Below the pieces are notes generated by a model. That model was not told the origin of the DNA. It searched no databases and saw only the letters and a program-made list of their open reading frames with translations. A DNA stretch of 64,000 nucleotides from NCBI GenBank assembly GCA_015272325.1, contig JACYLU010000001.1:248001-312000 (forward strand), in the 5' to 3' direction. Positions 1-64,000 of the stretch are shown piece after piece (the stretch's first letter is position 1; the number at the start of each line of letters is the position of its first letter). The translations under genes were made by a program, and so were the position numbers. The DNA comes from Synechococcales cyanobacterium C42_A2020_086 (GTDB taxonomy: Bacteria; Cyanobacteriota; Cyanobacteriia; Elainellales; Elainellaceae).

Positions 1-619
1 CACCCTGCAACTCCATGACTTTCAGGCGGCGCTGCCAAAGGATAAGTCCCAAAATGATGCTCGCCACGATCAGAATCAAAGCAATAGTGGTGCGCAGCGA
101 GCTAGCCGGCCAGAGGATGTGCATTCCCTTGTTCGACAAGTACGTAGCGGCGGGCAAACGCAATGGATTCTCAATGGACGGCAATTTGAGAAACCCTGCC
201 TGATAGATCAAAAAGAGCTGTAGCAGCAGCGGCGTGTTGCGGAAGATTTCTACATAGACCAAAGCAAGCTGCCGCACTAACCAGTTGTTTGACAGGCGGG
301 CAATCCCAACTACAATGCCTAGCAGCGTTGCCAAAACAATGCCCAGGAGAGCCACCCGCAGAGTATTGACGATGCCCACGAGCAACGCCCGTCCGAAGGT
401 GTCAGTGGAGCTGTAGGGAATCGCCGTATCGCCAATGCTAAAGCCAGCCGGGCTATTAAGGAAACCGAAGCCAGGGGGCAGACCTAGCCGCCGCAGGTTG
501 ACAGAAACGTTATTGACGATGATTGCCCCGATGACCAGAATCACCGCCAAGACGATCACCTGCCCTACAATCTTCAGGACACGGTCGTCTCGCCAAAACG
601 GAATTTTTTGTTCGTCCAT
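1..619 (-). CDS. Amino-acid ABC transporter permease, AapQ/BztB/NatG type (partial)
   Basis: Inner-membrane subunit of a polar or neutral amino-acid importer; it would form the channel that takes substrate from the binding protein encoded just upstream. The gene runs off the left edge, so about 206 N-terminal codons are visible. The ATG at 619 gives a short charged cytoplasmic start (MDEQKIPFWRDDR), then a hydrophobic helix, a periplasmic insert typical of this subfamily, and more membrane segments. The stretch E-I-F-R-N-T-P-L-L-L-Q-L-F is the hallmark of the His/Glu/Gln permease family. In cyanobacteria the closest known system is the N-II transporter (NatF-NatG-NatH with a BgtA ATPase); assignment to it is inference because the rest of the cluster lies outside the window. 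Confidence 0.88.
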   Translation of the reverse strand, partial: MDEQKIPFWRDDRVLKIVGQVIVLAVILVIGAIIVNNVSVNLRRLGLPPGFGFLNSPAGFSIGDTAIPYSSTDTFGRALLVGIVNTLRVALLGIVLATLLGIVVGIARLSNNWLVRQLALVYVEIFRNTPLLLQLFLIYQAGFLKLPSIENPLRLPAATYLSNKGMHILWPASSLRTTIALILIVASIILGLILWQRRLKVMELQG

Positions 620-703
620 AATGTATCCAGGTTGCAACCCGTCGCCGAAGCCAGAGTTAACAGAGAGAACACTCTGTAGAGACCGTAGAGAGCAGCAGAT
701 TAG

Positions 704-731
704 AGAGATTAGTAATCAGAGATTAGTAATC
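704..731. repeat. 14-bp perfect tandem duplication between transporter genes
   Basis: The unit agagattagtaatc occurs twice head to tail in the 219-bp gap between the binding-protein gene and the permease gene. It is one member of the set of short intergenic tandem duplications described in the findings. Confidence 0.9.
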
Positions 732-838
732 AGAAGTTAGAAACCAGAAGCAAAGATAAGATAAGCCATCTAGAAGCCAGCAGGCATGAACATGGCAAGC
801 CACGACAACATTCCTGCTGACCTCCCGAAGCGTTTGCC

Positions 839-1897
839 CTAGCGGAAGGGCGGCGAGTAGATCAACCCGCCGTTGGTCCAGAGTTCGTTGATACCGCGTT
901 CCAGCTGAAAGGGATCGCCGATATTGCGCTTGTAGATCTCTCCGTAGTTGCCGACATGCTTAATGACTCGCACCATAAAGTCGTTCGGCAATCCCATATC
1001 GGATCCTAGGGTGCCTTCCTGACCCAGGAATCGCTTCACCTCTGGATCGGTCGTGGAGGCTTGCTGGTCCAAGTTAGCTTGGGTGATGCCCAACTCTTCT
1101 GCCTGGAAGGTGCCGAAGGTAATCCATTTCACAGCGTCGTACCATCTGGAGTCGTTGTTGCGCGTCACCGGACCTAGAGGTTCTTTAGAAAACACCTCAT
1201 CCAGAACCACATAGTTGTCGGGGTTGGGCAAGGATTTACGGCGAGCGGTGAGCTGCGAACGGTCAGAGGTGGCTGCTTGACAGCGCCCTTGAGCAAAGGC
1301 GGAGTAGAGCGCGTCCTCATCGTCAAACACAACCGGAGTAAAGGGAATATTAAGCTTGCGGAAGCGGTCGGTTAGGTTCTGCTCGGTTGTGGTTCCCGAC
1401 TGGACACAGATGGATCTGCCGCTGAGTCCGTTCAAGTCTTGAATGCCCGAAGCGGTCGTCACCATCATGCCTTGCCCATCAAAAAATGTCGTTGGGGCAA
1501 ACTCCAGTCCGAGGGCGGTGTCTCGGTTGATCGTCCAGGTTGTATTGCGGATCAACACATCAACTTCACCAGCAGCTAGGGCTGTGAATCGCTCTTGAGC
1601 GCTCAGATTGCGGAATTCTACTTTGGTCGGGTCATCAAAGAGCGCCGCCGCAATCGCTCGGCAGTAGTCCGCATCCATTCCGGAGTATTCGCCGTTGTTA
1701 TCCACAAAGCTAAAGCCAGGGAGCTGACCATTGACCCCGCAAATCAGCGATCCGCGACTAATCACCGTGTCTAAGGTGCTGCCTCCTGCCGGACCACCAC
1801 CGCCCTGAGCCACAGTGGTGTCATCAGGAGACGCGCAGGCAACTGCAACCACTGCCGTCAGCACGGTTGCTAGCAGCAGGGAAATCCATTTACGCAT
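839..1897 (-). CDS. Amino-acid ABC transporter substrate-binding protein, AapJ/NatF type
   Basis: Extracytoplasmic solute-binding protein (family 3) for an amino-acid importer, about 352 residues. The reading frame extends to 1930, but the ATG at 1897 is preferred because it places an export signal at the N-terminus (MRKWISLLLATVLTAVVAVAC); the Cys there gives a weak lipobox, so a lipoprotein is possible. The mature part has the AapJ-type opening (VISRGSLICGVNGQLPGFSF, then a DADYCRAIAAA segment) and an internal SGTTTEQNL segment typical of this long subfamily. The permease follows on the same strand after 219 bp, so the two are probably co-transcribed. Substrate range cannot be read from sequence. 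Confidence 0.9.
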   Translation of the reverse strand: MRKWISLLLATVLTAVVAVACASPDDTTVAQGGGGPAGGSTLDTVISRGSLICGVNGQLPGFSFVDNNGEYSGMDADYCRAIAAALFDDPTKVEFRNLSAQERFTALAAGEVDVLIRNTTWTINRDTALGLEFAPTTFFDGQGMMVTTASGIQDLNGLSGRSICVQSGTTTEQNLTDRFRKLNIPFTPVVFDDEDALYSAFAQGRCQAATSDRSQLTARRKSLPNPDNYVVLDEVFSKEPLGPVTRNNDSRWYDAVKWITFGTFQAEELGITQANLDQQASTTDPEVKRFLGQEGTLGSDMGLPNDFMVRVIKHVGNYGEIYKRNIGDPFQLERGINELWTNGGLIYSPPFR

Positions 1898-2269
1898 AAA
1901 ACTCTGTCTCTCACTTGAATCAATAAACAATCAATCAACGGTAGAAAAAGGAGAAAGCAAAGGGGGCATGGAAGCAATCCGATTTAGTAAAACCAGTGGA
2001 TTGGCAGCCGAGTAGCATTTGCAACTGCGTTCCGGGTTTACATCGGTCTTAATCATTGGCTCCACGGCATCCAAAACAAACTCTAAAGAACTCTATAGTG
2101 CCACTCAAGAAGAGGTGTGACCGGTTGCTGTGAGTTCCCGCAGTATCATCCCAACTTTTTTAACAGTCTACTGGTTTGTTCTTTTGGGTTGTATCAGGCT
2201 TCACAGTTTTTAGCCTGCCTTGCGGCAGTTGCAGCATCTTGCCTGCTTTCTGCAACGGGTTTAGTCCAC

Positions 2270-2292
2270 AAAAAAGCCCGCTCTAGCGGACT
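2270..2292 (-). terminator. Intrinsic terminator, minus strand
   Basis: Read on the minus strand, AGTCCGCT and AGCGGGCT pair (one T-G wobble; the inner pairs may open to a TAGA loop) and are followed directly by six T residues. This is the strongest terminator shape seen in this stretch. The nearest protein gene it could serve ends at 2635, more than 340 bp upstream, which is why a separate small transcript is suspected. Confidence 0.7.
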
Positions 2293-2325
2293 CAGAACCC
2301 AGAATAACCAGACGGCGAAACGCCT
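2270..2325 (-). ncRNA. Candidate small RNA (about 55 nt)
   Basis: The minus strand carries a -35-like TTTACA (plus 2356-2361), an 18-bp spacer, a -10-like TATTTT (plus 2332-2337), a small hairpin GGCG-TTT-CGCC (about 2314-2324), an unpaired linker, and the terminator at 2270-2292. The predicted transcript is about 55 nt and contains no start codon with a ribosome site. Size and layout resemble cyanobacterial Yfr-type small RNAs, but no Yfr1 or Yfr2 consensus is visible, so no family is claimed. Confidence 0.35.
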
Positions 2326-2634
2326 GATGAAAAAATAAAAACCAATAGATGCGCGTGTAAATGGGCGTGTAGATGGGCGGAACTGTATGTCTACAAGACA
2401 TCATGCCTACAGAAAATCAACGGCGAGCTAGCATGACAAGCTGCAGGAACAAAAGCGCTGATTAAAAGCATTGCGCAAGGTGTGAGGGTGGCCAGTGGCT
2501 TGTATCCAGGCAGATCTGCGCGGGTCTTCAGGCTCTTGCTCCCCTGAAAAGTTTGCCGTAGAGAACGACTAAAGGGTACCCGCTAGCCCTAACCTAACTG
2601 AATGTCTGAATCTAACCGTATAGCTAGCTGTTTA

Positions 2635-2871
2635 CTAGCTATAGAATTGGCAGGTCACAGTCGGCGATTCTTGAATGAGATCTCGAATCAGCGGTAATCG
2701 AGAAGCAATGTAGGTGCTCAGGGCGTCGGTTTCGGAGGTATTGAGCACTTGGTGAGAGCGAACTTGGCGCAAAAGCCACTGCACAAGGCTGACATCGTCG
2801 AGAGCTGCAGGAATCGTTCCTCGGGTTGTGTCTACCAGAGACCAAAACTGATGCATTATCCTAGGACTCAT
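2635..2871 (-). CDS. Small conserved-looking cyanobacterial protein, function unknown
   Basis: A 78-residue protein if started at ATG 2871; the ATG at 2856 (MHQFWSLVD) is an equally possible start and has an AGGA just upstream. The sequence is helical with the core DDVSLVQWLLRQVR and YIASRLPLIRDLI, a layout I associate with short uncharacterised cyanobacterial proteins. It has no membrane segment, no signal peptide and no Cys pairs except one near the end. It stands alone; the gene at 2995 lies upstream on the same strand but 124 bp separate them. Function unknown. Confidence 0.65.
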   Translation of the reverse strand: MSPRIMHQFWSLVDTTRGTIPAALDDVSLVQWLLRQVRSHQVLNTSETDALSTYIASRLPLIRDLIQESPTVTCQFYS

Positions 2872-2994
2872 GGCAACTTCTACCACTTAAGATTTTCTTT
2901 ATTATTTAGTCTACCTAATGCTCAGACACTCCTCATCCAGGCTCATACAAGACGACACAAGAGTTACGAAAGTTGTAACAAACTGATCTAGATC

Positions 2995-3231
2995 TTATCT
3001 ATTGCGATCCGCTGTTTCATGCTCCACTCGTCGCCGGGGTTGGGCTACGTCCGAGACTGCCTCCGATGCGCCATCAAACACAACCACATACCGAGCAGTT
3101 GTCATTTGTTGCAAGATTTTGAGATGGGCTTCGGCTTCATGACGATGGCGGAAGCGAGCCACCAGTCTATGTTGCAGTGTGGGCATCAGGGTCATCAAAC
3201 ACCAAGGGTGCAGCCGCTCGAAGTAGCTCAT
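2995..3231 (-). CDS. Small conserved-looking cyanobacterial protein, function unknown
   Basis: A 78-residue protein from ATG 3231; the frame is open to 3261 but MSYFERLHPWCLMTLMP is the more natural start. The middle (VARFRHRHEAEAHLKILQQM, then ARYVVVFDG) has a beta-alpha-beta feel typical of small one-domain proteins that occur in many cyanobacteria without a named function. The C-terminus is basic and probably disordered. No catalytic motif, membrane helix or export signal is seen. Confidence 0.65.
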   Translation of the reverse strand: MSYFERLHPWCLMTLMPTLQHRLVARFRHRHEAEAHLKILQQMTTARYVVVFDGASEAVSDVAQPRRRVEHETADRNR

Positions 3232-3538
3232 ACAGTTCTCTTCGGTAATGAATGCAGTCACTATAGGGGTAACAAGATAGCAATACTCTGTGGTGATACA
3301 GTTTGCAAAGAATAAACAGATTTCTATATTTCTATTCAGCCATTCTTAACCTCTATCAGTTGCTCCGGAGAGTGAAGAGGACTTAATCAAGGCTTTACAA
3401 ATCCAGCTAATCCAGCACGGTAGAACTCGGTTTCGGGGCAGCACCGCCAATTTAAGAGCTGTCTGTTGCCGCTGCTTGCCGTCCAGGGAGTGTGTTTAAT
3501 TGAAATAGCCTATCGCTCAAACACGCTCTCGAGGAATT
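3232..3538. other. Intergenic region (307 bp)
   Basis: Divergent promoter space between the small gene ending at 2995 and the DUF2157 gene at 3539. No gene, strong hairpin or recognisable operator seen. Confidence 0.5.
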
Positions 3539-5020
3539 ATGTCGGACCAGTTTCGACGCCAGTTGCGGCACGAGGTCGAGCAATGGCGATCAGAAGGACT
3601 GATTGATGCTACGCAATATCAGCAGCTCGCCGAACGCTACCAATTTGCCACCCTAGAAACCCAGTCCCGCGATCGCTTCATTGTCGTGGTGATTAGCTTG
3701 GGTAGTATTTTGCTAGGGCTGAGCGCAATTACCTTTGTGGCAGCCAATTGGCAAGCTATCTCTCGCGAGGTGAAGGTGTTGCTAGCGATGGTGCTGTTTG
3801 TGGGCATCAATGGGTTAGGGTTTCATCTCTGGAGCCGCGCCCCCCAAGAACCTGATCGCCAGACATGGCAACAGCGCCTCGGACAGGGCTTGCTGCTCCT
3901 AGGAGCCTTGATGCTAGGTGCCAACCTGACCTTGATGGGGCAGTTATTTCACCACAGCGGTTCCGGTGCAGAGTTGTGCTTGGTATGGGGGCTGGCGGTC
4001 CTGATTATGGCCTATAGTCTACAGCTTACCTCGCTAGGCGTGTTGGCGATGCTGCTCATTGGCCTGGGCTACTGGTATGGCATCCAGGAACTCAGTGGAG
4101 CCGGTGTCCTGCCGGGGTTACAGTGGATGATCCAGTTCATGCCGCTGGTAGCAGTGGGATTATTTATGCCGCTAGCCTACTGGTGCCGTTCTCGCACAAT
4201 ATTTACCTTCGGGGCAATTGCGGTGATTTCTTCTCTGCAAGTCGTGCTAGGCGACGCCTATGGGCTTTTCATTGATGCCCCTGGAATTGTCCTGGTATTG
4301 TCCTTCGTTTTGCCGCCCGCTTTGCTTTGGAGCTACGAAGAATGGTGGCGATCGCTTAGAGCATTGAATCAGAGCAAACCCAATGCTGCCCAGAACTTAG
4401 CCCAAACCCTGGAAAGTCTTGAGGAGTCGGAGTCTGCCTTTCCACCACTGGCTCGCAGTCTGGCGCTGGTCTGGGTGACGGTGCTCCTTTATATCCTCTC
4501 CTTTCACGGAACTTGGCAAGAGCCACCTAATCGGCTGCCGCTGCCTGCCCAACTTCAGTTCTGGTTAACCACGGGCACATCGTTAATTCTCAATCCCAAT
4601 GTTCTCCTGTTGACGGGACTGACCGTGGGGCAGTGGTTCTATTTGCTGCGACCTGCTTACCCAGGCAACTGTCGCCGGCTTAGCTCAGACGATCGCGAGA
4701 TGCTGTTGCGTTTGTTCATCATTGCGGGCATCACGTTCTGGCACTGGAGCCTCACTCCCATTCAAGTCTTCGCCACTGTAGTTGGCAATGTCTTACTGTT
4801 TTTACTGGCAGTCAAGTTTATCCGTGAAGGACTGGCCGAGGGGCAACGCAGCTTGTTTTGGAGTGGTACGGTGCTGTTGGCTCTACAAATCCTCAGCCGT
4901 CTGCTGGAATACGACACGGGGCTGCTGCTCAAATCGCTGGTATTTCTGCTGTGTGGCATCGGCATCATCGGCATGGGTCTCTGGTTTGAACACCACCTGC
5001 GCACCCTAAAGCGTCCCTGA
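3539..5020 (+). CDS. DUF2157 domain integral membrane protein
   Basis: A 493-residue protein whose N-terminus (residues 1-110) matches DUF2157: a soluble helical part containing WRSEGLIDATQYQQL followed by a run of membrane helices starting near residue 48 with the pattern ISLGSILLGLSAITFVAANW. The rest is about a dozen hydrophobic segments, with a hydrophilic loop around residues 265-305. The gene opens with ATG 3539. The next gene, a GDYXXLXY protein, starts 36 bp after its stop, and this pairing is a known two-gene arrangement, so they are likely one operon and may form a membrane complex. Biochemical function is unknown. Confidence 0.88.
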   Translation: MSDQFRRQLRHEVEQWRSEGLIDATQYQQLAERYQFATLETQSRDRFIVVVISLGSILLGLSAITFVAANWQAISREVKVLLAMVLFVGINGLGFHLWSRAPQEPDRQTWQQRLGQGLLLLGALMLGANLTLMGQLFHHSGSGAELCLVWGLAVLIMAYSLQLTSLGVLAMLLIGLGYWYGIQELSGAGVLPGLQWMIQFMPLVAVGLFMPLAYWCRSRTIFTFGAIAVISSLQVVLGDAYGLFIDAPGIVLVLSFVLPPALLWSYEEWWRSLRALNQSKPNAAQNLAQTLESLEESESAFPPLARSLALVWVTVLLYILSFHGTWQEPPNRLPLPAQLQFWLTTGTSLILNPNVLLLTGLTVGQWFYLLRPAYPGNCRRLSSDDREMLLRLFIIAGITFWHWSLTPIQVFATVVGNVLLFLLAVKFIREGLAEGQRSLFWSGTVLLALQILSRLLEYDTGLLLKSLVFLLCGIGIIGMGLWFEHHLRTLKRP

Positions 5021-5056
5021 TTTTGCTTACACCCCCTTTCCCCCCATCACCCTGCC

Positions 5057-5722
5057 ATGGGACCTCACCAAACCGCCCAACCTCACTGGCTTATCTCCCT
5101 CCAGCCCACCTTAACTCTGCGTTTCTGGCTAGCGCTGCTGGCTCAGGTAGCCTTGCTCCTGATAATTCCAGTGTCTGCTTTGCACACGCAGATGACCGGC
5201 AAAACCATCGTGCTGCAAACCGGACCTGTTGCTCCCTATAATCCGCTGCAAGGCTATTACATGCAGCTGAACTACGAAATATCTACTCCTGCCCAATTGG
5301 AAGCCCTACCGGGCTGGGAACAGGTGCAATCGCGGGCAAGGCAGCTCGAGGCAACGCCTAATGCCACTGCTTCCCCGTCGTTGTTTGTGCCGGGATTAGA
5401 GGTCTACGTTATTCTGCAAGCACCACCCGAGAACCAACAGCCGCCCTTGCCTTGGCAGCCCATCGCCGTACAGTTGAATGCACCTACCAACCTACCGCCA
5501 GATCAGGTTGCCCTCAGAGGCATCTACCGACGCGGTCAAATAAGCTTTGGGATCGAAACCTACTATATCCCCGAAGCTCAGCAGGCTGAGCTGAATCGGC
5601 AAATTCAAGAAGTGCAGATCAGCAACGGCAGCCGTCCATTTGTGGTGGAGGTCAAAGTCGATGCGGCAGGACGAGCGATTCCATTGGGGTTATGGGTTGG
5701 CAAAGAACGTTACCAGTTTTGA
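5057..5722 (+). CDS. GDYXXLXY domain protein, partner of DUF2157
   Basis: A 221-residue protein with one N-terminal membrane segment (LTLRFWLALLAQVALLLIIP) and an extracytoplasmic domain. The family motif appears as G-Y-Y-M-Q-L-N-Y (near residue 72; G-[DY]-Y-x-x-L-x-Y), and the end G-L-W-V-G-K-E-R-Y-Q-F is typical of the family. It follows the DUF2157 gene by 36 bp on the same strand. No enzyme motif is visible. The pair is probably a small envelope module of unknown role. Confidence 0.85.
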   Translation: MGPHQTAQPHWLISLQPTLTLRFWLALLAQVALLLIIPVSALHTQMTGKTIVLQTGPVAPYNPLQGYYMQLNYEISTPAQLEALPGWEQVQSRARQLEATPNATASPSLFVPGLEVYVILQAPPENQQPPLPWQPIAVQLNAPTNLPPDQVALRGIYRRGQISFGIETYYIPEAQQAELNRQIQEVQISNGSRPFVVEVKVDAAGRAIPLGLWVGKERYQF

Positions 5723-5745
5723 ATGCAGAGGCGGTCTACCCTGGG

Positions 5746-5784
5746 TCAGGACGCCATGAATCAGGATGCCATGAGTCAGGACGT
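5746..5784. repeat. 15-bp tandem repeat, about 2.6 copies
   Basis: Units tcaggacgccatgaa, tcaggatgccatgag and the start of a third (tcaggacgtca) follow one another 23 bp after the stop codon of the upstream gene. Confidence 0.85.
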
Positions 5785-5831
5785 CAGTAGGATTAGTAGG
5801 ACGCTACGCTTGATTTCATATTTTCCGAGAT

Positions 5832-5857
5832 TCTTCCCCATCAGTCTTCCCCATCAG
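5832..5857. repeat. 13-bp perfect tandem duplication
   Basis: The unit tcttccccatcag occurs twice with no spacer. Confidence 0.9.
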
Positions 5858-5906
5858 TAGGGTGTATCGAGCGACAAAGTTTGCCCCATCGGGAAGCTCG
5901 AACGGG

Positions 5907-5984
5907 TTCAAGACCGAGGGTTGGTCTCGTTATAATCTTTTTTATCCTCACGCCTACGGTTTGTTCTCGCTCCGCTTGTAGGCG
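5907..5984 (+). promoter_or_regulatory. Promoter with perfect -10 box and leader hairpin
   Basis: TATAAT at 5931-5936 is a perfect -10 element; a weak -35 (ttcaag) lies 18 bp upstream. The leader that follows contains the inverted repeat CGCCTAC/GTAGGCG (5951-5957 and 5978-5984, 20-nt loop), which could form a hairpin or serve as a binding site. It would drive the SufR-like gene at 6044, possibly with autoregulation; that last point is inference. Confidence 0.5.
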
Positions 5985-6043
5985 CGGCACAGGCGATTCA
6001 GTTTCATTTCTTTATAAAAAACTCGCATTCATCCCGAGTTCTC

Positions 6044-6721
6044 ATGGAGGACGGCAAAAAGATTAAAGACCAGATTTTGCACTTGCTGAAAGTGCGCGGT
6101 GCCCAAACAGCAACGGCTTTAGCAGAGCATCTGCAAATTTCGCCAATGGCGGTGCGACAGCATCTGCAAGTCCTGAAAGCCAAGCAATGGGTAACCTATC
6201 ACGAAGAACGCCGACCGCTAGGAAGACCTGTCAAGCTCTGGCAGCTGACGCTGGGAGCCGCTCAGCAGTTTCCCGATAGTCATGCCGAGCTGATTGTCGA
6301 TCTGCTGCGCAGCGTAGCCAGCGTGTTTGGCAGCGAGGGGATAGACCGACTTGTGGCCGAACGGAGCCAGCGCCAAATTCAGACCTACCGCGCTCGGGTG
6401 GCACGGGCAGGCGAGGCGAATTGGCAGCAGCAGGTTGTCACTATTGCTGGGTTGCGAACGCAGGAAGGCTATATGGCTGAGGTTTTGGAACAACCTGATG
6501 GATCGCTCCTTCTAGTTGAGAACCATTGTCCGATTGGGACTGCCGCCCAAGCCTGCCAGGGGCTATGTCGTGCTGAACTAGAGGTATTTCGTTCTGTCCT
6601 TGGTCCAGAGATCTCGGTAGAACGCACTGAGCATATTCTGCAAGGCAATCGGCGCTGTGCCTATCGAGTGCAGCCCACGGCGGAGCAAGCGTCAATGGGT
6701 ATTTTGAAGCCCATGCCGTAG
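6044..6721 (+). CDS. SufR-like winged-helix regulator with C-terminal cysteine cluster
   Basis: A 225-residue DNA-binding regulator. Residues 5-65 form an ArsR/DeoR-type winged helix (ATALAEHLQISPMAVRQHLQ, then a wing with RRPLGRPVKLW). The C-terminal half ends in a cysteine region C-x8-C-x3-C-x29-C (from ENHCPIG to RRCAYRV), the kind of cluster that binds an iron-sulfur cofactor in SufR proteins. It is not the classical cyanobacterial SufR spacing (C-x12-C-x13-C-x14-C) but resembles the SufR-like branch common in other bacteria, in which the first Cys is followed by a second two residues later; here that position is Gly. No suf genes are in the window. Role as an Fe-S-responsive regulator is likely; its targets are unknown. 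Confidence 0.8.
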   Translation: MEDGKKIKDQILHLLKVRGAQTATALAEHLQISPMAVRQHLQVLKAKQWVTYHEERRPLGRPVKLWQLTLGAAQQFPDSHAELIVDLLRSVASVFGSEGIDRLVAERSQRQIQTYRARVARAGEANWQQQVVTIAGLRTQEGYMAEVLEQPDGSLLLVENHCPIGTAAQACQGLCRAELEVFRSVLGPEISVERTEHILQGNRRCAYRVQPTAEQASMGILKPMP

Positions 6722-6756
6722 TTTGCTCTAGTTTTGCTCTCAGGGCGGCAAGAACA

Positions 6757-8568
6757 CTACTCAATTCGCGGATTGAAGGGCAAGCGACTGTAGATGCCGA
6801 GTGGATCATTCAGGCGTTGCAGGGTTTGCAGATCGGCTTGCAGTTTTTGCAGCTCCAGCGTGATTGGATCCAGCGGAGCCGCGCTCACCGTCTGGCTACC
6901 CAATAGCCGCCCCAGCAGCCGAAACTCGAAAGACTTGCCTCGGGGATATTCTTGCAATTGCCAGTCATCATCTAATTTGGCTGCTTTGGCCGCCGCTTGA
7001 ATGGCTGTTTCCAAGCCGCCTAGTTCATCAATCAGCCCAATGCGCCGTGCTTCAGCCCCCGACCAAATCCGCCCCTGAGCAATTTGGGCAACTTGCTCTT
7101 TTGGGATCGGGCGCGACTCCGCCACCAGTGCTAAAAACTCATCATACAGTCGATCCACCACTCGCTGAGAAATCGCCAACTCTTCGGCTGTTTTGGGGCG
7201 GGCAACCGAGCTACTATCCGCAAACCGCCCTGTCTTAACGACATCCCAAGTGACACCATTGTTGTTAGCAATGGTCTGAAAATTGGGCAGCAGACCAAAG
7301 ACACCAATGGAGCCAGTGATTGTGTTTGGCGAAGCAAAGATGCGGCTGGCATTCGTCGAAATTTGGTAGCCTCCTGATGCTGCGTAGCTTCCCATCGACA
7401 CAATGACGGGTTTTTCTTGATTGGTCAGATACACCTCGCGGGCCACTCGCGCCGAAGCCGAAGCGCTGCCGCCTGGACTATTCACCCGCAGCACAATCGC
7501 CTTAACAGCGTCTTTGTGACGCAGCTCTCGCAACAGCTCCGCTAGAGCATCGCCGCCAATAGATCCGGGAGCACCATTGCCGCTGACAATATCGCCTTCG
7601 GCGTAGATCACCGCGACCTGATTGCGGCTCGACGGACGCCGCAGCTCGGGACCGATCACCGTTGCATAGTCAGCCAAACTGATCTGGCGGAATGAATCGC
7701 TGCCATGGGTCTCGCCGGTGAGCTTCTGGAGTTCCGCCAACATGACGTCTTCATGAGCGACAGTATCAATCAAATTGGCGGCGGCAGCCTGATCGGGCAG
7801 CAGCAGCCCCTGCTGATCGGCAATAGTTTGCAGCTTCTGAGCCTGTAGGTTGCGGCTTTGGGCAACGCTATTCAAGAATTCGTTCCAGAGATCTGTCAGC
7901 AGCCGTTGGGTTTCCTGCCGTGCTTCTGGGCTATTGTTGGAGCGGGTAAAGGGTTCGACAGCTGATTTGTAGCGACCAGCCCGCACTGCCTGCACCCCAA
8001 TGCCGTACTTCTGTAAAGCTCCTGCAAAGAAAGTCGTCTCGAAGCTGAAGCCATTGAACTCTAGCGCCGCGGTGGGGTTGAGAAAAATCTGGTTGGCGAC
8101 GGAAACCAAATAATATTCGCGCTCCGACCAGCCGAGAGCATCGTAGGCATAAATGGGTTTGCCTGACTCGCGAAAAGACTGCAACGCTTGTCGCACTTCC
8201 TGTAACGTTGCTAGTCCTGAACCGGATCCCGTTGGGTTGATGCGACCCGAGAGATAGATGCCGGCAATCCGCTCATCTTCAGCGGCATAGTCCAGAGATT
8301 GCAGCACCGTACGCAGGGGAATAGTATTGCGGCGGCTGCCTCCGGTTAGGGCTTCGATCACCGCGCCGGGGTTGGTAGTCACAGTGGAGTCGGTGATTTC
8401 CTGAGCCAAGTCGATCGTCAGAATAGAATCTTGCTCCACTCGGGATCCCGCTTCGCGAGAGCCAATCGCAACAATCGCTAGCAGGGCAACCAATCCTGAG
8501 GCTCCCAGCGTCAGAAAAAGGACTAGTCCCACCACAGTGGCAAAGGTTTGTTTAAGAAAATCGCGCAT
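6757..8568 (-). CDS. sppA: Signal peptide peptidase SppA, long (67K) type
   Basis: Membrane-bound serine protease that degrades cleaved signal peptides; in cyanobacteria SppA homologues have also been linked to light acclimation. The 603-residue length fits the long form with two tandem S49 domains. An N-terminal membrane anchor spans about residues 10-36. The catalytic Lys is K201 in the segment AGRYKSAVEPF and the nucleophile is S398 in SYAASGGY, so the Ser-Lys dyad is intact. The ATG at 8568 is the only sensible start. The convergent SufR-like gene ends 35 bp away. Confidence 0.93.
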   Translation of the reverse strand: MRDFLKQTFATVVGLVLFLTLGASGLVALLAIVAIGSREAGSRVEQDSILTIDLAQEITDSTVTTNPGAVIEALTGGSRRNTIPLRTVLQSLDYAAEDERIAGIYLSGRINPTGSGSGLATLQEVRQALQSFRESGKPIYAYDALGWSEREYYLVSVANQIFLNPTAALEFNGFSFETTFFAGALQKYGIGVQAVRAGRYKSAVEPFTRSNNSPEARQETQRLLTDLWNEFLNSVAQSRNLQAQKLQTIADQQGLLLPDQAAAANLIDTVAHEDVMLAELQKLTGETHGSDSFRQISLADYATVIGPELRRPSSRNQVAVIYAEGDIVSGNGAPGSIGGDALAELLRELRHKDAVKAIVLRVNSPGGSASASARVAREVYLTNQEKPVIVSMGSYAASGGYQISTNASRIFASPNTITGSIGVFGLLPNFQTIANNNGVTWDVVKTGRFADSSSVARPKTAEELAISQRVVDRLYDEFLALVAESRPIPKEQVAQIAQGRIWSGAEARRIGLIDELGGLETAIQAAAKAAKLDDDWQLQEYPRGKSFEFRLLGRLLGSQTVSAAPLDPITLELQKLQADLQTLQRLNDPLGIYSRLPFNPRIE

Positions 8569-8667
8569 GGATTCAGGGGGTCTAGAAAAGGGATCGAACG
8601 TCTTGCTTCCAGTGTAGTCGCTGGCTCCCCGGACTCATCCACCGAATCGAACACGATCTGAATGGCC

Positions 8668-9762
8668 TTAAATTCGCTGCAAAATGCCCGTCTGTCGCAG
8701 AGCGGCTATATGAGGGCTACCCGTACAAAAAAGCACGGTAGTCAGTTCGGCGATCAGCATATTAACCAGGGTATCGAGCGCTGCTTCCGACTCAGCCGCC
8801 GCCTGCAAAAACGGCAGTGCCAGTCCTGCTAGATCTGCTCCTAGGGCAAGCGCCTTGGCAGCATCTAGACCATTGCGCAGACCACCCGAGGCAATCAATG
8901 GCACCGTCGGCGCAACCGCCCGAATCGTAGTGATGCAGTCCGCTGTGGGAATGCCCCAGTTTGCAAAGGTTTGTCCGAGGCGGCGCTGCAATGGGTCGCG
9001 GGCACGCTCACTTTCGACCTTGGCCCATGAGGTTCCCCCCGCTCCGGCGACATCAATAGCGCTAACTCCTGCCTCTAGCAGCTGTTGGGCCATGGTTGCC
9101 GAGATGCCATTGCCAACCTCTTTAGCAATCACTGGCACCGGCAGCGCCTTACACAAGCTTGCAATTTTGGTGAGCAGTCCTCTGAAGTTGGTGTCGCCGT
9201 GGGTCTGTACCGCTTCTTGCAGGGGGTTGAGGTGCAGCACTAGCGCATCGGCCTCTAGCAAGTCAACCATGCGCTGGCATTCGCTTAACCCATAGCAATA
9301 ATTGAGCTGAACCGCTCCCATGTTGGCAAACAGCAAAACATCGGGGGCCACAGAGCGAACCGCAAACGTTGTCGCCACGGTTGGATTTTCAATGGCAATT
9401 CGCTGCGAACCAACACCCATCGCAATCTGGTGCTGCTGAGCAGCGGCCGCCAGCCGAAAATTAATCAATCGGGCTAGCTCGGTACCACCTGTCATGGATG
9501 AGATCAAAAGCGGAGCCGCCAAGGGCTTTCCTAAAAATGAGGTTGTCAGATCCACATCGCGGCGGTCCAACTCGGGCAGGCAGCAGTGCGTGAAGCGATA
9601 GCGTTCCAGCCCCGTGGTGCAATGAAACTGCACATCTTCTTCGAGGCAGACGCGCAGATGGTCTGCCTTGCGGGTTTGTGTGGCGGCAGCCTGCTCCGCC
9701 AGCGTCATAGAGCTGTTTGAGGGGGGCAGCGCGTTGGTTGAGGGGTCGAGCGGTACGTTCAC
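8668..9762 (-). CDS. fni: Isopentenyl-diphosphate delta-isomerase, type 2 (FMN dependent)
   Basis: Converts isopentenyl diphosphate to dimethylallyl diphosphate for carotenoid, phytol and quinone synthesis; cyanobacteria use this flavin-dependent type. The 364-residue protein shows the family marks: SSMTGG near the N-terminus, GVGSQR, a KEVGNGIS segment, and the flavin-binding [10 protein letters not shown] near the C-terminus. ATG 9762 is the start. It lies on the minus strand between ComFB and sppA, about 100 bp from sppA, and may be transcribed with it. Confidence 0.93.
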
Positions 9763-9943
9763 AATCGGAAAGGGAGAAAACCGTAGCTTGCTTAAGCTAG
9801 TGTGCCATGGAGCGGGCTTCGCTGATGGACTACCTCATAATGCGATACATCCGGCATCCACCCAAAGCAGACGCCGTATAGCCGTAGGGATTTTTGAAAG
9901 GCGTAAAAAGTGCTGCCTCTAACGCCTCTAGATAAGGGTGGCG

Positions 9944-10495
9944 CTAGCGGGACTGCGCTTCATGTTTCTCGTATTTGTGAGCATAGCTTTTCAGCAGCGT
10001 ACTCACCTGACTCAAGACCTCGTCACCTGCATTCTTACCCAGGGCTTGCCGTTCTGGGAAGAAATCGGGGTGGTCGAGGTTGCGAGCAATGGCTTCATTT
10101 ACCTGCTGAGCAATCAGGGTTTGCAGTTCTTCCTTGGCACGGCTGCGCTGATATTCTGCCCCTTCCTCGGTTGTGGCATAGAGCGGCGGCAGTCGGTTCA
10201 AGGCATAGGCGGCAATATCGCCCAAGTCCAGCGTGCAGTCACTGGTCGCTTCAATCTCTGCGACACGAGCAATTGCCTCGGTCAGCACCAATTCTTCCAT
10301 GACGTTGATGAACTGCTTACGGGGCACAGCTACAACCTCGCCCGTCAGCAAAGCACCCATCAACCGATCGAGTGCCATATACTCTTCGATAGATAGTTCC
10401 GAGGCAGTGTCGCAGATCCGCCCGACTTCGGCCTCCATAGCCGGAGTCAAATACCCGTCCTGCAGGGCTTGTTCAACAATTTTTTCGATACTCAT
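9944..10495 (-). CDS. ComFB family protein (cyclic-di-nucleotide receptor type)
   Basis: A 183-residue protein carrying the late-competence ComFB domain, with NVMEELVLTEA at about residues 63-75 and the typical block ALNRLPPLYATTEEGAE. Cyanobacterial ComFB/CdgR proteins have been reported to bind cyclic di-GMP and affect cell size, motility or competence. The N-terminal 60 residues are helical. It is a single gene on the minus strand, about 180 bp upstream of fni. Two GGDEF proteins elsewhere in the window could supply its ligand; that link is inference. Confidence 0.85.
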   Translation of the reverse strand: MSIEKIVEQALQDGYLTPAMEAEVGRICDTASELSIEEYMALDRLMGALLTGEVVAVPRKQFINVMEELVLTEAIARVAEIEATSDCTLDLGDIAAYALNRLPPLYATTEEGAEYQRSRAKEELQTLIAQQVNEAIARNLDHPDFFPERQALGKNAGDEVLSQVSTLLKSYAHKYEKHEAQSR

Positions 10496-10666
10496 AGGGC
10501 TTGACTAATGCTCCAGTTCACGAGAACGGTGGGCCAATTTTCTGTTTTAGTGTGCCCCAGATGAACCAAAAGACATGGCCGAAGATGAGAGAAATCGGCA
10601 GGATTTTCTGAGATCTCCTTCAGCCCTGAGGTCCGTGGTTGGTTCAGGAATCGCTAAACAGACAGC

Positions 10667-11590
10667 CTACTCAAAGCCAACATTGCGCCAGGGCACCGGA
10701 TCGACCGATTGCCCATTCACGTACAAGCCCCAGTGCAGATGGGGTCCCGTCGAGGCACCTGTGTTCCCCACGCCTCCAATGCGCTGACCGGGCTGCACAA
10801 AGTCACCTTCTGCCACATCAATACGGCTGAGGTGAATGAAAATACTGACTACACCCTGACCATGATCAATGCCAATGGTGTTGCCGTGAAGCTCGAACCC
10901 GTCTGCCTCGCGCCCCACTAAAGCCACACGACCCGCTGCCGGAGCCACAACCGGAGACCCTACACCTGCCGCGTAATCGACGCCACGATGGAAATAGTCT
11001 TGGGCAAACTCACCGTTGTAGTAGCGCCGCACGCCATACACGGTCGTTACTTCCCCTTGGCTCGGGCGCTGGAACGGTCCATTCCAAAACTTTTCGGGGG
11101 TGACTAGTGCTTTGAACGCATCAACTCGATCAAACTCGTAGTCGGTTCCCAGGGAGCTAGCGCCTTCGCTCAGCCAGATGCTCTGAGTAGGAAAGGAGCG
11201 ATTGCGCAACTGCAGCGACAGCGTTTGCGTCTGTCCGTCGGACGTTACCTGAATATCTAAAGGTCCGGGCGGATCAAGCGGTGTGGTCGGCAGCAGTGCT
11301 CGATAGCGATTGGGACTAAGAGCAAAGCTAGGGTAGGTTTTTTGCCGCAACGACACCGTGGGCGCAGTATTGCTAGCCGTTTGAATAATCACGGAAAGGG
11401 TGTCACCTAGCTGAGGATTGGTCGGCTGCACCTGCACCTGTAGCGCCTGGGCGGGCAGAGCCAATACCACGAGTAGAGTCATAGCTCCTAGCAACAGGCT
11501 AATGGGCAGGCGCTTGGTTGAGATCCTTTGCCACGGGCAACCCATATATTGAGCAAGTGCCCTGATAGACATGACGTGAGGAGGAGTCAT
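10667..11590 (-). CDS. M23 (LytM) family peptidase
   Basis: Secreted or membrane-anchored endopeptidase acting on peptidoglycan cross-bridges. The 307-residue protein begins with a basic N-terminus and hydrophobic signal (LLLGAMTLLVVLALPAQA), followed by a beta-sandwich-like region (residues 50-165), then the M23 domain. Zinc ligands are seen as H-R-G-V-D in FHRGVDYAAG (about residue 200) and H-L-H-W-G near residue 290, so the enzyme looks active. Either ATG 11590 or ATG 11572 could be the start; both keep the signal peptide. Confidence 0.9.
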   Translation of the reverse strand: MTPPHVMSIRALAQYMGCPWQRISTKRLPISLLLGAMTLLVVLALPAQALQVQVQPTNPQLGDTLSVIIQTASNTAPTVSLRQKTYPSFALSPNRYRALLPTTPLDPPGPLDIQVTSDGQTQTLSLQLRNRSFPTQSIWLSEGASSLGTDYEFDRVDAFKALVTPEKFWNGPFQRPSQGEVTTVYGVRRYYNGEFAQDYFHRGVDYAAGVGSPVVAPAAGRVALVGREADGFELHGNTIGIDHGQGVVSIFIHLSRIDVAEGDFVQPGQRIGGVGNTGASTGPHLHWGLYVNGQSVDPVPWRNVGFE

Positions 11591-11887
11591 AGATGATAGG
11601 AGATTCAGTTTCGTTCAAGTTCAACGCACTGAGATAGAGTACACGATCTGGCTGCCTTGGGAACTACGTTAGCGGATGGCAGAGCGAGGATTTTCCTACC
11701 TAGCAGAAAACTTCGGTATGCTAAAAGTTACAAGACTTCAAAAACCTTAGCTTCAATTGACTCTAGTCAAGGTTAACTCCTAACCGCTTCCGGTTCGGCG
11801 CACTCTCTGGGAGCGCAAACCTAAGTTCATCTGAGTTTTGTCGCCTAAGACGAATTAAGAACGGTTGTAAAACGGTTGTAGAACGCT
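11591..11887. other. Divergent promoter region
   Basis: 297 bp between the LytM gene and the antiporter gene. The only structure seen is an 11-bp tandem duplication (aacggttgta twice with one extra A, 11860-11880) directly before the antiporter start. Confidence 0.6.
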
Positions 11888-14227
11888 GTGCAAGAAGATT
11901 TTAGGCTGATTGTAGACTTAGTGGTGGTGCTGGCAGCAGCGGCAGGTGGAGGGCTTCTTGCAGCCTTGCTACGGCAGCCTGTGCTGTTGGGCTATTTGCT
12001 GGGTGGAGCCATCGTTGGTCCGGCTGGGCTAGGGTTGGTTAAGGAACTGATTCAGGTAGAAACTCTGGCGCAGTTGGGTGCGGCTTTCCTTTTGTTTGCC
12101 TTGGGAGTCGAGTTTTCCTTTTCGGAACTTAAGAAGGTGCAGGGCATCAGCTTGGGAGGCGGGGGATTGCAGATTCTCTCCACCATCCTGGTGACGATGC
12201 TGGTGTCGGTGGGCGTGGGTTGGGTAACCTCGCCAACTCAGGGAGTGTTTTTGGGCGCTATTCTGTCGCTGTCTTCAACGGCGGTGGTGCTGAAGTGCCT
12301 AATGGAGCGCAACGAAACCGAAACGTCCCACGGGCGCGTCATGCTGGGAATTTTGGTGGTGCAAGATTTAGCGCTGGGCTTGATGTTGGCGGTGCTGCCT
12401 GCCCTGGATCGCCCTTCGGAAGAGATCGGCATGGCGGTGGGAATTGCTCTGCTGAAGACGGCTTTGCTAGCAGCAGGCTCGATTGTAGCTGGCATCTGGA
12501 TCATTCCCCGCTTGCTGCGGCTGTTGGCTCAAACCGAAAGCCGCGAGCTGTTTCTCCTAGGGGTGGTGGCGCTCTGCTTAGGGATTGCCCTGCTAACGGA
12601 ATACCTAGGGCTATCCATTGAAATGGGTGCCTTCATTGCGGGTCTCATGATCTCAGAGGTAGAGTACGCCGACCAAACCCTCACTTATGTAGAGCCGATC
12701 CGGGATGTGTTTGCCAGCTTGTTTTTTGCGGCAGTGGGTATGTTGATCGACCCGGTGTTCATCTGGAACAACGGCGAGCTGATCCTGGGGCTAGTGGCGC
12801 TGGTGCTAGTGGGCAAGTTTCTGATCGTGACGCCCTTGGTGCGAGCCTTTCGCTATTCTCTGAAAACCTCGCTGATCGTGGGTCTGGGCTTAGCGCAGAT
12901 CGGCGAGTTTTCCTTTGTGCTGGCTAGCAAAGGGCAGGCCTTGGGGCTAGTGTCGCGCCGTGTCTATCTGCTGATTCTGGGCACGACGGCAGTCACACTG
13001 GTGATTACGCCATTCATTTTGCGGCTCGTTCCCAAGCTCACCGACTGGGCAGAAACGGTGCCCTGGCTAAAGCAACTGCTAGACGGGTCAGATCGGCCAT
13101 TGGAAGTGCCGGAAGCTCTGCCCACCCAGGGGCATATCGTGGTGTGTGGCTACGGGCGAGTCGGGCGCAATATCGTGCAGTTACTGCAGTCTCACAATCA
13201 GCCGGTGGTGGTGATCGACCAATCGGAGCACAGCATTCAGCAGTTGCGAGATGCCAAGATTCCCTATGTGTATGGCAATGCCGCCAGTCTGTATGTGCTC
13301 GAAGCCGCAGGGGTAGATCAAGCTCGCGGTATGGCCATTGCCTTGCCTGACCCCATGAGCACCCGCCTCTGCTTAAAGCGATCGCTGGAGCTGGCGCCCG
13401 ATCTGGATCTAGTTGTCCGCGCTACCCAGGAAAAAGATATAGAACTGCTTTACCAGTTGGGTGCCCGCGAGGTGGTACAGCCCGAGTTTGAGACAAGTTT
13501 GGAGCTGTCAGCCCACTTATTGACCGGATTGGGAATTCCCCTGCCGGTGGTGCAACGAGAAGTGCAGCAGATTCGCAGCTCTCGCTATCAGAATCTCCGC
13601 CCTGAACGTTTGCCTGCTCAGGTGTCTCGCGACCTGAAGGAAGCTACACAAGACATGAACAGCAAGTGGTTCAACTTGCCCGAGGGGTCGCCTCTGGCTG
13701 GCATGACTCTGGAAGAAACGGATTTGCGGCGCTTAACCGGCGTTAGCCTGATGGCAATCCAGCGGGCGAGCGGCGAAGAAATTGACTATCCCGATGCTCA
13801 GACGACGCTCAAGGCGGGTGATCGGCTGCTAGTCGTTGGCGCATCAGCCGAGATGGCGGCGTTTACCGAGCTAGCCAAGGGTGAGGCGGCAGTGCCAGGA
13901 GAAAATGCCTGCTGCCAATGGCTGTTGGTTCCTGACTCTAGCCCCGTGGTCAACAAAACTCTGGCGGAGTTACACATCCGCAGGCAGTTTGGAGTATTGG
14001 TCCAGGCGATTCGCCGTGAAGGCAAATTCATCAGCTTTCCCCATGGCAACAGCGACTTGCAGGCGGGCGATCGGCTACTGCTGTGTGGCAACTTCCATGG
14101 CCTCAGCCAAGCGAGCCAATGGATTGCCCCTGAGCCGTCCGATCTAGAATTTCCCACAACTGCAACCGAGCCGGAGCCTGCTGAGGAGCGAGCGGTGCTA
14201 CAGTCGGGCATGCGGGCTGATGAATGA
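11888..14227 (+). CDS. KefB-type cation:proton antiporter with TrkA-N and two TrkA-C domains
   Basis: Inner-membrane monovalent cation/proton antiporter of the CPA2 family, 779 residues. Residues 1-385 are the transporter with about 12 membrane helices. Residues about 412-530 form a Rossmann TrkA-N domain (VCGYGRVGRN) that senses NAD(H) or nucleotides. Two TrkA-C (RCK-C) domains follow, near residues 600-650 and 685-735, each ending GDRLL. The start is GTG 11888; no better start exists and the N-terminal helix would be lost otherwise. A role in potassium or sodium efflux and pH balance is expected from the family; ion specificity is unknown. Confidence 0.92.
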   Translation: MQEDFRLIVDLVVVLAAAAGGGLLAALLRQPVLLGYLLGGAIVGPAGLGLVKELIQVETLAQLGAAFLLFALGVEFSFSELKKVQGISLGGGGLQILSTILVTMLVSVGVGWVTSPTQGVFLGAILSLSSTAVVLKCLMERNETETSHGRVMLGILVVQDLALGLMLAVLPALDRPSEEIGMAVGIALLKTALLAAGSIVAGIWIIPRLLRLLAQTESRELFLLGVVALCLGIALLTEYLGLSIEMGAFIAGLMISEVEYADQTLTYVEPIRDVFASLFFAAVGMLIDPVFIWNNGELILGLVALVLVGKFLIVTPLVRAFRYSLKTSLIVGLGLAQIGEFSFVLASKGQALGLVSRRVYLLILGTTAVTLVITPFILRLVPKLTDWAETVPWLKQLLDGSDRPLEVPEALPTQGHIVVCGYGRVGRNIVQLLQSHNQPVVVIDQSEHSIQQLRDAKIPYVYGNAASLYVLEAAGVDQARGMAIALPDPMSTRLCLKRSLELAPDLDLVVRATQEKDIELLYQLGAREVVQPEFETSLELSAHLLTGLGIPLPVVQREVQQIRSSRYQNLRPERLPAQVSRDLKEATQDMNSKWFNLPEGSPLAGMTLEETDLRRLTGVSLMAIQRASGEEIDYPDAQTTLKAGDRLLVVGASAEMAAFTELAKGEAAVPGENACCQWLLVPDSSPVVNKTLAELHIRRQFGVLVQAIRREGKFISFPHGNSDLQAGDRLLLCGNFHGLSQASQWIAPEPSDLEFPTTATEPEPAEERAVLQSGMRADE

Positions 14228-14451
14228 TGGCACCTCACATTAAATTACCTGACGTCAACACAAACTCAACAACCGTCTCCGGAGCTAATTTGGTGTACTG
14301 CACTACCCTGCACCGAGCATTCGTTTCGTATAAAGACTTTATTCCAGCAGCAATCACAAAATAATTCTAGAGGTGCGTTCCCTTCTTTAGCAGTGCCCTC
14401 TACAATCCTGGTTAGAAGCTATAAACTTTTAACAACTCTTGAGGGTAGGTC

Positions 14452-15303
14452 ATGCGTTGGGAATTTGGTCGCGGCAGTCGCAATGTGGAAGACCGACGTG
14501 GGCAGCGCATGCCGGGGTCGGCGGTGGTTGGCGGTGGCATTGGTACAATCCTGCTGGCGCTGCTGGTTACGCTGCTTGGTGGCGATCCGTCGGTGGTGCT
14601 CGAGCAGGCAGGTAGTGATCCCTATGCTGGTGAAATTCAATCCAGCAATTCACCCCGAAAGGACCGAGAGGCGGCTTTTGTTTCAGCAGTGCTGCTGGAA
14701 ACCGAAAAAACCTGGGGCGATATTTTCCGTCAAAGCGGCGCTACCTATCGCGAGCCAGGACTGGTCCTTTTCTCAGGGGCAACCCAAACCGGCTGTGGTT
14801 TTGCTAAAGCGGCAATGGGTCCCTTCTACTGCCCTGCGGACCAAAAGGTCTACATCGATCTCAGCTTCTATGATGAGCTGGAATCCCGCCATAGGGCACC
14901 GGGCGACTTTGCCCAAGCCTACGTGATTGCTCACGAAGTCGGGCATCATGTGCAGAAGCAGTTGGGTACCCTCGACCGGGTACAAGCACTGCAGCGGCGA
15001 GTGGATCCCGTACAGGCTAATCAGCTTCTAGTTCGCCTCGAGCTTCAGGCAGACTGCTATGCTGGCGTTTGGGCCCGCAACGCTCAGGAAGCTCGCCAGA
15101 TTCTAGAACCTGGCGATATCGAAGAAGCTCTAAACGCCGTCAGCAGCGTAGGGGATGACCGCCTGCAAATGGAAGCCCGAGGCTATGTGGTGCCCGACTC
15201 CTTTACCCACGGCACTTCGGCGCAGCGCGTCCGCTGGTTCAAGCAAGGGCTGCAAACCGGTGATCCTTCCCAGTGCAATACCTTTGAAGCTCGCAATCTC
15301 TAG
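14452..15303 (+). CDS. Neutral zinc metallopeptidase (YpfJ/PF04228 family)
   Basis: A 283-residue predicted zinc protease. A single membrane helix lies near residues 23-45 after a short charged N-terminus (MRWEFGRGSRNVEDRRG, typical of the family). The catalytic motif H-E-V-G-H-H is at about residue 160, and the ELQADCYAGVWA segment supplies the third ligand region. The central CGFAKAAMGPFYCPAD segment is also family-specific. The gene is 48 bp upstream of the glycoside hydrolase gene. Substrate unknown. Confidence 0.9.
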   Translation: MRWEFGRGSRNVEDRRGQRMPGSAVVGGGIGTILLALLVTLLGGDPSVVLEQAGSDPYAGEIQSSNSPRKDREAAFVSAVLLETEKTWGDIFRQSGATYREPGLVLFSGATQTGCGFAKAAMGPFYCPADQKVYIDLSFYDELESRHRAPGDFAQAYVIAHEVGHHVQKQLGTLDRVQALQRRVDPVQANQLLVRLELQADCYAGVWARNAQEARQILEPGDIEEALNAVSSVGDDRLQMEARGYVVPDSFTHGTSAQRVRWFKQGLQTGDPSQCNTFEARNL

Positions 15304-15351
15304 TGGGACTGTCCTAACATTTAATAATATGAATTAATATTTGTTGAAATA

Positions 15352-16344
15352 TTGGGTTCTTCATCTCGTCTGCTGCTAGGTACTACCTTTAGTCAGCTTC
15401 AGTGTCACTACCTTGGTCTTGACTATCGAGCCGCCTTCAAAGCGATCTGCAGCTTAGGGATTAAGCGAGTACGGCTGTGCGCCTACTGGCATGAGCTGGA
15501 ACCCCAGCCGAACGCATTTCATTTCACCACACTCGATTGGCTGCTAGACACCTGTGCTGTCCAGGGACTTGAGGTAGTGCTTGCTGTGGGTATGAAAGTT
15601 CCCCGCTGGCCGGAATTTCATTTTCCTGCCTGGCTGCGGGACGGCGTTGAAACGGGTGCAGGGATCTTACCCCTGGATCAACGCTCGCCGGCGGTGGTGG
15701 AAGCAGCACTGCGAATGCTGGAGGCAGTGGTTACCCATGCTCGCTATGCGCCTGCCCTGCGATACTGGCAGGTAGAAAATGAGCCATTGACGCGGCTGCA
15801 AATTACTGGCGGTCGCTTCCTGAGCCAAACCTTTGTGGCGCAGGAGGTGGCATTGGTGCGGCGGCTAGCTCTGCCGACACAAAAGCTGCTGCTCACAGGA
15901 TCCATTGCCCTACCGTGGGGGCAGGCAACGGCCGATCAACAGGCGTTTCAGTTTTGTCTAGAGCAGGCAGACGCAGTCGGCATTAATGTTTACAGCAAGG
16001 TGCCGCTCGGGCAGTTGCCGGTTTACCTACAGCCTCGCCCCTCCTTCTGGCGGCGCTTACAGCACTGGCAGGTGCTGCTTACAACCCACTGCAGAGAAGC
16101 CTGGATCGCGGAAGCACAGGCAGAACCCTGGGAACCCCGCCGGCTTGTTGCTGTAGACAAACTTTCTTACCCCAGTGCTTCACCGCAGCAAGCCACCGCG
16201 CTGGTTCAAAAACTGATAGCACTGAACTACAGCACCATTCTGCTCTGGGGCTGCGAGTACTGGTATTGGCACTACCGTCAAGGACGCACTTTCTGGTGGC
16301 AAGCGATGCAGCAGCTCCTTGCGGTTAGCGAAACTGTTGAGTAG
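15352..16344 (+). CDS. Glycoside hydrolase clan A (cellulase/GH42-like) protein
   Basis: A 330-residue TIM-barrel-type hydrolase. The candidate acid/base is E144 in the motif V-E-N-E-P, and a candidate nucleophile glutamate sits late in the sequence in the segment A-E-A-Q-A-E-P-W. Early strands show IKRVRLCAYWHELEPQPN, typical of clan A. There is no signal peptide, so it is probably cytoplasmic. The only in-frame start after the upstream stop is TTG 15352, so the start is somewhat uncertain. Substrate cannot be predicted. It follows the zinc peptidase gene closely and may share its transcript. Confidence 0.72.
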   Translation: MGSSSRLLLGTTFSQLQCHYLGLDYRAAFKAICSLGIKRVRLCAYWHELEPQPNAFHFTTLDWLLDTCAVQGLEVVLAVGMKVPRWPEFHFPAWLRDGVETGAGILPLDQRSPAVVEAALRMLEAVVTHARYAPALRYWQVENEPLTRLQITGGRFLSQTFVAQEVALVRRLALPTQKLLLTGSIALPWGQATADQQAFQFCLEQADAVGINVYSKVPLGQLPVYLQPRPSFWRRLQHWQVLLTTHCREAWIAEAQAEPWEPRRLVAVDKLSYPSASPQQATALVQKLIALNYSTILLWGCEYWYWHYRQGRTFWWQAMQQLLAVSETVE

Positions 16345-16590
16345 GGCGTCTGAAATAGGCAACGGCATCAGAATTGGAACTCGATGGGGCTGATGGGGCG
16401 GCACACAGGGCAATGAATTTGGGCTAGGTTTTGGCTGGGTTTTAGCCGAGGTCTACCCAATTCCGCGGTTGCTTAAGGGTCGCAGGCTTGATCTGCATCT
16501 CTTTCCTATCCCGAACTCATGCCTTATTATTTTCCCAGCAGCATTTTCGTGCTGACTTAAACTTAAAAGTCTGGTGTTAGGGGGTTTGAG

Positions 16591-16983
16591 ATGGCGAGAA
16601 GTAATGGTGGGTTTTGGCGCGACTTTAGAGACTTCATCAACCGGGGCAATGTCATTGATTTGGCGGTCGCAGTGGTGGTTGGGGGTGCCTTTGGCAATGT
16701 TGTGGATAAGGTCGTTTCCTTAATCACCACTGCCCTGCTCAACCCAACGATGCAGGCTCTAGGCATTGATCGCCTCGCGGACTGGCCAGCCGGTGAGGTG
16801 CTCGTTGCTATCATCAACTTCCTGGTGATTGCATTCATCGTGTTCTTGATCATCCGTGCTCTGGAAAAGTTTAAGCGGCGGCAGGCTGTTGAAGGGGAAG
16901 CGCCCGATCCTGTGTTAACCCAGCAGCGGCTTGCCGATTCTGTTGATCGCCTTTCGGCGGCGCTAGAATCGCGGCGGCTCTAG
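16591..16983 (+). CDS. mscL: Large-conductance mechanosensitive channel MscL
   Basis: Pressure-relief channel of the inner membrane that opens on hypo-osmotic shock. The 130-residue length is normal. The N-terminal helix GFWRDFRDFINRGNVIDLAV and the pore-lining AVAVVVGGAFGNVV are diagnostic; the second membrane helix is at about residues 70-92, followed by a charged C-terminal bundle. ATG 16591 has a weak GGGG-type ribosome site upstream. It stands alone, convergent with the response regulator gene 82 bp away. Confidence 0.95.
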   Translation: MARSNGGFWRDFRDFINRGNVIDLAVAVVVGGAFGNVVDKVVSLITTALLNPTMQALGIDRLADWPAGEVLVAIINFLVIAFIVFLIIRALEKFKRRQAVEGEAPDPVLTQQRLADSVDRLSAALESRRL

Positions 16984-17065
16984 CCCTTGCTTCCGGCAGG
17001 AGCAGCGCTGTTTTGGCATCTCATAGCATTGCTTGGGGGGACTGGAGCAAGGTGGCCAGCCTAGA

Positions 17066-17791
17066 CTATTCCTCGGGCGGAGAACCACCAAAATCGACGC
17101 CAAAATCAAACTGTCTCGTCAGCACATCTGTATTCTCAGGAGTCAGTACGCTGTGCAAGGCTGTCATTTCATTGACTAGAGACAGGATTCGGGCTGCGCT
17201 TTCTTGCAGTTCGCTGAGCTGCTGTTCCAACTCTGGATCGGCAGATTGCTGCTTCATAGCGTGAATGGTTTGAGCCATGCGGCTGAGATGCTGACGTAGC
17301 CCAAGCGCCAAGTGATGGAACAGCTTGTCTTTGGTGCTGATGAATTGCAGCAACGCTCCTGGCTTTAGATTGGTTAGCAGCTGAGTTTGATCGAGATGTC
17401 GGGTAGGGCGTCTGACGATTTCCCGGTTTTGCAACTGGACGGCAATGGCCCGGCGGAGTTGTTCGCTGGTCACGGGTTTACTGAGGTAGTCGTCTGCCCC
17501 CAAATCTAGACTGTGCTGAAATCCAGCTTCGCTAGCGGTAACCGTCAGGAAGATAAACGGAATAGAGGCGGTCTGAGCATCCTGTTGCAGTGTCGTTAGC
17601 ACATCATAACCGTCTAGTTCTGGCATCAGCACATCGCAAATAATCAGATCGGGGAGATACGTCTGAGCTAGCTGAATCCCAATGCGGCCATTCTCAGCTA
17701 CCAGCGTTTCAAACCCTTCGGAGTTGAGAAAATTCACAATATTTGTGCGAGTAGCTCGCTCATCTTCGATCACTAAGATTTTTTTTGTCAT
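17066..17791 (-). CDS. Response regulator with degenerate histidine-kinase dimerisation helix
   Basis: A 241-residue protein with an intact receiver domain (residues 3-120; phospho-acceptor D53 in ICDVLMP, Lys in LSKPV). The C-terminal 110 residues look like the dimerisation helices of a histidine kinase (TKDKLFHHLALGLRQ, then RILSLVNEMTAL), but the usual H-D/E-L phospho-acceptor box is not present and there is no ATP-binding domain. It is 51 bp downstream of the PAS-PAS-GGDEF-EAL gene on the same strand and probably co-transcribed, so it may relay or modulate that enzyme. It could be a decayed hybrid kinase or a dedicated adaptor. Confidence 0.82.
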   Translation of the reverse strand: MTKKILVIEDERATRTNIVNFLNSEGFETLVAENGRIGIQLAQTYLPDLIICDVLMPELDGYDVLTTLQQDAQTASIPFIFLTVTASEAGFQHSLDLGADDYLSKPVTSEQLRRAIAVQLQNREIVRRPTRHLDQTQLLTNLKPGALLQFISTKDKLFHHLALGLRQHLSRMAQTIHAMKQQSADPELEQQLSELQESAARILSLVNEMTALHSVLTPENTDVLTRQFDFGVDFGGSPPEE

Positions 17792-17842
17792 TCCCAGTAG
17801 GCGCTAGTGGCGAGACAAAAAGCTGTTTACGAAAAAAGCTAC

Positions 17843-20092
17843 TTATAGAATAAGGGAGCATGGCTCAGCAATCCCATATCCTTGTGCATAATCAACCCCT
17901 AAATCCCTTAGTTTTTTCAAAATAGCTTCATTTTCAACAAATTCAGCAATAGTGCGAATGCCAATCACATGCCCTACGCGATTGATGCACTCCACCATGG
18001 CGCTATCAACGGGATCGACTACGATATCTTTGACAAAGTTGCCGTCAATTTTGAGATAGTCCACCGGCAAGGTTTTTAAGTAGGCAAAGGAACTCATGCC
18101 GCTGCCAAAGTCATCTAGGGCAAAGTAGCAGCCGATGTCCTTAAGTTCGCTAATCAGGCGGGCTGCTCGGGTCAGATTGGTAATCGCTGCCGTTTCGGTA
18201 ATTTCAAAGCAGATCGTATCTGGAGACACCTGATGCAGGAGCAGTTGCTCCTTCAAAAACGGTAGAAATTGCTCATCGTTGATGCTGGCTCCCGAGAGAT
18301 TGATCGTATAAAGTATTTGCTCTGCTTGATGCGTTGGCATTCCTTGAACTCGCCGTTGGCGACTAGCAAAAAACGTGCGAATCACCCAGCGATCGATGGC
18401 AGGCATCAACCCATAGCGCTCGGCTGCCGGAATAAACGCCATTGGGGGCACTAGCTCCCCTTCCTCGGAAATCATCCGCAGTAAGATCTCGGAGTGCTCT
18501 GCTCCCGAGGTCAATGCAGGGGTAATGGGCACAATCGCCTGGTGATATAGGCAGAGTCGGTTTTCCTCCAGAGCCTTGAGAATCCGAGTGACCCACTGGC
18601 GTTCGCTGCGCTGCTGAGCTAGCTCGCGGTCATCTACCTGATAAACATGAATCCGATTGCGCCCGCTGTCTTTAGCGGCGTAGCACGCGGCATCAGCTGC
18701 ACTCAACAAGCTGTTGAGATCGCCACTAGTCGCGTCGATTGACACCAACCCGATGCTTGCCCCAATGGAAAACGTTTTGTCTTGCCAGACGAAGCGAAAA
18801 TCTTGAATCACCTCGCGGATATTGTTGCCAATTTGTTTGGCAGCTTCAACCGGACATTGATGCAAAATCACCCCAAATTCATCGCCTCCTAAACGCGCCA
18901 GCACATCCGTTGAGCGAATCAGCTTTTGCAGCAGTGTCGCCAACTGGCGCAGGAGTTCATCTCCGGCCATATGGCCACAGGTATCGTTCACTACCTTGAA
19001 CTGGTCCAAGTCCAGATAGCAGAGTATATGCTGCTGATCTTTCTCTTGAGCACTGGCGATCGCTTCGGCGAGCTGTTGTTCAAACCCGCGCCGATTCACC
19101 AACCCGGTCAAGGGGTCATGGCTCGCCTGCCATAACAGTTTGCGGGCTAAATAGTGGTGTTGCGTGACGTCGCGAAACACAATGACGGTGCCAATAATTG
19201 CCTTGTCGCGGTCCCGAATCGGGGCGGCCGAGCTGTCGATGGCGTACTCGGTTCCGTCGCGAGCCACCAGCAGCGTAGGATGGGCTAGGCCGACCTCGCG
19301 TCCCGAATGTTTTACCTGCTCCACCAAGTTATCTGCCGGCAGCCGCGAGGCTTGGTGGAGCGTGTTAAAGACTTCCGGCAAGGGCAACCGTTTCACCTGA
19401 TCAATGCGCCAACCCGTGAGCTGCTCTGCCATTGGGTTCATATATTCAATCCGCCCCTCGGCATCGGTGGTAATCACGGCATCGCCAATCGATTCTAGCG
19501 TCACCTGAGCCAACTCTTTTTCCTGAAACAGCGCCTGCTCCATCTGCTTGCGCTCGGTGATGTCTTGCCAGGAACCAATGATTTCAACCACATTGCCGGT
19601 TTCATCATGGATCAGCCGTCGCTGGTCTTGAATCCACCGATACCCTCCGTTTTGGTGACGAAAGCGATATTCAAACACCCGCTGCCCTTGTTCTGCCAGA
19701 TGCGACAGCTCTGCAAAGACATGGGACACATCATCAGGATGAATACAGCGTCTCCAAAACCAGGAATTCTCCAGAAAATGCTGTGGCTCATAGCCCAGCT
19801 GATGAATGCTCTCGCTGACAAAGGTGATTCCGTAATCGCCGGTTGGCTGGCTGCTATAAATCACAATAGGGCTAGAGGCTAGCAATCGCCGTAGCCGCCG
19901 CTTCGTTTCCAGCAGGATATGTTCAGCCCGTAGCCGTCGGCTAATTTGTTGCTTGAGTTCAGCATTTTCTCGCACCAGCTCCACAAACCGTTCATCCACC
20001 GAGGCGCTTGAGTCATTCGTAATAAAAAAATGATTACTAAACCACTCTGTACTCTCGTGGGCTTGGGCTGTCATGGCTCGTGTTGAAGGCAA
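17843..20092 (-). CDS. PAS-PAS-GGDEF-EAL cyclic-di-GMP enzyme
   Basis: A 749-residue bifunctional-looking c-di-GMP protein. Residues about 40-60 form a helix, then PAS 1 (about 65-185, with its PAC end GSWQDITERK), PAS 2 (about 190-312, VIVFRDVT), GGDEF (315-485) and EAL (500-745). The cyclase site is intact (G-G-D-E-F, 402-406), with an RxxD inhibitory site at 393-396. The EAL site reads E-I-L (535-537), and the later metal-binding residues (D-D-F-G-S-G, L-K-I-D-G, Y-A-Q-G-Y) are present, so phosphodiesterase activity is also plausible. No membrane helix. The response regulator gene follows 51 bp downstream. Confidence 0.93.
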   Translation of the reverse strand: MPSTRAMTAQAHESTEWFSNHFFITNDSSASVDERFVELVRENAELKQQISRRLRAEHILLETKRRLRRLLASSPIVIYSSQPTGDYGITFVSESIHQLGYEPQHFLENSWFWRRCIHPDDVSHVFAELSHLAEQGQRVFEYRFRHQNGGYRWIQDQRRLIHDETGNVVEIIGSWQDITERKQMEQALFQEKELAQVTLESIGDAVITTDAEGRIEYMNPMAEQLTGWRIDQVKRLPLPEVFNTLHQASRLPADNLVEQVKHSGREVGLAHPTLLVARDGTEYAIDSSAAPIRDRDKAIIGTVIVFRDVTQHHYLARKLLWQASHDPLTGLVNRRGFEQQLAEAIASAQEKDQQHILCYLDLDQFKVVNDTCGHMAGDELLRQLATLLQKLIRSTDVLARLGGDEFGVILHQCPVEAAKQIGNNIREVIQDFRFVWQDKTFSIGASIGLVSIDATSGDLNSLLSAADAACYAAKDSGRNRIHVYQVDDRELAQQRSERQWVTRILKALEENRLCLYHQAIVPITPALTSGAEHSEILLRMISEEGELVPPMAFIPAAERYGLMPAIDRWVIRTFFASRQRRVQGMPTHQAEQILYTINLSGASINDEQFLPFLKEQLLLHQVSPDTICFEITETAAITNLTRAARLISELKDIGCYFALDDFGSGMSSFAYLKTLPVDYLKIDGNFVKDIVVDPVDSAMVECINRVGHVIGIRTIAEFVENEAILKKLRDLGVDYAQGYGIAEPCSLIL

Positions 20093-20179
20093 GGATGGAA
20101 CAAAATCGGCAGTAAAGGCCGAAGTCCAAGGTTGATCAAGATTGTAGCGCCAGAGATTTTATTTTCTTAGAGAAACTGG

Positions 20180-20578
20180 CTAAGGCTGACGATGGTGAGG
20201 CTCAACAGCGGGCATCTTAGCATCTAGTTGATCGTCGCTCTGGTTCACTTTTGGAATGTCTGTCTGTTGGCGAATAGCTTGCCCAAACCCCAGCACCACT
20301 AGGATGTTTGCCAGCGTCAGAAAAAACTCAGCGCTTCCGTGGAGCACATCGACATTGGCTAAGGACTGACCATAAACCGCCTCGGCATAAATGCCCGCCG
20401 GAATGGTGACACCTACAAACACCAGCGTCATGTAAAACCCAATCAGCGCCAGACGAGGCGTTTGCTGAGAGCGGCTGAGAAACCAGAGAAACCCTAGATA
20501 GGGGAACAAGGACAGGGCAAACAAGCTTTCTTTCGACACCGGCAGAAGGACTAGAAACATCGGAGAAGAGATCATCAC
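20180..20578 (-). CDS. DUF3593 membrane protein
   Basis: A 132-residue protein with three hydrophobic segments. The start (SKESLFALSLFPYLGFLWFL) is the family signature of DUF3593, found in cyanobacteria and plastid-bearing eukaryotes. The C-terminal 30 residues are hydrophilic. Its upstream neighbour on the same strand is the DUF2499 gene, a pairing widespread in cyanobacteria, which suggests a joint membrane function, possibly related to photosynthetic membranes. Function unknown. Confidence 0.85.
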   Translation of the reverse strand: MMISSPMFLVLLPVSKESLFALSLFPYLGFLWFLSRSQQTPRLALIGFYMTLVFVGVTIPAGIYAEAVYGQSLANVDVLHGSAEFFLTLANILVVLGFGQAIRQQTDIPKVNQSDDQLDAKMPAVEPHHRQP

Positions 20579-20676
20579 GTCAAGCGGACTGTACCGGCAA
20601 TTCGTTGGGCTGAGTCACCTCTCAAGGAGAATTGGCCAGACGCAGGCCTGAAACCGGCAGCAACTCAGGGTTTGTC

Positions 20677-20700
20677 GGTCAATTTGTTGGTCAATTTGTC
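20677..20700. repeat. 12-bp tandem duplication across a stop codon
   Basis: Units ggtcaatttgtt and ggtcaatttgtc lie head to tail; the second spans the stop codon of the DUF2499 gene. Confidence 0.85.
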
Positions 20701-21035
20701 AATTCATCTGTCCTTTCGCTGGCTTGGGCAACGGCAGCCTGCAGACGAGCGGTTCGCCAAATCCACCATCCGGCCCCACAGAGAGCGATATTTCCTACCA
20801 GGGTCATAGCAGCCTGAAGCGTGACGAGCCACTCCAAGCGAGGCGTATTGTCAAAGAAATGCCAGGTGCAGGCACACATGGCGCTAATCAAGGCGGGTAA
20901 CATCGCCACCGAGAGGGCGCGCCAAGCCCGATTGCCGCTGACTTCAGCGTAGGTCCAAATCAGCCAAATAGCTGCTATCCACTCGATTACGCTGGAGATG
21001 TGAATCACCCAGGTTGGAATTGAAAGTGCATGCAT
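20691..21035 (-). CDS. DUF2499 (Ycf49-like) membrane protein
   Basis: A 114-residue protein from ATG 21035 (MHALSIPTWVIHISSVIEW); the frame is open to 21173 but the family begins at this Met. Three membrane segments are visible, with CACTWHFFDN between the second and third. DUF2499 corresponds to the plastid Ycf49 family. The DUF3593 gene lies 112 bp downstream on the same strand. A 12-bp tandem duplication (20677-20700) runs across the stop codon. Function unknown. Confidence 0.85.
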   Translation of the reverse strand: MHALSIPTWVIHISSVIEWIAAIWLIWTYAEVSGNRAWRALSVAMLPALISAMCACTWHFFDNTPRLEWLVTLQAAMTLVGNIALCGAGWWIWRTARLQAAVAQASERTDELTN

Positions 21036-21433
21036 GATAAAGCCAAGGTTAATCGACAGGGTCAGAGGGTGAGTCCGGTGAGTGCAAAGTTTGGGTCTAG
21101 ACTTTACGCCTACATGATGAGAGCCGTATAAACGCCGAGCTGCGGATTGCCATCGCCGAAGGAACGGCAGCACCGACCACTGGCAGATGTTCTGGCGTTC
21201 TATCTCTATCGTCCCATCTTCTCAGTCCAAAGCAGCCGCAAGGGCAGCTCATAATTTCTGTGTAAAGCCAAGCTTCACTTCCGGACATACGCCTCCAAGC
21301 CCGATTAATTGAAGTGAAGCCCTTTTAATTTACCCTTGCTCATTTGACCCATGCCCCCTTGCCTTGACTCCTGCGGTCCTATGCCGCTTCGGTTGTTCTT
21401 GCTTTCGGGTTTGCTTGGGTCATTTGAAGACGT
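21036..21433. other. Intergenic region (398 bp)
   Basis: Divergent space between the DUF2499 gene and the IS630-type remnant. No gene, hairpin or inverted repeat marking an insertion-sequence end was recognised. Confidence 0.5.
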
Positions 21434-21892
21434 TTGAATTACGCTATGCCCTCACGAGTGCGTTTGAAACCTCACCTGTCGTTTGACGATCTGAAAACCT
21501 GCTACCGGCAAGCCAAGGATACAGTCGAAGCTCGGCGTTGGCACCTGCTGCTGCTGGTTGCTCAAGATTGGACCGTCAAGCAGGCTGCTGAGCTAGTCGG
21601 TCTCAATTATGACTACGCCAAAACCATCATTCGTCGCTACAACGGCGAAGGGCCCGATTCGGTGCGCAATCGCGGCAAAGAGCGCCAGCCCCCGCCGGTG
21701 CGATCGCTGCTGACCCTGGAGCAACAGCAAGAATTGCGGCAGGCCTTGCAGGAACGCCCACCTGATGGCGGCACGTGGTCCGGGCCTAAAGTAGCTCGCT
21801 GGATTGCTGAGAAAACCGGGCGCGACTGGATTTGGCCGCAACGCGGCTGGGAATATCTGCAGCGCTTTGGTGGCACCAAACGCTCGTCCTGA
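21434..21892 (+). pseudogene. IS630-type transposase N-terminal remnant (winged HTH)
   Basis: A 152-residue frame with two helix-turn-helix units: residues 20-75 (WTVKQAAELVGLNYDYAKTIIRRYN) and the HTH_33-like region at 100-145 (GTWSGPKVARWIAEKTG, WPQRGWEYLQRFG). This is the DNA-binding front of IS630/Tc1-family transposases. The DDE catalytic half that should follow is absent in any frame of the next 350 bp, and the frame stops just after the second HTH. It is therefore a truncated element, though a domesticated DNA-binding protein cannot be excluded. The upstream gtttgaattacgctATG context shows no strong ribosome site. Confidence 0.7.
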
Positions 21893-22023
21893 CGAGGAGG
21901 GAGCAGCAACCGCGAGGGTCGGTACAAGTCCCCGGAAGTCAATCTTAGGGTGTTTTCGTAATCATCTTGATAGGGCGTTGAGAACGGCCGAGAGTCCAAT
22001 GGCGTCCTGAAAGGCGGGAACCC

Positions 22024-22047
22024 CAGCCTCCTGACCAGCCTCCTGAT
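22024..22047. repeat. 12-bp tandem duplication
   Basis: Units cagcctcctgac and cagcctcctgat lie head to tail. Confidence 0.85.
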
Positions 22048-22171
22048 CGGAAGCATGCAGCAGATGGAAGGTAAAAGCCATGATGAAGGCGAAGAGGTGA
22101 CTTAGCCTGCTCTCCGGTTGACTCCCGATCAGACTGATGTAGCACATCCGTTGGGTGTCGAGGTTTACCCT

Positions 22172-22210
22172 ATGATGTCTGAATGTAAATAATGATGTCT
22201 GAATGCAAGA
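22172..22210. repeat. 20-bp tandem duplication upstream of csaB
   Basis: Units begin atgatgtctgaatg and repeat at a 20-bp period, ending 33 bp before the csaB start codon, so they may lie in its promoter. Confidence 0.85.
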
Positions 22211-22243
22211 AGCGCGTCAGGCAATCCCCTAGGACAGCATAGG

Positions 22244-23287
22244 ATGACAATGCGAGCAGTATTGTGTGGCTACTACGGCAAGGGCAATGGCGGCGATGAA
22301 GCGCTCTTAGCCTCACTACTCCAAATGCTGCCTTCCTCAGTGGAACCACTCGTGCTGTCGGGCAATCCAGATGAAACCTGCCGTCGCTACGGTGTTGCCG
22401 CTTGCGATCGGATGTCTGCTTTTGCCGTATTGCAGGCACTGCGCCGCTCTGATGCTTTGCTTTGGGGCGGTGGCAGCCTGATGCAGGACACGACGAGTGC
22501 CCTTAGCCCGTGGTACTATAGCGGGTTGATGGGCTTGGCTCAGCAGCTTGGACTGAAAACGATCGCCTGGGCCCAGGGCATTGGTCCTCTAAAACGAGCA
22601 ATGACCCGACAACTCGCGCGACGGGTCTTTAGCCGCTGCACCGCGGTTAGTGTGCGCGATGTGGGTTCAGCGCAGATCCTCAGCAAGTGGCATATTCCTT
22701 TTACATTGGCTCCCGATCCGGTTTGGGCACTGCAGCCTCGACCCGTCCCTGGACTATGGAACCTGCCCGCACCTCGGGTTGCGGTTGCCCTTCGCTCCCA
22801 TCCTCAGTTAACTCCCGAGCGGCTGTATAGCCTAACAACTGCTCTGGTCGATTTTCAAAAAGCAACCCAAACCTTTATTTTGTTGATCCCGTTTCAACCG
22901 GTTCAGGATCAAGAGATTGCCGAATCGATTCATGCCCGGATGCCGCAGGTTAGCCAGGTGCTGCTCCTGCCAGATCCCCAGCAGTTGCGAGGAGTTTTTC
23001 AGGGCGTTGAACTCACCATCGCTATGCGCTTCCATGCCTTGATCATGGCAGCCGCAGCAGAATGTCGCTGCTTTGCAATCAGTTACGATCCCAAGGTGAG
23101 CCAGTTAATGCACGACCTAGAGCTGCCAGGTTTATCGCTCGAGCAGATCCCCGTACAGCCGGCATTACTCTGCCAGTCGTGGCTAGAACTGTATGCCAAT
23201 GGAGATCCCCTGAGCGGCAGTCGCATCCAGTCCCTCATCGATCGCGCGTTGCTGCACCAAGATTTCCTCGCTCGGGTTTTACGATGA
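22244..23287 (+). CDS. csaB: Polysaccharide pyruvyl transferase CsaB
   Basis: Adds a ketal-linked pyruvate to a cell-wall-associated polysaccharide, the modification that anchors SLH-domain surface proteins. The 347-residue protein shows the family start LCGYYGKGNGGDEALL, the LLWGGGSLMQD and AWAQGIGPL segments, and the late VELTIAMRFHALIMAAA block. ATG 22244 is preceded by AGG. It is a single gene; the coiled-coil gene follows 259 bp downstream. Confidence 0.93.
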   Translation: MTMRAVLCGYYGKGNGGDEALLASLLQMLPSSVEPLVLSGNPDETCRRYGVAACDRMSAFAVLQALRRSDALLWGGGSLMQDTTSALSPWYYSGLMGLAQQLGLKTIAWAQGIGPLKRAMTRQLARRVFSRCTAVSVRDVGSAQILSKWHIPFTLAPDPVWALQPRPVPGLWNLPAPRVAVALRSHPQLTPERLYSLTTALVDFQKATQTFILLIPFQPVQDQEIAESIHARMPQVSQVLLLPDPQQLRGVFQGVELTIAMRFHALIMAAAAECRCFAISYDPKVSQLMHDLELPGLSLEQIPVQPALLCQSWLELYANGDPLSGSRIQSLIDRALLHQDFLARVLR

Positions 23288-23546
23288 AGCACGTTTTAGA
23301 CAAGAAACTTAAACGTCTGTCAGCCAAAAAGCAGGAATCAGGGGTTGCCATTCTGAATTTCTGTGTTACCAAAGGAGGAAGTTTCAATCTCGTTCGGATC
23401 TTGGAGGCAATGGCGTTGATTTGCGTCCGATTTAATTAACATTGCAATTAACCGCCGCTTGCAGATCCGACTTGAGACATTGGTGGTATCATCTCAGCAA
23501 TTATTGTGGTGCGTTCTACTGAAGTTGGGTTGCATGGGATCCAACG

Positions 23547-25700
23547 ATGAGTCCGCCCGCTGATCCGTCTGCACCTTCTGACGCTAGAGCATTTCAGCGT
23601 TTCCAGTTACAGCTACCAGTGACAGCTATGAGTGAAGCCAACACCCCGTTCAATCGCCCAGAGTCCTCTGAATTCCTGGATGCTTCCGAGGAGCAGATAT
23701 TGCCCAATCGCAACGGGGAGACCTCTACAGGCGATGCTCTAGCCCAGCCCTGCCGTCCCCATCTAGCTGACCCCTGGCAAGACGATCCGTCCGAGACGTC
23801 AGTTTTTGATCTAGACAGCATCTTTGACGCCAGCGCACTAGACGGTGTGGCCTTTGAAGATGACTCACCGGATATGCCTCAATCCCTGCTGGGTAATGAC
23901 TCTGAAGCAGCAGCTGAAACGGCTGACCTAGCCAACCATCTGCCCGCAGAAGGGGTTGCAGATGCATTGGCAACTCCGGTTTTGGCTGAGCACGGCTCCG
24001 CTGAAACATTGGCTGCCACCATGACCGCCGAAGCCGATGTCTCGCTGTCCGCTTGGTCCGATGAGATCAATCCCACTGCTCCTCCCAACTTGGCAGACCT
24101 AATTAACCTGATTCAAGAGCTAAATCAGTGCAACGGCATTTTGATGGATCGGGTCTCGCAACTCGAAGAAGCGCTAGAAAGCAGTCAGAATGCTCTCCAG
24201 GCCGAGGTTGGGCGGTCGCATGAGCCTACAATTTTGCATAGCCCCAATGACTGGGTAGCCCTGCAGGAGCAGATTACCAACTTGTTTAATCAGCTCGAGT
24301 TTGCTCACCAAACCAACCAGCGGCAACAAATCCTGATTGAAACCCTAACCGAGCAACTGGAAAGTAGCCAGGAGCGCGTTGCCGAATTGGAACGGGAGGC
24401 AGCTCTGCTTCAACAGCGCTATAGCGAGCAAGCCCAGCTATTTGCCAAATCGGAAACTGCCTGTCGCGACCTGCAAGCCCGCTTGCAACGGCAGCAACGC
24501 TACACTCTTCAGTTCAAAGCGGCCCTGGAAAAATGCCTAGAAGTTCCCACTCCCAACTATGAAATGGGGGTAGACAGCCCGGCGGCTCCGCTCACGGTAG
24601 ACCCCTTCCTGCCCAAGGCCCAGCAGATCCAGCCATGGTCTGCCGATGCCCAGCTCTTGGCGACCAAAGCAGCCTGGATGAAGCTACAGGCCCTGAGTTT
24701 AGAGGCGGTACCCGAAACCAATTTTTCTACGGCATCGGTCGATACAGATGAGACAACGGCTGTTGCAGCCAAATCTGCGACAAGCCCAACTCCCCACAAT
24801 GCGACTCCACGAACCACATCTCATCTGAAGCTGCCCTCCTTTGGACTTCCTCTGCTGCAGGTCTCAGGTCTAGAGGAAGCAACCGATCAGTTGGCTGCTG
24901 AGATCCCTCCTGCACAGACGTCAGAGATAGGCAGCCAACCAGAGATCCCATCCGTTACTGATCCCGCTTTGAAGCAGCATATCGATGCTGCTGTGAAGCC
25001 TCTGGCTGAGATGTTGGCCGAGGCAATTTTGGCTGATCGCTTGACTGATGGTGCAACCGAGCCAGCCGTGGCTCCTGCAACAGAGACACCTTCGCCATTT
25101 GCGCAGTCGTTCTCAGATGCAGAGTCAGCTGAGGAAGCGATAGATGAACCCATGACTGCTGAGCAGCTTTTGGCTTCTACTATGGCTGATGCCGAAGATG
25201 CCCTATGGCAAGATTTGGCACGCTTAATCGATGTCTCCCCGGAAGATGTTGTGAGAGCTAGCCGGACCGGCGATTTTGCTGCCTTTGAATCTATGCCCTC
25301 TGAAGGGCCAGTGACTTCTGTTCCAGAGATCCAGATAGAGCCTCGGATAGAGCCAGAGAAACCAGTGCCCTCCTGGTCAGGGGTGCGTCCTTTTCAGGTG
25401 GATCGCTCAGCACCAAACATGGCCTCACTGCAGCCAACTGCTGAAGCGACCCATCCTCCAGCCGAGCAAGGTGACACCTCGACGATTTCGCTAATTCGCA
25501 AAGTAGCTAAGGCAGCCCAGCAGACTCCCTCGATGGAGATGGGCCAACCTACCTCGGCTCAAGAGTCTCAGGGGTTGATTCCAGCACTCGCTCATCAGGC
25601 AAGCTGGCCCTCTCCGATTGTGTATCCGCTCCGTCCTACGAAAAAGCGGCAGTCTCTGGCGATGGTCGATCTGCCCACTTTTCCCCGAGGACAGGCTTAG
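23547..25700 (+). CDS. Long coiled-coil cyanobacterial protein, function unknown
   Basis: A 717-residue acidic protein with no membrane segment. Residues 1-180 and 335-690 look disordered (rich in A, E, P, S, T). A central coiled coil spans about residues 184-335, starting DLINLIQELNQCNGIL and ending RQQRYTLQFKAALEKCLEV; this core is strongly patterned and probably the conserved part. The C-terminus ends in SPIVYPLRPTKKRQSLAMVDLPTF, a compact motif partly shared with the coiled-coil protein encoded at 55337-56764. The stop overlaps the stop of the convergent CAP gene by 4 bp. A scaffold or polarity role is plausible but unproven. Confidence 0.8.
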   Translation: MSPPADPSAPSDARAFQRFQLQLPVTAMSEANTPFNRPESSEFLDASEEQILPNRNGETSTGDALAQPCRPHLADPWQDDPSETSVFDLDSIFDASALDGVAFEDDSPDMPQSLLGNDSEAAAETADLANHLPAEGVADALATPVLAEHGSAETLAATMTAEADVSLSAWSDEINPTAPPNLADLINLIQELNQCNGILMDRVSQLEEALESSQNALQAEVGRSHEPTILHSPNDWVALQEQITNLFNQLEFAHQTNQRQQILIETLTEQLESSQERVAELEREAALLQQRYSEQAQLFAKSETACRDLQARLQRQQRYTLQFKAALEKCLEVPTPNYEMGVDSPAAPLTVDPFLPKAQQIQPWSADAQLLATKAAWMKLQALSLEAVPETNFSTASVDTDETTAVAAKSATSPTPHNATPRTTSHLKLPSFGLPLLQVSGLEEATDQLAAEIPPAQTSEIGSQPEIPSVTDPALKQHIDAAVKPLAEMLAEAILADRLTDGATEPAVAPATETPSPFAQSFSDAESAEEAIDEPMTAEQLLASTMADAEDALWQDLARLIDVSPEDVVRASRTGDFAAFESMPSEGPVTSVPEIQIEPRIEPEKPVPSWSGVRPFQVDRSAPNMASLQPTAEATHPPAEQGDTSTISLIRKVAKAAQQTPSMEMGQPTSAQESQGLIPALAHQASWPSPIVYPLRPTKKRQSLAMVDLPTFPRGQA

Positions 25701-26482
25701 GCAAGGGGAGCAGCGAAAGCCTGAGTCCAGTAGGACTGATAGGTTAAGTTGCCGGGATCATTTTCTAGGAAATAAAAGCCAACCCCGATCTCTTCCATTA
25801 AGGGATGCAGAATATTGCGCCGGTGATCCGGACTATTCATCCAGGCTTGCACTACCGTTTCAGGGGTGCTAAACCCGGCGGCAACATTCTCGCTGACGGC
25901 GAAATAGTTGTACCCTGTTGTCAAAACTCGCGAGGTTGCCGTTGAGCCATTGGAGCCAATGTGCCCAAAAAAATCATTGAGCGCCATGTCTTGGCTATGC
26001 CCCTGAGCGGCGATCGAGAGCCGCGGATTGAGCCGTAGAGGCCTCAGCCCGGCCTGAACCCGATGCTGGTTGGTCAGTGCGACAACCTGTTCCACAACAG
26101 AACTCCCAGATCGAGCCGTGGCTGTAGTAGCAGCGACAGCCGAATTGATGCCGAAGTTGAGTCGGTAGCGTGTTCTGCTTCCCTGCTGTTGCCGATACAC
26201 CCGAACATAGTACGTTCCTGGGTCAAGTGTGTAGCGAATCGATTCCCGCGACTGCTTCGCCCGAGTTGACCGACTTAGAGTCCGGCCCTGGCGATCAACC
26301 AACGCTAGGTCGGCGTTTGCTGTTAGTCCAGTCAAAGCCAGAGTAAAGCTACTACGCTGCCTCACTTGAATGCGGTAGTAGCGATCCGATTGAGTTGAAG
26401 CTAAAACTCCTCGTTGCACCCTTGTGCCATTTGTAAGATTCAGATTCCTAGCGGCTCTGAGGGAAATAGCTGATCGCTTCAT
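25697..26482 (-). CDS. CAP (SCP/PR1) domain protein with N-terminal PPC-like domain
   Basis: A 261-residue protein. Residues about 12-115 form a pre-peptidase-C-like beta domain (YYRIQVRQRSSFTLALTGL, then YTLDPGTYYVRVYRQ). Residues 130-258 are a CAP domain with the typical LTNQHRVQAGLRPLRLN, GHSQDMALNDFFGHIG and AWMNSPDHRRNILH blocks. No Sec signal peptide is present although such proteins act outside the cell, so export by another route (for example type I) is suspected. It overlaps the convergent coiled-coil gene by 4 bp at the stop codons. Confidence 0.88.
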   Translation of the reverse strand: MKRSAISLRAARNLNLTNGTRVQRGVLASTQSDRYYRIQVRQRSSFTLALTGLTANADLALVDRQGRTLSRSTRAKQSRESIRYTLDPGTYYVRVYRQQQGSRTRYRLNFGINSAVAATTATARSGSSVVEQVVALTNQHRVQAGLRPLRLNPRLSIAAQGHSQDMALNDFFGHIGSNGSTATSRVLTTGYNYFAVSENVAAGFSTPETVVQAWMNSPDHRRNILHPLMEEIGVGFYFLENDPGNLTYQSYWTQAFAAPLA

Positions 26483-26834
26483 AACACGTCCATGCTCCGT
26501 AAAAGGGCAGGGCTAGTGTTGTCTGTCGCGATCGGGTAACCGTCAGTAGATATGTCTAAAATTAGACATATAATTCATAAAATCAGTAATAGTTCTGAAT
26601 CAATTTATCCAGATAGTCTTCTGCAAATTCTGTAAGTAACCTAACTTTAATTTGCGATTGAAATGCCTCTGATAAGGTATTTGACTGCCATGGATCAATG
26701 CAACATGCCAGGAATAAATCTTAAATATTTCTGTTATTTTTGGGAGCTGCTATTAATCCTTTAATGGAAATATTTTTTACTCTATATACTTAGAAGCTGA
26801 GATTGACCACTCTCGTCGGGCAACCTGGACTGTC

Positions 26835-26969
26835 CTATGGATCACGGTGTTCGCAGGAGCGGCAGAAAGTAAACCATTGCCAATCAGACCGCCATTCCAT
26901 CAAATCTTTATCCACCCATCGATAGCCATGAGAGGGACACAATGCAACGACGTCTCTTTGAAGAAGCAC
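26835..26969 (-). CDS. Tiny Trp/Cys-rich ORF, possible zinc-ribbon peptide
   Basis: A 44-codon frame from GTG 26969 to TAG 26835 encoding a peptide with C-P-S-H-G near residue 11 and C-R-S-C-E-H near the end, joined by five Trp residues (including W-R-S-D-W-Q-W). The C-x2-H plus C-x2-C-x-H layout suggests a small metal-binding fold, and such composition is unlikely in random DNA. No ATG is available and the ribosome site is poor, so the start is uncertain. It lies downstream of the ELWxxDGT gene on the same strand. I do not recognise a named family. Confidence 0.4.
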   Translation of the reverse strand: MLLQRDVVALCPSHGYRWVDKDLMEWRSDWQWFTFCRSCEHRDP

Positions 26970-27055
26970 GAGCAGATCGAGACAACGGCTAAGCTAGCCG
27001 AGTTTAGGTAAAACAAATCGCCCCCTGAAGTCAAGAGGCGATCGCATCCTATTCG

Positions 27056-27095
27056 AGATAAAGGTTAAGTTTGCCAGATAAAGGCTAAGTTTGCC
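27056..27095. repeat. 20-bp tandem duplication
   Basis: Units agataaaggttaagtttgcc and agataaaggctaagtttgcc lie head to tail with one mismatch, just downstream of the ELWxxDGT gene. Confidence 0.9.
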
Positions 27096-27179
27096 GCAAA
27101 CTGCTAGGATTCTGACGTTGCTCGGCTCAACCTGTTAGCTTAATCTATTAACTTAGGCTAGCAGCCAAAATGCCCAAAG

Positions 27180-29864
27180 TTAGACCACACTCCAGACTTC
27201 CTTGCCGGTAATGCCATCATCCGCCACGAAGAACAGCTGCGTTTGGGCAGAATTGAGCTGTAACGGGAACGAACTTTCCGGACCCACCCGAATATCAAAG
27301 AGTCGGGCAGTCCATGGCTGACCTGAAGCAGCCGGCGTCACTCGCCACAGTTCGGTACCATTTTCTTCCGTCGTGCCAACAAAGAAGAGGCTACCGTTCA
27401 CAACCGTGAGTGCTTGTGGGTTCGTTACTGTTGCTAAAGCATCGAGACCCGTAATGCTTGACAGCTTCTGCGTTGTAGCGGCGGTACCCCCACTGATCCA
27501 GATTGCTGCGCCCGAACCATCGTTGGCAATAAAGGCTAACCGACCGCCTAGATTGACTAAATTCGACGGATTAGAGCCGACGCTGCCGCTAGCGATATCC
27601 CGGACGAGCTGCGGGGTTGGAGCGGGAGCATTGTCGGTCGGCGGATTGTTGGCAAAGGTCAACCGCCACAGTTCAGTTCCATTGGTTCTATCCAAAGCCG
27701 TAAAGTACAGCGTTCTGCCTCCTGCGAAATAAAGGAGGTTGCCAGGATTGGAGGAACTATCGTCGTTCAAGTTGAATCGAGTGAAGGAAGAGCCAAATTG
27801 ATCAATGCGTACCAGTTCCCGCTGCGACGCAATGCCACCGCCAACCTTCACATTAGCTGTCAAGAATAGAACATTCCCGGCATTGGTCAAGTTAGAGGGA
27901 GCAGAGCTAGCGTCGGGATTCAGATCCATCACCTCCAGGGTCACGGTATCGCCGGGTCCAGCGACAGCACGCCAAAGTTCAGTATCGCCGTCTATGGTGT
28001 CAGCGGTGAAATAGAGCGTGTTGCCGATACTCATGAAATTGTTAAACTCTGACAGCGGCTCAAGCTGGTCACTGACAATTTCTGTCGGAGTAAAGGTGCC
28101 TTGCCGCAGACGATAGAGTTTCTTGGGAGAGAGTCCGCTGCCTGCGGTTGGCTCAGTATAGAAATAGAGATCATTGCCGACGGCGGTCAACCCCTTGGGA
28201 TTAGAGCCAACACTGCCTGGCACAAGATCAGTGACCAAGCGAGTCCCGCTGGTGGTTCCGTCACTTGTCCATAGTTCCTTACCGAGGTTATTGGCGTTAG
28301 CTACAAAGTAGAGCGCTCCACCCACCTTGGTAAAGCTTTCCAAAATGACTCCTGGATCAAAGTCAAACAGGCGTTTGGTGCCGTTGAGCGTACCATTCGA
28401 GAGCCACAGCGATCGTTTGAGGACACCTTGGCTATCGGGCGCTTCGGCAGTGAAATAGGCAAGTCCGTTGACTTCTGTGAGATTAGACGCCTCTGAGCTG
28501 GAATTTTCGGGCGAATCGCCGATGCGAATATCGCGGGTGATACTGGGTTGCGGACCGCGAGGGTTATATACTAGGCGCAGATTGTACGTGGATCCTTCCA
28601 CGCTGTTATCTTGAGGACGTACCCGCACATAGTATGTGTTGGCTGGACCACCCGCTAATGTGCCGCCAAAAGTCTCGGATTCGGTGCCAAGGGTAGCGGC
28701 AACCAGCCCTTCCGACGGTAACTGCCCTGCCGCATACACATCAACATCGAGGTTGCCAAACAGCCGTCCTCCATCGGCAGGGCGACCTGTCAGTTCTACC
28801 GTGAGGAATCCTCGTCCCGGCAACTTAAACTTGACAAAGTCTACCGGAGAATCTTTGCCCGCCGTGACTACGTAGTTGGATTGAGTAACGGGGGTACTGC
28901 CTAAAGTGCCTAGATCTCGAGCGGTTGCCTCTGTGTTGCCGATGCCGTCAGTTAACCTGCCAATGTTGAGGGAGTAGTTAGTCGTTGCTCCACTGCCGGG
29001 CTTCTGGAAGACCCGAACGATATACTTGCCGACATCAAAAGGCTGAATCAAGCGCTCTGGATTACCGCCCGTATTGCGAGACGCTCTCAGAACCGTATTG
29101 CCATCGCCCGACCGCACTTCTAAATCTGCATCGGCCGTCATGCCCGACAGAGTAAACAGATAGTCTCCAGCAGTGGTGATATTCAGCTCATAACGGTCTT
29201 CTGGATCACCATTGCTGACCGTGCCCCGCTGCACTGTATTGATGGTAATAGGTGGTGGTCCAGGAACAGGCGTAGGAACGGGAATTGGGCTAGGGGAAGG
29301 GACCCCCGGCGTTGGCGAGGGGACACCGGGAGACGGCGAAGGAACACCCGGCGTTGGCGGAATATCGGGAGATGGCACACCAGGAACTGGCACCCCAGGC
29401 GTTGGCAGTGGTGTGGCAACCGGGGTAGCCTCCAGCGTCATGACATAGCGGCTATTATTGCCCTGCCGCCGCAAAACTCGCACAAAAAATTCTCCCGGAG
29501 CCTCAGCGGTCGAGTTTAGTTCAACGGTTAGGCTTTCATTGCGGTTGCCGCCACTCCGCGAAGCAGCGACGAGTTGGAAGTTGCGGTTACGATCGCGACC
29601 CCGGATCTGCCGGAAGTTGAGTTTGCCAATGCTCCTTAGAACTTCGTTGACAGGACGAACGAAACGATACAGCTCAACGTCGATGTTGTTGCGCTTGGCA
29701 ATGCCAGACAGATTGAGCGTGAAGCTGCTGCGACCATTTGGAGCGGTAAATCGCAGTAGGTCATCGAGATCAGTGCGCCCAACTCTGCCGCTAATATTGG
29801 TGGGTAGCCCTACCAGTCGAGCACCGCCCAGCCGACTGTCCCTGTCTCCTGCTGCTCTCGCCAT
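27180..29864 (-). CDS. Large PPC-domain and ELWxxDGT-repeat protein
   Basis: An 894-residue probable surface or secreted protein. Residues 1-150 form a PPC-like beta domain, 150-215 a Pro-rich linker of repeated GVPSP units, 215-300 and 310-425 two further PPC-like domains, and 440-894 a set of ELWxxDGT repeats (KELWTSDGTTSGT, DTELWR, GTELWR, with PGSVGSNP and LYF strands between), which normally build a beta-propeller. No Sec signal peptide is visible. Its N-terminal style matches that of the neighbouring CAP protein, suggesting a common export route. Function is likely adhesion or matrix; unproven. Confidence 0.85.
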   Translation of the reverse strand: MARAAGDRDSRLGGARLVGLPTNISGRVGRTDLDDLLRFTAPNGRSSFTLNLSGIAKRNNIDVELYRFVRPVNEVLRSIGKLNFRQIRGRDRNRNFQLVAASRSGGNRNESLTVELNSTAEAPGEFFVRVLRRQGNNSRYVMTLEATPVATPLPTPGVPVPGVPSPDIPPTPGVPSPSPGVPSPTPGVPSPSPIPVPTPVPGPPPITINTVQRGTVSNGDPEDRYELNITTAGDYLFTLSGMTADADLEVRSGDGNTVLRASRNTGGNPERLIQPFDVGKYIVRVFQKPGSGATTNYSLNIGRLTDGIGNTEATARDLGTLGSTPVTQSNYVVTAGKDSPVDFVKFKLPGRGFLTVELTGRPADGGRLFGNLDVDVYAAGQLPSEGLVAATLGTESETFGGTLAGGPANTYYVRVRPQDNSVEGSTYNLRLVYNPRGPQPSITRDIRIGDSPENSSSEASNLTEVNGLAYFTAEAPDSQGVLKRSLWLSNGTLNGTKRLFDFDPGVILESFTKVGGALYFVANANNLGKELWTSDGTTSGTRLVTDLVPGSVGSNPKGLTAVGNDLYFYTEPTAGSGLSPKKLYRLRQGTFTPTEIVSDQLEPLSEFNNFMSIGNTLYFTADTIDGDTELWRAVAGPGDTVTLEVMDLNPDASSAPSNLTNAGNVLFLTANVKVGGGIASQRELVRIDQFGSSFTRFNLNDDSSSNPGNLLYFAGGRTLYFTALDRTNGTELWRLTFANNPPTDNAPAPTPQLVRDIASGSVGSNPSNLVNLGGRLAFIANDGSGAAIWISGGTAATTQKLSSITGLDALATVTNPQALTVVNGSLFFVGTTEENGTELWRVTPAASGQPWTARLFDIRVGPESSFPLQLNSAQTQLFFVADDGITGKEVWSVV

Positions 29865-29931
29865 AGCATTACCCCAAAACGTTTCTAACCTTTCACCAAG
29901 GATAAGGTTTCCCCATTTGGCACAAAATAAA

Positions 29932-30162
29932 TCACTTACGTCGAATAGGTCTACGTCGAATAGGTCTGTTGAATAGGTCGAAGCGAGTTGTGCCGCAGTT
30001 CATTTGAGGGTGGAATCTGATGTAACGTCCAGCTTGAAAGCGCTCTCTGTTCTGACGAGCTAGCAAGTTTACCTGGCGAGTTCGGTAGTAGCGACAATTT
30101 CCGGAAAGATTATTTCCCAGGGCAGATGGTCTGACCGGCAAAATCTCCCCCAAGATAGCCAA
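29932..30162 (-). CDS. Possible small basic protein, unrecognised
   Basis: A 76-codon frame with TTG start whose middle (NLSGNCRYYRTRQVNLLARQ, then YIRFHPQMNCGTT) reads like real protein and uses codons similar to its neighbours. The C-terminus is produced by the 15-bp tandem repeat and reads R-P-I-R-R-R-P-I-R-R. No ATG, no clear ribosome site and no recognised family, so this is a weak call. Confidence 0.28.
   Translation of the reverse strand: MAILGEILPVRPSALGNNLSGNCRYYRTRQVNLLARQNRERFQAGRYIRFHPQMNCGTTRFDLFNRPIRRRPIRRK
29938..29980. repeat. 15-bp tandem repeat, two perfect copies plus a partial third
   Basis: The unit acgtcgaataggtct occurs twice, followed by a diverged third copy containing gaataggtc. 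Confidence 0.9.
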
Positions 30163-30324
30163 AGCAACTCGCTGCCTGAGATAGAGTAATGGCTATAGAG
30201 TCTACTTATGGTAGTTTGGTCTGATACATCGTTATTTTCGTTTGCTTGCGTTATCCTCACGCACCCTGATCTCTTATTGATCTCTATTGCTGATTGCTGT
30301 TGTAATGGTTGGCACTGGTTCCAC

Positions 30325-30340
30325 AGGTTAGTCCTAACCT
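30325..30340. promoter_or_regulatory. Perfect inverted repeat AGGTTAG-TC-CTAACCT
   Basis: A 7-bp palindromic pair with a 2-bp centre located 145 bp upstream of the DUF2294 gene. It has the shape of a dimeric repressor site, but no regulator can be named. Confidence 0.35.
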
Positions 30341-30484
30341 AGGGTCTAGCTAGATTAGGCGAACTGCTGCAGACTCTAACCCTGGATCAAAGCTTCTGCT
30401 GAGGCAATTCGTCTAAGTAGCTAGACATGGGTCAAGTTTTCCCTAGCTTAGGGATTGAGGTTTAGTTCTTTGTATTCAAAGGGT

Positions 30485-30913
30485 ATGTCAACACAAACTC
30501 CTACTCGCGGACAAGCCGAACGCTCATTATCCCAGCGCATTCAGGCGCTTTATCGAGATCAGCTCGGACATCAGCCTGGGAAAGTGACCTGTCAGCTATT
30601 TGAAGAAAAACTAGCCATCGTAATCGAAGATTCAGTGACTCAGCCCGAGCAACTTTTAGCCGAAGAGGGTCGGGTTGAATTGGCAGAGCAAGTTCGTGCC
30701 GACCTAGATAGCGCGATTCGTCCTCATCTTAGGAGCTTAATTGAAGAGATTTTGGGCGTCGCGGTCCTCGATTTGCTCAGCGATGCCACTCTCGATACAG
30801 GACGCACCGGCATGATCGTTGTCTTGGAAACGGCTCCCGACGTTCGAGACTCTAGCCGCAAATCTGATAAGAAGATGGCAGCCAAAGACGATAGGAAAGC
30901 TACGAAAGTCTAA
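30485..30913 (+). CDS. DUF2294 domain protein
   Basis: A 142-residue cytoplasmic protein. DUF2294 covers about residues 10-120 (YRDQLGHQPGKVTCQLFEEKL and EEILGVAVLDLLSDATLDTG). The frame is open from a TTG at 30455, but ATG 30485 is the natural start. The C-terminus is very basic (KSDKKMAAKDDRKATK). The family is found in cyanobacteria and Firmicutes with no firm function. It stands alone. Confidence 0.85.
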   Translation: MSTQTPTRGQAERSLSQRIQALYRDQLGHQPGKVTCQLFEEKLAIVIEDSVTQPEQLLAEEGRVELAEQVRADLDSAIRPHLRSLIEEILGVAVLDLLSDATLDTGRTGMIVVLETAPDVRDSSRKSDKKMAAKDDRKATKV

Positions 30914-31543
30914 TTCTTTTTGATCGCTCTTTGCAAAAGCTGTAATCGCAGAACAAATAGAGGTATCCCACCATCAACTACCATCAGTAGTGAATTTATT
31001 TGATATTCCATTATTTGTTCTCTATTCGGTTTGAGCAGCAGTATTAGAAGCCAGTTCTGTAATTCAGCCCTGTAATTCAGTGCTGCTGCAATATACTGTT
31101 CATTTCAGTTCAACAGAGTTTTCCTGTAGTCGTTCTCTTTTAGGTTTTGTTTAATGCGGTAAGGATTTTTATTAATGTGCTAAACAACCATTCAAGGTGT
31201 TTATGAATGGCCATCTCACAACCTGTCTAGCAACCAACTCCTCTATTCCTATTATTCCTGTTACGGCATACACAAATAGATGATCTAGGTAATCGTCTAG
31301 GTGATTGTTCTTGACCTTGCTTATGGAAGCAGGGTTGCTTTATGGCAGGAGGGGTTTGCGTTCCGCTAGTTGGCTAATTTTCGTTCAATCATGGCATCAA
31401 GTGGAAGTTTGAAGAACACATGTATTTATTTTATTAAGCTTCTTTAAAGATCCCCTTGGAAAGTTAGTGAAGATTTATGTTGGGTACTCTAAGCTACGAC
31501 CTGCTGCTTTCTGGTGGGTATCTGTAAGGAGTGGTGCTGCTTC
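30914..31543. other. Intergenic region (630 bp)
   Basis: No gene found. A 13-bp duplication (ctgtaattcag units, 31057-31082) is present. The last 120 bp are AT-rich and probably contain the promoter of the cyclase gene. Confidence 0.55.
31057..31082. repeat. 13-bp tandem duplication
   Basis: Units ctgtaattcagcc and ctgtaattcagtg lie head to tail. Confidence 0.85.
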
Positions 31544-32596
31544 ATGATTCAACCTCTTGCCACATTGCTAATCGTCGATGATCATTTGGATAACCTAGAA
31601 GTCCTAGCCACTATTTTGCGACAAGGAGGCTACCGCGTTCGCGAAGCAGCCAATGGTGCGGCAGCGCTTGATGCTATTCAGGTCGAAACTCCCGATCTGG
31701 TGCTGCTCGACATCAATATGCCGCACATGAGTGGTTATGACGTTTGTGCCCAAATTAAGGCAGACCCAAAGACAGCAGCCATTCCGGTCATCTTCTTGAG
31801 TGCTTTGTCGGATGTAGATGAGAAGGTCAAGGCCTTTGCCACCGGAGGAGCGGACTACATCACCAAGCCGTTTCAAACCTCGGAAGTGCTGGCGCGAGTG
31901 CAGTATCAGTTGATTATTCGGCAGCAGCAGCAGCGCCTCAGCGAACAAAACCACCGTTTACAGCAGGAAATTCTGCATCGCCAGCAGGTCGAAGCAGCCC
32001 TGCGGCAGGCTAACGCTAAACTACAGCATTTAGCGCTGCTCGACAGCCTAACGCAAATTGCTAACCGCCGCCGCTTTGATGAGTATCTGCAGCAGGAATG
32101 GCAGCGGCTGCAGCGGAAAGAAACCCCGCTATCGCTGATTCTGTGCGATATCGACTTTTTTAAGCGCTACAATGACCGCTACGGGCATCAGGCCGGAGAC
32201 GCTTGCCTGAAACAAGTAACTCGAGCACTGCAGCAAGTTGTTAAACGCTCGACCGATCTAATTGCCCGCTATGGTGGCGAGGAGTTTGCCATCATTCTGC
32301 CCGATACCGATCACGGTGGTGCAGTTGTGGTCGCACAACAGATCCGGGATGTAGTGCGGCAATTGCAAATTCCCCATCGCGGATCGGACGTGGCCAACTG
32401 GGTGACGCTGAGTTTGGGCATTGCTTGCATGATTCCTACTCCGGCTCACTCGCCTCGCAACTTGGTAGAGGCAGCTGACCAAGCACTCTATTCTGCCAAG
32501 CAAAACGGCCGCGACTGCTACCATCTCTACTCGTCGCTACAATGCCGGTCGTCCCGTATGCCGTCTTCAGTCCGAGATTATATGAACTCACTTTGA
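31544..32596 (+). CDS. Receiver-GGDEF diguanylate cyclase (PleD-like)
   Basis: A 350-residue phosphorylation-controlled c-di-GMP synthase. The receiver domain covers residues 5-120 (D56 in LLDINMP, Lys in ITKPF), a coiled linker 125-165, and GGDEF 170-335. The active site reads G-G-E-E-F (244-248), with an RxxD inhibitory site five residues upstream (R-S-T-D). ATG 31544 is preferred, with AAGGAG about 12 nt upstream; the frame is open from GTG 31514. No sensor kinase is adjacent. Confidence 0.93.
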   Translation: MIQPLATLLIVDDHLDNLEVLATILRQGGYRVREAANGAAALDAIQVETPDLVLLDINMPHMSGYDVCAQIKADPKTAAIPVIFLSALSDVDEKVKAFATGGADYITKPFQTSEVLARVQYQLIIRQQQQRLSEQNHRLQQEILHRQQVEAALRQANAKLQHLALLDSLTQIANRRRFDEYLQQEWQRLQRKETPLSLILCDIDFFKRYNDRYGHQAGDACLKQVTRALQQVVKRSTDLIARYGGEEFAIILPDTDHGGAVVVAQQIRDVVRQLQIPHRGSDVANWVTLSLGIACMIPTPAHSPRNLVEAADQALYSAKQNGRDCYHLYSSLQCRSSRMPSSVRDYMNSL

Positions 32597-32630
32597 ATAC
32601 AATCATTTGAATGCAATCAACTGAATATAA

Positions 32631-33038
32631 TTAACCGGACTCGGAGCTACTCGCGTGGCTCAACTGGCAGTGCGTGCACAACCCAAAGAACTCCAGCGTG
32701 TGATAGAAGATTTTGAACCGATAGGACTCGTGAAGCTGATCTTCTAGTTCATGGACCGGGCATTCCCGAATCGGAATCGAGGTGCCGCACTGCAGGCAGG
32801 TGAGGTGGTGCTTGTCTTCTTGTAGCGTGCTGTAGAGCGACTCGCCGTTGGCTAGCGTCCGCACCTGAACGACCCCTTCCAGTTTCAGCGCTTCTAGCGA
32901 GCGGTACACAGTAGCAAGCCCCATGCTTTCATTCCGGTTGCGCAATTCTAGATAGATATCCTGGGCTGAAATCTCGTGACTCAGGGTTTTCAGCAAGTTA
33001 AAAATTCGTTCCTGGCTGCGAGTACGGTGGGATTTCAT
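32631..33038 (-). CDS. zur: Zinc-uptake repressor Zur (FurB)
   Basis: A Fur-family metalloregulator of 135 residues that represses zinc-uptake genes when zinc is sufficient. The frame extends to 33203 but ATG 33038 (MKSHRTRSQERIFNLLKTL) is the proper start. Recognition region: SMGLATVYRSLEALKLEGVV. Metal sites: H-H-L-T-C-L-Q-C and, near the end, F-G-L-C-T-H-C, the two structural zinc Cys pairs. The HHLTC/FFGLC pattern and spacing match cyanobacterial FurB/Zur rather than FurA or PerR. It is divergent from purS with 122 bp between; no clear Zur box was found there. Confidence 0.87.
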   Translation of the reverse strand: MKSHRTRSQERIFNLLKTLSHEISAQDIYLELRNRNESMGLATVYRSLEALKLEGVVQVRTLANGESLYSTLQEDKHHLTCLQCGTSIPIRECPVHELEDQLHESYRFKIFYHTLEFFGLCTHCQLSHASSSESG

Positions 33039-33160
33039 GGCGCAAACGCGATAAAGGGGTCCTTGCCCTGCACAAAGCTGATTTTTTTCACCCTTAGTAT
33101 ATCTCCCTCTTCCATTCCATCTTAGAATGAGGGCTGTAAGATCCCGCCTAGAGATTCGCT

Positions 33161-33436
33161 GTGAAGACCTACCAGGCTCGTATTTACGTGACGCTGCGCC
33201 CATCTGTTCTTGATCCTGCCGGTACGGCAGTCCAGTCGGGCTTGAAGCATCTAGGCTACGACACGGTGGAGCAAGTGCGAATCGGCAAGTATATCGAGCT
33301 AAAGCTCAGGGCACCCGATGACGCTACAGCCCATACTCAGCTCGATCAGATGTGCGACCAGCTGCTAGCAAACCCGGTAATCGAGAACTATCGTTTCGAG
33401 GTCACTGAAGCGACCGAAGCCGCAGTCTCGTCTTGA
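33161..33436 (+). CDS. purS: Phosphoribosylformylglycinamidine synthase subunit PurS
   Basis: Small structural subunit that bridges PurL and PurQ in the fourth step of purine synthesis. The 91-residue protein has the standard YQARIYVTLRPSVLDPAG start and the GLKHLGYDTVEQVRIGKYIEL core. The start is GTG 33161. In many cyanobacteria purQ follows directly; here it does not, and the DNA downstream carries an antisense gene remnant whose end overlaps purS. Confidence 0.93.
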   Translation: MKTYQARIYVTLRPSVLDPAGTAVQSGLKHLGYDTVEQVRIGKYIELKLRAPDDATAHTQLDQMCDQLLANPVIENYRFEVTEATEAAVSS

Positions 33437-33872
33437 TCACGGATCACCACATTGAGACCCTTGTGAACCCTTGCGAAACCATTACGAACTCGCAGACGCT
33501 GTGAGAAGACTGTGAGAGAAGACTGTGATGCGACATACTGTTCTGCATCCGAGCCGGGCACCAGATAAATCGTTTCTGCTTTGTCCTGCAACGGTTGAAC
33601 CACCTCTTGGACAAACGCTTTCCGATTGATCAGAAAGGGCCCAATCACATCTTCGCCACTTATTCTGGTTCTGAGAAAATAATGCCTGGATGAATGGCGG
33701 CTCTTTCTAAATGGGTCTTACCAGACCAAATATTCAATTGTGTGATGATTCTGCCACACATATCCTGCTGCTTCCAGTAGCGATTGGCTCGATCGCCTAG
33801 CGTTCCAGAATTGTCTATGGCGACCAAAGCACTTTGAAAGCACTTTGAGAATAGACAATGTCTGTACTGCAA
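33388..33872 (-). pseudogene. Frameshifted gene of unrecognised family
   Basis: Two minus-strand frames join into one convincing protein if one base is added near 33661: the first (33660-33872) ends ...HPGIIFSEPE and then stop; the second resumes ISGEDVIGPFLINRKAFVQE and continues through ETIYLVPGSDAEQYVASQ to 33388. Both parts use codons like real genes. Without a correction the protein is cut at about 70 residues. The start (TTG 33872) lies in an 11-bp tandem duplication (33826-33847), and the end overlaps purS by 49 bp, so the true limits are uncertain. I do not recognise the family. Confidence 0.45.
33826..33847. repeat. 11-bp perfect tandem duplication
   Basis: The unit aaagcactttg occurs twice, in the 5' part of the frameshifted gene remnant. 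Confidence 0.9.
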
Positions 33873-33892
33873 CTGTCCTGAAGCAGGATTGA

Positions 33893-34531
33893 ATGACTAT
33901 GACTTTGCCATCGCTGCCCGAACGCTTTTTTGTAACCGGAACCGATACCAATGTTGGTAAAACAGTTGTGTCCGCTCTGTTCACGCTGGGATTGAACGCT
34001 GCCTACTGGAAGCCGGTACAGTCTGGGCTGGAGCCATGTTCCGATACCGACTATGTGCGGCAGGTGACCGGACTAGATGCCTCCCATTTTCTGCCTGAGC
34101 GCTATCGGTTAACTCAGCCCTTATCTCCCCATGCGGCGGCTGCCATTGACGGTGTCCGAATTGATCTAGCTGACTTCACTCTGCCAGACACTGATAAAGC
34201 GCATCTAATCGTCGAAGGAGCAGGCGGGCTGATGGTGCCGCTGAACGAGCGCGACTTGATTATCGACCTGATCAAAGCTCTGGATCTGCCCGTGTGTCTG
34301 GTGACGCGCAGCACCTTGGGTACGATTAACCACACGCTGCTATCGCTGGCGCAACTGCGGCGAGCAAACATTCCGATTCTCGGCGTTATGATCAACGGGG
34401 AGAAAAACCCTAGCAACCGCGATGCCATTGCTCATTTTGGGCAGGTGCCGATTCTGGGTGAGCTAGAGCCGCTGCCGGAGGTGAACCCCCACACCCTTAG
34501 GGTTGCCTTTCAGCAGATTACTCAGTTCTAG
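33893..34531 (+). CDS. bioD: Dethiobiotin synthetase BioD
   Basis: ATP-dependent ring closure of 7,8-diaminopelargonate to dethiobiotin, the next-to-last step of biotin synthesis. The 212-residue protein has the P-loop G-T-D-T-N-V-G-K-T at residues 14-22, the YWKPVQSG segment, and VEGAGGLMVPLNE. ATG 33893 is the start. bioA follows 39 bp after the stop, so the two form an operon. Confidence 0.94.
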   Translation: MTMTLPSLPERFFVTGTDTNVGKTVVSALFTLGLNAAYWKPVQSGLEPCSDTDYVRQVTGLDASHFLPERYRLTQPLSPHAAAAIDGVRIDLADFTLPDTDKAHLIVEGAGGLMVPLNERDLIIDLIKALDLPVCLVTRSTLGTINHTLLSLAQLRRANIPILGVMINGEKNPSNRDAIAHFGQVPILGELEPLPEVNPHTLRVAFQQITQF

Positions 34532-34570
34532 CTCTTGTTCATTGTTTCTTTTGAGCTACTATCCCGAGCT

Positions 34571-35845
34571 ATGCATCCCCACCTCTGGTATCCCTACACC
34601 CAAGCCAAAACCGCGCCTGCTCCGTTGAAAGTCAAGTCGGCTCAGGGCATCTGGCTCGAACTCGAGGACGGTCGCCGGCTGATCGACTGCATTTCGAGCT
34701 GGTGGGTGAATCTGCACGGGCATGCCCATCCCAAAATTGCAGCAGCGATTGCCGAGCAGGCGTCTCGCCTAGAGCAGGTGATTTTTGCCGGCTTTACCCA
34801 CGATCCTGCTGAGCAGGTGGCGGAGCAACTTGTGAAGAAATTGCCCGCCAATTTAAATCGCGTCTTCTATTCCGACAACGGTTCGACAGCAGTAGAAGTG
34901 GCGCTGAAAATGGCGTATCAGTACTGGATCAATCAGGGGCAGAAGCGCGGCACCTTTATCGCCTTTGAGGGCGCTTACCACGGTGATACCTTTGGCACGA
35001 TGGCGGTGGGGGCACGCTCGCTGTTTACCCAGGTGTTTGCCGATTTGCTGTTTGAGGTGGAGTTTGTGCCCTTTCCGGCAACCTACTGGGGCGATGAGCC
35101 GGCAGACCGAGAAACGCAGGTGTTGACCGAGGTGCGGCAGCGCTTAGAGTCGCAGCCCGAACGCTATGCGGGGATAATTATCGAACCGCTGGTGCAGGGC
35201 GCGGGTGGGATGCGGATGTGCCGGACAGGGTTTCTGCAGCAACTCGCGGCGCTAACTCGGCAACATCAAAGCCTGCTGATCTTCGATGAGGTGATGACCG
35301 GCTTTGGGCGGACAGGCGACTGGTTTGCCTGCCTAAAGGCGCAGGTGCAGCCAGATATTGTCTGTTTGTCGAAGGGCATCACGGGAGGATTCCTACCGCT
35401 TTCTGTGACCGTATGCACCGAAGCAATCTACGAGGCATTCTACAGCGATGATCCGACGAAAACGCTGTACCACGGCCATAGCTACACGGCGAATCCCCTA
35501 GGATGCGCGGCAGCCCTAGCCTCCTGGCAGCTCATGGTCGAGAATGAATCGGCCTTTATGACGATGGAAACTCAGCATCAGCGGCACCTTCAAGAGTTGC
35601 AGGATCATTCCAAGGTGCAGCGGTTGCGCGTGACGGGCACCATTGCCGCGATGGATGTCGTGACGGTGGATCAGCCAGGCTATTTGAATCAGATCGGTCC
35701 CCAGATCCGCCAAAAGGCAATTCAGCAAGGGCTACTATTGCGACCGCTCGGTCAGGTGCTCTATCTCATGCCGCCCTACTGCATCACCGAGGCAGAGCTA
35801 GCGGAGGTCTACACCAAAATTCGCCGGATTTTGGATGCCCTTTAA
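34571..35845 (+). CDS. bioA: Adenosylmethionine-8-amino-7-oxononanoate aminotransferase BioA
   Basis: PLP enzyme that converts KAPA to DAPA using S-adenosylmethionine. Length 424 residues from ATG 34571 ([11 protein letters not shown]); the frame begins at TTG 34535 but the family starts at this Met. Diagnostic parts are [43 protein letters not shown] and the PLP Lys in CLSKGITGG. It is downstream of bioD in the same operon. Its stop TAA overlaps the convergent chlI stop by 4 bp. Confidence 0.95.
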
Positions 35846-36960
35846 CGCTGCCCGTTTGGGCTATCGCTATCGGCAATGCCAAACACCTGGTTAAACACCT
35901 TTTCTACTTTGTAACCGGAATCGATTGCTTCTAGGGGATCTTTGCGCAGCCGGTGGCGCAGGGCCATCACCATAACGCGACGAATGTCGTCCACGGTGAC
36001 CTCGGTGCGCCCCTCGAAGGCAGCTAGCGCTTTGGCGGTGCGGTTTGTGACGATGTCTCCCCGAAGTCCGTCTACATCGAGTTCGGCACAGACCTGGGAA
36101 ATTTTGACCTTCAGATCGTGATCAATCGTCACCTGCTTCAGCAGTTCTTGAGCTTTGACGAGCCGCTGCTGTAGCTCCTCCTGCTGCGGACGGTATTTCT
36201 CCAGGAACGACTCCGGGTCTTGATCAAACTCAGACCGCTGCTCCACAATTTGCACCCGCAGGTTGGGATCTTTGACGGTATGAATTTCGGCGTGCAGCCC
36301 AAATCGATCGAGTAACTGGGGCCGCAGCTCGCCCTCTTCTGGGTTGCCCGAGCCAACTAGCACAAACCGTGCCGGATGGCGGATGGAAATGCCCTCCCGC
36401 TCGACGGTGTTCCAACCGGAGGCTGCCGAATCGAGCAGCACATCTACTAAGTGGTCATCCAGCAGGTTGACTTCATCGACGTAGAGAATGCCGCGATTGG
36501 CTTGAGCCAACAGCCCTGGCTCGAACGCTTTTACCCCTTCTGACAGGGCTTTTTCAATGTCGATCGTGCCGCAAACTCGGTCTTCCGTCGCTCCGAGGGG
36601 GAGATCGACCATTGGCACTTTCTTATGGGTTATCTCCACCGGTTGCCCAGCTTCGATCTGCTGCTTCACCAAATCGCTCATTAGGCTGGGGTCGCTGGGG
36701 TGGCTATTGAAGGGATCGCCGGCGACCACCTCAATTTCGGGCAGCACATCGGCGAGGGCGCGGATTGCTGTAGATTTGCCTGTACCGCGATCGCCCATGA
36801 TCATGACACCGCCAATCTTCGGGTCAATCACGTTCAGCAACAGCGCCAGCTTCATTTCCTCCTGCCCAACAATGGCCGTGAAGGGGAAAACCGCCCGTCG
36901 GGTTGAGACTTTGGGAGACGCATGGAGCTGGGAAGGATTAGCGGTGGCAGTAGGACTCAC
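35842..36960 (-). CDS. chlI: Magnesium chelatase ATPase subunit I
   Basis: AAA+ motor subunit of the enzyme that puts Mg into protoporphyrin IX, the first committed step of chlorophyll synthesis. It works with ChlD and ChlH. The P-loop is G-D-R-G-T-G-K-S-T, with [17 protein letters not shown] as the Walker B region and an [11 protein letters not shown] segment. A frame opens at TTG 36990, but GTG 36960 gives the usual short N-terminus (372 residues) and is preferred; both are possible. Single gene, divergent from dapB. Confidence 0.94.
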
Positions 36961-37134
36961 GGAAATTAACCTGAACTCACAACACTTCAATGACTGCCTT
37001 TCATTGTGACACAGAGGGGAGCCGAGAAACGGCAGCGTTGAGAATTACGCGGTACTGCGGCGTCCCCTTCACCGGATTCCCGCTTTCCCTTTACAATTGC
37101 CTGTGTCGCATGGCAAAAAGCAGCAGAAAGCATT

Positions 37135-37962
37135 ATGACAGCACAGGCTCCTATTCCGGTCGTAATCAACGGGGCAGCGGGTAAGATGGGCCGCGAGGTG
37201 GTGAAGGCCGTAGCGGCAGCAGCCGATCTCAATTTGGTCGGCGCGGTCGATCGCAACCCGGAACTGCAGGGGCAGGACATCGGCGAGCTAGCAGGCTGCG
37301 GCAGCTTGGAAGTGCCGGTGGTTAACGATTTGCAAGCCACGCTGGTGATGGCAACCCAGGAACGGCAGCCGCCAGTCATGGTAGATTTTACGCACCCCGA
37401 TTCGGTGTATGACAATGTGCGGGCAGCGATTGCCTATGGCGTACGTCCTGTAGTGGGGACGACGGGCCTCAGCCCGGAGCAAATCAATGATCTAGCTGAG
37501 TTTGCCGATAAAGCCAGCGTGGGGGCAGCGATTATTCCCAATTTTTCGATTGGTATGGTGTTGCTGCAGCAAGCGGCTGTGCGCGCCTCGCAGTATTTCG
37601 ATCACGTTGAAATTATTGAATTGCATCACAACCAGAAAGCGGACGCACCCAGCGGCACGGCGATTCAAACCGCTCAGTTGCTGGAAGAGATGGGCAAATC
37701 GTTCAACCCGCCAGCGGTCGCAGAAACAGAAAAATTGACCGGCGCTCGCGGCACCCGTACTAACGAAGGCATCCGCATCCACAGTGTCCGCTTGCCAGGG
37801 CTGATCGCCCATCAGGAAGTGATTTTTGGAGCTCCCGGACAGATCTACACGCTGCGGCACGATACGAGTGATCGAGCCTGCTACATGCCAGGAGTGCTGC
37901 TAGCGATCCGTAAGGTGATTCAGCTTAAGTCGCTGATATATGGGCTAGAGAAGCTGCTGTAG
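37135..37962 (+). CDS. dapB: 4-hydroxy-tetrahydrodipicolinate reductase DapB
   Basis: NAD(P)H-dependent reductase in lysine and diaminopimelate synthesis. The 275-residue protein has the dinucleotide motif G-A-A-G-K-M-G-R-E, the VVGTTGLS segment, and the substrate-binding block [16 protein letters not shown] 37135 is the start. Divergent from chlI with about 170 bp between. The gene stands alone. Confidence 0.95.
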
Positions 37963-38210
37963 CGACGTCTCGTCTCACCTTATACTTTAAAGCCTTGAAC
38001 AGAGGAATTAATTAATCCGTAATTTGTGCGGATGTTTGGGGAAGCATTCGCTAGATTTTGAATGGAAGTGGATTGTCTGTCATACATGTGTGAATACATT
38101 TGTGAATCCCTGCCGATGTAGCGTTGTCGCCTGTTCCCTGAAGATGTGCGGTTTGGAATGAATTTTGCAATTCATTCGTTCTTGTCGTCACTGTGTTCTG
38201 GTGAACTGCT

Positions 38211-38972
38211 ATGTCCAATTTGTCGAATCGTTCCGAGCAAAACCCGCCTGAGCCTGCATTTACAGATCCGGCCCGAAGCGCCCCTCCACCAGTTAATCCC
38301 GAGCGCCGCTATCCAGTAGAACCCTATCGCGGTCGCGGTGATGGCATCAAAGGCTTTTTTCTAGGGGTGCTGTTTACGCTGCTATTGGGAGCGGCCGCAG
38401 GCGGTGCCTACTGGTTTGCTCAACGACAAGCCGCATCGAATCAGGCAGCCAATCCGAGTGCTCCAGCCTCTGCCCCCGACGCAACAACGCTCCCCGCGCC
38501 GCCGGCTCCTCCAACCAACCTCGACACCGACTCTACTACCGGAACAGCTGCTCCCATTGCGACCGAGCCAGACTCCAGTCCGGATGCAGCTGGCTTCACG
38601 CCGCTCAACTTGCAGGCCAATCATGCTAACGGCTCCACCTTGCGCGTTACAGGCATATCGGTTGGTGATGGCATTATCACGCTGAAGATGGTGATCACTA
38701 ATGGTCACGATGAACCTATTACCCTCCAGGAACAAAACAGCCCGGCAATTCTCAAAGATGACCTAGGGAACGTCTATAACCTGGTGGCACCCCCCGATAA
38801 TCCCAACATTACGGTGAATCCCAACACAACGGTTCGGGGAGATTTTGTCTTCAGCGGACAGTTAGCGCCCAACGCTACCACCCTGACGCTGCTGACCAAT
38901 TCCAAATTTGGCGGTGATGCCAGCTTCAGCAAAGATCCCAAATTCGCGATTGCCAATATTCCTGCTAAATAA
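38211..38972 (+). CDS. Single-pass membrane protein with DUF4352-like domain
   Basis: A 253-residue protein with a Pro-rich cytoplasmic start, one membrane helix at about residues 50-68 (GFFLGVLFTLLLGAAAGGAYW), a Pro/Ala/Thr-rich linker to about residue 125, and an extracytoplasmic immunoglobulin-like domain (LRVTGISVGDGIITLKMVIT, then FVFSGQLAPNATTLTL) resembling DUF4352. The OmpA lipoprotein gene follows 111 bp downstream on the same strand, so an envelope role is likely. Function unknown. Confidence 0.72.
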   Translation: MSNLSNRSEQNPPEPAFTDPARSAPPPVNPERRYPVEPYRGRGDGIKGFFLGVLFTLLLGAAAGGAYWFAQRQAASNQAANPSAPASAPDATTLPAPPAPPTNLDTDSTTGTAAPIATEPDSSPDAAGFTPLNLQANHANGSTLRVTGISVGDGIITLKMVITNGHDEPITLQEQNSPAILKDDLGNVYNLVAPPDNPNITVNPNTTVRGDFVFSGQLAPNATTLTLLTNSKFGGDASFSKDPKFAIANIPAK

Positions 38973-39083
38973 CTCCCGCTCAATAACCGCTTGATCACCC
39001 TACACCAACGGAATTGATCGCGCTGACTCAGCAGTTGGCTCCCCTTGACCCAAGACCCCTCTTAGCCAGAATTCTAGTGCCCT

Positions 39084-39719
39084 ATGCCTCAGACTTTGTC
39101 GGCGGTCGCAATTGCTGTGCTGCTAGGCTTGACCGCCTGTAGCGGTGCCCGTAGCCCCACCTCCTCGGAACCGCAGCCTGTGTCGAGTCCGGTGACTCGC
39201 CTAGAACCGGTGCAAGTCCAGCCTGTAACGACCCTAGAGACCGAGGTGAGCAGCACCACTACCCTTACGACTACACAAGAAGGGCAAACGACAACCATCA
39301 GCGTGCAGCAAGCCATGACCGACCTCGCCGCTCAGCAAACCAGCGAGGGGTTACTCATTGTCTTGCCGGACAACATTTTGTTTGACTTTGACAAATTCAA
39401 TATTCGAGCGTCTGCCGAGCCAACACTGGCAAAGCTAGCGGTGCTGCTGAAGAATGATCCTCAGGCTCCAGTGTCCATTCACGGCCATACCGACAGCATT
39501 GGCAGCGACGCCTACAACCAAACCCTATCACAGAAGCGGGCAGATGCCGTCAAGACCTACCTAGTGCAAAGGCTGGATATTGCAGCAGATCGGTTGCAAA
39601 CAAAAGGGTTTGGTGAAGCCGAACCAGTTGCGCCCAACACCAATCCGGACGGGTCTGATAATCCCGAGGGGCGGCAGAAGAACCGGCGCGTCGAGGTGAT
39701 TATTCACAATCAGGGATAG
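39084..39719 (+). CDS. OmpA-family lipoprotein
   Basis: A 211-residue periplasmic lipoprotein. The signal ends in a lipobox L-T-A-C at residues 18-21. After a Thr/Ser/Val-rich linker, the OmpA peptidoglycan-binding domain spans about residues 90-210, with DNILFDFDKFNIRASAEPTL, HGHTDSIGSDAYNQTLSQKRA and GRQKNRRVEV, all diagnostic. It probably ties the outer envelope to the cell wall. It follows the DUF4352-like gene on the same strand. Confidence 0.9.
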   Translation: MPQTLSAVAIAVLLGLTACSGARSPTSSEPQPVSSPVTRLEPVQVQPVTTLETEVSSTTTLTTTQEGQTTTISVQQAMTDLAAQQTSEGLLIVLPDNILFDFDKFNIRASAEPTLAKLAVLLKNDPQAPVSIHGHTDSIGSDAYNQTLSQKRADAVKTYLVQRLDIAADRLQTKGFGEAEPVAPNTNPDGSDNPEGRQKNRRVEVIIHNQG

Positions 39720-39735
39720 GATGGCGTAACAACGT

Positions 39736-40024
39736 TTAAACCGACAGCAGCAACACATGGGCACTAACCACCCGCCAGCCTTCGGGCGTTCGCAGCCAAG
39801 TTCGGCTTCGGCGTCCCTGCCGTCCCGACCGCTGAAATTGAAATTCTGTGTTGGCGGTGGCAAAGTGGTGACCGTAGGTGGTGATCACCGCAATATTTGA
39901 GGCGGGGAATCAAACTGTTGCAGCGCTGGTGGTTGAGCACCTGACACTCCTGCCAAGTGGCGGGCAATCGCACAACAGAACCGGGAGGAGGCTGCGCTTT
40001 TTCAGGAGACACAAGGGCAAACAT
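39736..40024 (-). pseudogene. Chimeric remnant: Uma2-nuclease start fused to AtzH/HpxZ-like end
   Basis: Two decayed pieces in tandem. From ATG 40024 the frame gives MFALVSPEKAQPPPGSVVRL, then PATWQECQVLN and IPRLKY, the standard N-terminus of cyanobacterial Uma2-family restriction-endonuclease-like proteins; after about 45 residues that homology is lost. In a different frame, 39894-39736 encodes about 52 residues ([16 protein letters not shown], then [17 protein letters not shown]) that match the C-terminus of the AtzH-like/HpxZ (DUF3225) NTF2 fold and end at a proper stop. The join is near 39900. It looks like a deletion that removed the rest of both genes. Confidence 0.55.
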
Positions 40025-40105
40025 TGTTTATAACGTTGTTTGTTTATAACGTTGTTTAGTTTAAACGCCTCTCACCTGAGCAACTGCTATAGCCTCTCTC
40101 ATCCT

Positions 40106-40978
40106 CTACCAATTCCGCCAGCCGCCTTTGCTGGGAGTTTCGTCCTGAGTGAGTTGAGAGCGCTCATGCAGCAGGGTTTGATAGTCCTGGCTGCTAGCCC
40201 AGCGGTCGATTTCGCGAGCACGCAGCACGGGCAGCGGGTGGGTGCGCTGAGCCGTTTGTAGCTGCTTCAGCATTTTGCCAATTTCATCGACGCCAACCTC
40301 CTCGTAGGAGCGGGCTTGCGCCAAAAAGGCATCAAGGTTGAGCTGCGACGCCAGCGATGGAGAACCGCCCGTCAGCTTCATCAGCACCGATGCCACGACG
40401 CGCGGATCCTGCGCTACCAGCAATGCTGCCCGGTCGCAGCTAAACTCTGCGCAGCGTACCCATTCCATGAGCTGGGTCTGCAGACTTTGTGCAATCGCAC
40501 CACCCCAGGGAGCGAGCTGTCCGGCTGCCAGCACTAGCAGGTTGGCTAGCGTCAGATAAACGCTGTGCTCGCACTTGAGGTGGCCCAGCTCGTGGGCAAT
40601 CACCGCCTGAATTTCTTCGGGCGTCAGCAGCTCAATCAGCGAGGTGTGAAGGACAATAAACGGCTGCTTGCCCCGCATGGCAAAGGTGTAGGCATTAGGA
40701 ACGGAATTCTGCCGCACGTAGAGTTGGGGCGGCTCCAGATCGAGAATTTGACAGGCTTCTAGCAGCAACTTGTGCAAATGCGGCAACTGCTGGTCGCTGA
40801 CCAAAATGCTAGAGGCAATATTTTCCAGATAAAAAAACTGCTCGGCTACGGGTCCGAGCATCATCCGCACCAGCAGATCCAGACCCGGAAGCTGTTTTAG
40901 CGCCTGGGTTGCTTCTAGATCGAGCGGATGACGAAAATCGTTGGACTTAAGACCAACCAGCAGTGTTTTGGAGACCAT
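40106..40978 (-). CDS. M48 family metallopeptidase
   Basis: A 290-residue zinc protease related to HtpX/Ste24 but without their usual run of membrane helices. The frame extends to ATG 41026, but ATG 40978 (MVSKTLLVGLKSNDFRHPLD) fits the family start. The catalytic motif is H-E-L-G-H in VIAHELGHLKCEH, and the third ligand region is EFSCDRAAL. A helical segment LANLLVLAAGQLAPWGG follows the active site. Role in membrane-protein quality control is inferred from the family. Confidence 0.88.
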   Translation of the reverse strand: MVSKTLLVGLKSNDFRHPLDLEATQALKQLPGLDLLVRMMLGPVAEQFFYLENIASSILVSDQQLPHLHKLLLEACQILDLEPPQLYVRQNSVPNAYTFAMRGKQPFIVLHTSLIELLTPEEIQAVIAHELGHLKCEHSVYLTLANLLVLAAGQLAPWGGAIAQSLQTQLMEWVRCAEFSCDRAALLVAQDPRVVASVLMKLTGGSPSLASQLNLDAFLAQARSYEEVGVDEIGKMLKQLQTAQRTHPLPVLRAREIDRWASSQDYQTLLHERSQLTQDETPSKGGWRNW

Positions 40979-41088
40979 GAGATGCGAGGTGTCTGGAGTG
41001 AAAACAAGCGTTAAAGCACTTGCCATGGCTTAATTCTAGCGGTTCTAGCACCAACCCCAGACACTCTACATTCAAGGCGCTTTCCAAC

Positions 41089-42516
41089 TCAGGTAGGCAA
41101 TGGTGAGCCGGGAGCCTCGCTGGATGGTAGTTCCATGTCGGCATCAATTCGCCGCAGCCTAGCCCCAACTTCCAGCAGCTTGCCTTCCAGGTTTTCGTAG
41201 CCGCGGTCGAGGTGGTGCAGGCACTGAATCTGCGTCATTCCTTCTGCTGCCAGCCCAGCCAGCACCAACGCCGCTGAAGCCCGTAGATCGGTAGCCACGA
41301 CCGGCGCTCCTGAGAGCATTGGCACACCCCGAATCAAGGCAATATTGCCCTTAACGGTGATATCTGCCCCCATGCGATTCAGCTCTGCCACATGGCGTAG
41401 CCGGTTTTCAAACACGGTTTCAGTAATGATGCTATTGCCTTCGCTCAGCGTCAGCAGCGCCATAAATTGAGCCTGCATATCAGTGGGGAAACCAGGGAAC
41501 GGCAGCGTCTTGATGTCAGTTGCTCCGTGGCGCTGTCCGGGGACAATCCGCAGCCGATTAGGCGCATCGCTAATTACGTCAGCTCCGATGCTGCGCAGCT
41601 TGGCAATCACTGCTGCTAAATGGTCAGGAATCACGGGGGCTAGGCTTAGCTCCGAATGCGTAATCGCCCCTGCCACTAGGAAGGTGCCGGCTTCAATGCG
41701 GTCGGGAATGATGCTGTAGTCGGTGGAGTGGAGGCTGGGCACTCCAGAAATCACGATCGTATTCGTACCGGCTCCGCGAATGCGAGCACCCATAGCTCGG
41801 CAGAAGTTAGCGAGATCAACCACTTCTGGCTCCTGCGCTGCATTTTCGAGAATGGTTTCGCCCTCTGCTAGAGTGGCTGCCATCATTAGGGTTTCCGTCG
41901 CCCCAACGCTCGGACAATCCAGATAGATGCGTGCCCCTTTAAGGCGCTGTTTGCTGCCTCTAATGTAGGCATGAACCGTGCCATGTTCGATTTGGACATC
42001 AGCACCCAATGCTCTTAGGCCGCGCACATGCAGATCGACCGGTCGTGCCCCAATCGCACAGCCCCCTGGCAGCGGTACTCGCGCCACGCCCAATCGCGCT
42101 AGCAGTGGCCCGATGATAAAGAAACTGGCTCGCAGCTGGCTTACTAGCTCGTAGGGCGCTTTTGCCTGCCCAATGTGACTCGCGTTGATTTCCAGAGCAT
42201 CACCCTGCCGCCGCAACTTCACCCCGAGCGAAGACAAAATTTCGCCCATCCGCGAGACATCCACCAGGGAAGGCACATTGCGAATGCGGCAGTCATCGGC
42301 ACAGAGCAACGCGCCAGCCATAATCACGAGAGCAGAGTTCTTGGCACCGCTGATTTTGACCTGCCCTGCCAGGGGCTGTCTCCCCCAGATTTGCAGTACC
42401 GACTGATCTTCTTCAGGGAGAGAATGAGAGCTTGGGGTATTGAGTTGAGCAGTAATAGGTCTATCCTCCGGAATCAAACAAACCCTGGCTTGAAGCTGTA
42501 GCTTCAAAGCAAACAA
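41089..42516 (-). CDS. murA: UDP-N-acetylglucosamine 1-carboxyvinyltransferase MurA
   Basis: Catalyses the first committed step of peptidoglycan synthesis, enolpyruvyl transfer to UDP-GlcNAc. The reactive Cys is present in P-G-G-C-A-I-G, so the enzyme should be fosfomycin-sensitive. Other marks: [20 protein letters not shown] and [13 protein letters not shown]. The frame starts at TTG 42516 (475 residues), which leaves about 40 residues of unconserved N-terminus; another TTG at residue 14 is possible, so the start is uncertain. Confidence 0.94.
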
Positions 42517-42741
42517 ATTTGGTACTGATTCTACCGGAAACTACCTCAATGTCTAGAACCTCTTTCAGGATTGGTAGGAATGACCCCTAGACCGCAGTGC
42601 GTTTTTACCTTGAAAACATGAAAATCCTGTCGAGAAACAGCTTGACGAATGCGCGCGTCCTGTGTGACGATAGTAAATCGCAGTCTAAAGTTGAGTTTTC
42701 TCAACATTTGTTAGTCTAAAATACTGGTAGTATTAGCCTGA

Positions 42742-42823
42742 GCGGAACTGGCGGAATTGGTAGACGCGCATGATTCAGGTTCATGTGCCGCAAGGCTTCC
42801 GGGTTCAAGTCCCGGGTTCCGCA
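42742..42823 (+). tRNA. tRNA-Leu (anticodon CAG)
   Basis: An 82-nt class II tRNA. Acceptor GCGGAAC pairs with GTTCCGC, followed by discriminator A. The anticodon stem CATGA/TCATG encloses the loop TTCAGGT with anticodon CAG. The long variable arm (GCC-GCAA-GGC core) identifies Leu, and the T arm CCGGG-TTCAAGT-CCCGG is perfect. The 3' CCA is not encoded. A GTTGAG-TTTT-CTCAAC hairpin lies upstream at 42690-42705. Confidence 0.96.
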
Positions 42824-43051
42824 TCCGAAATCTCCTTTTGTAGGAGGATGGGATGAAGCTAGATTGTAGTTGCTGATGGGCAGGTGAGCAATCGCTTGCC
42901 CGCTTTCGATTGGGGCGCTTAGCTCCTGGAGGTGCCACAGCAGATAGGATACCTACCGTCAAGTGACCTTTAATTTTCTTATCACAATCATTATTTTTTG
43001 ACAGAATTTCAATCAATTAACGAATGCTCTTTCAGGGCTAGTCAGAAGGCA

Positions 43052-43849
43052 ATGCTGACCAGTTTACAAAATCCCCTTGTCAAGCAGATGCGCAAACTGC
43101 ACCGAGCCAAAGAGCGCCGAGAGCAGCAGCTCTTTTTGCTGGAGGGCACTCATCTTTTGGAAGAAGCGTGTGCGGCGGGTTGGTCCCTGATAACGGTGTG
43201 CTGCACGCCGGGCTGGCAGGCTACCCATGAAGCGCTGTGGCAGCAGGTGAGTCAGCAAGCGCAGCGAGCAGAATTGGTGAGCGAAGCGGTTTTGGCAGCA
43301 ATGGTGACGACAGTGCATCCAGATGGCGTGGTGGCTACGGCTAGTCGCGGACGGCTCGACACGTCGAGGCTGAATATTCAAGATTTGCAGTTGGGCATTG
43401 CCCTGGAAACGTTGCAAGATCCCGGCAATCTGGGCACTGTGATTCGCAGCGCGGCGGCGGCAGCGGCCGATGGTTTGTGGGTGAGTGCCGACAGCGTCGA
43501 TCTCGATCATCCTAAAGTGCTGCGAGCCTCAGCAGGACAGTGGTTCCGGCTTCCGATGACTGTCAGCTCGAATTTGATTGCCGATGTCACCCAAGCTGCG
43601 ACGGCCGGAATTCAGATCGTGGCGACTCTGCCGACAGCGTCACTGACCTATTGGGAGGTCGATTTCAGTCGTCCCACCCTGATTCTGCTAGGCAACGAAG
43701 GCGCTGGACTCTCACCTGCCCTGAGCGCGGCAGCCGATCTAGCGGTGCGGATTCCCCTAGCGCCGGGTGTGGAATCGCTGAATGTAGGAATTGCGGCGGC
43801 ATTGCTGCTGTATGAAGCGCAGCGTCAACGGGGCTGGGGACAAAATTAG
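43052..43849 (+). CDS. TrmH/SpoU-family RNA 2'-O-methyltransferase
   Basis: Adds a ribose methyl group to rRNA or tRNA using S-adenosylmethionine. Length 265 residues from ATG 43052 (MLTSLQNPLVKQMRKLHRAKERR), preceded by AAGG; the frame is open from 42998. Motif 1 appears as ETLQDPGNLGTVIRSAAAA, motif 2 as LILLGNEGAGLS and motif 3 as RIPLAPGVESLNVGIAAALLLYE. These form the trefoil-knot SAM site. The target nucleotide cannot be told from sequence. Its stop overlaps the convergent FIST gene stop by 4 bp. Confidence 0.92.
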   Translation: MLTSLQNPLVKQMRKLHRAKERREQQLFLLEGTHLLEEACAAGWSLITVCCTPGWQATHEALWQQVSQQAQRAELVSEAVLAAMVTTVHPDGVVATASRGRLDTSRLNIQDLQLGIALETLQDPGNLGTVIRSAAAAAADGLWVSADSVDLDHPKVLRASAGQWFRLPMTVSSNLIADVTQAATAGIQIVATLPTASLTYWEVDFSRPTLILLGNEGAGLSPALSAAADLAVRIPLAPGVESLNVGIAAALLLYEAQRQRGWGQN

Positions 43850-45126
43850 TCTGGGGTAGCGGCATCTGCCTGACGACAAATGCCAAATACCGAGGTGTAA
43901 CCGTGCAAGAAGGTAGTGCTGCCCACTGGGCCAATCTCGCCGTTGCAGAAGAAGCCACTCAGCGGCACATCGACTAAATGACGCGCAAATAGCTGAGAAT
44001 CAAAGTTTGGCTCTTGGTAAAGCCCCTCACCCCGTCCTAGGCAGGAAAACATCAGTGCGCCGATGGCAGAGGATGCCGGAGTCTGCTGGCGATAGCGCTC
44101 TAACAGGGCCTTTAAATCAGCGGCAGAGGCTGCAGCGTCCCGCAGATGAAACTGCACGCGCTGCCCGGGGCGGATGCGATCACCTACAGCAATGGCGCCG
44201 GTTTTGGGGTCTACCCCCAGCAGGTTGCGAATTAGAAAATCCCCCTGTTCCAGATTTTGCTTAAAAGCGCTTTGGGCCACGCCCACAAACAGCGAGTGCT
44301 GGGCTAGTGCCCGATCAGACTCGTTCAATTCCTGAAATAGGTCCTGCAAAACCTCTAAAGGCGTGCGGGTTGCGATTGTTCCGGTCTCAGAGCTTGCGGC
44401 ATCTTCGAGTTGCGTGAGAATATTGCGCTCTGCCTCCGCAACTCGGTAGGGCCGCCCAATCGGGCGACATCCCTGTGCCACGATCGTTTCCAGGACAATA
44501 TTGCCGCTTAAGGCCACGCCCACGATGCCGTCCTGATAGTACTGATCGTCGCAGAATAAGCCGCTTTGCCCCGAGATCGAGCTGACGCTAGCTAGCCCAC
44601 CCACTTTAACCGAGTCAGGATAGGCGTAATCCAACCCTTGCAGCAGTTCCGAAATTCCTGGTGAAGTGGGAGAGGCCAACAGGATAAACTGAGGTCGCTC
44701 CTGCGGCGGTACGCCAATCAGGTTGACCCAAGCATCGGGCGGGCTGTCAGGGTCCGGCAGGTCTTCGGTCGAGAGATGGAAGCTCCGGACGGTTACACCA
44801 GGCAAATGCGTCAATGTCAAACTGAGGGCAGCTTTACCTTCAATTTCTTGGATTTCGCCAGTGGCATCTACCCCTACAACTCCTCCCCCACTGCAGCCAA
44901 TCAGTGCAGGAACCGAGAGGGTCTCTTGCAGTAGTGGCATCAGCCGGGAATACTCACTAGCAAATGCCGAGGAAATGAACAGCAGGGCTAAATCGGGAGG
45001 CGCATGCAGCTGATGTTGAGCTTGAGCCACCACATCTTTGACCGCAGATTCCAAAGAAGCTCGGGTGGATAAAGCACTTGTCCACTGCATTGTATCGGTA
45101 TTTAGATCCACGTTTAGGTCTACCAT
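43846..45126 (-). CDS. FIST-domain sensory protein
   Basis: A 426-residue protein with FIST N (about residues 30-230) and FIST C (about 235-410) domains, predicted to sense small ligands such as amino acids. Visible marks: ALIGCSGGGVVG, VKVGGLAS, and near the end GFFCNGEIGPVG followed by LHGYTSVFGICR. ATG 45126 is chosen because GGAGG lies 8 nt upstream; the frame is open to 45159. No kinase or transducer gene is adjacent, so it may act alone or with partners elsewhere. Confidence 0.9.
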   Translation of the reverse strand: MVDLNVDLNTDTMQWTSALSTRASLESAVKDVVAQAQHQLHAPPDLALLFISSAFASEYSRLMPLLQETLSVPALIGCSGGGVVGVDATGEIQEIEGKAALSLTLTHLPGVTVRSFHLSTEDLPDPDSPPDAWVNLIGVPPQERPQFILLASPTSPGISELLQGLDYAYPDSVKVGGLASVSSISGQSGLFCDDQYYQDGIVGVALSGNIVLETIVAQGCRPIGRPYRVAEAERNILTQLEDAASSETGTIATRTPLEVLQDLFQELNESDRALAQHSLFVGVAQSAFKQNLEQGDFLIRNLLGVDPKTGAIAVGDRIRPGQRVQFHLRDAAASAADLKALLERYRQQTPASSAIGALMFSCLGRGEGLYQEPNFDSQLFARHLVDVPLSGFFCNGEIGPVGSTTFLHGYTSVFGICRQADAATPD

Positions 45127-45309
45127 CGTTGTTCTCCCTCCAGAACTGCAGAACCCCAAGACGTTATTCTTAGAGGAGTTTGAAGCGGTCGATACTTGAG
45201 CGGTTCAGCAGAAGCAGCTCAAGTTTCAGGTACTGCGGAACACTCGACGACGTCATAGTCTGGATTCCCAATCAACTTCATCTAGGGCGTGCTCCATCAA
45301 GCTACGTAT

Positions 45310-45358
45310 GAATCAAGTTGAATCAAGTCATCCAATCAAGTGACTTATCAAGTGACTT
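45310..45358. repeat. Adjacent 10-bp and 12-bp tandem duplications
   Basis: gaatcaagtt/gaatcaagtc is followed after 5 bp by two exact copies of atcaagtgactt. The shared atcaagt core suggests successive slippage events in one spot. Confidence 0.85.
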
Positions 45359-45592
45359 ATTCTGCTCCATAAATACCCCGTGTGATCATCCGCGCGACAA
45401 CGCGACAAACAGAATAAACACGTAATCGATCACCTGACTGAACCCATCAAAATTGCACAACCCAGTGGCTAGATGATAAGAATACTGACCTAGTAGCCTA
45501 TTATGCGGCTTGGACTACCACTTTGGAGCAGCCAATTTAGACTCCTGACGTCATGGCTTCAGTAACAATCCTCACAAGCCGCTCGGTCAGTG

Positions 45593-45622
45593 TAGGCTAG
45601 AATCGAGTAGGCTAGAATCAAG
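45593..45622. repeat. 15-bp tandem duplication
   Basis: Units taggctagaatcgag and taggctagaatcaag lie head to tail. Confidence 0.9.
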
Positions 45623-45852
45623 ACAGAGGTATCGTAGAGTTGGCGCAAATCTGCAAGCGATGCGTGTTGGCGGTGAAATCTTAAAGAAAGCAATCTATTT
45701 TGCTAGCTGTTTGGGGTTTCATGCCTTAGTAGTAGGAGGCTGATTAGAATAATCCCCTAGACGGGTGATTTCGGTCGGCAGCAACTCTAGGCTACTCTAA
45801 AATCACACCACCCTCTGTAAACCATAAATTCAATACCCTAACTGCACAATCC

Positions 45853-46077
45853 ATGAGCAATATCCAGAAGCAAATTGAACAAGAGCGGCAAGAAGCTCGC
45901 GCCGTTTGCGAGACCCAGGGAGATACTTCTCCTGCCTGTGCAGCGGCTTGGGATGCTGTAGAAGAACTGCAAGCGGAAGCTGCTCATCAGAAAGAGAAAG
46001 AAGAGCCAAAAACAGCCTTCCAGCAATATTGTGATGCCAATCCCGAGGCTGACGAGTGCCGGGTGTACGACAACTAA
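45853..46077 (+). CDS. cp12: Calvin-cycle regulator CP12
   Basis: Small redox-controlled linker that brings phosphoribulokinase and GAPDH into an inactive complex in the dark. The 74-residue protein has both Cys pairs (C19/C29 and C60/C69), the central A-W-D-A-V-E-E-L-Q-A-E-A motif and the C-terminal Y-C-D-A-N-P-E-A-D-E-C-R-V-Y. It is a stand-alone CP12 with no CBS fusion. The last two codons and stop lie within an 11-bp repeat present three times (46069-46106). Confidence 0.96.
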   Translation: MSNIQKQIEQERQEARAVCETQGDTSPACAAAWDAVEELQAEAAHQKEKEEPKTAFQQYCDANPEADECRVYDN

Positions 46078-46106
46078 GAGACAACTAAGATGAGAGACAA
46101 CTAAGA
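46069..46106 (+). repeat. 11-bp repeat, three copies, covering the cp12 stop codon
   Basis: The unit gacaactaaga occurs at 46069-46079, 46080-46090 and 46096-46106. The first copy encodes the final Asp-Asn-stop of CP12, so the stop codon context is repeated downstream. Confidence 0.9.
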
Positions 46107-46244
46107 GGGGTTCTATAGATGCCTGGAGCTATGGTTTAGGCTCGATTCCTAGCGGGATTCAGCGCGATGCCCTGGTTTGCATCTGGGTTGAGTTAATGTG
46201 GAACCTATAGATCTAGATCTTGGTTAGTAGATATCGGCTAGTAG

Positions 46245-46275
46245 AGGAGCGTCTAGGGGCGCTCCTTTGTTTTGA
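46245..46275 (+). terminator. Intrinsic terminator downstream of cp12
   Basis: AGGAGCG and CGCTCCT pair perfectly around an 8-nt loop and are followed by a T-rich tail (ttgttttg). It lies 168 bp after the cp12 stop and 70 bp before tsaE, separating the two. Confidence 0.75.
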
Positions 46276-46344
46276 ATTCGGTTGAGTTTGCAGTTTCGCT
46301 ATCCTAAGGTGTATTAGCGTTTAGCAGTTGAGGGATGCTCTAGG

Positions 46345-46851
46345 ATGACCAATGCGAGTGTCATTCTGTCCCTGCCTGATCCTCAGACCACCCAAGCTCT
46401 GGGGCGGTTGTTGGGGCAGCAATTGCCGACGGGCAGCATACTGCTATTAGAGGGGGATCTAGGCAGCGGTAAAACAACCTTAGTGCAGGGGTTGGGACAA
46501 AGCTTGGGAATCAGCGAGCCGATTGTGAGTCCCACCTTTACCTTGATCTGCGAGTATCCTGAAGGGCGAATTCCCCTTTATCATTTCGATTTGTATCGCT
46601 TGGACCCTACTGCGGTTGAAGAACTCCATTTAGAAAGCTATTGGGAAGGGCGTGAGTTTCCGTTGGGCATTGTCGCTATTGAATGGGCAGAGCGTTTGCC
46701 CAACCCACCGTCGGATTGCTTGCAGTTGCGGTTGCTCTTTACACCCTCTGGGCGGGAAGCCCAGCTGACTCCTCAGGGCAGCTTCCCCTCCGAGATTGTA
46801 GACACTCTACAGCGGGCAATCGCCGCTCAAGTGGGCGAAGCTAGAAGCTAG
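46345..46851 (+). CDS. tsaE: tRNA threonylcarbamoyladenosine biosynthesis ATPase TsaE
   Basis: ATPase that works with TsaB and TsaD to make t6A37 on ANN-decoding tRNAs. The 168-residue protein has the P-loop G-D-L-G-S-G-K-T-T, the SPTFTLICEY segment and PLYHFDLYRL, all typical. ATG 46345 is the start. Its stop TAG shares the palindrome CTAG with the stop of the convergent ExbD gene. Confidence 0.94.
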   Translation: MTNASVILSLPDPQTTQALGRLLGQQLPTGSILLLEGDLGSGKTTLVQGLGQSLGISEPIVSPTFTLICEYPEGRIPLYHFDLYRLDPTAVEELHLESYWEGREFPLGIVAIEWAERLPNPPSDCLQLRLLFTPSGREAQLTPQGSFPSEIVDTLQRAIAAQVGEARS

Positions 46852-47249
46852 GGGCGCTGGGTGGCAATGGCCATACGCACGCCTTCAATGGCTCGCAGTC
46901 GATCCATAACCGTCACAACCTGACCGTGGCTCACGGCCTTGTCAGCATTGATCACGACTAAGGGCGGGTTATTGGTAAGGGCTAGGGCCCGCACTTGCGC
47001 TTCTAGCGCTGTCAGGGTGATGGGTTGTCGGTTTAGTGATAGGTTGCCAGTCGTATCAATAGTAACGACCAGCGGATTCTGAGCGTGGGCTTCGGCTGTA
47101 TCGGCTTGCGGTAGGTTCACCGGCAGCCCCTCAGAGCGCGTCAGAAACAGCGTAGACATGATAAAAAACGTCAGAATTGCGAAGATGACATCAATCATCG
47201 GCACGATGTTGATCTGAAACGGAGGTTCGGGTTCATTGGGGAGACGCAT
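46848..47249 (-). CDS. ExbD/TolR-family proton-channel subunit
   Basis: A 133-residue inner-membrane protein with one N-terminal helix and a periplasmic domain. The functional Asp of the helix is present in N-I-V-P-M-I-D-V-I-F-A-I-L-T-F-F-I. It overlaps the upstream ExbB gene by 17 bp, so the two are translationally coupled and form a motor using proton-motive force, probably to energise TonB-type outer-membrane uptake. No TonB or receptor gene is nearby. Confidence 0.92.
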   Translation of the reverse strand: MRLPNEPEPPFQINIVPMIDVIFAILTFFIMSTLFLTRSEGLPVNLPQADTAEAHAQNPLVVTIDTTGNLSLNRQPITLTALEAQVRALALTNNPPLVVINADKAVSHGQVVTVMDRLRAIEGVRMAIATQRP

Positions 47250-47883
47250 AAGGAACTGCTCCAGGCTCGTGATGACGACGGTAAATTAATTCCAACTGGC
47301 CACCATATTCTTGAATGAGCGCCATTTGTCGCAGATACAAGCCGCGAAACAGATTGGCAAATAGCAGGGTAAAAATCGCAACGACCAGCCCGGTCGCTGT
47401 CGAGATTAATGCTTCGCTAATTCCTGCACTGACGTTGGTGGTAGCACTGCCACCCAAATCCCCGATGCGCAGTGACGCGAAGGAATTGATCAATCCCAGA
47501 ATGGTTCCCAGGAGTCCTAGCAACGGCGCTACGCTGATCACCGTTTCAAATACCGTATTGAATCGCTTCAGCAGCGGTAGTTCTGCCTGGGCAGCGCTTT
47601 CTAGAGCCAGCCGAAATTCCTCGGGTGTAGCTTGATCGAGTTCTAGGGCAGCCAAGAAGATCCGGGCAATTGGCAAGCTGACGTTTTTCTCGAGTCGCTG
47701 CAGTGCAGCTCCCGGGTTGCGGCGATAGAGCGACAGCACCTCACGCACGACTTTATCTTGCCGTTGCAGCACCTGAAACCAAAACACCAACCGCTCTAGA
47801 ATCAGCACCATCGCCAGAATGGAAAGCCCGAGCAGGGGATACATCACCACCCCACCCAGAGTAAACAAATTACCCATCGGCAT
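47233..47883 (-). CDS. ExbB/TolQ-family proton-channel subunit
   Basis: A 216-residue inner-membrane protein with three hydrophobic segments; the conserved block SVAPLLGLLGTILGLINSF and the later SEALISTATGLVVAIFTLL are diagnostic for the MotA/TolQ/ExbB family. ATG 47883 has a strong GAGGAG ribosome site 5 nt upstream. ExbD overlaps its end; the DUF2993 gene is 60 bp upstream on the same strand, making a three-gene operon. Confidence 0.93.
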   Translation of the reverse strand: MPMGNLFTLGGVVMYPLLGLSILAMVLILERLVFWFQVLQRQDKVVREVLSLYRRNPGAALQRLEKNVSLPIARIFLAALELDQATPEEFRLALESAAQAELPLLKRFNTVFETVISVAPLLGLLGTILGLINSFASLRIGDLGGSATTNVSAGISEALISTATGLVVAIFTLLFANLFRGLYLRQMALIQEYGGQLELIYRRHHEPGAVPYASPQ

Positions 47884-47943
47884 GGATCTCCTCAGGCTGT
47901 AATCGGAACTCCGCTACCAGCATACCGCTTTGCCGAAGCGGCC

Positions 47944-48738
47944 TTACCCCATACCGGGAAAATGCTCGACCTGAGCATAGCCGCTAAAGACCAGTTTCTT
48001 ATCATGGGTCTCTAAGCGATTGAGGCGCAGCAGCACACCATCAAGGTCAAAGCGGTCAAGATCCACCATATCGTCGAGCACTTGGGCAAAGGCAAGAGTC
48101 AGCGGTTCGGCAATGCCCCGCAGCGATTCTGGCACCGCATCAGCATCAAACTCTGGATCGCGGAAGCTAATGCGGCGGCGACGTTCAATGCCGAGAGTGG
48201 CTTTAAGCTGAATCGGCACCTCTTTACAGTTGGGCAAATCAGTCTTGGCGGCAATTTTGACGCGGTTCTCGGGCAGCAAATCAAGCTGAATATCGCGAAA
48301 GGAGACCGGCTCATCTCCCGATAGGCTCATTAGCGAGTCTACTTCAATTTGACAGAGCCGCTTTTTCACCAAGTCTGCCTCAAAGGCGCGGTTGATTGCC
48401 GCTTCGCTCAGCACAATCTGGGCAACGGCCTGCGTCGGTTGCTTGAGGCGCAGTTGCCCTTTGATCACGGCACCAAAGTCAATCGCGACAGCATCTGTTT
48501 CAAAGGACATTTCCTCGACTTCAAACTGACGCCGGATCACCAACCCTCGGCCATTCATCTTAAAACTGTCAATGCTGCCCTGAAGCAGCTTACTGGAAGG
48601 GAAACAGCGCACGGCAACATCAATGTAGTCACTTTGGGTAAATAAGTGCCGAATGGATTGAGTGGCAACCGCATTAAGCATCCGCTCTCCCAAGTCTGTT
48701 CCGGAATTGCTGCTAGAACCTGTAAATCCACTAAACAT
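47944..48738 (-). CDS. DUF2993 (LmeA-like) lipid-binding-type protein
   Basis: A 264-residue protein of the DUF2993 family; family members in actinobacteria (LmeA) act on phospholipids or mannolipids in the envelope. Beta-rich repeats such as VDVAVRCFPSSKLLQGSIDSF and RGLVIRRQFEVEEM fit a tubular lipid-binding fold. No signal peptide is evident. It is the first gene of an apparent operon with exbB and exbD. Function in cyanobacteria is unknown. Confidence 0.82.
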   Translation of the reverse strand: MFSGFTGSSSNSGTDLGERMLNAVATQSIRHLFTQSDYIDVAVRCFPSSKLLQGSIDSFKMNGRGLVIRRQFEVEEMSFETDAVAIDFGAVIKGQLRLKQPTQAVAQIVLSEAAINRAFEADLVKKRLCQIEVDSLMSLSGDEPVSFRDIQLDLLPENRVKIAAKTDLPNCKEVPIQLKATLGIERRRRISFRDPEFDADAVPESLRGIAEPLTLAFAQVLDDMVDLDRFDLDGVLLRLNRLETHDKKLVFSGYAQVEHFPGMG

Positions 48739-49115
48739 GCGACTTCTATCTCTACTAGGAGAAGGATATTTCTCTGGTTGCTCAGATAGGGTCTTACTAT
48801 CTCACCCTACTGCTGTTGAACACTGAACCGGCGACCTCCACTGCTCGTCTTATGTCTTGTTGTGCTCGTCCTGTGTCTTTTTGTAACAAAATATAAACCA
48901 TTCGACAACGGAATCGATTTTTAATGAAGTTAAGTAAAAAATATTAAAATCAAATCAGCGCTCTTTGCCACCTAAACGGCAACTCCTGACTGGCAGCGCT
49001 GTTCAAACAGCCGCTATCACACTAATCTAGATAAGGAGTGCGACCTGGATGACGTCAGCGCTGTTGACTCATTCAGCCCTTGCTATCTTTTGAAGCTGAG
49101 ACTGGATGACGGAGC
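48739..49115. other. Divergent promoter region (377 bp)
   Basis: Between the DUF2993 gene and nadK. AT-rich around 48890-48950. No gene or clear operator seen. Confidence 0.5.
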
Positions 49116-50033
49116 GTGCCCAAAGCTGGCATTATCTACAACGACATAAAGCCTGTAGCCTGTCGAACTGCAAAGGAAATTGAAGACAAGCTGAAGGGAT
49201 ATGGTTGGGAGGTTTGCTTAACCACCGGCATGGGCGGTATTTTGGGCTATTCGCAGCCTGACCGTCCAGTGTGCCATACCTCCATCACGCAGATGGTTCC
49301 CCCTGGGTTTGACCAGGACATGGCCTTTGCCATTGTGCTCGGCGGTGACGGTACGGTACTGGCAGCCTTTCGACAGGTGGCTCCTTGCGGCATCCCGCTG
49401 CTGACGGTCAATACCGGACACATGGGTTTCCTGACGGAGTCATACCTTAACCATTTGCCGCAGGCTCTAGAATGCCTGCTTGCTGGCGAGTATGACATTG
49501 AAGAGCGAGCCATGCTGCAGGTACAGGTGTGGCGAGAAGGAACACTGGCGTGGGAGGCGCTCTGTTTGAATGAAATGGTGCTGCACCGCGAACCGCTCAC
49601 CAGCATGTGCCACTTTGAGATCGAACTTGGCAATCATGCGCCAGTCGATATTGCCGCCGATGGCGTGATTATCTCGACGCCGACGGGGTCTACTGCCTAT
49701 TCGCTCTCGGCAGGGGGTCCAGTGATTGCGCCAGGAGTGCCTGTGCTGCAGCTCGTGCCCATTTGTCCGCACTCTTTGGCGTCCCGGGCGCTTGTGTTTG
49801 CCGACAGCGAGCCGGTCACGATTTTCCCGGCAAATCAGAATCCGCTGGTAATGGTAGTTGATGGCAACGCAGGCTGCGCCGTACGTCCCGATGACCGAGT
49901 GCGGATCATGCGCTCCTCTTATGCTGCTCGGTTTATTCGCCTGCGCCCCAATGAATTTTTTCACGTTTTACGAGAAAAGCTAGGCTGGGGGTTGCCCCAT
50001 GTGGCTAAGCCAACCTCGGTAGAGCTGCCCTGA
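49116..50033 (+). CDS. nadK: NAD kinase
   Basis: Phosphorylates NAD to NADP, supplying photosynthetic electron transport and the Calvin cycle. The 305-residue protein shows [15 protein letters not shown] and the [16 protein letters not shown] block. The start is GTG 49116 with GGAG immediately before it. It is the first gene of an apparent operon with an NblR-type regulator (153 bp downstream), a solute-binding protein and a DUF192 protein. Cyanobacteria usually have two NAD kinases; which one this is cannot be told here. Confidence 0.93.
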
Positions 50034-50186
50034 TTCGCCGTGGCAGTCAGTTAGTGCTTCTAGTGCCTCAAAGTTAATGTCCCAAAGGCCTAAGGGACAA
50101 CGGGTAGCCGCCGACACTCAACTAACCAATGAACCACGAACCGATGCCCGTGCTAGAACAGAATATTAGTGCAGTGGGTTAGTACC

Positions 50187-50882
50187 ATGAACACAACTTC
50201 CCTTGATCCAAACCCAAGGGTTTTGGTCATTGAAACCGACGAGGTGCTGGCTCAGCAGGTTGGTCAAGACCTGCGGGAATCAGGATACGAGACGGTGCTT
50301 GCCTTTGATGCGGCGGGCGGGCTGCGGCAAGCGAAGGAATTTCAGCCGGCGCTGATTGTGATTGACCGGATGCTGGCAGGAGAGTCGGGGCTGTCGCTGT
50401 GTAGCCACCTGCGGGCAATGGGGGCGCGAATGCCAGTACTGCTGCTTATGGCCCGAGACGCCGTAGAAGACCGGGTGGCCTGTTTGCAGGCAGGTGCTGA
50501 TGATTATTTCCTCAAGCCCTATCGCAGTGAGGAGTTCCTGAAGCTCGTGCGTCTTTACTTGCAGTCGGATGTGCCGAGCAGCGAGCAACTCCGCTTTGGC
50601 GATTTGGTACTCGATCTAGCCACTCGGCGGGCCATGCGCCACGACCGCATCATCGACCTGACCATGAAGGAATTTGAGCTGCTGAAATACCTGATGGAGC
50701 ATCCTCGGGAGGTACTAACGCGAGAACAAATCCTGGAGAATGTCTGGGGCTATGACTTTATGGGCGAATCGAACGTGATCGAGGTCTACATTCGCTACCT
50801 GCGCCTCAAGATCGAGGACGAGGGTGAGAAGCGCCTCATCCAGACCGTGCGCGGTGTGGGTTACGTGTTGCGAGAGCCATGA
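50187..50882 (+). CDS. nblR: OmpR-family response regulator, NblR type
   Basis: A 231-residue DNA-binding regulator. Receiver domain residues 11-125, winged-helix output 130-230 (MKEFELLKYLMEHPREVLTR, then IYIRYLRLKI-like YIRYLR and TVRGVGYVL). The receiver is atypical: the acidic pair reads E-T-D-E, the phospho-Asp D60 is present, but the conserved Thr position is Met (LLLMARD). NblR, which controls phycobilisome breakdown and stress survival, is known to work without a standard phosphorylation pocket, and it sits next to nadK in several cyanobacteria, supporting this name. ATG 50187 is chosen; GTG 50169 is open. Confidence 0.72.
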   Translation: MNTTSLDPNPRVLVIETDEVLAQQVGQDLRESGYETVLAFDAAGGLRQAKEFQPALIVIDRMLAGESGLSLCSHLRAMGARMPVLLLMARDAVEDRVACLQAGADDYFLKPYRSEEFLKLVRLYLQSDVPSSEQLRFGDLVLDLATRRAMRHDRIIDLTMKEFELLKYLMEHPREVLTREQILENVWGYDFMGESNVIEVYIRYLRLKIEDEGEKRLIQTVRGVGYVLREP

Positions 50883-51817
50883 TGTCCTGGGTGAGGCAAG
50901 ATCTTCGATGGCTGATTCTGGGGTGCCTCGGCAGCCTAGGAATTGGGGTAGTTATTGGGCTATCTATCCCTGCTCGCGCTGAGCCAGCCGAAACCGTGAT
51001 GCAGCGAATCGCCCGCACAGGCACCCTCGTGGCCGGCACTCGCACTGATGCCATTCCCTTTGGTTTTGTCGATGAGGCGGGTCATTGGACCGGCTATTCA
51101 ATAGACCTGCTGCAGCGGGTGCAGGCTGAACTGTCTAAACAACTGAATCGCGACATCAAGCTGGAATTAGTTGAGGTCAACACTGGCAACCGGCTCAACA
51201 AAGTGCTGCAAGGCGAAGTTGATCTGGTTTGCGGTGCCACTAGTTTTACTCGCAGTCGCGATCTCGATGTTGATTTCTCGATTGGCTACTTTGTCACGGG
51301 CACTCAGCTGCTAGTGAACCGGCACCATGAGATAGGCTCTGAATTTGTCATTGGTGTCATTCCCGGCACTACCAACGAGTTGCTGGTGGCGCAGTATCTA
51401 CCGCTAGCGCGATTAGTAAACGTGGCGAACCGGTCCGAGGGTCTGATGGCCCTGGAACGGGGGCGGATTGATGCTCTCGCCGGAGATGGTATCTTACTGC
51501 AGGGGTTGAAGCAAACGACGGCGGATCCCGATCAGTTTCAAATCGCGCCGCAGCAGCCCTATAACGAAGAAATCTATGCCTGCATTCTGCCGCCCAACCA
51601 AGCCGACTTCAAAGCGACAGTGGACCAGAGCCTGCTGCAATTTATGCAGGGTGTGCTAAACCAGAATCCGCCAGATGTTGCTCTGCTAGAAACCTGGTTT
51701 GGTCCCAGCGGCGTTGTGCCGATTGATCTGCAACTCCTGCTCGCTCAGTTTCAACGTTTGATAGATTCCTATACCGCCGCAGCCAATCATTCCAATACCA
51801 TTGCCCCCTTGCCCTGA
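50879..51817 (+). CDS. Family 3 extracellular solute-binding protein, orphan
   Basis: A 312-residue amino-acid-type binding protein with an N-terminal signal (WLILGCLGSLGIGVVIGLSIPARA) and the SBP family 3 fold (GTLVAGTRTDAIPFGFVDEAG, then DLVCGATSFTRSRDLDVDFS). The start ATG overlaps the nblR stop (ATGA), so it is translated as part of that operon. No permease or ATPase gene is nearby. It may be a periplasmic sensor component or serve a distant transporter. The substrate is unknown. Confidence 0.88.
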   Translation: MMSWVRQDLRWLILGCLGSLGIGVVIGLSIPARAEPAETVMQRIARTGTLVAGTRTDAIPFGFVDEAGHWTGYSIDLLQRVQAELSKQLNRDIKLELVEVNTGNRLNKVLQGEVDLVCGATSFTRSRDLDVDFSIGYFVTGTQLLVNRHHEIGSEFVIGVIPGTTNELLVAQYLPLARLVNVANRSEGLMALERGRIDALAGDGILLQGLKQTTADPDQFQIAPQQPYNEEIYACILPPNQADFKATVDQSLLQFMQGVLNQNPPDVALLETWFGPSGVVPIDLQLLLAQFQRLIDSYTAAANHSNTIAPLP

Positions 51818-51832
51818 AGCTCCCCCTCTGCT

Positions 51833-52396
51833 ATGCCGTATCGCTATCGTTTTGCTGGTGTGTTTACTCTTAGTTTGGGCTTAGGTGTGGCCCTCCTGGG
51901 CTGCAGTTTGTCAGCATCTCCGCGATTCATCTCGGATTCTCCATCGCCGGCAATGGCCCAAATTCCAGTCGTTCAGGAGGATTTGGCGCAAGTGCTGCCG
52001 ATTTCTGCAGATGCCGAGATAGCGGGTCAAATCATTCAACTCGAAGTTGCCCGTACGCCCGAACAGCAGGCCCAAGGGCTGATGTATCGCCCGCCGTTGC
52101 CCGATGATCGCGGCATGCTGTTTCCCTTTCAACCACCTCGTCGAGTGCAATTCTGGATGTACAATACTCCTTCGCCGTTGGATATGGTGTTTCTGCTGGA
52201 TGGGGAGGTGAAGGCGATTATTGCCGATGTACCGCCCTGCACTGCCCAGCCTTGCCCCACCTATGGTCCCCAAGTTCCGGTGAATCAAGTGATTGAGCTT
52301 CGGGCCGGTCGAGCGGCCGAATTAGGGCTTCAGGTCGGTGACCAAATTACAATTTGGGACCGACAACCTGCCAATTCCTCAGCCCCGCAGCCTTGA
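51833..52396 (+). CDS. DUF192 lipoprotein
   Basis: A 187-residue predicted lipoprotein (lipobox L-L-G-C at about residues 22-25). The DUF192 domain spans about 65-180, with ARTPEQQAQGLMYRPPLPDDRGMLF, FWMYNTPSPLDMVFL and the late VIELRAGRAAELGLQVGDQI. It starts 15 bp after the binding-protein stop, closing the nadK-nblR operon. The family function is unknown; a small-ligand-binding role has been suggested from structures. Confidence 0.88.
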   Translation: MPYRYRFAGVFTLSLGLGVALLGCSLSASPRFISDSPSPAMAQIPVVQEDLAQVLPISADAEIAGQIIQLEVARTPEQQAQGLMYRPPLPDDRGMLFPFQPPRRVQFWMYNTPSPLDMVFLLDGEVKAIIADVPPCTAQPCPTYGPQVPVNQVIELRAGRAAELGLQVGDQITIWDRQPANSSAPQP

Positions 52397-53248
52397 TCGG
52401 TGGTGGGACCGTTTGCGGTTAGCGAAGCGGCTCTAGAGCCGAGGAAGTTCATAGGCAATTCATCACAGGGAATTCATAAAAATTATTGTCCTAACCAGAT
52501 TAAGGCAGAGTCATTTTTGACACCTCTAAGCTGCAAGGCGGCGAAACGGAGAAAGCCTGATAGTATAGGAAGCTAATTTTATTCGCTAGCAGAAATTTGG
52601 GTAGAATTAGTGTTTTTCAAGCATTGCTATTACAACAGGTCAAGCAAATTTCTCCGTATTTCCTGCGGATTTAAACTTTTGCTGCTGTATTCTGTCAAAA
52701 GATGTAGTCGAATCCCTGAAATTTCATCTATCCTTGATCCTTAACGATTTCATTCAGATTTGTTGCTCTATCCAGGTTTGAGAGGCAGTCTAACGCTGGA
52801 GGCAACGCTGAATTAGTGGCCGACCGGGTGTGAGGACATTAAATTACGGCAGACGCCGCCTGAGTAAGGCTCAAGAGTGCTAGAGCTGTGTAGAGCAGCT
52901 TGTTTGATGGGATTCAGGATTGTAGCTACTTCTATCATTCCTCCTGTGCAAGCAAGGATGAAAATTCTTCATACCTTTAGGAAAGGTTAGGAAGGGGCAT
53001 GAAGAATAGGTGATGCTCTACCTGCCTCTACCTCGAGGTAAGTGAACTAGGTCAACTAGTCCGCATCGAAGGACAGATGAAAGAGTGGCTACCTCCTCGC
53101 TAGAGTTGCCACAGCAACCAGTGTTGTATGGGCTACGTCATTTCCTAACGCAGTAGGACGCAGTGTGGACAGCCATAGCAGTGACATCTGTGAAGAGACC
53201 ATCTGTAAAGACAAAGCTAGTTTGTAAAGTAAAACGGTATAAGAACTG
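52397..53248. other. Intergenic region (852 bp)
   Basis: The longest stretch without a gene. No open frame with coding character, no terminator or RNA family recognised. Part of it (52480-52760) is AT-rich. The end holds the promoter of the DUF2949 gene. Confidence 0.5.
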
Positions 53249-53449
53249 ATGACTCCCTCAACCTACTCCCGGTTTATTCGTTTCCTTCAGGAAGATTTGG
53301 CGCTTTCGGCCTCATCCATCTCGATTGCTCTGCGATATCGAGAACAGGATCCGGCAGGACCTTTGCCGATGATTCTGTGGCAGTATGGGCTGGTGACGCT
53401 AGAGCAGCTCGATCGTATCTTTGACTGGCTGGAAACTGCACAACCTTGA
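53249..53449 (+). CDS. DUF2949 small protein
   Basis: A 66-residue soluble protein of the cyanobacterial DUF2949 family: FIRFLQEDLALSASSISIAL, PLPMILWQYGLVTLEQLDRI and a terminal FDWLE are diagnostic. ATG 53249 is the start. Single gene followed by a strong terminator at 53555. Function unknown. Confidence 0.88.
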   Translation: MTPSTYSRFIRFLQEDLALSASSISIALRYREQDPAGPLPMILWQYGLVTLEQLDRIFDWLETAQP

Positions 53450-53554
53450 ATGCCGCACTCCTCAAGCAAACAGGAGAGCTTATCAAGCAAACATCAAAAA
53501 ATATCACAAAGGAGAGACGGTTTGGAGAGACTAGTTCTAACTCAAAGCTGCATA

Positions 53555-53582
53555 AAGAGCGAGTCATTGGCGGCTCGCTCTT
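53555..53582 (+). terminator. Intrinsic terminator after the DUF2949 gene
   Basis: AAGAGCGAG and CTCGCTCTT pair perfectly (9 bp) around a 10-nt loop, followed by cttgttct. It lies 106 bp after the stop codon. Confidence 0.8.
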
Positions 53583-53675
53583 CTTGTTCTCAAGTTGTTC
53601 TCAGGCACTTCAAGAGTGATCTAGCCGGATCTAGTCAATGATTTGGGTGATGGCTGTGCCCAATTAGCGGGTCAA

Positions 53676-54824
53676 CTACTGAGTCAACACCTTGGCGGCA
53701 GCCGCTACACCTGCCCCAGCCGTGACCTCATAGTTCAGCTCTTGCAAGGCAGCCTCTAATGCACCCACTGCCGTTAAGATGTCGCGGTCGCTGACAAAAC
53801 CGAGATGCCCAACCCGGAAAATCTTGCCCTTGAGGTGATCTTGCCCGCCTGCCATGGCAATATCAAACCGTTTGCGGACAATCGAGCGAATTTGCTCGGC
53901 ATCCACATCCACCGGAGCCACCGCCGTAATGGCTGGACTGGCTGCCTGATCCGCCGCAAACAGCGGCAAGCCCAATGCCTGCATTGCTGCCCGGGTAGCA
54001 TTCATCTGGCGACGATGACGCGCAAAGATAGACTCTAGCCCTTCTTGTTGCATCATTTTCAGCGCTACTTGTAGGGCGAAGAACATATTCACCGGCGGTG
54101 TAAAGGGATGGCTATTTTTGGCCGCTTCCTTACGGTACTTGCCCAAATCGAGGTAAAAGCGCGGCAGGGTAGCCGTAGCGTAGGCTTCCCAGGCTTTGGG
54201 ACTGACAGCGACAAAGCCCAAACCGGGGGGCAACATAAATCCTTTTTGCGAACCCGAGGCAACCACATCTAGCCCCCACTCATCGATAGGGACGTTGGTC
54301 GCTCCCAGACTGGTCACCGCATCGACAATTATCAGCGCCTTACCGTGGGCTTTCACGGCATGATTGATTGTTTGCAAATCGTTGAGAACGCCAGTCGAGG
54401 TTTCGCTATGGGTGACAATTACCGCTTTGATCTGCTTCTCGGTGTCAGCCTCTAGCAGTGACCGAAACTGCTCGGGATCGAGTGGTTTGCCCCATTCGGC
54501 GCTCACCACTTCGGCGGCGATGCCGTAGGCTTGGCAGACTTGCGCCCAGCGTTCGCCAAATTTGCCGTTGCAGCCTACTAGCACCCGGTCGCCGGCACTC
54601 AAGAAATTGATAATTCCGGCTTCCATTGCACCGGTGCCGCTCGATGCCAGAATTAACACATCGTTCTGTGTCTGGTGCAGCCACTTTAGCCCGTCGGTCA
54701 CTTCTGCCATGATCTTGGCAAAATCGCCGCTGCGGTGCCCGATCGGGTGCTTGGCCAGCGCGAGCAAAACCTGCTCGGGTACTGGAGTTGGACCGGGAAT
54801 CATCAACATTAACTTATCGTCCAT
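53676..54824 (-). CDS. Alanine/serine-glyoxylate aminotransferase family protein
   Basis: PLP-dependent class V aminotransferase, 382 residues, expected to convert glyoxylate to glycine with alanine or serine as donor, which in cyanobacteria belongs to photorespiratory 2-phosphoglycolate metabolism. Marks: MIPGPTPVPEQVLLAL at the start, THSETSTGVLND, DAVTSLGATNVPIDEWGLD and the PLP Lys K194 in G-S-Q-K-G-F-M-L-P-P-G. Older annotations sometimes call this family soluble hydrogenase small subunit; it has no hydrogenase features. ATG 54824 is the start. Confidence 0.92.
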   Translation of the reverse strand: MDDKLMLMIPGPTPVPEQVLLALAKHPIGHRSGDFAKIMAEVTDGLKWLHQTQNDVLILASSGTGAMEAGIINFLSAGDRVLVGCNGKFGERWAQVCQAYGIAAEVVSAEWGKPLDPEQFRSLLEADTEKQIKAVIVTHSETSTGVLNDLQTINHAVKAHGKALIIVDAVTSLGATNVPIDEWGLDVVASGSQKGFMLPPGLGFVAVSPKAWEAYATATLPRFYLDLGKYRKEAAKNSHPFTPPVNMFFALQVALKMMQQEGLESIFARHRRQMNATRAAMQALGLPLFAADQAASPAITAVAPVDVDAEQIRSIVRKRFDIAMAGGQDHLKGKIFRVGHLGFVSDRDILTAVGALEAALQELNYEVTAGAGVAAAAKVLTQ

Positions 54825-55336
54825 GACTGTCTCTGCCTCTGCAAAATGCGACTGGGGTTGAATTCAGCTTAATCCGGATTGTGCAATACTGCCCTGACTG
54901 GGCACTGCCTTAGCTCATAACCTGACGCATCATCCACTCCTAGAGAGTGGGCATCTTCATTCAGACCTAATTCAGCATCACCATCAAGCGTGAGAGTTGA
55001 CCTACTGCTATCGCCTTGAGAACGCGCTTCCAAGCTGCTATCGGTGTCTCCCATTAAACTCCCGTTGAACTGATGAATTAACCCAGACCAGGATGATACA
55101 CTGTTTCCTTGTCTTTAAAACAGTCTTTAGGGTGCTGTAGTCTTCCAGTGCAATACAGTTCTGATTGTTTCAGGGGTTGATTACAGGTTTCTCAGATATT
55201 TCTCGGATAGACAGTAGAGAGAGAATCAACGGGCGAGTGCAACTGGGCATCGCTTAATCTCAGGTCGTTCGGGGATGCCTTGAATTCCGCACCGCAGCAC
55301 CTAACCTGATTGTTTTTATGCCTCTTCATGCCTCCA
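54825..55336. other. Intergenic region (512 bp)
   Basis: Between the aminotransferase and coiled-coil genes. Contains a possible small ORF (54869-55054) and, within it, a CCACTC-CTAGA-GAGTGG hairpin (54934-54950). Nothing else recognised. Confidence 0.5.
54869..55054 (-). CDS. Possible short acidic ORF upstream of the aminotransferase
   Basis: A 61-codon frame with an ATG start, a GGGAG ribosome-site-like stretch about 6 nt before it, and codon use resembling real genes. The peptide is acidic and contains no recognised domain. It ends 44 bp before the aminotransferase start codon, so it could be a leader or a small gene in the same transcript, or chance. Confidence 0.28.
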   Translation of the reverse strand: MGDTDSSLEARSQGDSSRSTLTLDGDAELGLNEDAHSLGVDDASGYELRQCPVRAVLHNPD

Positions 55337-56764
55337 CTAGGCGCTGGTTCCCATTCCCGGTTCCTTCAAGGACTGAATCGGGGTTCGTCGTCGCACCAAA
55401 AATTCTGGCAACTCGACGCTGGTAAGCCGCGGTAGGGGCAGTGGAGTTATTGGCTTCGGTCCAGTCAATTTGCCAGTCGGTTCCTCCGAGGATTCCGATC
55501 GTTTTCCAGATGAAGGTTCGCTCGGCTGATCGGGCGGCACAGCAATTTTCAGGGCGTTCAGCAAGTCTGCCACTGCCGGATGCTCAACTAACACAGCCGA
55601 CTGAGTCAAGAGTTGCTCTGCTAGTTCTTTGACTTGAGCCAAGTGCAGCTGACTCGCCGTGTAGCGATCTTTCCAGTACTGCACTGCCGTTTCGTATTCA
55701 GCCGACTGCTGAGCCTGCTGCAAAATTTGCTCCTGCATCTCTGCCACTTGCTGCGTCAGCGTTTGGACGCGAGCCTGCAAGCCATCGCGCTCTGCTTCTA
55801 GCTCCTGCTGATGGTGCTGCCACCGCGTATGCTGCAGCCAGCGCTTTTCGAGATCCTCGACCTGATGCTGAGCCTGAGCCAAGTCGTGCTGCACCGTTGC
55901 CAAACTAGGAGTTTGCTCAATATCACCCGGTGCCGAACGATGCCAGCTCGCCAGCCACGTAGACGCTTTGCCTGCGGATTGAGTATGTTGAGCCTGCTCG
56001 ATTTGGACCTCGAGTTGCGCCAAATGATGCCGATGTTGATACAAGCTCCTAGAGAGTTCTTTAATCTGCTGTTGAGCCGTTTCGAGCTGTCCTTGCAGAC
56101 GGCTATTCAAGGAACGAGCTGCTAAGGTTTCTGCCTCTAGTTCGGAAACTCGCTGCTGCCGGGATTCTAGAGCGGTGTGCAGATCTTGCAGCTGTTTGCC
56201 GAGCCGTTGCCGGTGAGTCTGCACCTCGCGCTGATCATAGACAATTCGCAGCCGCAGCCGTTCCACCTCGCGCTGTTGAGCTTGGGTCATAGACTCAATG
56301 GTGGCTAGCAGCTCCTGAACGGCCTGATCCCGCTGTTGGGTTTCCAGAATTTGCGCGTCTAGAGCCTGCTGCTGCTCGGCAATCTGCAGTTTGAGGCGAG
56401 CAATGGCCTGCTGCTGCACGTAAGAAAACTCTTCGGTGTTCGATAGCTGCGCTTCAAGCACATGCTGATCGCGCAGTTGCAGCCGCAATTCTTCTAGGCA
56501 AATCATCGCCTGATCCAGAGCTTGCTCCAGATCGTGAATTCGGTTACAGCGTTCCTGATCTCGCTGCTGAGCCTGCGCTAGCTCCTCTAATAGCAATTGA
56601 TAGTCTACAGGAGCCAGCCGCAACTCTGAATCCAAACTGGCTTCAGCACCGACTCGCGCCACTCGCGGCTTGTTCGCAGACTCAGAGGCTGACTCGCAGA
56701 CAGGAGCATCAGACTGATACACTCGTGACCTCCGGAAAAGCTCACTACAGTCTACAGCATCCAC
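55337..56764 (-). CDS. Coiled-coil cyanobacterial protein, function unknown
   Basis: A 475-residue protein: short disordered N-terminus, then an almost continuous coiled coil from about residue 50 to 400 (very rich in Q, L, E, A; RIHDLEQALDQAMICLEELR near its start), then a Pro-rich tail. The C-terminus carries LPRLTSVELPEF, matching the L-x-x-V-[DE]-L-P-x-F motif at the end of the protein encoded at 23547-25700. No membrane segment. The DUF5340 gene lies 65 bp upstream on the same strand. Possibly a scaffold; function unknown. Confidence 0.8.
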   Translation of the reverse strand: MDAVDCSELFRRSRVYQSDAPVCESASESANKPRVARVGAEASLDSELRLAPVDYQLLLEELAQAQQRDQERCNRIHDLEQALDQAMICLEELRLQLRDQHVLEAQLSNTEEFSYVQQQAIARLKLQIAEQQQALDAQILETQQRDQAVQELLATIESMTQAQQREVERLRLRIVYDQREVQTHRQRLGKQLQDLHTALESRQQRVSELEAETLAARSLNSRLQGQLETAQQQIKELSRSLYQHRHHLAQLEVQIEQAQHTQSAGKASTWLASWHRSAPGDIEQTPSLATVQHDLAQAQHQVEDLEKRWLQHTRWQHHQQELEAERDGLQARVQTLTQQVAEMQEQILQQAQQSAEYETAVQYWKDRYTASQLHLAQVKELAEQLLTQSAVLVEHPAVADLLNALKIAVPPDQPSEPSSGKRSESSEEPTGKLTGPKPITPLPLPRLTSVELPEFLVRRRTPIQSLKEPGMGTSA

Positions 56765-56829
56765 TTCATTTTCATGAGTGGCAGGCGCTAAGTCCTGTTA
56801 AGCCACCTGAGACCCAAGGCTACCCCAAC

Positions 56830-57090
56830 CTAGGACGGAGGCAGCACAGAAGACACCTGACTGGGAACCGGCTGATTCAGCGACCAGCGGTAGTCAACTG
56901 CTAGATTGGCACGCTGACAGCTTTCTTCTAGCTGTTTCTGCTGCGAGAGCGCTTTGCGCAGGGTAATAATCAGCTCATGGACTTGCTCTTGCTGAGGAGA
57001 GTTGCGACCAACGGCCAGCATCGTTTGGCGCTCCAAGAGTTGCAGCAGCAGCTCGTAGTGAATATGAGACGGAAGAGGGATAGGATCCAT
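56830..57090 (-). CDS. DUF5340 small protein
   Basis: An 86-residue soluble helical protein. PLPSHIHYELLLQLLERQT and the later KQLEESCQRANLAVDYRWSL are the DUF5340 signature, known to me only from cyanobacteria. ATG 57090 is the start. It sits directly upstream of the coiled-coil gene on the same strand and may be its partner. Function unknown. Confidence 0.85.
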   Translation of the reverse strand: MDPIPLPSHIHYELLLQLLERQTMLAVGRNSPQQEQVHELIITLRKALSQQKQLEESCQRANLAVDYRWSLNQPVPSQVSSVLPPS

Positions 57091-57206
57091 GCAGCAGTGA
57101 TTGAAGGCGTGTAAATTAATCTAAACACGAATTTTAAGTCTGCACTTAAGTTCGTCTAGATTTTCTTTTCTAGTGTGCGCTAGTTGCCTCGGTCTTGGCT
57201 AGGACG

Positions 57207-58091
57207 TTATTGCCACAGAGTGCGAATGGCAGCCGCCGGATCGGTTTGTTTTACCAGGGATTCTCCAATCAGCACCGCCGTTGCTCCTGCGCTATGGACC
57301 TCATTGAGATCAGCAGCCGTATGCAAACCTGACTCGCTCACCACTGCAATATTGCGGTCTTGTAGCTGCGACAGCCGTGCGCCCAACAGCTGACGAGTTG
57401 TCTGGATATCCACCGAGAAGTCTTGCAGATTACGGTTGTTGATGCCCACGAGCGTCACGCCGTCTAACCTCAGCACCCGGTCGAGTTCCTCGAGGTTGTG
57501 AACCTCGATCAGGGCGGTCATCCCCAGTGCCTTAGCAATTTTCAAGAAATACTGCAAGTCTTTGTCTGACAGAATCGCCGCGATCAGCAGCACTGCGTCG
57601 GCTCCGTTCACCCGCGCTAGGTAGATCTGGTACGGGTAGATCACGAAATCCTTGCAGAGTAGCGGCACCTCTACGGCCGCCCGCACCTGCCGCAAATTGG
57701 CAAAGCTACCTTGAAAGAACTCTTCGTCGGTGAGCACCGAGATGCAGGCTGCTCCACCCTGCTGGTATGCCTGAGCAATCGCGACCGGGTCAAAATCCTC
57801 GCGGATCACGCCTTTGCTGGGAGAGGCTTTTTTGACTTCGGCAATCAGAGCAGGCTGGGTTTTGCTATGTCGCAGAGCCGCCACAAAGTCAAGCGGCGGT
57901 GTTGGCAAATCGCGCACCTGCTTTTGCAGTTCGATCAGCGGCAGCCGTTCCCGCAGGGTATCGACTTCTTTCTCTTTGTGCCAGACGATTTTTTCCAGAA
58001 TGTGGCGCGGTTCTCCATCGGGCACCATCACCTGATAGCGCAGCGATTTCACAGCAACAGCCGGATTGGGCGGACGACGACGAATTTGCAT
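57207..58091 (-). CDS. trpC: Indole-3-glycerol phosphate synthase TrpC
   Basis: Catalyses ring closure of CdRP to indole-3-glycerol phosphate in tryptophan synthesis. The 294-residue protein shows the active-site lysine block [45 protein letters not shown] and [11 protein letters not shown]. The N-terminus is about 30 residues longer than in E. coli, as usual for cyanobacteria. It is 57 bp downstream of lpdA on the same strand and may be co-transcribed with it. Confidence 0.95.
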
Positions 58092-58148
58092 AGCAGAAAG
58101 GCATCAAGAATAGACAGAAAACTATCAATCGACAGAGGATGCAGGTTC

Positions 58149-59582
58149 CTAATGAGCACTCACTGCTCGTTTGTAGGCTTCGTCCAGCACTTCCGATAAA
58201 GTGGGATGGGTATGCACCATGAAGGCTAACTCATGCACGGAGCGGCGTTCAGCAATTGCATTGGCGGCTTCTTGGATCAAGTCCGAGGCATGCAGCCCCA
58301 GGATGTGAACCCCTAGCACTTCGCCCGTGTCGGCTCGGTAGATCACCTTAGCCACACCGTCGGTTTCTCCTTCTGCAATTGCTTTGGAGTTGCCCTTAAA
58401 ATACGAACGCACCGACTGCACCTTAAAGCCTTCGGCTTTGCCCAGTTCTTGCGCCGCAGGCTCGGTTAACCCGACGAAGCTCACTTCCGGGTGGGTAAAG
58501 GCGGCGGCCGGAATGCTGCGATAGTCCACAGTGCGCTCGCGACCGCAAATATTTTCAACGGCAACAATACCCTGAGCCGAAGCAGCATGGGCCAGCATCA
58601 TCTTGCCGGTGGCATCGCCAATTGCCCAAAGATGGGGGACCGGCTCACCCTCGATCAACACCGCCATCTGATCGTTAACGGGGATAAAGCCGCGCCGATC
58701 CAGCTCGACGCCGACTGAGTCTAAGCCCAAATTCTGGGTGGCCGGAATTCGTCCGGTGGCTACCAGACAGGCGTCTACTTCCAGCACTTCTACAACCTCT
58801 TTTGTTTTGGCGTCAGCCAGCTCAATCACTACTGGTGCTCCAGGCGTTACTTTCTGCGCCAGCATCCCCACCTTGGTTTCGATGTCGCGGGGGGCAATCA
58901 GCACCCGCTGCGCCAGCTTGGCAATGTCGGGATCAAAGCCTGGCATCAGCTGATCGAGGGCTTCAATCATCGTGACTTCTGCGCCCAATGCCGTATAAAT
59001 ATCGGCAAACTCCAGCCCAATGTAGCCGCTGCCAATCACGGCGACCCAAGATGGCAGCCAGTCTAGCTTCAAGCCATCATCGCTGGTGAAGACCGTTTTG
59101 CCGTCCAGCTGAATGCCCGGTGGCACAAAGGGCACCGATCCCGCCGAGATTATCACGTCTTGGGCAGTAATCACCTGCTCGCCTGAGCCGGTGGTGATGG
59201 CGACTTTTTGCGGTCCAGCTAGTTTGCCGTGACCGTGGATCACCTCAACCCCCAACCGCTTCAGGCTATTGGTCAAATCATCGCGAATTTTTAAGACCAA
59301 GTTATTGGCGTGGTCGGCAATGGCCTGTCGGTCGAAGCTCACTTGGTCTACTTGAATGCCCAGTGCTCTGAGATGATGAGTATTGCGCAGCTCACGCACG
59401 CGCCCAGAGGCTGCCAGCAGGGCTTTAGAAGGAATACAGCCTCGGTTTACGCAGGTGCCCCCCATCTCGGCAGCCTCCACGATGGCGGTCTTGAGACCAC
59501 AGCTAACCGCATGCAGAGCGGCACCGTGCCCGCCTACGCCTGCACCAATAATGACCAAATCGTAATCCAGTCCGTGACTCAC
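58149..59582 (-). CDS. lpdA: Dihydrolipoyl dehydrogenase
   Basis: FAD-dependent E3 component shared by pyruvate dehydrogenase and the glycine cleavage system. The frame reaches 59690, but GTG 59582 (start [14 protein letters not shown]) has GGGAG 6 nt upstream and gives 477 residues, the usual size. Redox Cys pair C44 and C49 in [14 protein letters not shown]-binding [14 protein letters not shown]; catalytic His-Glu in H-T-H-P-T-L-S-E. trpC follows downstream. Confidence 0.95.
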
Positions 59583-59822
59583 TTCCGTCTCCCTGTTGTG
59601 GGTAATGCTCTGTTCAGTTCTCTTAATTCTCGGTGGTCGAGGGGCAGTTCGACAACACCTGGACTCGTCCGACCGATTCGTCACGGCCATTACGTGTTTA
59701 CTTGGATTGACTCAATTGTTAACTGTCTGTTAGGTGTCTACTTATTTCTTTTCCTTCTGATCCAAGGCACTAGGGCATACTAAACCCTAATTTAGGATTG
59801 GGATGATCCTGAGGGCACCAGC

Positions 59823-60059
59823 ATGGATTCTGACCCGCAACAACTCCGTCGCTCCGCTGCCAAGGCGTTTCTAGAAGCGCTTGATCAGCTTGCAGTGAGC
59901 TTGCAACTCGATAGGGAGGCAACCTCTACTTCCTCTGTGCCAACAGCTCACCTCTGCAGCGGGCAAGCTTTGGAAGAGGCTGCCGCTGATATTGAGCGAT
60001 ACCTGCAGCAAAGCCATCCAGACGCTCATTCTGCCCTCTATCCGGACGACGGCCATTGA
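59823..60059 (+). CDS. Small hypothetical protein
   Basis: A 78-residue helical acidic protein (SAAKAFLEALDQLAVSLQL, then ALEEAAADIERYLQQ). ATG 59823 is preceded by GAGG about 9 nt upstream. The AFLEALDQL and EAAADIE segments look conserved-family-like in cyanobacteria, but no named domain is known to me. It ends 19 bp from the convergent RmlD-like gene. Confidence 0.65.
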   Translation: MDSDPQQLRRSAAKAFLEALDQLAVSLQLDREATSTSSVPTAHLCSGQALEEAAADIERYLQQSHPDAHSALYPDDGH

Positions 60060-60078
60060 ATGCTGGCATCCCCAACGC

Positions 60079-60948
60079 TTACAGTTGTGGCTGCAACCTC
60101 TGTAGTTCTGCTCGCATAGGCTGCGGCTGATAGCCCAAGCCAAAGGCAAGCGAGCTATCCATGGAGACATCGGGGGGGCGTGGTGCTGCCATCGGTACAT
60201 CCGCCTGTCGGCAGGGGTGCAGCAAAGCTAGCGGCAGTTGCAGGATCTCGGCGAGCTGTCGCCCCATATCGTAGCGCGATAGACGTTCCCGTCCGCCTAG
60301 GTGCAAAATGCCTTGGGCTTTGGCCAGGGCCAACAGCAACCCCCGCGCCGCGTCTTCCCCACTAACAGGTGTGCGAATTTCATCGACAAACAGGTTCAGT
60401 GAACGTCCTGACCGCAGTGCCTCGATCCACGGCTGGATAAAGCTAGGAGCGGGAGCAGCTCCAAACATAAGCGGCATTCGGCAAATGACTGCCTTCGAGC
60501 AACGGTCTAGCATCCCGGTTTCCGCTGCAACCTTTTGCTCGCCATAGAGGCTGACTGGGCAGACTGCATCGGTTTCGCGATAGGGCGGTTGACGTCCATC
60601 AAACACCAGTTCCGAAGACGTAAAGCCGCAGGGAATGTCTGCATCGGCGCAGCGCCCCGCGATCTCCCAGGCAGCCAGGACATTTATTTGATAAGAGCCT
60701 TGTGGATCGGTTTGGCAGGCATTGGGACTAGACTGCGCGGCTAGATGCAGCACGGCGTCAGGCTGTAGGGTTTGAAACAGGTCATTGACGGCGGTGGCAT
60801 CCGTTAGATCGAGCGGCAAGAGCGTCACCCCCACCTGCTGTACCGCCCGTTGGCGGTAAGTGCCATAGACCTGCCACTGAGATTGTGCCAAGCGGACAAC
60901 ATGCCATCCTAAGAAGCCGCTAGCCCCGGTAACCAAAAGCTTTTTCAT
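60079..60948 (-). CDS. RmlD-like NAD(P)-dependent sugar-nucleotide reductase
   Basis: A 289-residue extended short-chain dehydrogenase similar to dTDP-4-dehydrorhamnose reductase. The nucleotide motif G-A-S-G-F-L-G-W is at residues 8-15, VLHLAAQSSPNAC follows, and the catalytic Y-x-x-x-K is in S-L-Y-G-E-Q-K. ATG 60948 is the start. No other rhamnose genes are nearby, so the substrate is uncertain. Confidence 0.87.
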   Translation of the reverse strand: MKKLLVTGASGFLGWHVVRLAQSQWQVYGTYRQRAVQQVGVTLLPLDLTDATAVNDLFQTLQPDAVLHLAAQSSPNACQTDPQGSYQINVLAAWEIAGRCADADIPCGFTSSELVFDGRQPPYRETDAVCPVSLYGEQKVAAETGMLDRCSKAVICRMPLMFGAAPAPSFIQPWIEALRSGRSLNLFVDEIRTPVSGEDAARGLLLALAKAQGILHLGGRERLSRYDMGRQLAEILQLPLALLHPCRQADVPMAAPRPPDVSMDSSLAFGLGYQPQPMRAELQRLQPQL

Positions 60949-61145
60949 TGCCCAAATCTAGAGCTAAAATAATACGGATGATCGGGTAGTCTGTGCATGA
61001 CGCTAGCATTAGTAGTGAATTAAGAAAAGTATTTAATGCTGACGCTAGCAAGAGGTATTAGCACTTTTGCGGCTTAGAGGCGGGTTCTCAGCCTGCCTAG
61101 CACCGCGCAATCCTCCCACTTGATTTTGGTAGAGGGAATTTCTCT

Positions 61146-62288
61146 ATGGGAGCTGCCCCCCCAGATGGTTATGTTCAGGTTTGGCGTCGCGCTAGTCGCG
61201 TGGTGATCCTAGCGGCGATGGGTACGAGTTTGGTCACGGCCTGTGTGTCAACGCCTCCCCTCTACGAACCCGAGGCTCAACCCCCGCCCGAGGAAGCAAC
61301 CCTTCCTGATTCAACGGCAACCTATACGCCTCAGCCCTCGCTCGACGGCTCCTCAACAGATGCACCACCAAGCCCCGCCGATGCCTCGTTTCAGTTTCCT
61401 CAAGCGAGCTGCGGCGATCAGTCCAGCGAATCGGGCGGCGTCTGGTACGCAGTTGTTCTCGAGGGCACCACTGTTGAAGAGGTGCGCAGCCGCTACTGTG
61501 GTGACGCCATCAGCACGACCCGCGCAGATTCAGGAACTCCCACTGTCCAAGTAGCCAGCTTCACGAGTTACGCTCGCGCCCTTAGCCTAGCTCAGCTTGT
61601 GGGCGGCACTGTTGAGCAGACCAGCGCGCCATCTGCCTCTAGTCCCGTTCCCCATTCCGACTACCAAAGTGCCGATCAAGCGACTCCACCGGCTAGTCCA
61701 AATCCGGAACCGACTGTACCGACGGGCAGCACTGCCGTCCTCATGGCTCAGAATCCGGCAACTCCGATCAACATCCGCGCCAGTGCCAGTACCACTGCAC
61801 CCATTCAAACCACTGGCTACACCGGCGATGCGGTACAAATCTTGCGGACGGCTCAGGGAGACGACGGCTACACCTGGTACGAAATTCAGCTTGACTCAGG
61901 CCTTGTGGGTTGGGTGCGGGGTGATCTAGTGACCGATGCTGCCAGCGCTCCACCAGCACAACTGCAACCTGCTTATCCAGAAACGCCGCCTGCTGCCGCT
62001 GCTCCGCCTCCAGCACCCCCTCCGGACCGCCCGTACAATCCACCCTATCCAGCTCATCCACCGGCAGCATCCCCTCCAACCCGGTTGACTGCCCGTGATC
62101 CAGGGTCATCGATTAATGTCCGCGAAGCCGCCAGTCTGAATGCCCGCATCCGCTACATTGGCTACCCAGGCGATCCAGTACGAATCGCAAGCAGTGCCCG
62201 AGGAGACGATGGCTACACATGGTACCAGGTTCAGTTTGAGACTGGCACCGTAGGCTGGGTTCGCAGCGATTTTGTCGGCAGTTACTAA
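61146..62288 (+). CDS. Lipoprotein with two bacterial SH3 domains
   Basis: A 380-residue envelope protein. The N-terminus has a signal with lipobox V-T-A-C (about residues 30-33) after a rather long basic region. A Pro-rich linker and a globular part (residues 80-160) are followed by SH3b domain 1 (about 195-262) and domain 2 (about 315-380), which are near copies: both contain GDDGYTWY and GWVR[GS]D. SH3b domains bind cell-wall peptides, so it probably holds to peptidoglycan. No enzymatic domain is seen. Confidence 0.85.
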   Translation: MGAAPPDGYVQVWRRASRVVILAAMGTSLVTACVSTPPLYEPEAQPPPEEATLPDSTATYTPQPSLDGSSTDAPPSPADASFQFPQASCGDQSSESGGVWYAVVLEGTTVEEVRSRYCGDAISTTRADSGTPTVQVASFTSYARALSLAQLVGGTVEQTSAPSASSPVPHSDYQSADQATPPASPNPEPTVPTGSTAVLMAQNPATPINIRASASTTAPIQTTGYTGDAVQILRTAQGDDGYTWYEIQLDSGLVGWVRGDLVTDAASAPPAQLQPAYPETPPAAAAPPPAPPPDRPYNPPYPAHPPAASPPTRLTARDPGSSINVREAASLNARIRYIGYPGDPVRIASSARGDDGYTWYQVQFETGTVGWVRSDFVGSY

Positions 62289-62416
62289 AGCTAGAGCCAA
62301 CTCGGAGCGTTCGCCGGCGTTTGGTTTGGATAGGTCCTTCGTCCAGCGGCTGGAAAAGGGAGCTGTGGGCCTAGCCGGGACTGCAAACAGCCCCAGCCAG
62401 CGATGCTAGTAGCTTG

Positions 62417-62629
62417 CTAGTAGCTATCTTCACCTGGAACCGGATCGGGCTTTGAATCAGTTGAATCATGAGTTGCCTGAGCGAGTGCCGCTAAGCGAAT
62501 CGCTTCCCACTGACCAAACAGCTCGCTTCCCCGTAAGTCGCTAGCTTTGTAGCGCTGGATGGCCTGCTCCAGCTCTTGGGGCGTTTGGGGGATTTGGATT
62601 GCCTCACTGGGTTTTGCCACATTTGCCAC
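62417..62629 (-). CDS. Small hypothetical protein
   Basis: A 70-residue soluble protein: PQTPQELEQAIQRYKASDLRG then FGQWEAIRLAALAQA, followed by a Pro/Asp-rich tail. Reads like a short cyanobacterial protein without named domain. ATG 62629 is preceded by GGAGGG about 7 nt upstream, which supports it. Function unknown. Confidence 0.6.
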   Translation of the reverse strand: MANVAKPSEAIQIPQTPQELEQAIQRYKASDLRGSELFGQWEAIRLAALAQATHDSTDSKPDPVPGEDSY

Positions 62630-62932
62630 GGAACAACCCTCCTACAGGTATGGGGAACGTTTGCACACGGAAAGCCACTGCCCCAGAACCTTAACTCATC
62701 ATCAGCTTGCTAGGTCATCAGCTTGCTAAGTCGGACCCCAGCACCAGGGTCAACCGCTCAGCGGGAGCCGATCCAGTAAACGGGAGAGAGTCAACCTCAG
62801 AACCATTGGCTTCCCTGTCTCGATCTTGCCTTCGTTTCCAGCAAGAAAGAGTTAAGAGATGCAGCCCTTAATTAAAAACTGGATGTAGTTCGTTACGCGA
62901 CGTTAAATAGCAACTGAACCCAGGGAATTCTG
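62630..62932. other. Intergenic region with 16-bp tandem duplication
   Basis: 303 bp between the small gene and ald. A 16-bp duplication lies at 62699-62730. No gene seen. Confidence 0.55.
62699..62730. repeat. 16-bp tandem duplication
   Basis: Units tcatcagcttgctagg and tcatcagcttgctaag lie head to tail. Confidence 0.9.
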
Positions 62933-64000
62933 CTACTTCGCGAGGTCAGCGAATACCTCTCGTAGGGCGGGATGAACCAACTGATGGTTTTGCACATTCA
63001 AGCCTTTTGCTAGTGCTGGGTCCAAGTCCAAGGCTTTGATCCCATGATTTGCTAATTTCAGCACATAGGGAAAAGTGCTGTTGTTGAGAGCTTGCGTTGC
63101 GGTCCAGGGAACGGAGCCAGGCATATTGGGCACCCCATAGTGCACCACTCCAGCATCGACGTAGGTTGGATGGGTGTGGGAGGTAGGATGCAGCGTCTCA
63201 ATGCAGCCGCCTTGATCCACCGCAACATCCACAATCACAGAACCCGGGCGCATTTGTTCTACTAATGAGCGAGGCACCAGCACAGGGGCACGTCGTCCCG
63301 GTACCAACACAGCGCCGATCAGCAGATCTGCCTGAGGAACGATTGCCTCAATCTGAGAGGCGCTGCTGTAGAGTAATTCTACCCGCGACCCAAACAGGGT
63401 TTCCAGATAGGCCAGACGCTCCAGGTTGATATCCACAATCTGCACCCGCGCTCCCAAGCCGACCGCCATTTTGGCAGCCTCAGTTCCAACGACTCCGCCG
63501 CCCAAAATCACGACTTGTCCCGGACTCACCCCTGGTACGCCACCCAGTAGCACCCCGCGTCCGCCCTGATGCCGTTCCAGAAAGCGGGCACCAAACTGCA
63601 CCGAGAGCCGCCCTGCAATGATGCTCATGGGAGTGAGCAGCGGCAAACTGTGGTTAGGTAGCTCAACCGTTTCGTAGGCAATTGCCACCACCCCACAATC
63701 GAGCAAGTGCTCGGTCAATGCCCGATCCGCTGCAAGATGCAGATAAGTGAACAAAATTTGCCCCTTCTGTAAAAACTGATACTCCGGCGCTAACGGCTCC
63801 TTGACTTTAATGACAAGCTCACGATTCCAGGCGGCAGCGGGATGATCGACAATCGTTGCTCCTGCCTGAACATAATCCTCATCAGTAAATCCTGCTCCAA
63901 GTCCCGCCTTTGTTTCCACAAAAACGGTATGACCCTGATCTGAAAGACCCCGCACGCTATTGGGGCTAAGCCCAACTCGAAACTCCTGATCTTTTGTTTC
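62933..64000 (-). CDS. ald: Alanine dehydrogenase (5' end outside window)
   Basis: NAD-dependent conversion of L-alanine to pyruvate and ammonia. The frame is open to the right edge and begins there in [13 protein letters not shown], which is normally residue 8 onward (after a start like MEIGVPK), so only about seven residues are missing. Marks: [15 protein letters not shown], the NAD site [22 protein letters not shown], and [19 protein letters not shown]. Single gene within what can be seen. Confidence 0.95.

Follow-up and report, generated by a model that had tools for sequence, protein, structure and literature searches.

A conserved C-terminal motif on three predicted coiled-coil protein families of cyanobacteria and its likeness to the FtsZ C-terminal peptide

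Three families of predicted coiled-coil proteins in cyanobacteria carry near their C-termini a conserved tail, only a few residues long, with a likeness to the C-terminal peptide of FtsZ. Two of them, a 717-residue protein (family A) and a 475-residue protein (family B), are encoded in the 64,000-nucleotide stretch of DNA that we analysed (the window), and the third (family C) was found by a search of the whole genome. A preliminary description of the window had pointed out the similar C-terminal motifs of the proteins at 23547-25700 and 55337-56764, and we found the open reading frames and tails as described there; the resemblance to FtsZ goes beyond that description and names candidate partners. 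Judging from sequence, we lean towards the view that the tails of A, B and C would have SepF, ZipN or another receptor of the FtsZ tail as their docking partner. The features of family A are as follows.

23547-25700, plus strand: family A coding sequence, 717 aa (open reading frame; C-terminal end SLAMVDLPTFPRGQA)
24087-24551, plus strand: predicted coiled-coil core of family A, residues 181-335, with top conservation (identity to reference per block)
25608-25646, plus strand: proline-rich and basic element of family A (PSPIVYPLRPTKK), residues 688-700, ahead of the tail (conservation)
25653-25688, plus strand: C-terminal tail of family A, residues 703-714 (SLAMVDLPTFPR), with the core VDLPTF at 25665-25682 (conservation)

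Relatives of family A, the named ones being cyanobacteria, were matched in 34 of 40 genomes. The true start of the protein is probably Met28 (window position 23628), which is invariant in a 26-row alignment. Within the core, whose coiled coil we judge from its sequence, identity to the reference is about 0.6-0.7 per 20-residue block, 221-240 excepted, and QQRYTLQFKAAL in the coiled coil attains 0.95. Identity falls to about 0.1 in the linker before the tail, above which the tail stands as a conserved island. Leu709, Pro710 and Phe712 are each kept in 28/28 non-self rows and are also invariant in the 26-row alignment. With a relaxed regular expression the VDLPxF tail was found in 29/29 readable rows, the protein's own row included (30 loci were fetched, and L059, whose reading frame overruns the locus edge, was dropped). 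The strict pattern was present in 69 of 77 complete reading frames from named genomes, drawn from the best 80 of 274 family A loci in that scan; since the named-genome loci partly overlap the 40-genome set, these two samples are not independent. Among the 77, the acidic residue is replaced by K or Q in six, locus L302 ends in VELPKL, and locus L282 lacks any motif. A second conserved element, with the consensus SPxVYPxRPxKK, lies directly before the tail on the plus strand (25608-25646), and among non-self rows it keeps P690 in 27/28 and both P694 and R696 in 26/28.

Family B is encoded on the opposite strand, with the following features.

55337-56764, minus strand: family B coding sequence, 475 aa (open reading frame; C-terminal end RLTSVELPEFLVRRRTPIQSLKEPGMGTSA)
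55997-56611, minus strand: long helix of family B, residues 52-256 (AlphaFold2 model)
55601-55903, minus strand: second long helix of family B, residues 288-388 (AlphaFold2 model)
55385-55429, minus strand: C-terminal tail of family B, residues 446-460 (RLTSVELPEFLVRRR), with the core VELPEF at 55400-55417 (conservation; hhalign to FtsZ)

Matches to family B were obtained in 30 of 40 genomes. Its AlphaFold2 model has a mean pLDDT of 74.0 and a pTM of 0.30; residues 412-449 have mostly low pLDDT, and the C-terminal end, also of low confidence, contains a short helix at 454-457. The tail VELP[DE]FLxRRR, or a close form of it, is present in 26/29 rows, 25 of them recognised by the relaxed regular expression used for family A and one, L022 (HDIPEF), by eye; of the others, L017 is degenerate, and L028 and L029 have no tail. 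These rows come from 30 fetched loci, from which the fragment L023 was dropped; they include the protein's own row and L030, a weak member of the family. That the motif is kept among homologues, a point on which the preliminary description had made its proposal depend, therefore holds for both proteins. It had also raised the idea that the end motif might be the most conserved part of them, which is not so, because the coiled-coil stretches score higher, and it had described basic residues after the motif, which is right for B with its RRR run; A has mostly P-R or P-K after the tail Phe and no RRR.

In a phylum-wide search, filtered at E 1e-8 to remove weak hits, 11 of 17 distinct distant family B proteins had the tail and 6/17 did not (the first set of genomes supplied 5 of the 17; with at most six candidates scored per genome, the 29/292 of this search is no census). 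All six tail-less proteins belong to lineages f13 and f31; together with f9, represented by L028, the tail is therefore missing in three lineages, which implies that it is detachable. Others of the distant proteins carry intermediate tails, for example KVDLPSFLVRHR and KVDLPPFLK. The loci L358-L362 of f13 and f31, which end without the motif, offer a natural experiment on the role of the tail.

The preliminary description had suggested searching for further coiled-coil proteins that end in the motif, and the genome-wide pattern search did yield one, family C (G000:C23; gene at L142:4802-5536, minus strand), whose C-terminus is RRISQLDLPSFPRLGGPSHPIPTFGNAS (LDLPSFPR). The core [LIV]DLP[SNT]F is kept in 30/30 of the loci read, which were the best 30, and 37 of 40 genomes contain a match to the family, weak in some cases. 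After the Phe there is mostly Pro, and the RRR run is absent. Family C belongs to NCBIfam NF045622 (Npun_F5560 family; 227.9 bits against a cut-off of 125, E 5.6e-68), to which families A and B gave no match at E up to 1; NF045622 is a named, uncharacterised family, and its name was found in no paper in our search of the open-access literature. The AlphaFold2 model of C (pTM 0.38) has helices at 10-46 and 52-162 and low confidence beyond; with the helix ending at 162 and the tail core beginning at about 164, there is nearly no linker. Many relatives of C have stops within the first about 55 codons, so that the true start lies further in. The gene is flanked by what we take to be a thioredoxin-reductase-like flavoprotein gene and a DedA-like gene.

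How much such sharing means depends on how often the motif arises by chance. Among the 60 stop-to-stop frames of at least 150 aa in the window, [VIL][DE][LIM]PxF occurs solely in A and B, 5 and 20 residues from the end. For an assumed number of 5,500 genes, however, composition predicts from 1.9 ([VIL][DE][LIM]PxF) to 3.6 (a looser regular expression) matches within 45 residues of the C-terminus. With some 2-4 matching C-termini expected per genome, sharing of the motif is by itself weak evidence, and it is conservation that decides. A chance resemblance of unrelated C-termini, which these expected numbers would allow, is contradicted by the conservation of the tail in three families, and we reject it as having a negligible probability.

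The motif was also searched for across the genome. A first DNA pattern gave 83 matches against 46 for its backward control, and a second, in which I, V or M was allowed, gave 35 against 28, with FtsZ among them. Of these 118 matches (83 + 35), 116 were read in frame, the remaining two being A and B themselves. By eye, we rate A, B, C and FtsZ as the credible C-terminal bearers with a conserved motif, and these four were tested for conservation. Most other matches are very short frames or have the motif internally; a further match is the 136-aa frame L132, and frames with VDLPTFGRP presumably read a GTPase P-loop motif in antisense. L096 (LELPYF, 29 residues from the frame end) was set aside, as the motif is probably inside a folded domain of what we take to be a CobI-type methyltransferase. 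L129 lies on the strand opposite a presumably FtsH-like frame, and L400 and L405 lie opposite or beside long frames. Of other hits, L237 and L240 are frames of 45 and 50 aa, the first inside and the second opposite a long frame, and L266 has its motif deep inside a 902-aa frame. Within the window, a protein that we assume to be NAD-kinase-like (49116-50033, plus strand) ends in KPTSVELP at its stop codon, the motif without the Phe, probably by chance.

We then compared the three carriers with each other. The cores of A and B match by hhalign at 90.0 (E 1.7e-6; 2.3 for the reversed profile and at most 7.5 in eight heptad-block permutations), which makes them distant homologues; the two proteins are thus unlinked but not unrelated, and part of their tail sharing may be common descent. 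The core of C matches neither (0.2 and 0.2), so that C stands, by these profiles, as a carrier of its own. Given the homology of the A and B cores, their tail might simply have been inherited for an internal role, such as self-association or folding back onto the coiled coil, with no docking involved; we regard this as decidedly unlikely, since C keeps the same tail on a core that matches neither A nor B, and some B lineages do without it. The common docking partner proposed in the preliminary description is a reasonable reading for the A and B tails on these sequence comparisons: the homology of the two cores and the loss of the B tail in several lineages weaken it, and the presence of the conserved tail on family C, also a coiled-coil protein, strengthens it. 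In PHROGs none of A, B and C matched a family at E up to 0.001, and the only PADLOC matches were weak ones of A and B to LmuB, over their coiled coils.

The single FtsZ of this genome, encoded outside the window, ends in GLDIPEFLQRRRPPR (LDIPEFLQRRR). Among FtsZ loci, DIPxF is present in 30/30 of those read and exactly RRR in 28/30. Aligned with hhalign, the FtsZ tail of these organisms matches the B tail with a probability of 94.0 (0.7 reversed, at most 2.3 in ten permutations), while the tails of A and C match it weakly, at 6.9 and 9.0 against control values of at most 1.9 and 6.3, respectively. Against full-length profiles the best alignment of the FtsZ tail fell on the tail in all three families, at 75.4 for B, 0.4 for A and 1.4 for C. 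Conversely, when 25 whole genomes were searched with a B-tail profile free of FtsZ, FtsZ ends came up in 5 of them (E 0.088-0.58) and, among frames of at least 100 aa, scored best after family B itself; the FtsZ of our own genome was absent from the matches of this 25-genome search. In a local search at full sensitivity, on a set deliberately enriched in FtsZ loci, FtsZ tails again ranked first after B in frames of at least 100 aa, and our own FtsZ scored 8.5 bits (E 2.1), with a few short chance frames above it.

The likeness consists of a short [VLI]-[DE]-[LI]-P-x-F at the very C-terminus, to which B adds the following L and the RRR; the stretch before it is variable in A, mostly of low pLDDT in B and nearly absent in C. 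In contrast to FtsZ, the tails of A, B and C belong to coiled-coil proteins that have no FtsZ domain (searched against Pfam and NCBIfam at E up to 1, A and B gave no match to an FtsZ model, and with it none to a tubulin-like GTPase domain); in A and C, moreover, P-R follows the Phe and the similarity to FtsZ tails is weak. On these profile comparisons we consider the FtsZ link of the B tail firm, and that of the A and C tails indirect, through B and the common [DE]-[LI]-P-x-F core. Between the families themselves, the tails of A and C match at 93.8, those of A and B at 63.3 and those of B and C at 50.7 (at most 3.3 reversed). The closeness of A and C, which have L-P-[ST]-F-P-R in common, set against their values of 6.9 and 9.0 with FtsZ, could mean that the tails dock on a common partner other than an FtsZ-tail receptor, the likeness to FtsZ being a convergence of a very short pattern that is strongest in B. 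This is unlikely, if by no means negligible, because B bridges the two groups (63.3 and 50.7) while itself being near FtsZ (94.0), and distant B proteins have intermediate tails.

SepF, a candidate receptor, was matched in 40/40 genomes, with two or more matches in 26/40 and two in our own genome (L423:2043-2630, minus strand; L424:1915-2418, plus strand). In the accessible part of PMC7118173, the SepF-FtsZ complex of C. glutamicum contains the bound peptide DDLDVPSFLQ, in which D436, P438 and F440 are marked as conserved; the affinity for the FtsZ tail is given as 15 uM, and a double change of SepF K125 and F131 abolished binding of that tail. These two residues align with R143/F149 in the main SepF copy of our genome and with Q113/F119 in the second, a mapping made by ungapped match and the construct limits given in the same partial source. 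For ZipN/Ftn2, an interaction with the C-terminal motif of cyanobacterial FtsZ is reported, and a phenylalanine is said to matter for ARC6 binding (PMC11285052, as far as its accessible text goes).

We propose that A, B and C have a similar build, in which a coiled coil is followed by a flexible stretch and by a short C-terminal tail that would imitate the FtsZ C-terminal peptide. Oligomers formed through the coiled coils would, like an FtsZ filament, present two or more tails together, and these would dock with avidity on FtsZ-tail receptors at the division site, SepF and/or ZipN (Ftn2). The three proteins would then either join the Z-ring complex or compete with FtsZ for SepF/ZipN. A wider and more tentative version, which we hold to be possible but short of probable, is that cyanobacteria have a network of multivalent FtsZ-tail mimics, in which at least three coiled-coil proteins would present FtsZ-like peptides to SepF/ZipN, clustering or occupying them without FtsZ and tying other structures or, as the csaB-like gene often next to family A may hint, envelope work to the division site; the second SepF-like paralogue of this genome could serve these mimics in place of FtsZ.

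Two further readings turn on what else an FtsZ tail may do. Membrane-binding activity is reported for the last 10 residues of Synechocystis FtsZ (PMC11285052, accessible part), and this activity, together with the RRR run of B, would fit a tail that mainly binds membrane through its hydrophobic and basic residues. We think this very unlikely, as A and C have no RRR run and the invariant P-x-F presumably exceeds what membrane binding needs. The tail might also be a recognition tag for a protease or adaptor in common with FtsZ, the turnover of all bearers then following the cell cycle. In E. coli, FtsZ is a ClpXP substrate, and its tail is involved in recognition. An unnamed protease cleaves FtsZ in Anabaena, but by the account in the accessible part of PMC7766704 it cleaves only natively folded FtsZ, structure and not sequence being decisive, and we consider a tag of this kind most improbable.

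Among known systems, HmpF, a cyanobacterial coiled-coil motility protein (NCBIfam NF038350), occurs in the same genomes (24/25), and interaction with FtsZ and ties to MinD and cytokinesis are reported for it (PMC7002697, accessible part). HmpF is, however, a separate gene with its own copy here (G000:C19). We excluded it as a bearer, as the tail motif is absent from 24/24 HmpF loci, one of them truncated; further, A and B gave no match to the HmpF model (cut-off 200 bits) at E up to 1, and the model is not among the matches listed for C (25 of 30 families). Since HmpF lacks the motif and is yet a reported FtsZ partner, a tie to FtsZ does not require the tail. CyDiv and SepT were rejected as identities because the accessible parts of their descriptions give both transmembrane segments. 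The nearest parallel in principle is in S. aureus, where, according to the accessible part of PMC11062636, the C-termini of FtsZ and PBP4 have a common motif that binds one receptor, GpsB; there, in contrast, the motif is (S/T/N)-R-X-X-R-(R/K), and the coiled-coil protein is the receptor. Our search of the open-access literature, mostly titles and the starts of abstracts, gave no description of FtsZ-tail-like motifs on cyanobacterial coiled-coil proteins.

Cyanobacteria are described as being without FtsA and ZipA (PMC7766704, accessible part), and how they organise their Z-ring is understood only in part. Binding of the tails to SepF or ZipN would turn three uncharacterised proteins, all of them widespread, into divisome candidates at once. 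It would also mean that the landing-pad peptide of FtsZ has been reused on other proteins, and that FtsZ shares its receptors.

Finally, one neighbour of family A deserves mention.

22244-23287, plus strand: upstream neighbour of family A, a gene named csaB-like (same-strand tblastn match)

We take this gene, from its sequence, to be csaB-like (polysaccharide pyruvyl transferase). In 34 of 80 named loci, tblastn placed a csaB-like gene on the strand of family A and at most 1.5 kb upstream of it, which gives a hint, and no more than a hint, of an envelope connection of family A.
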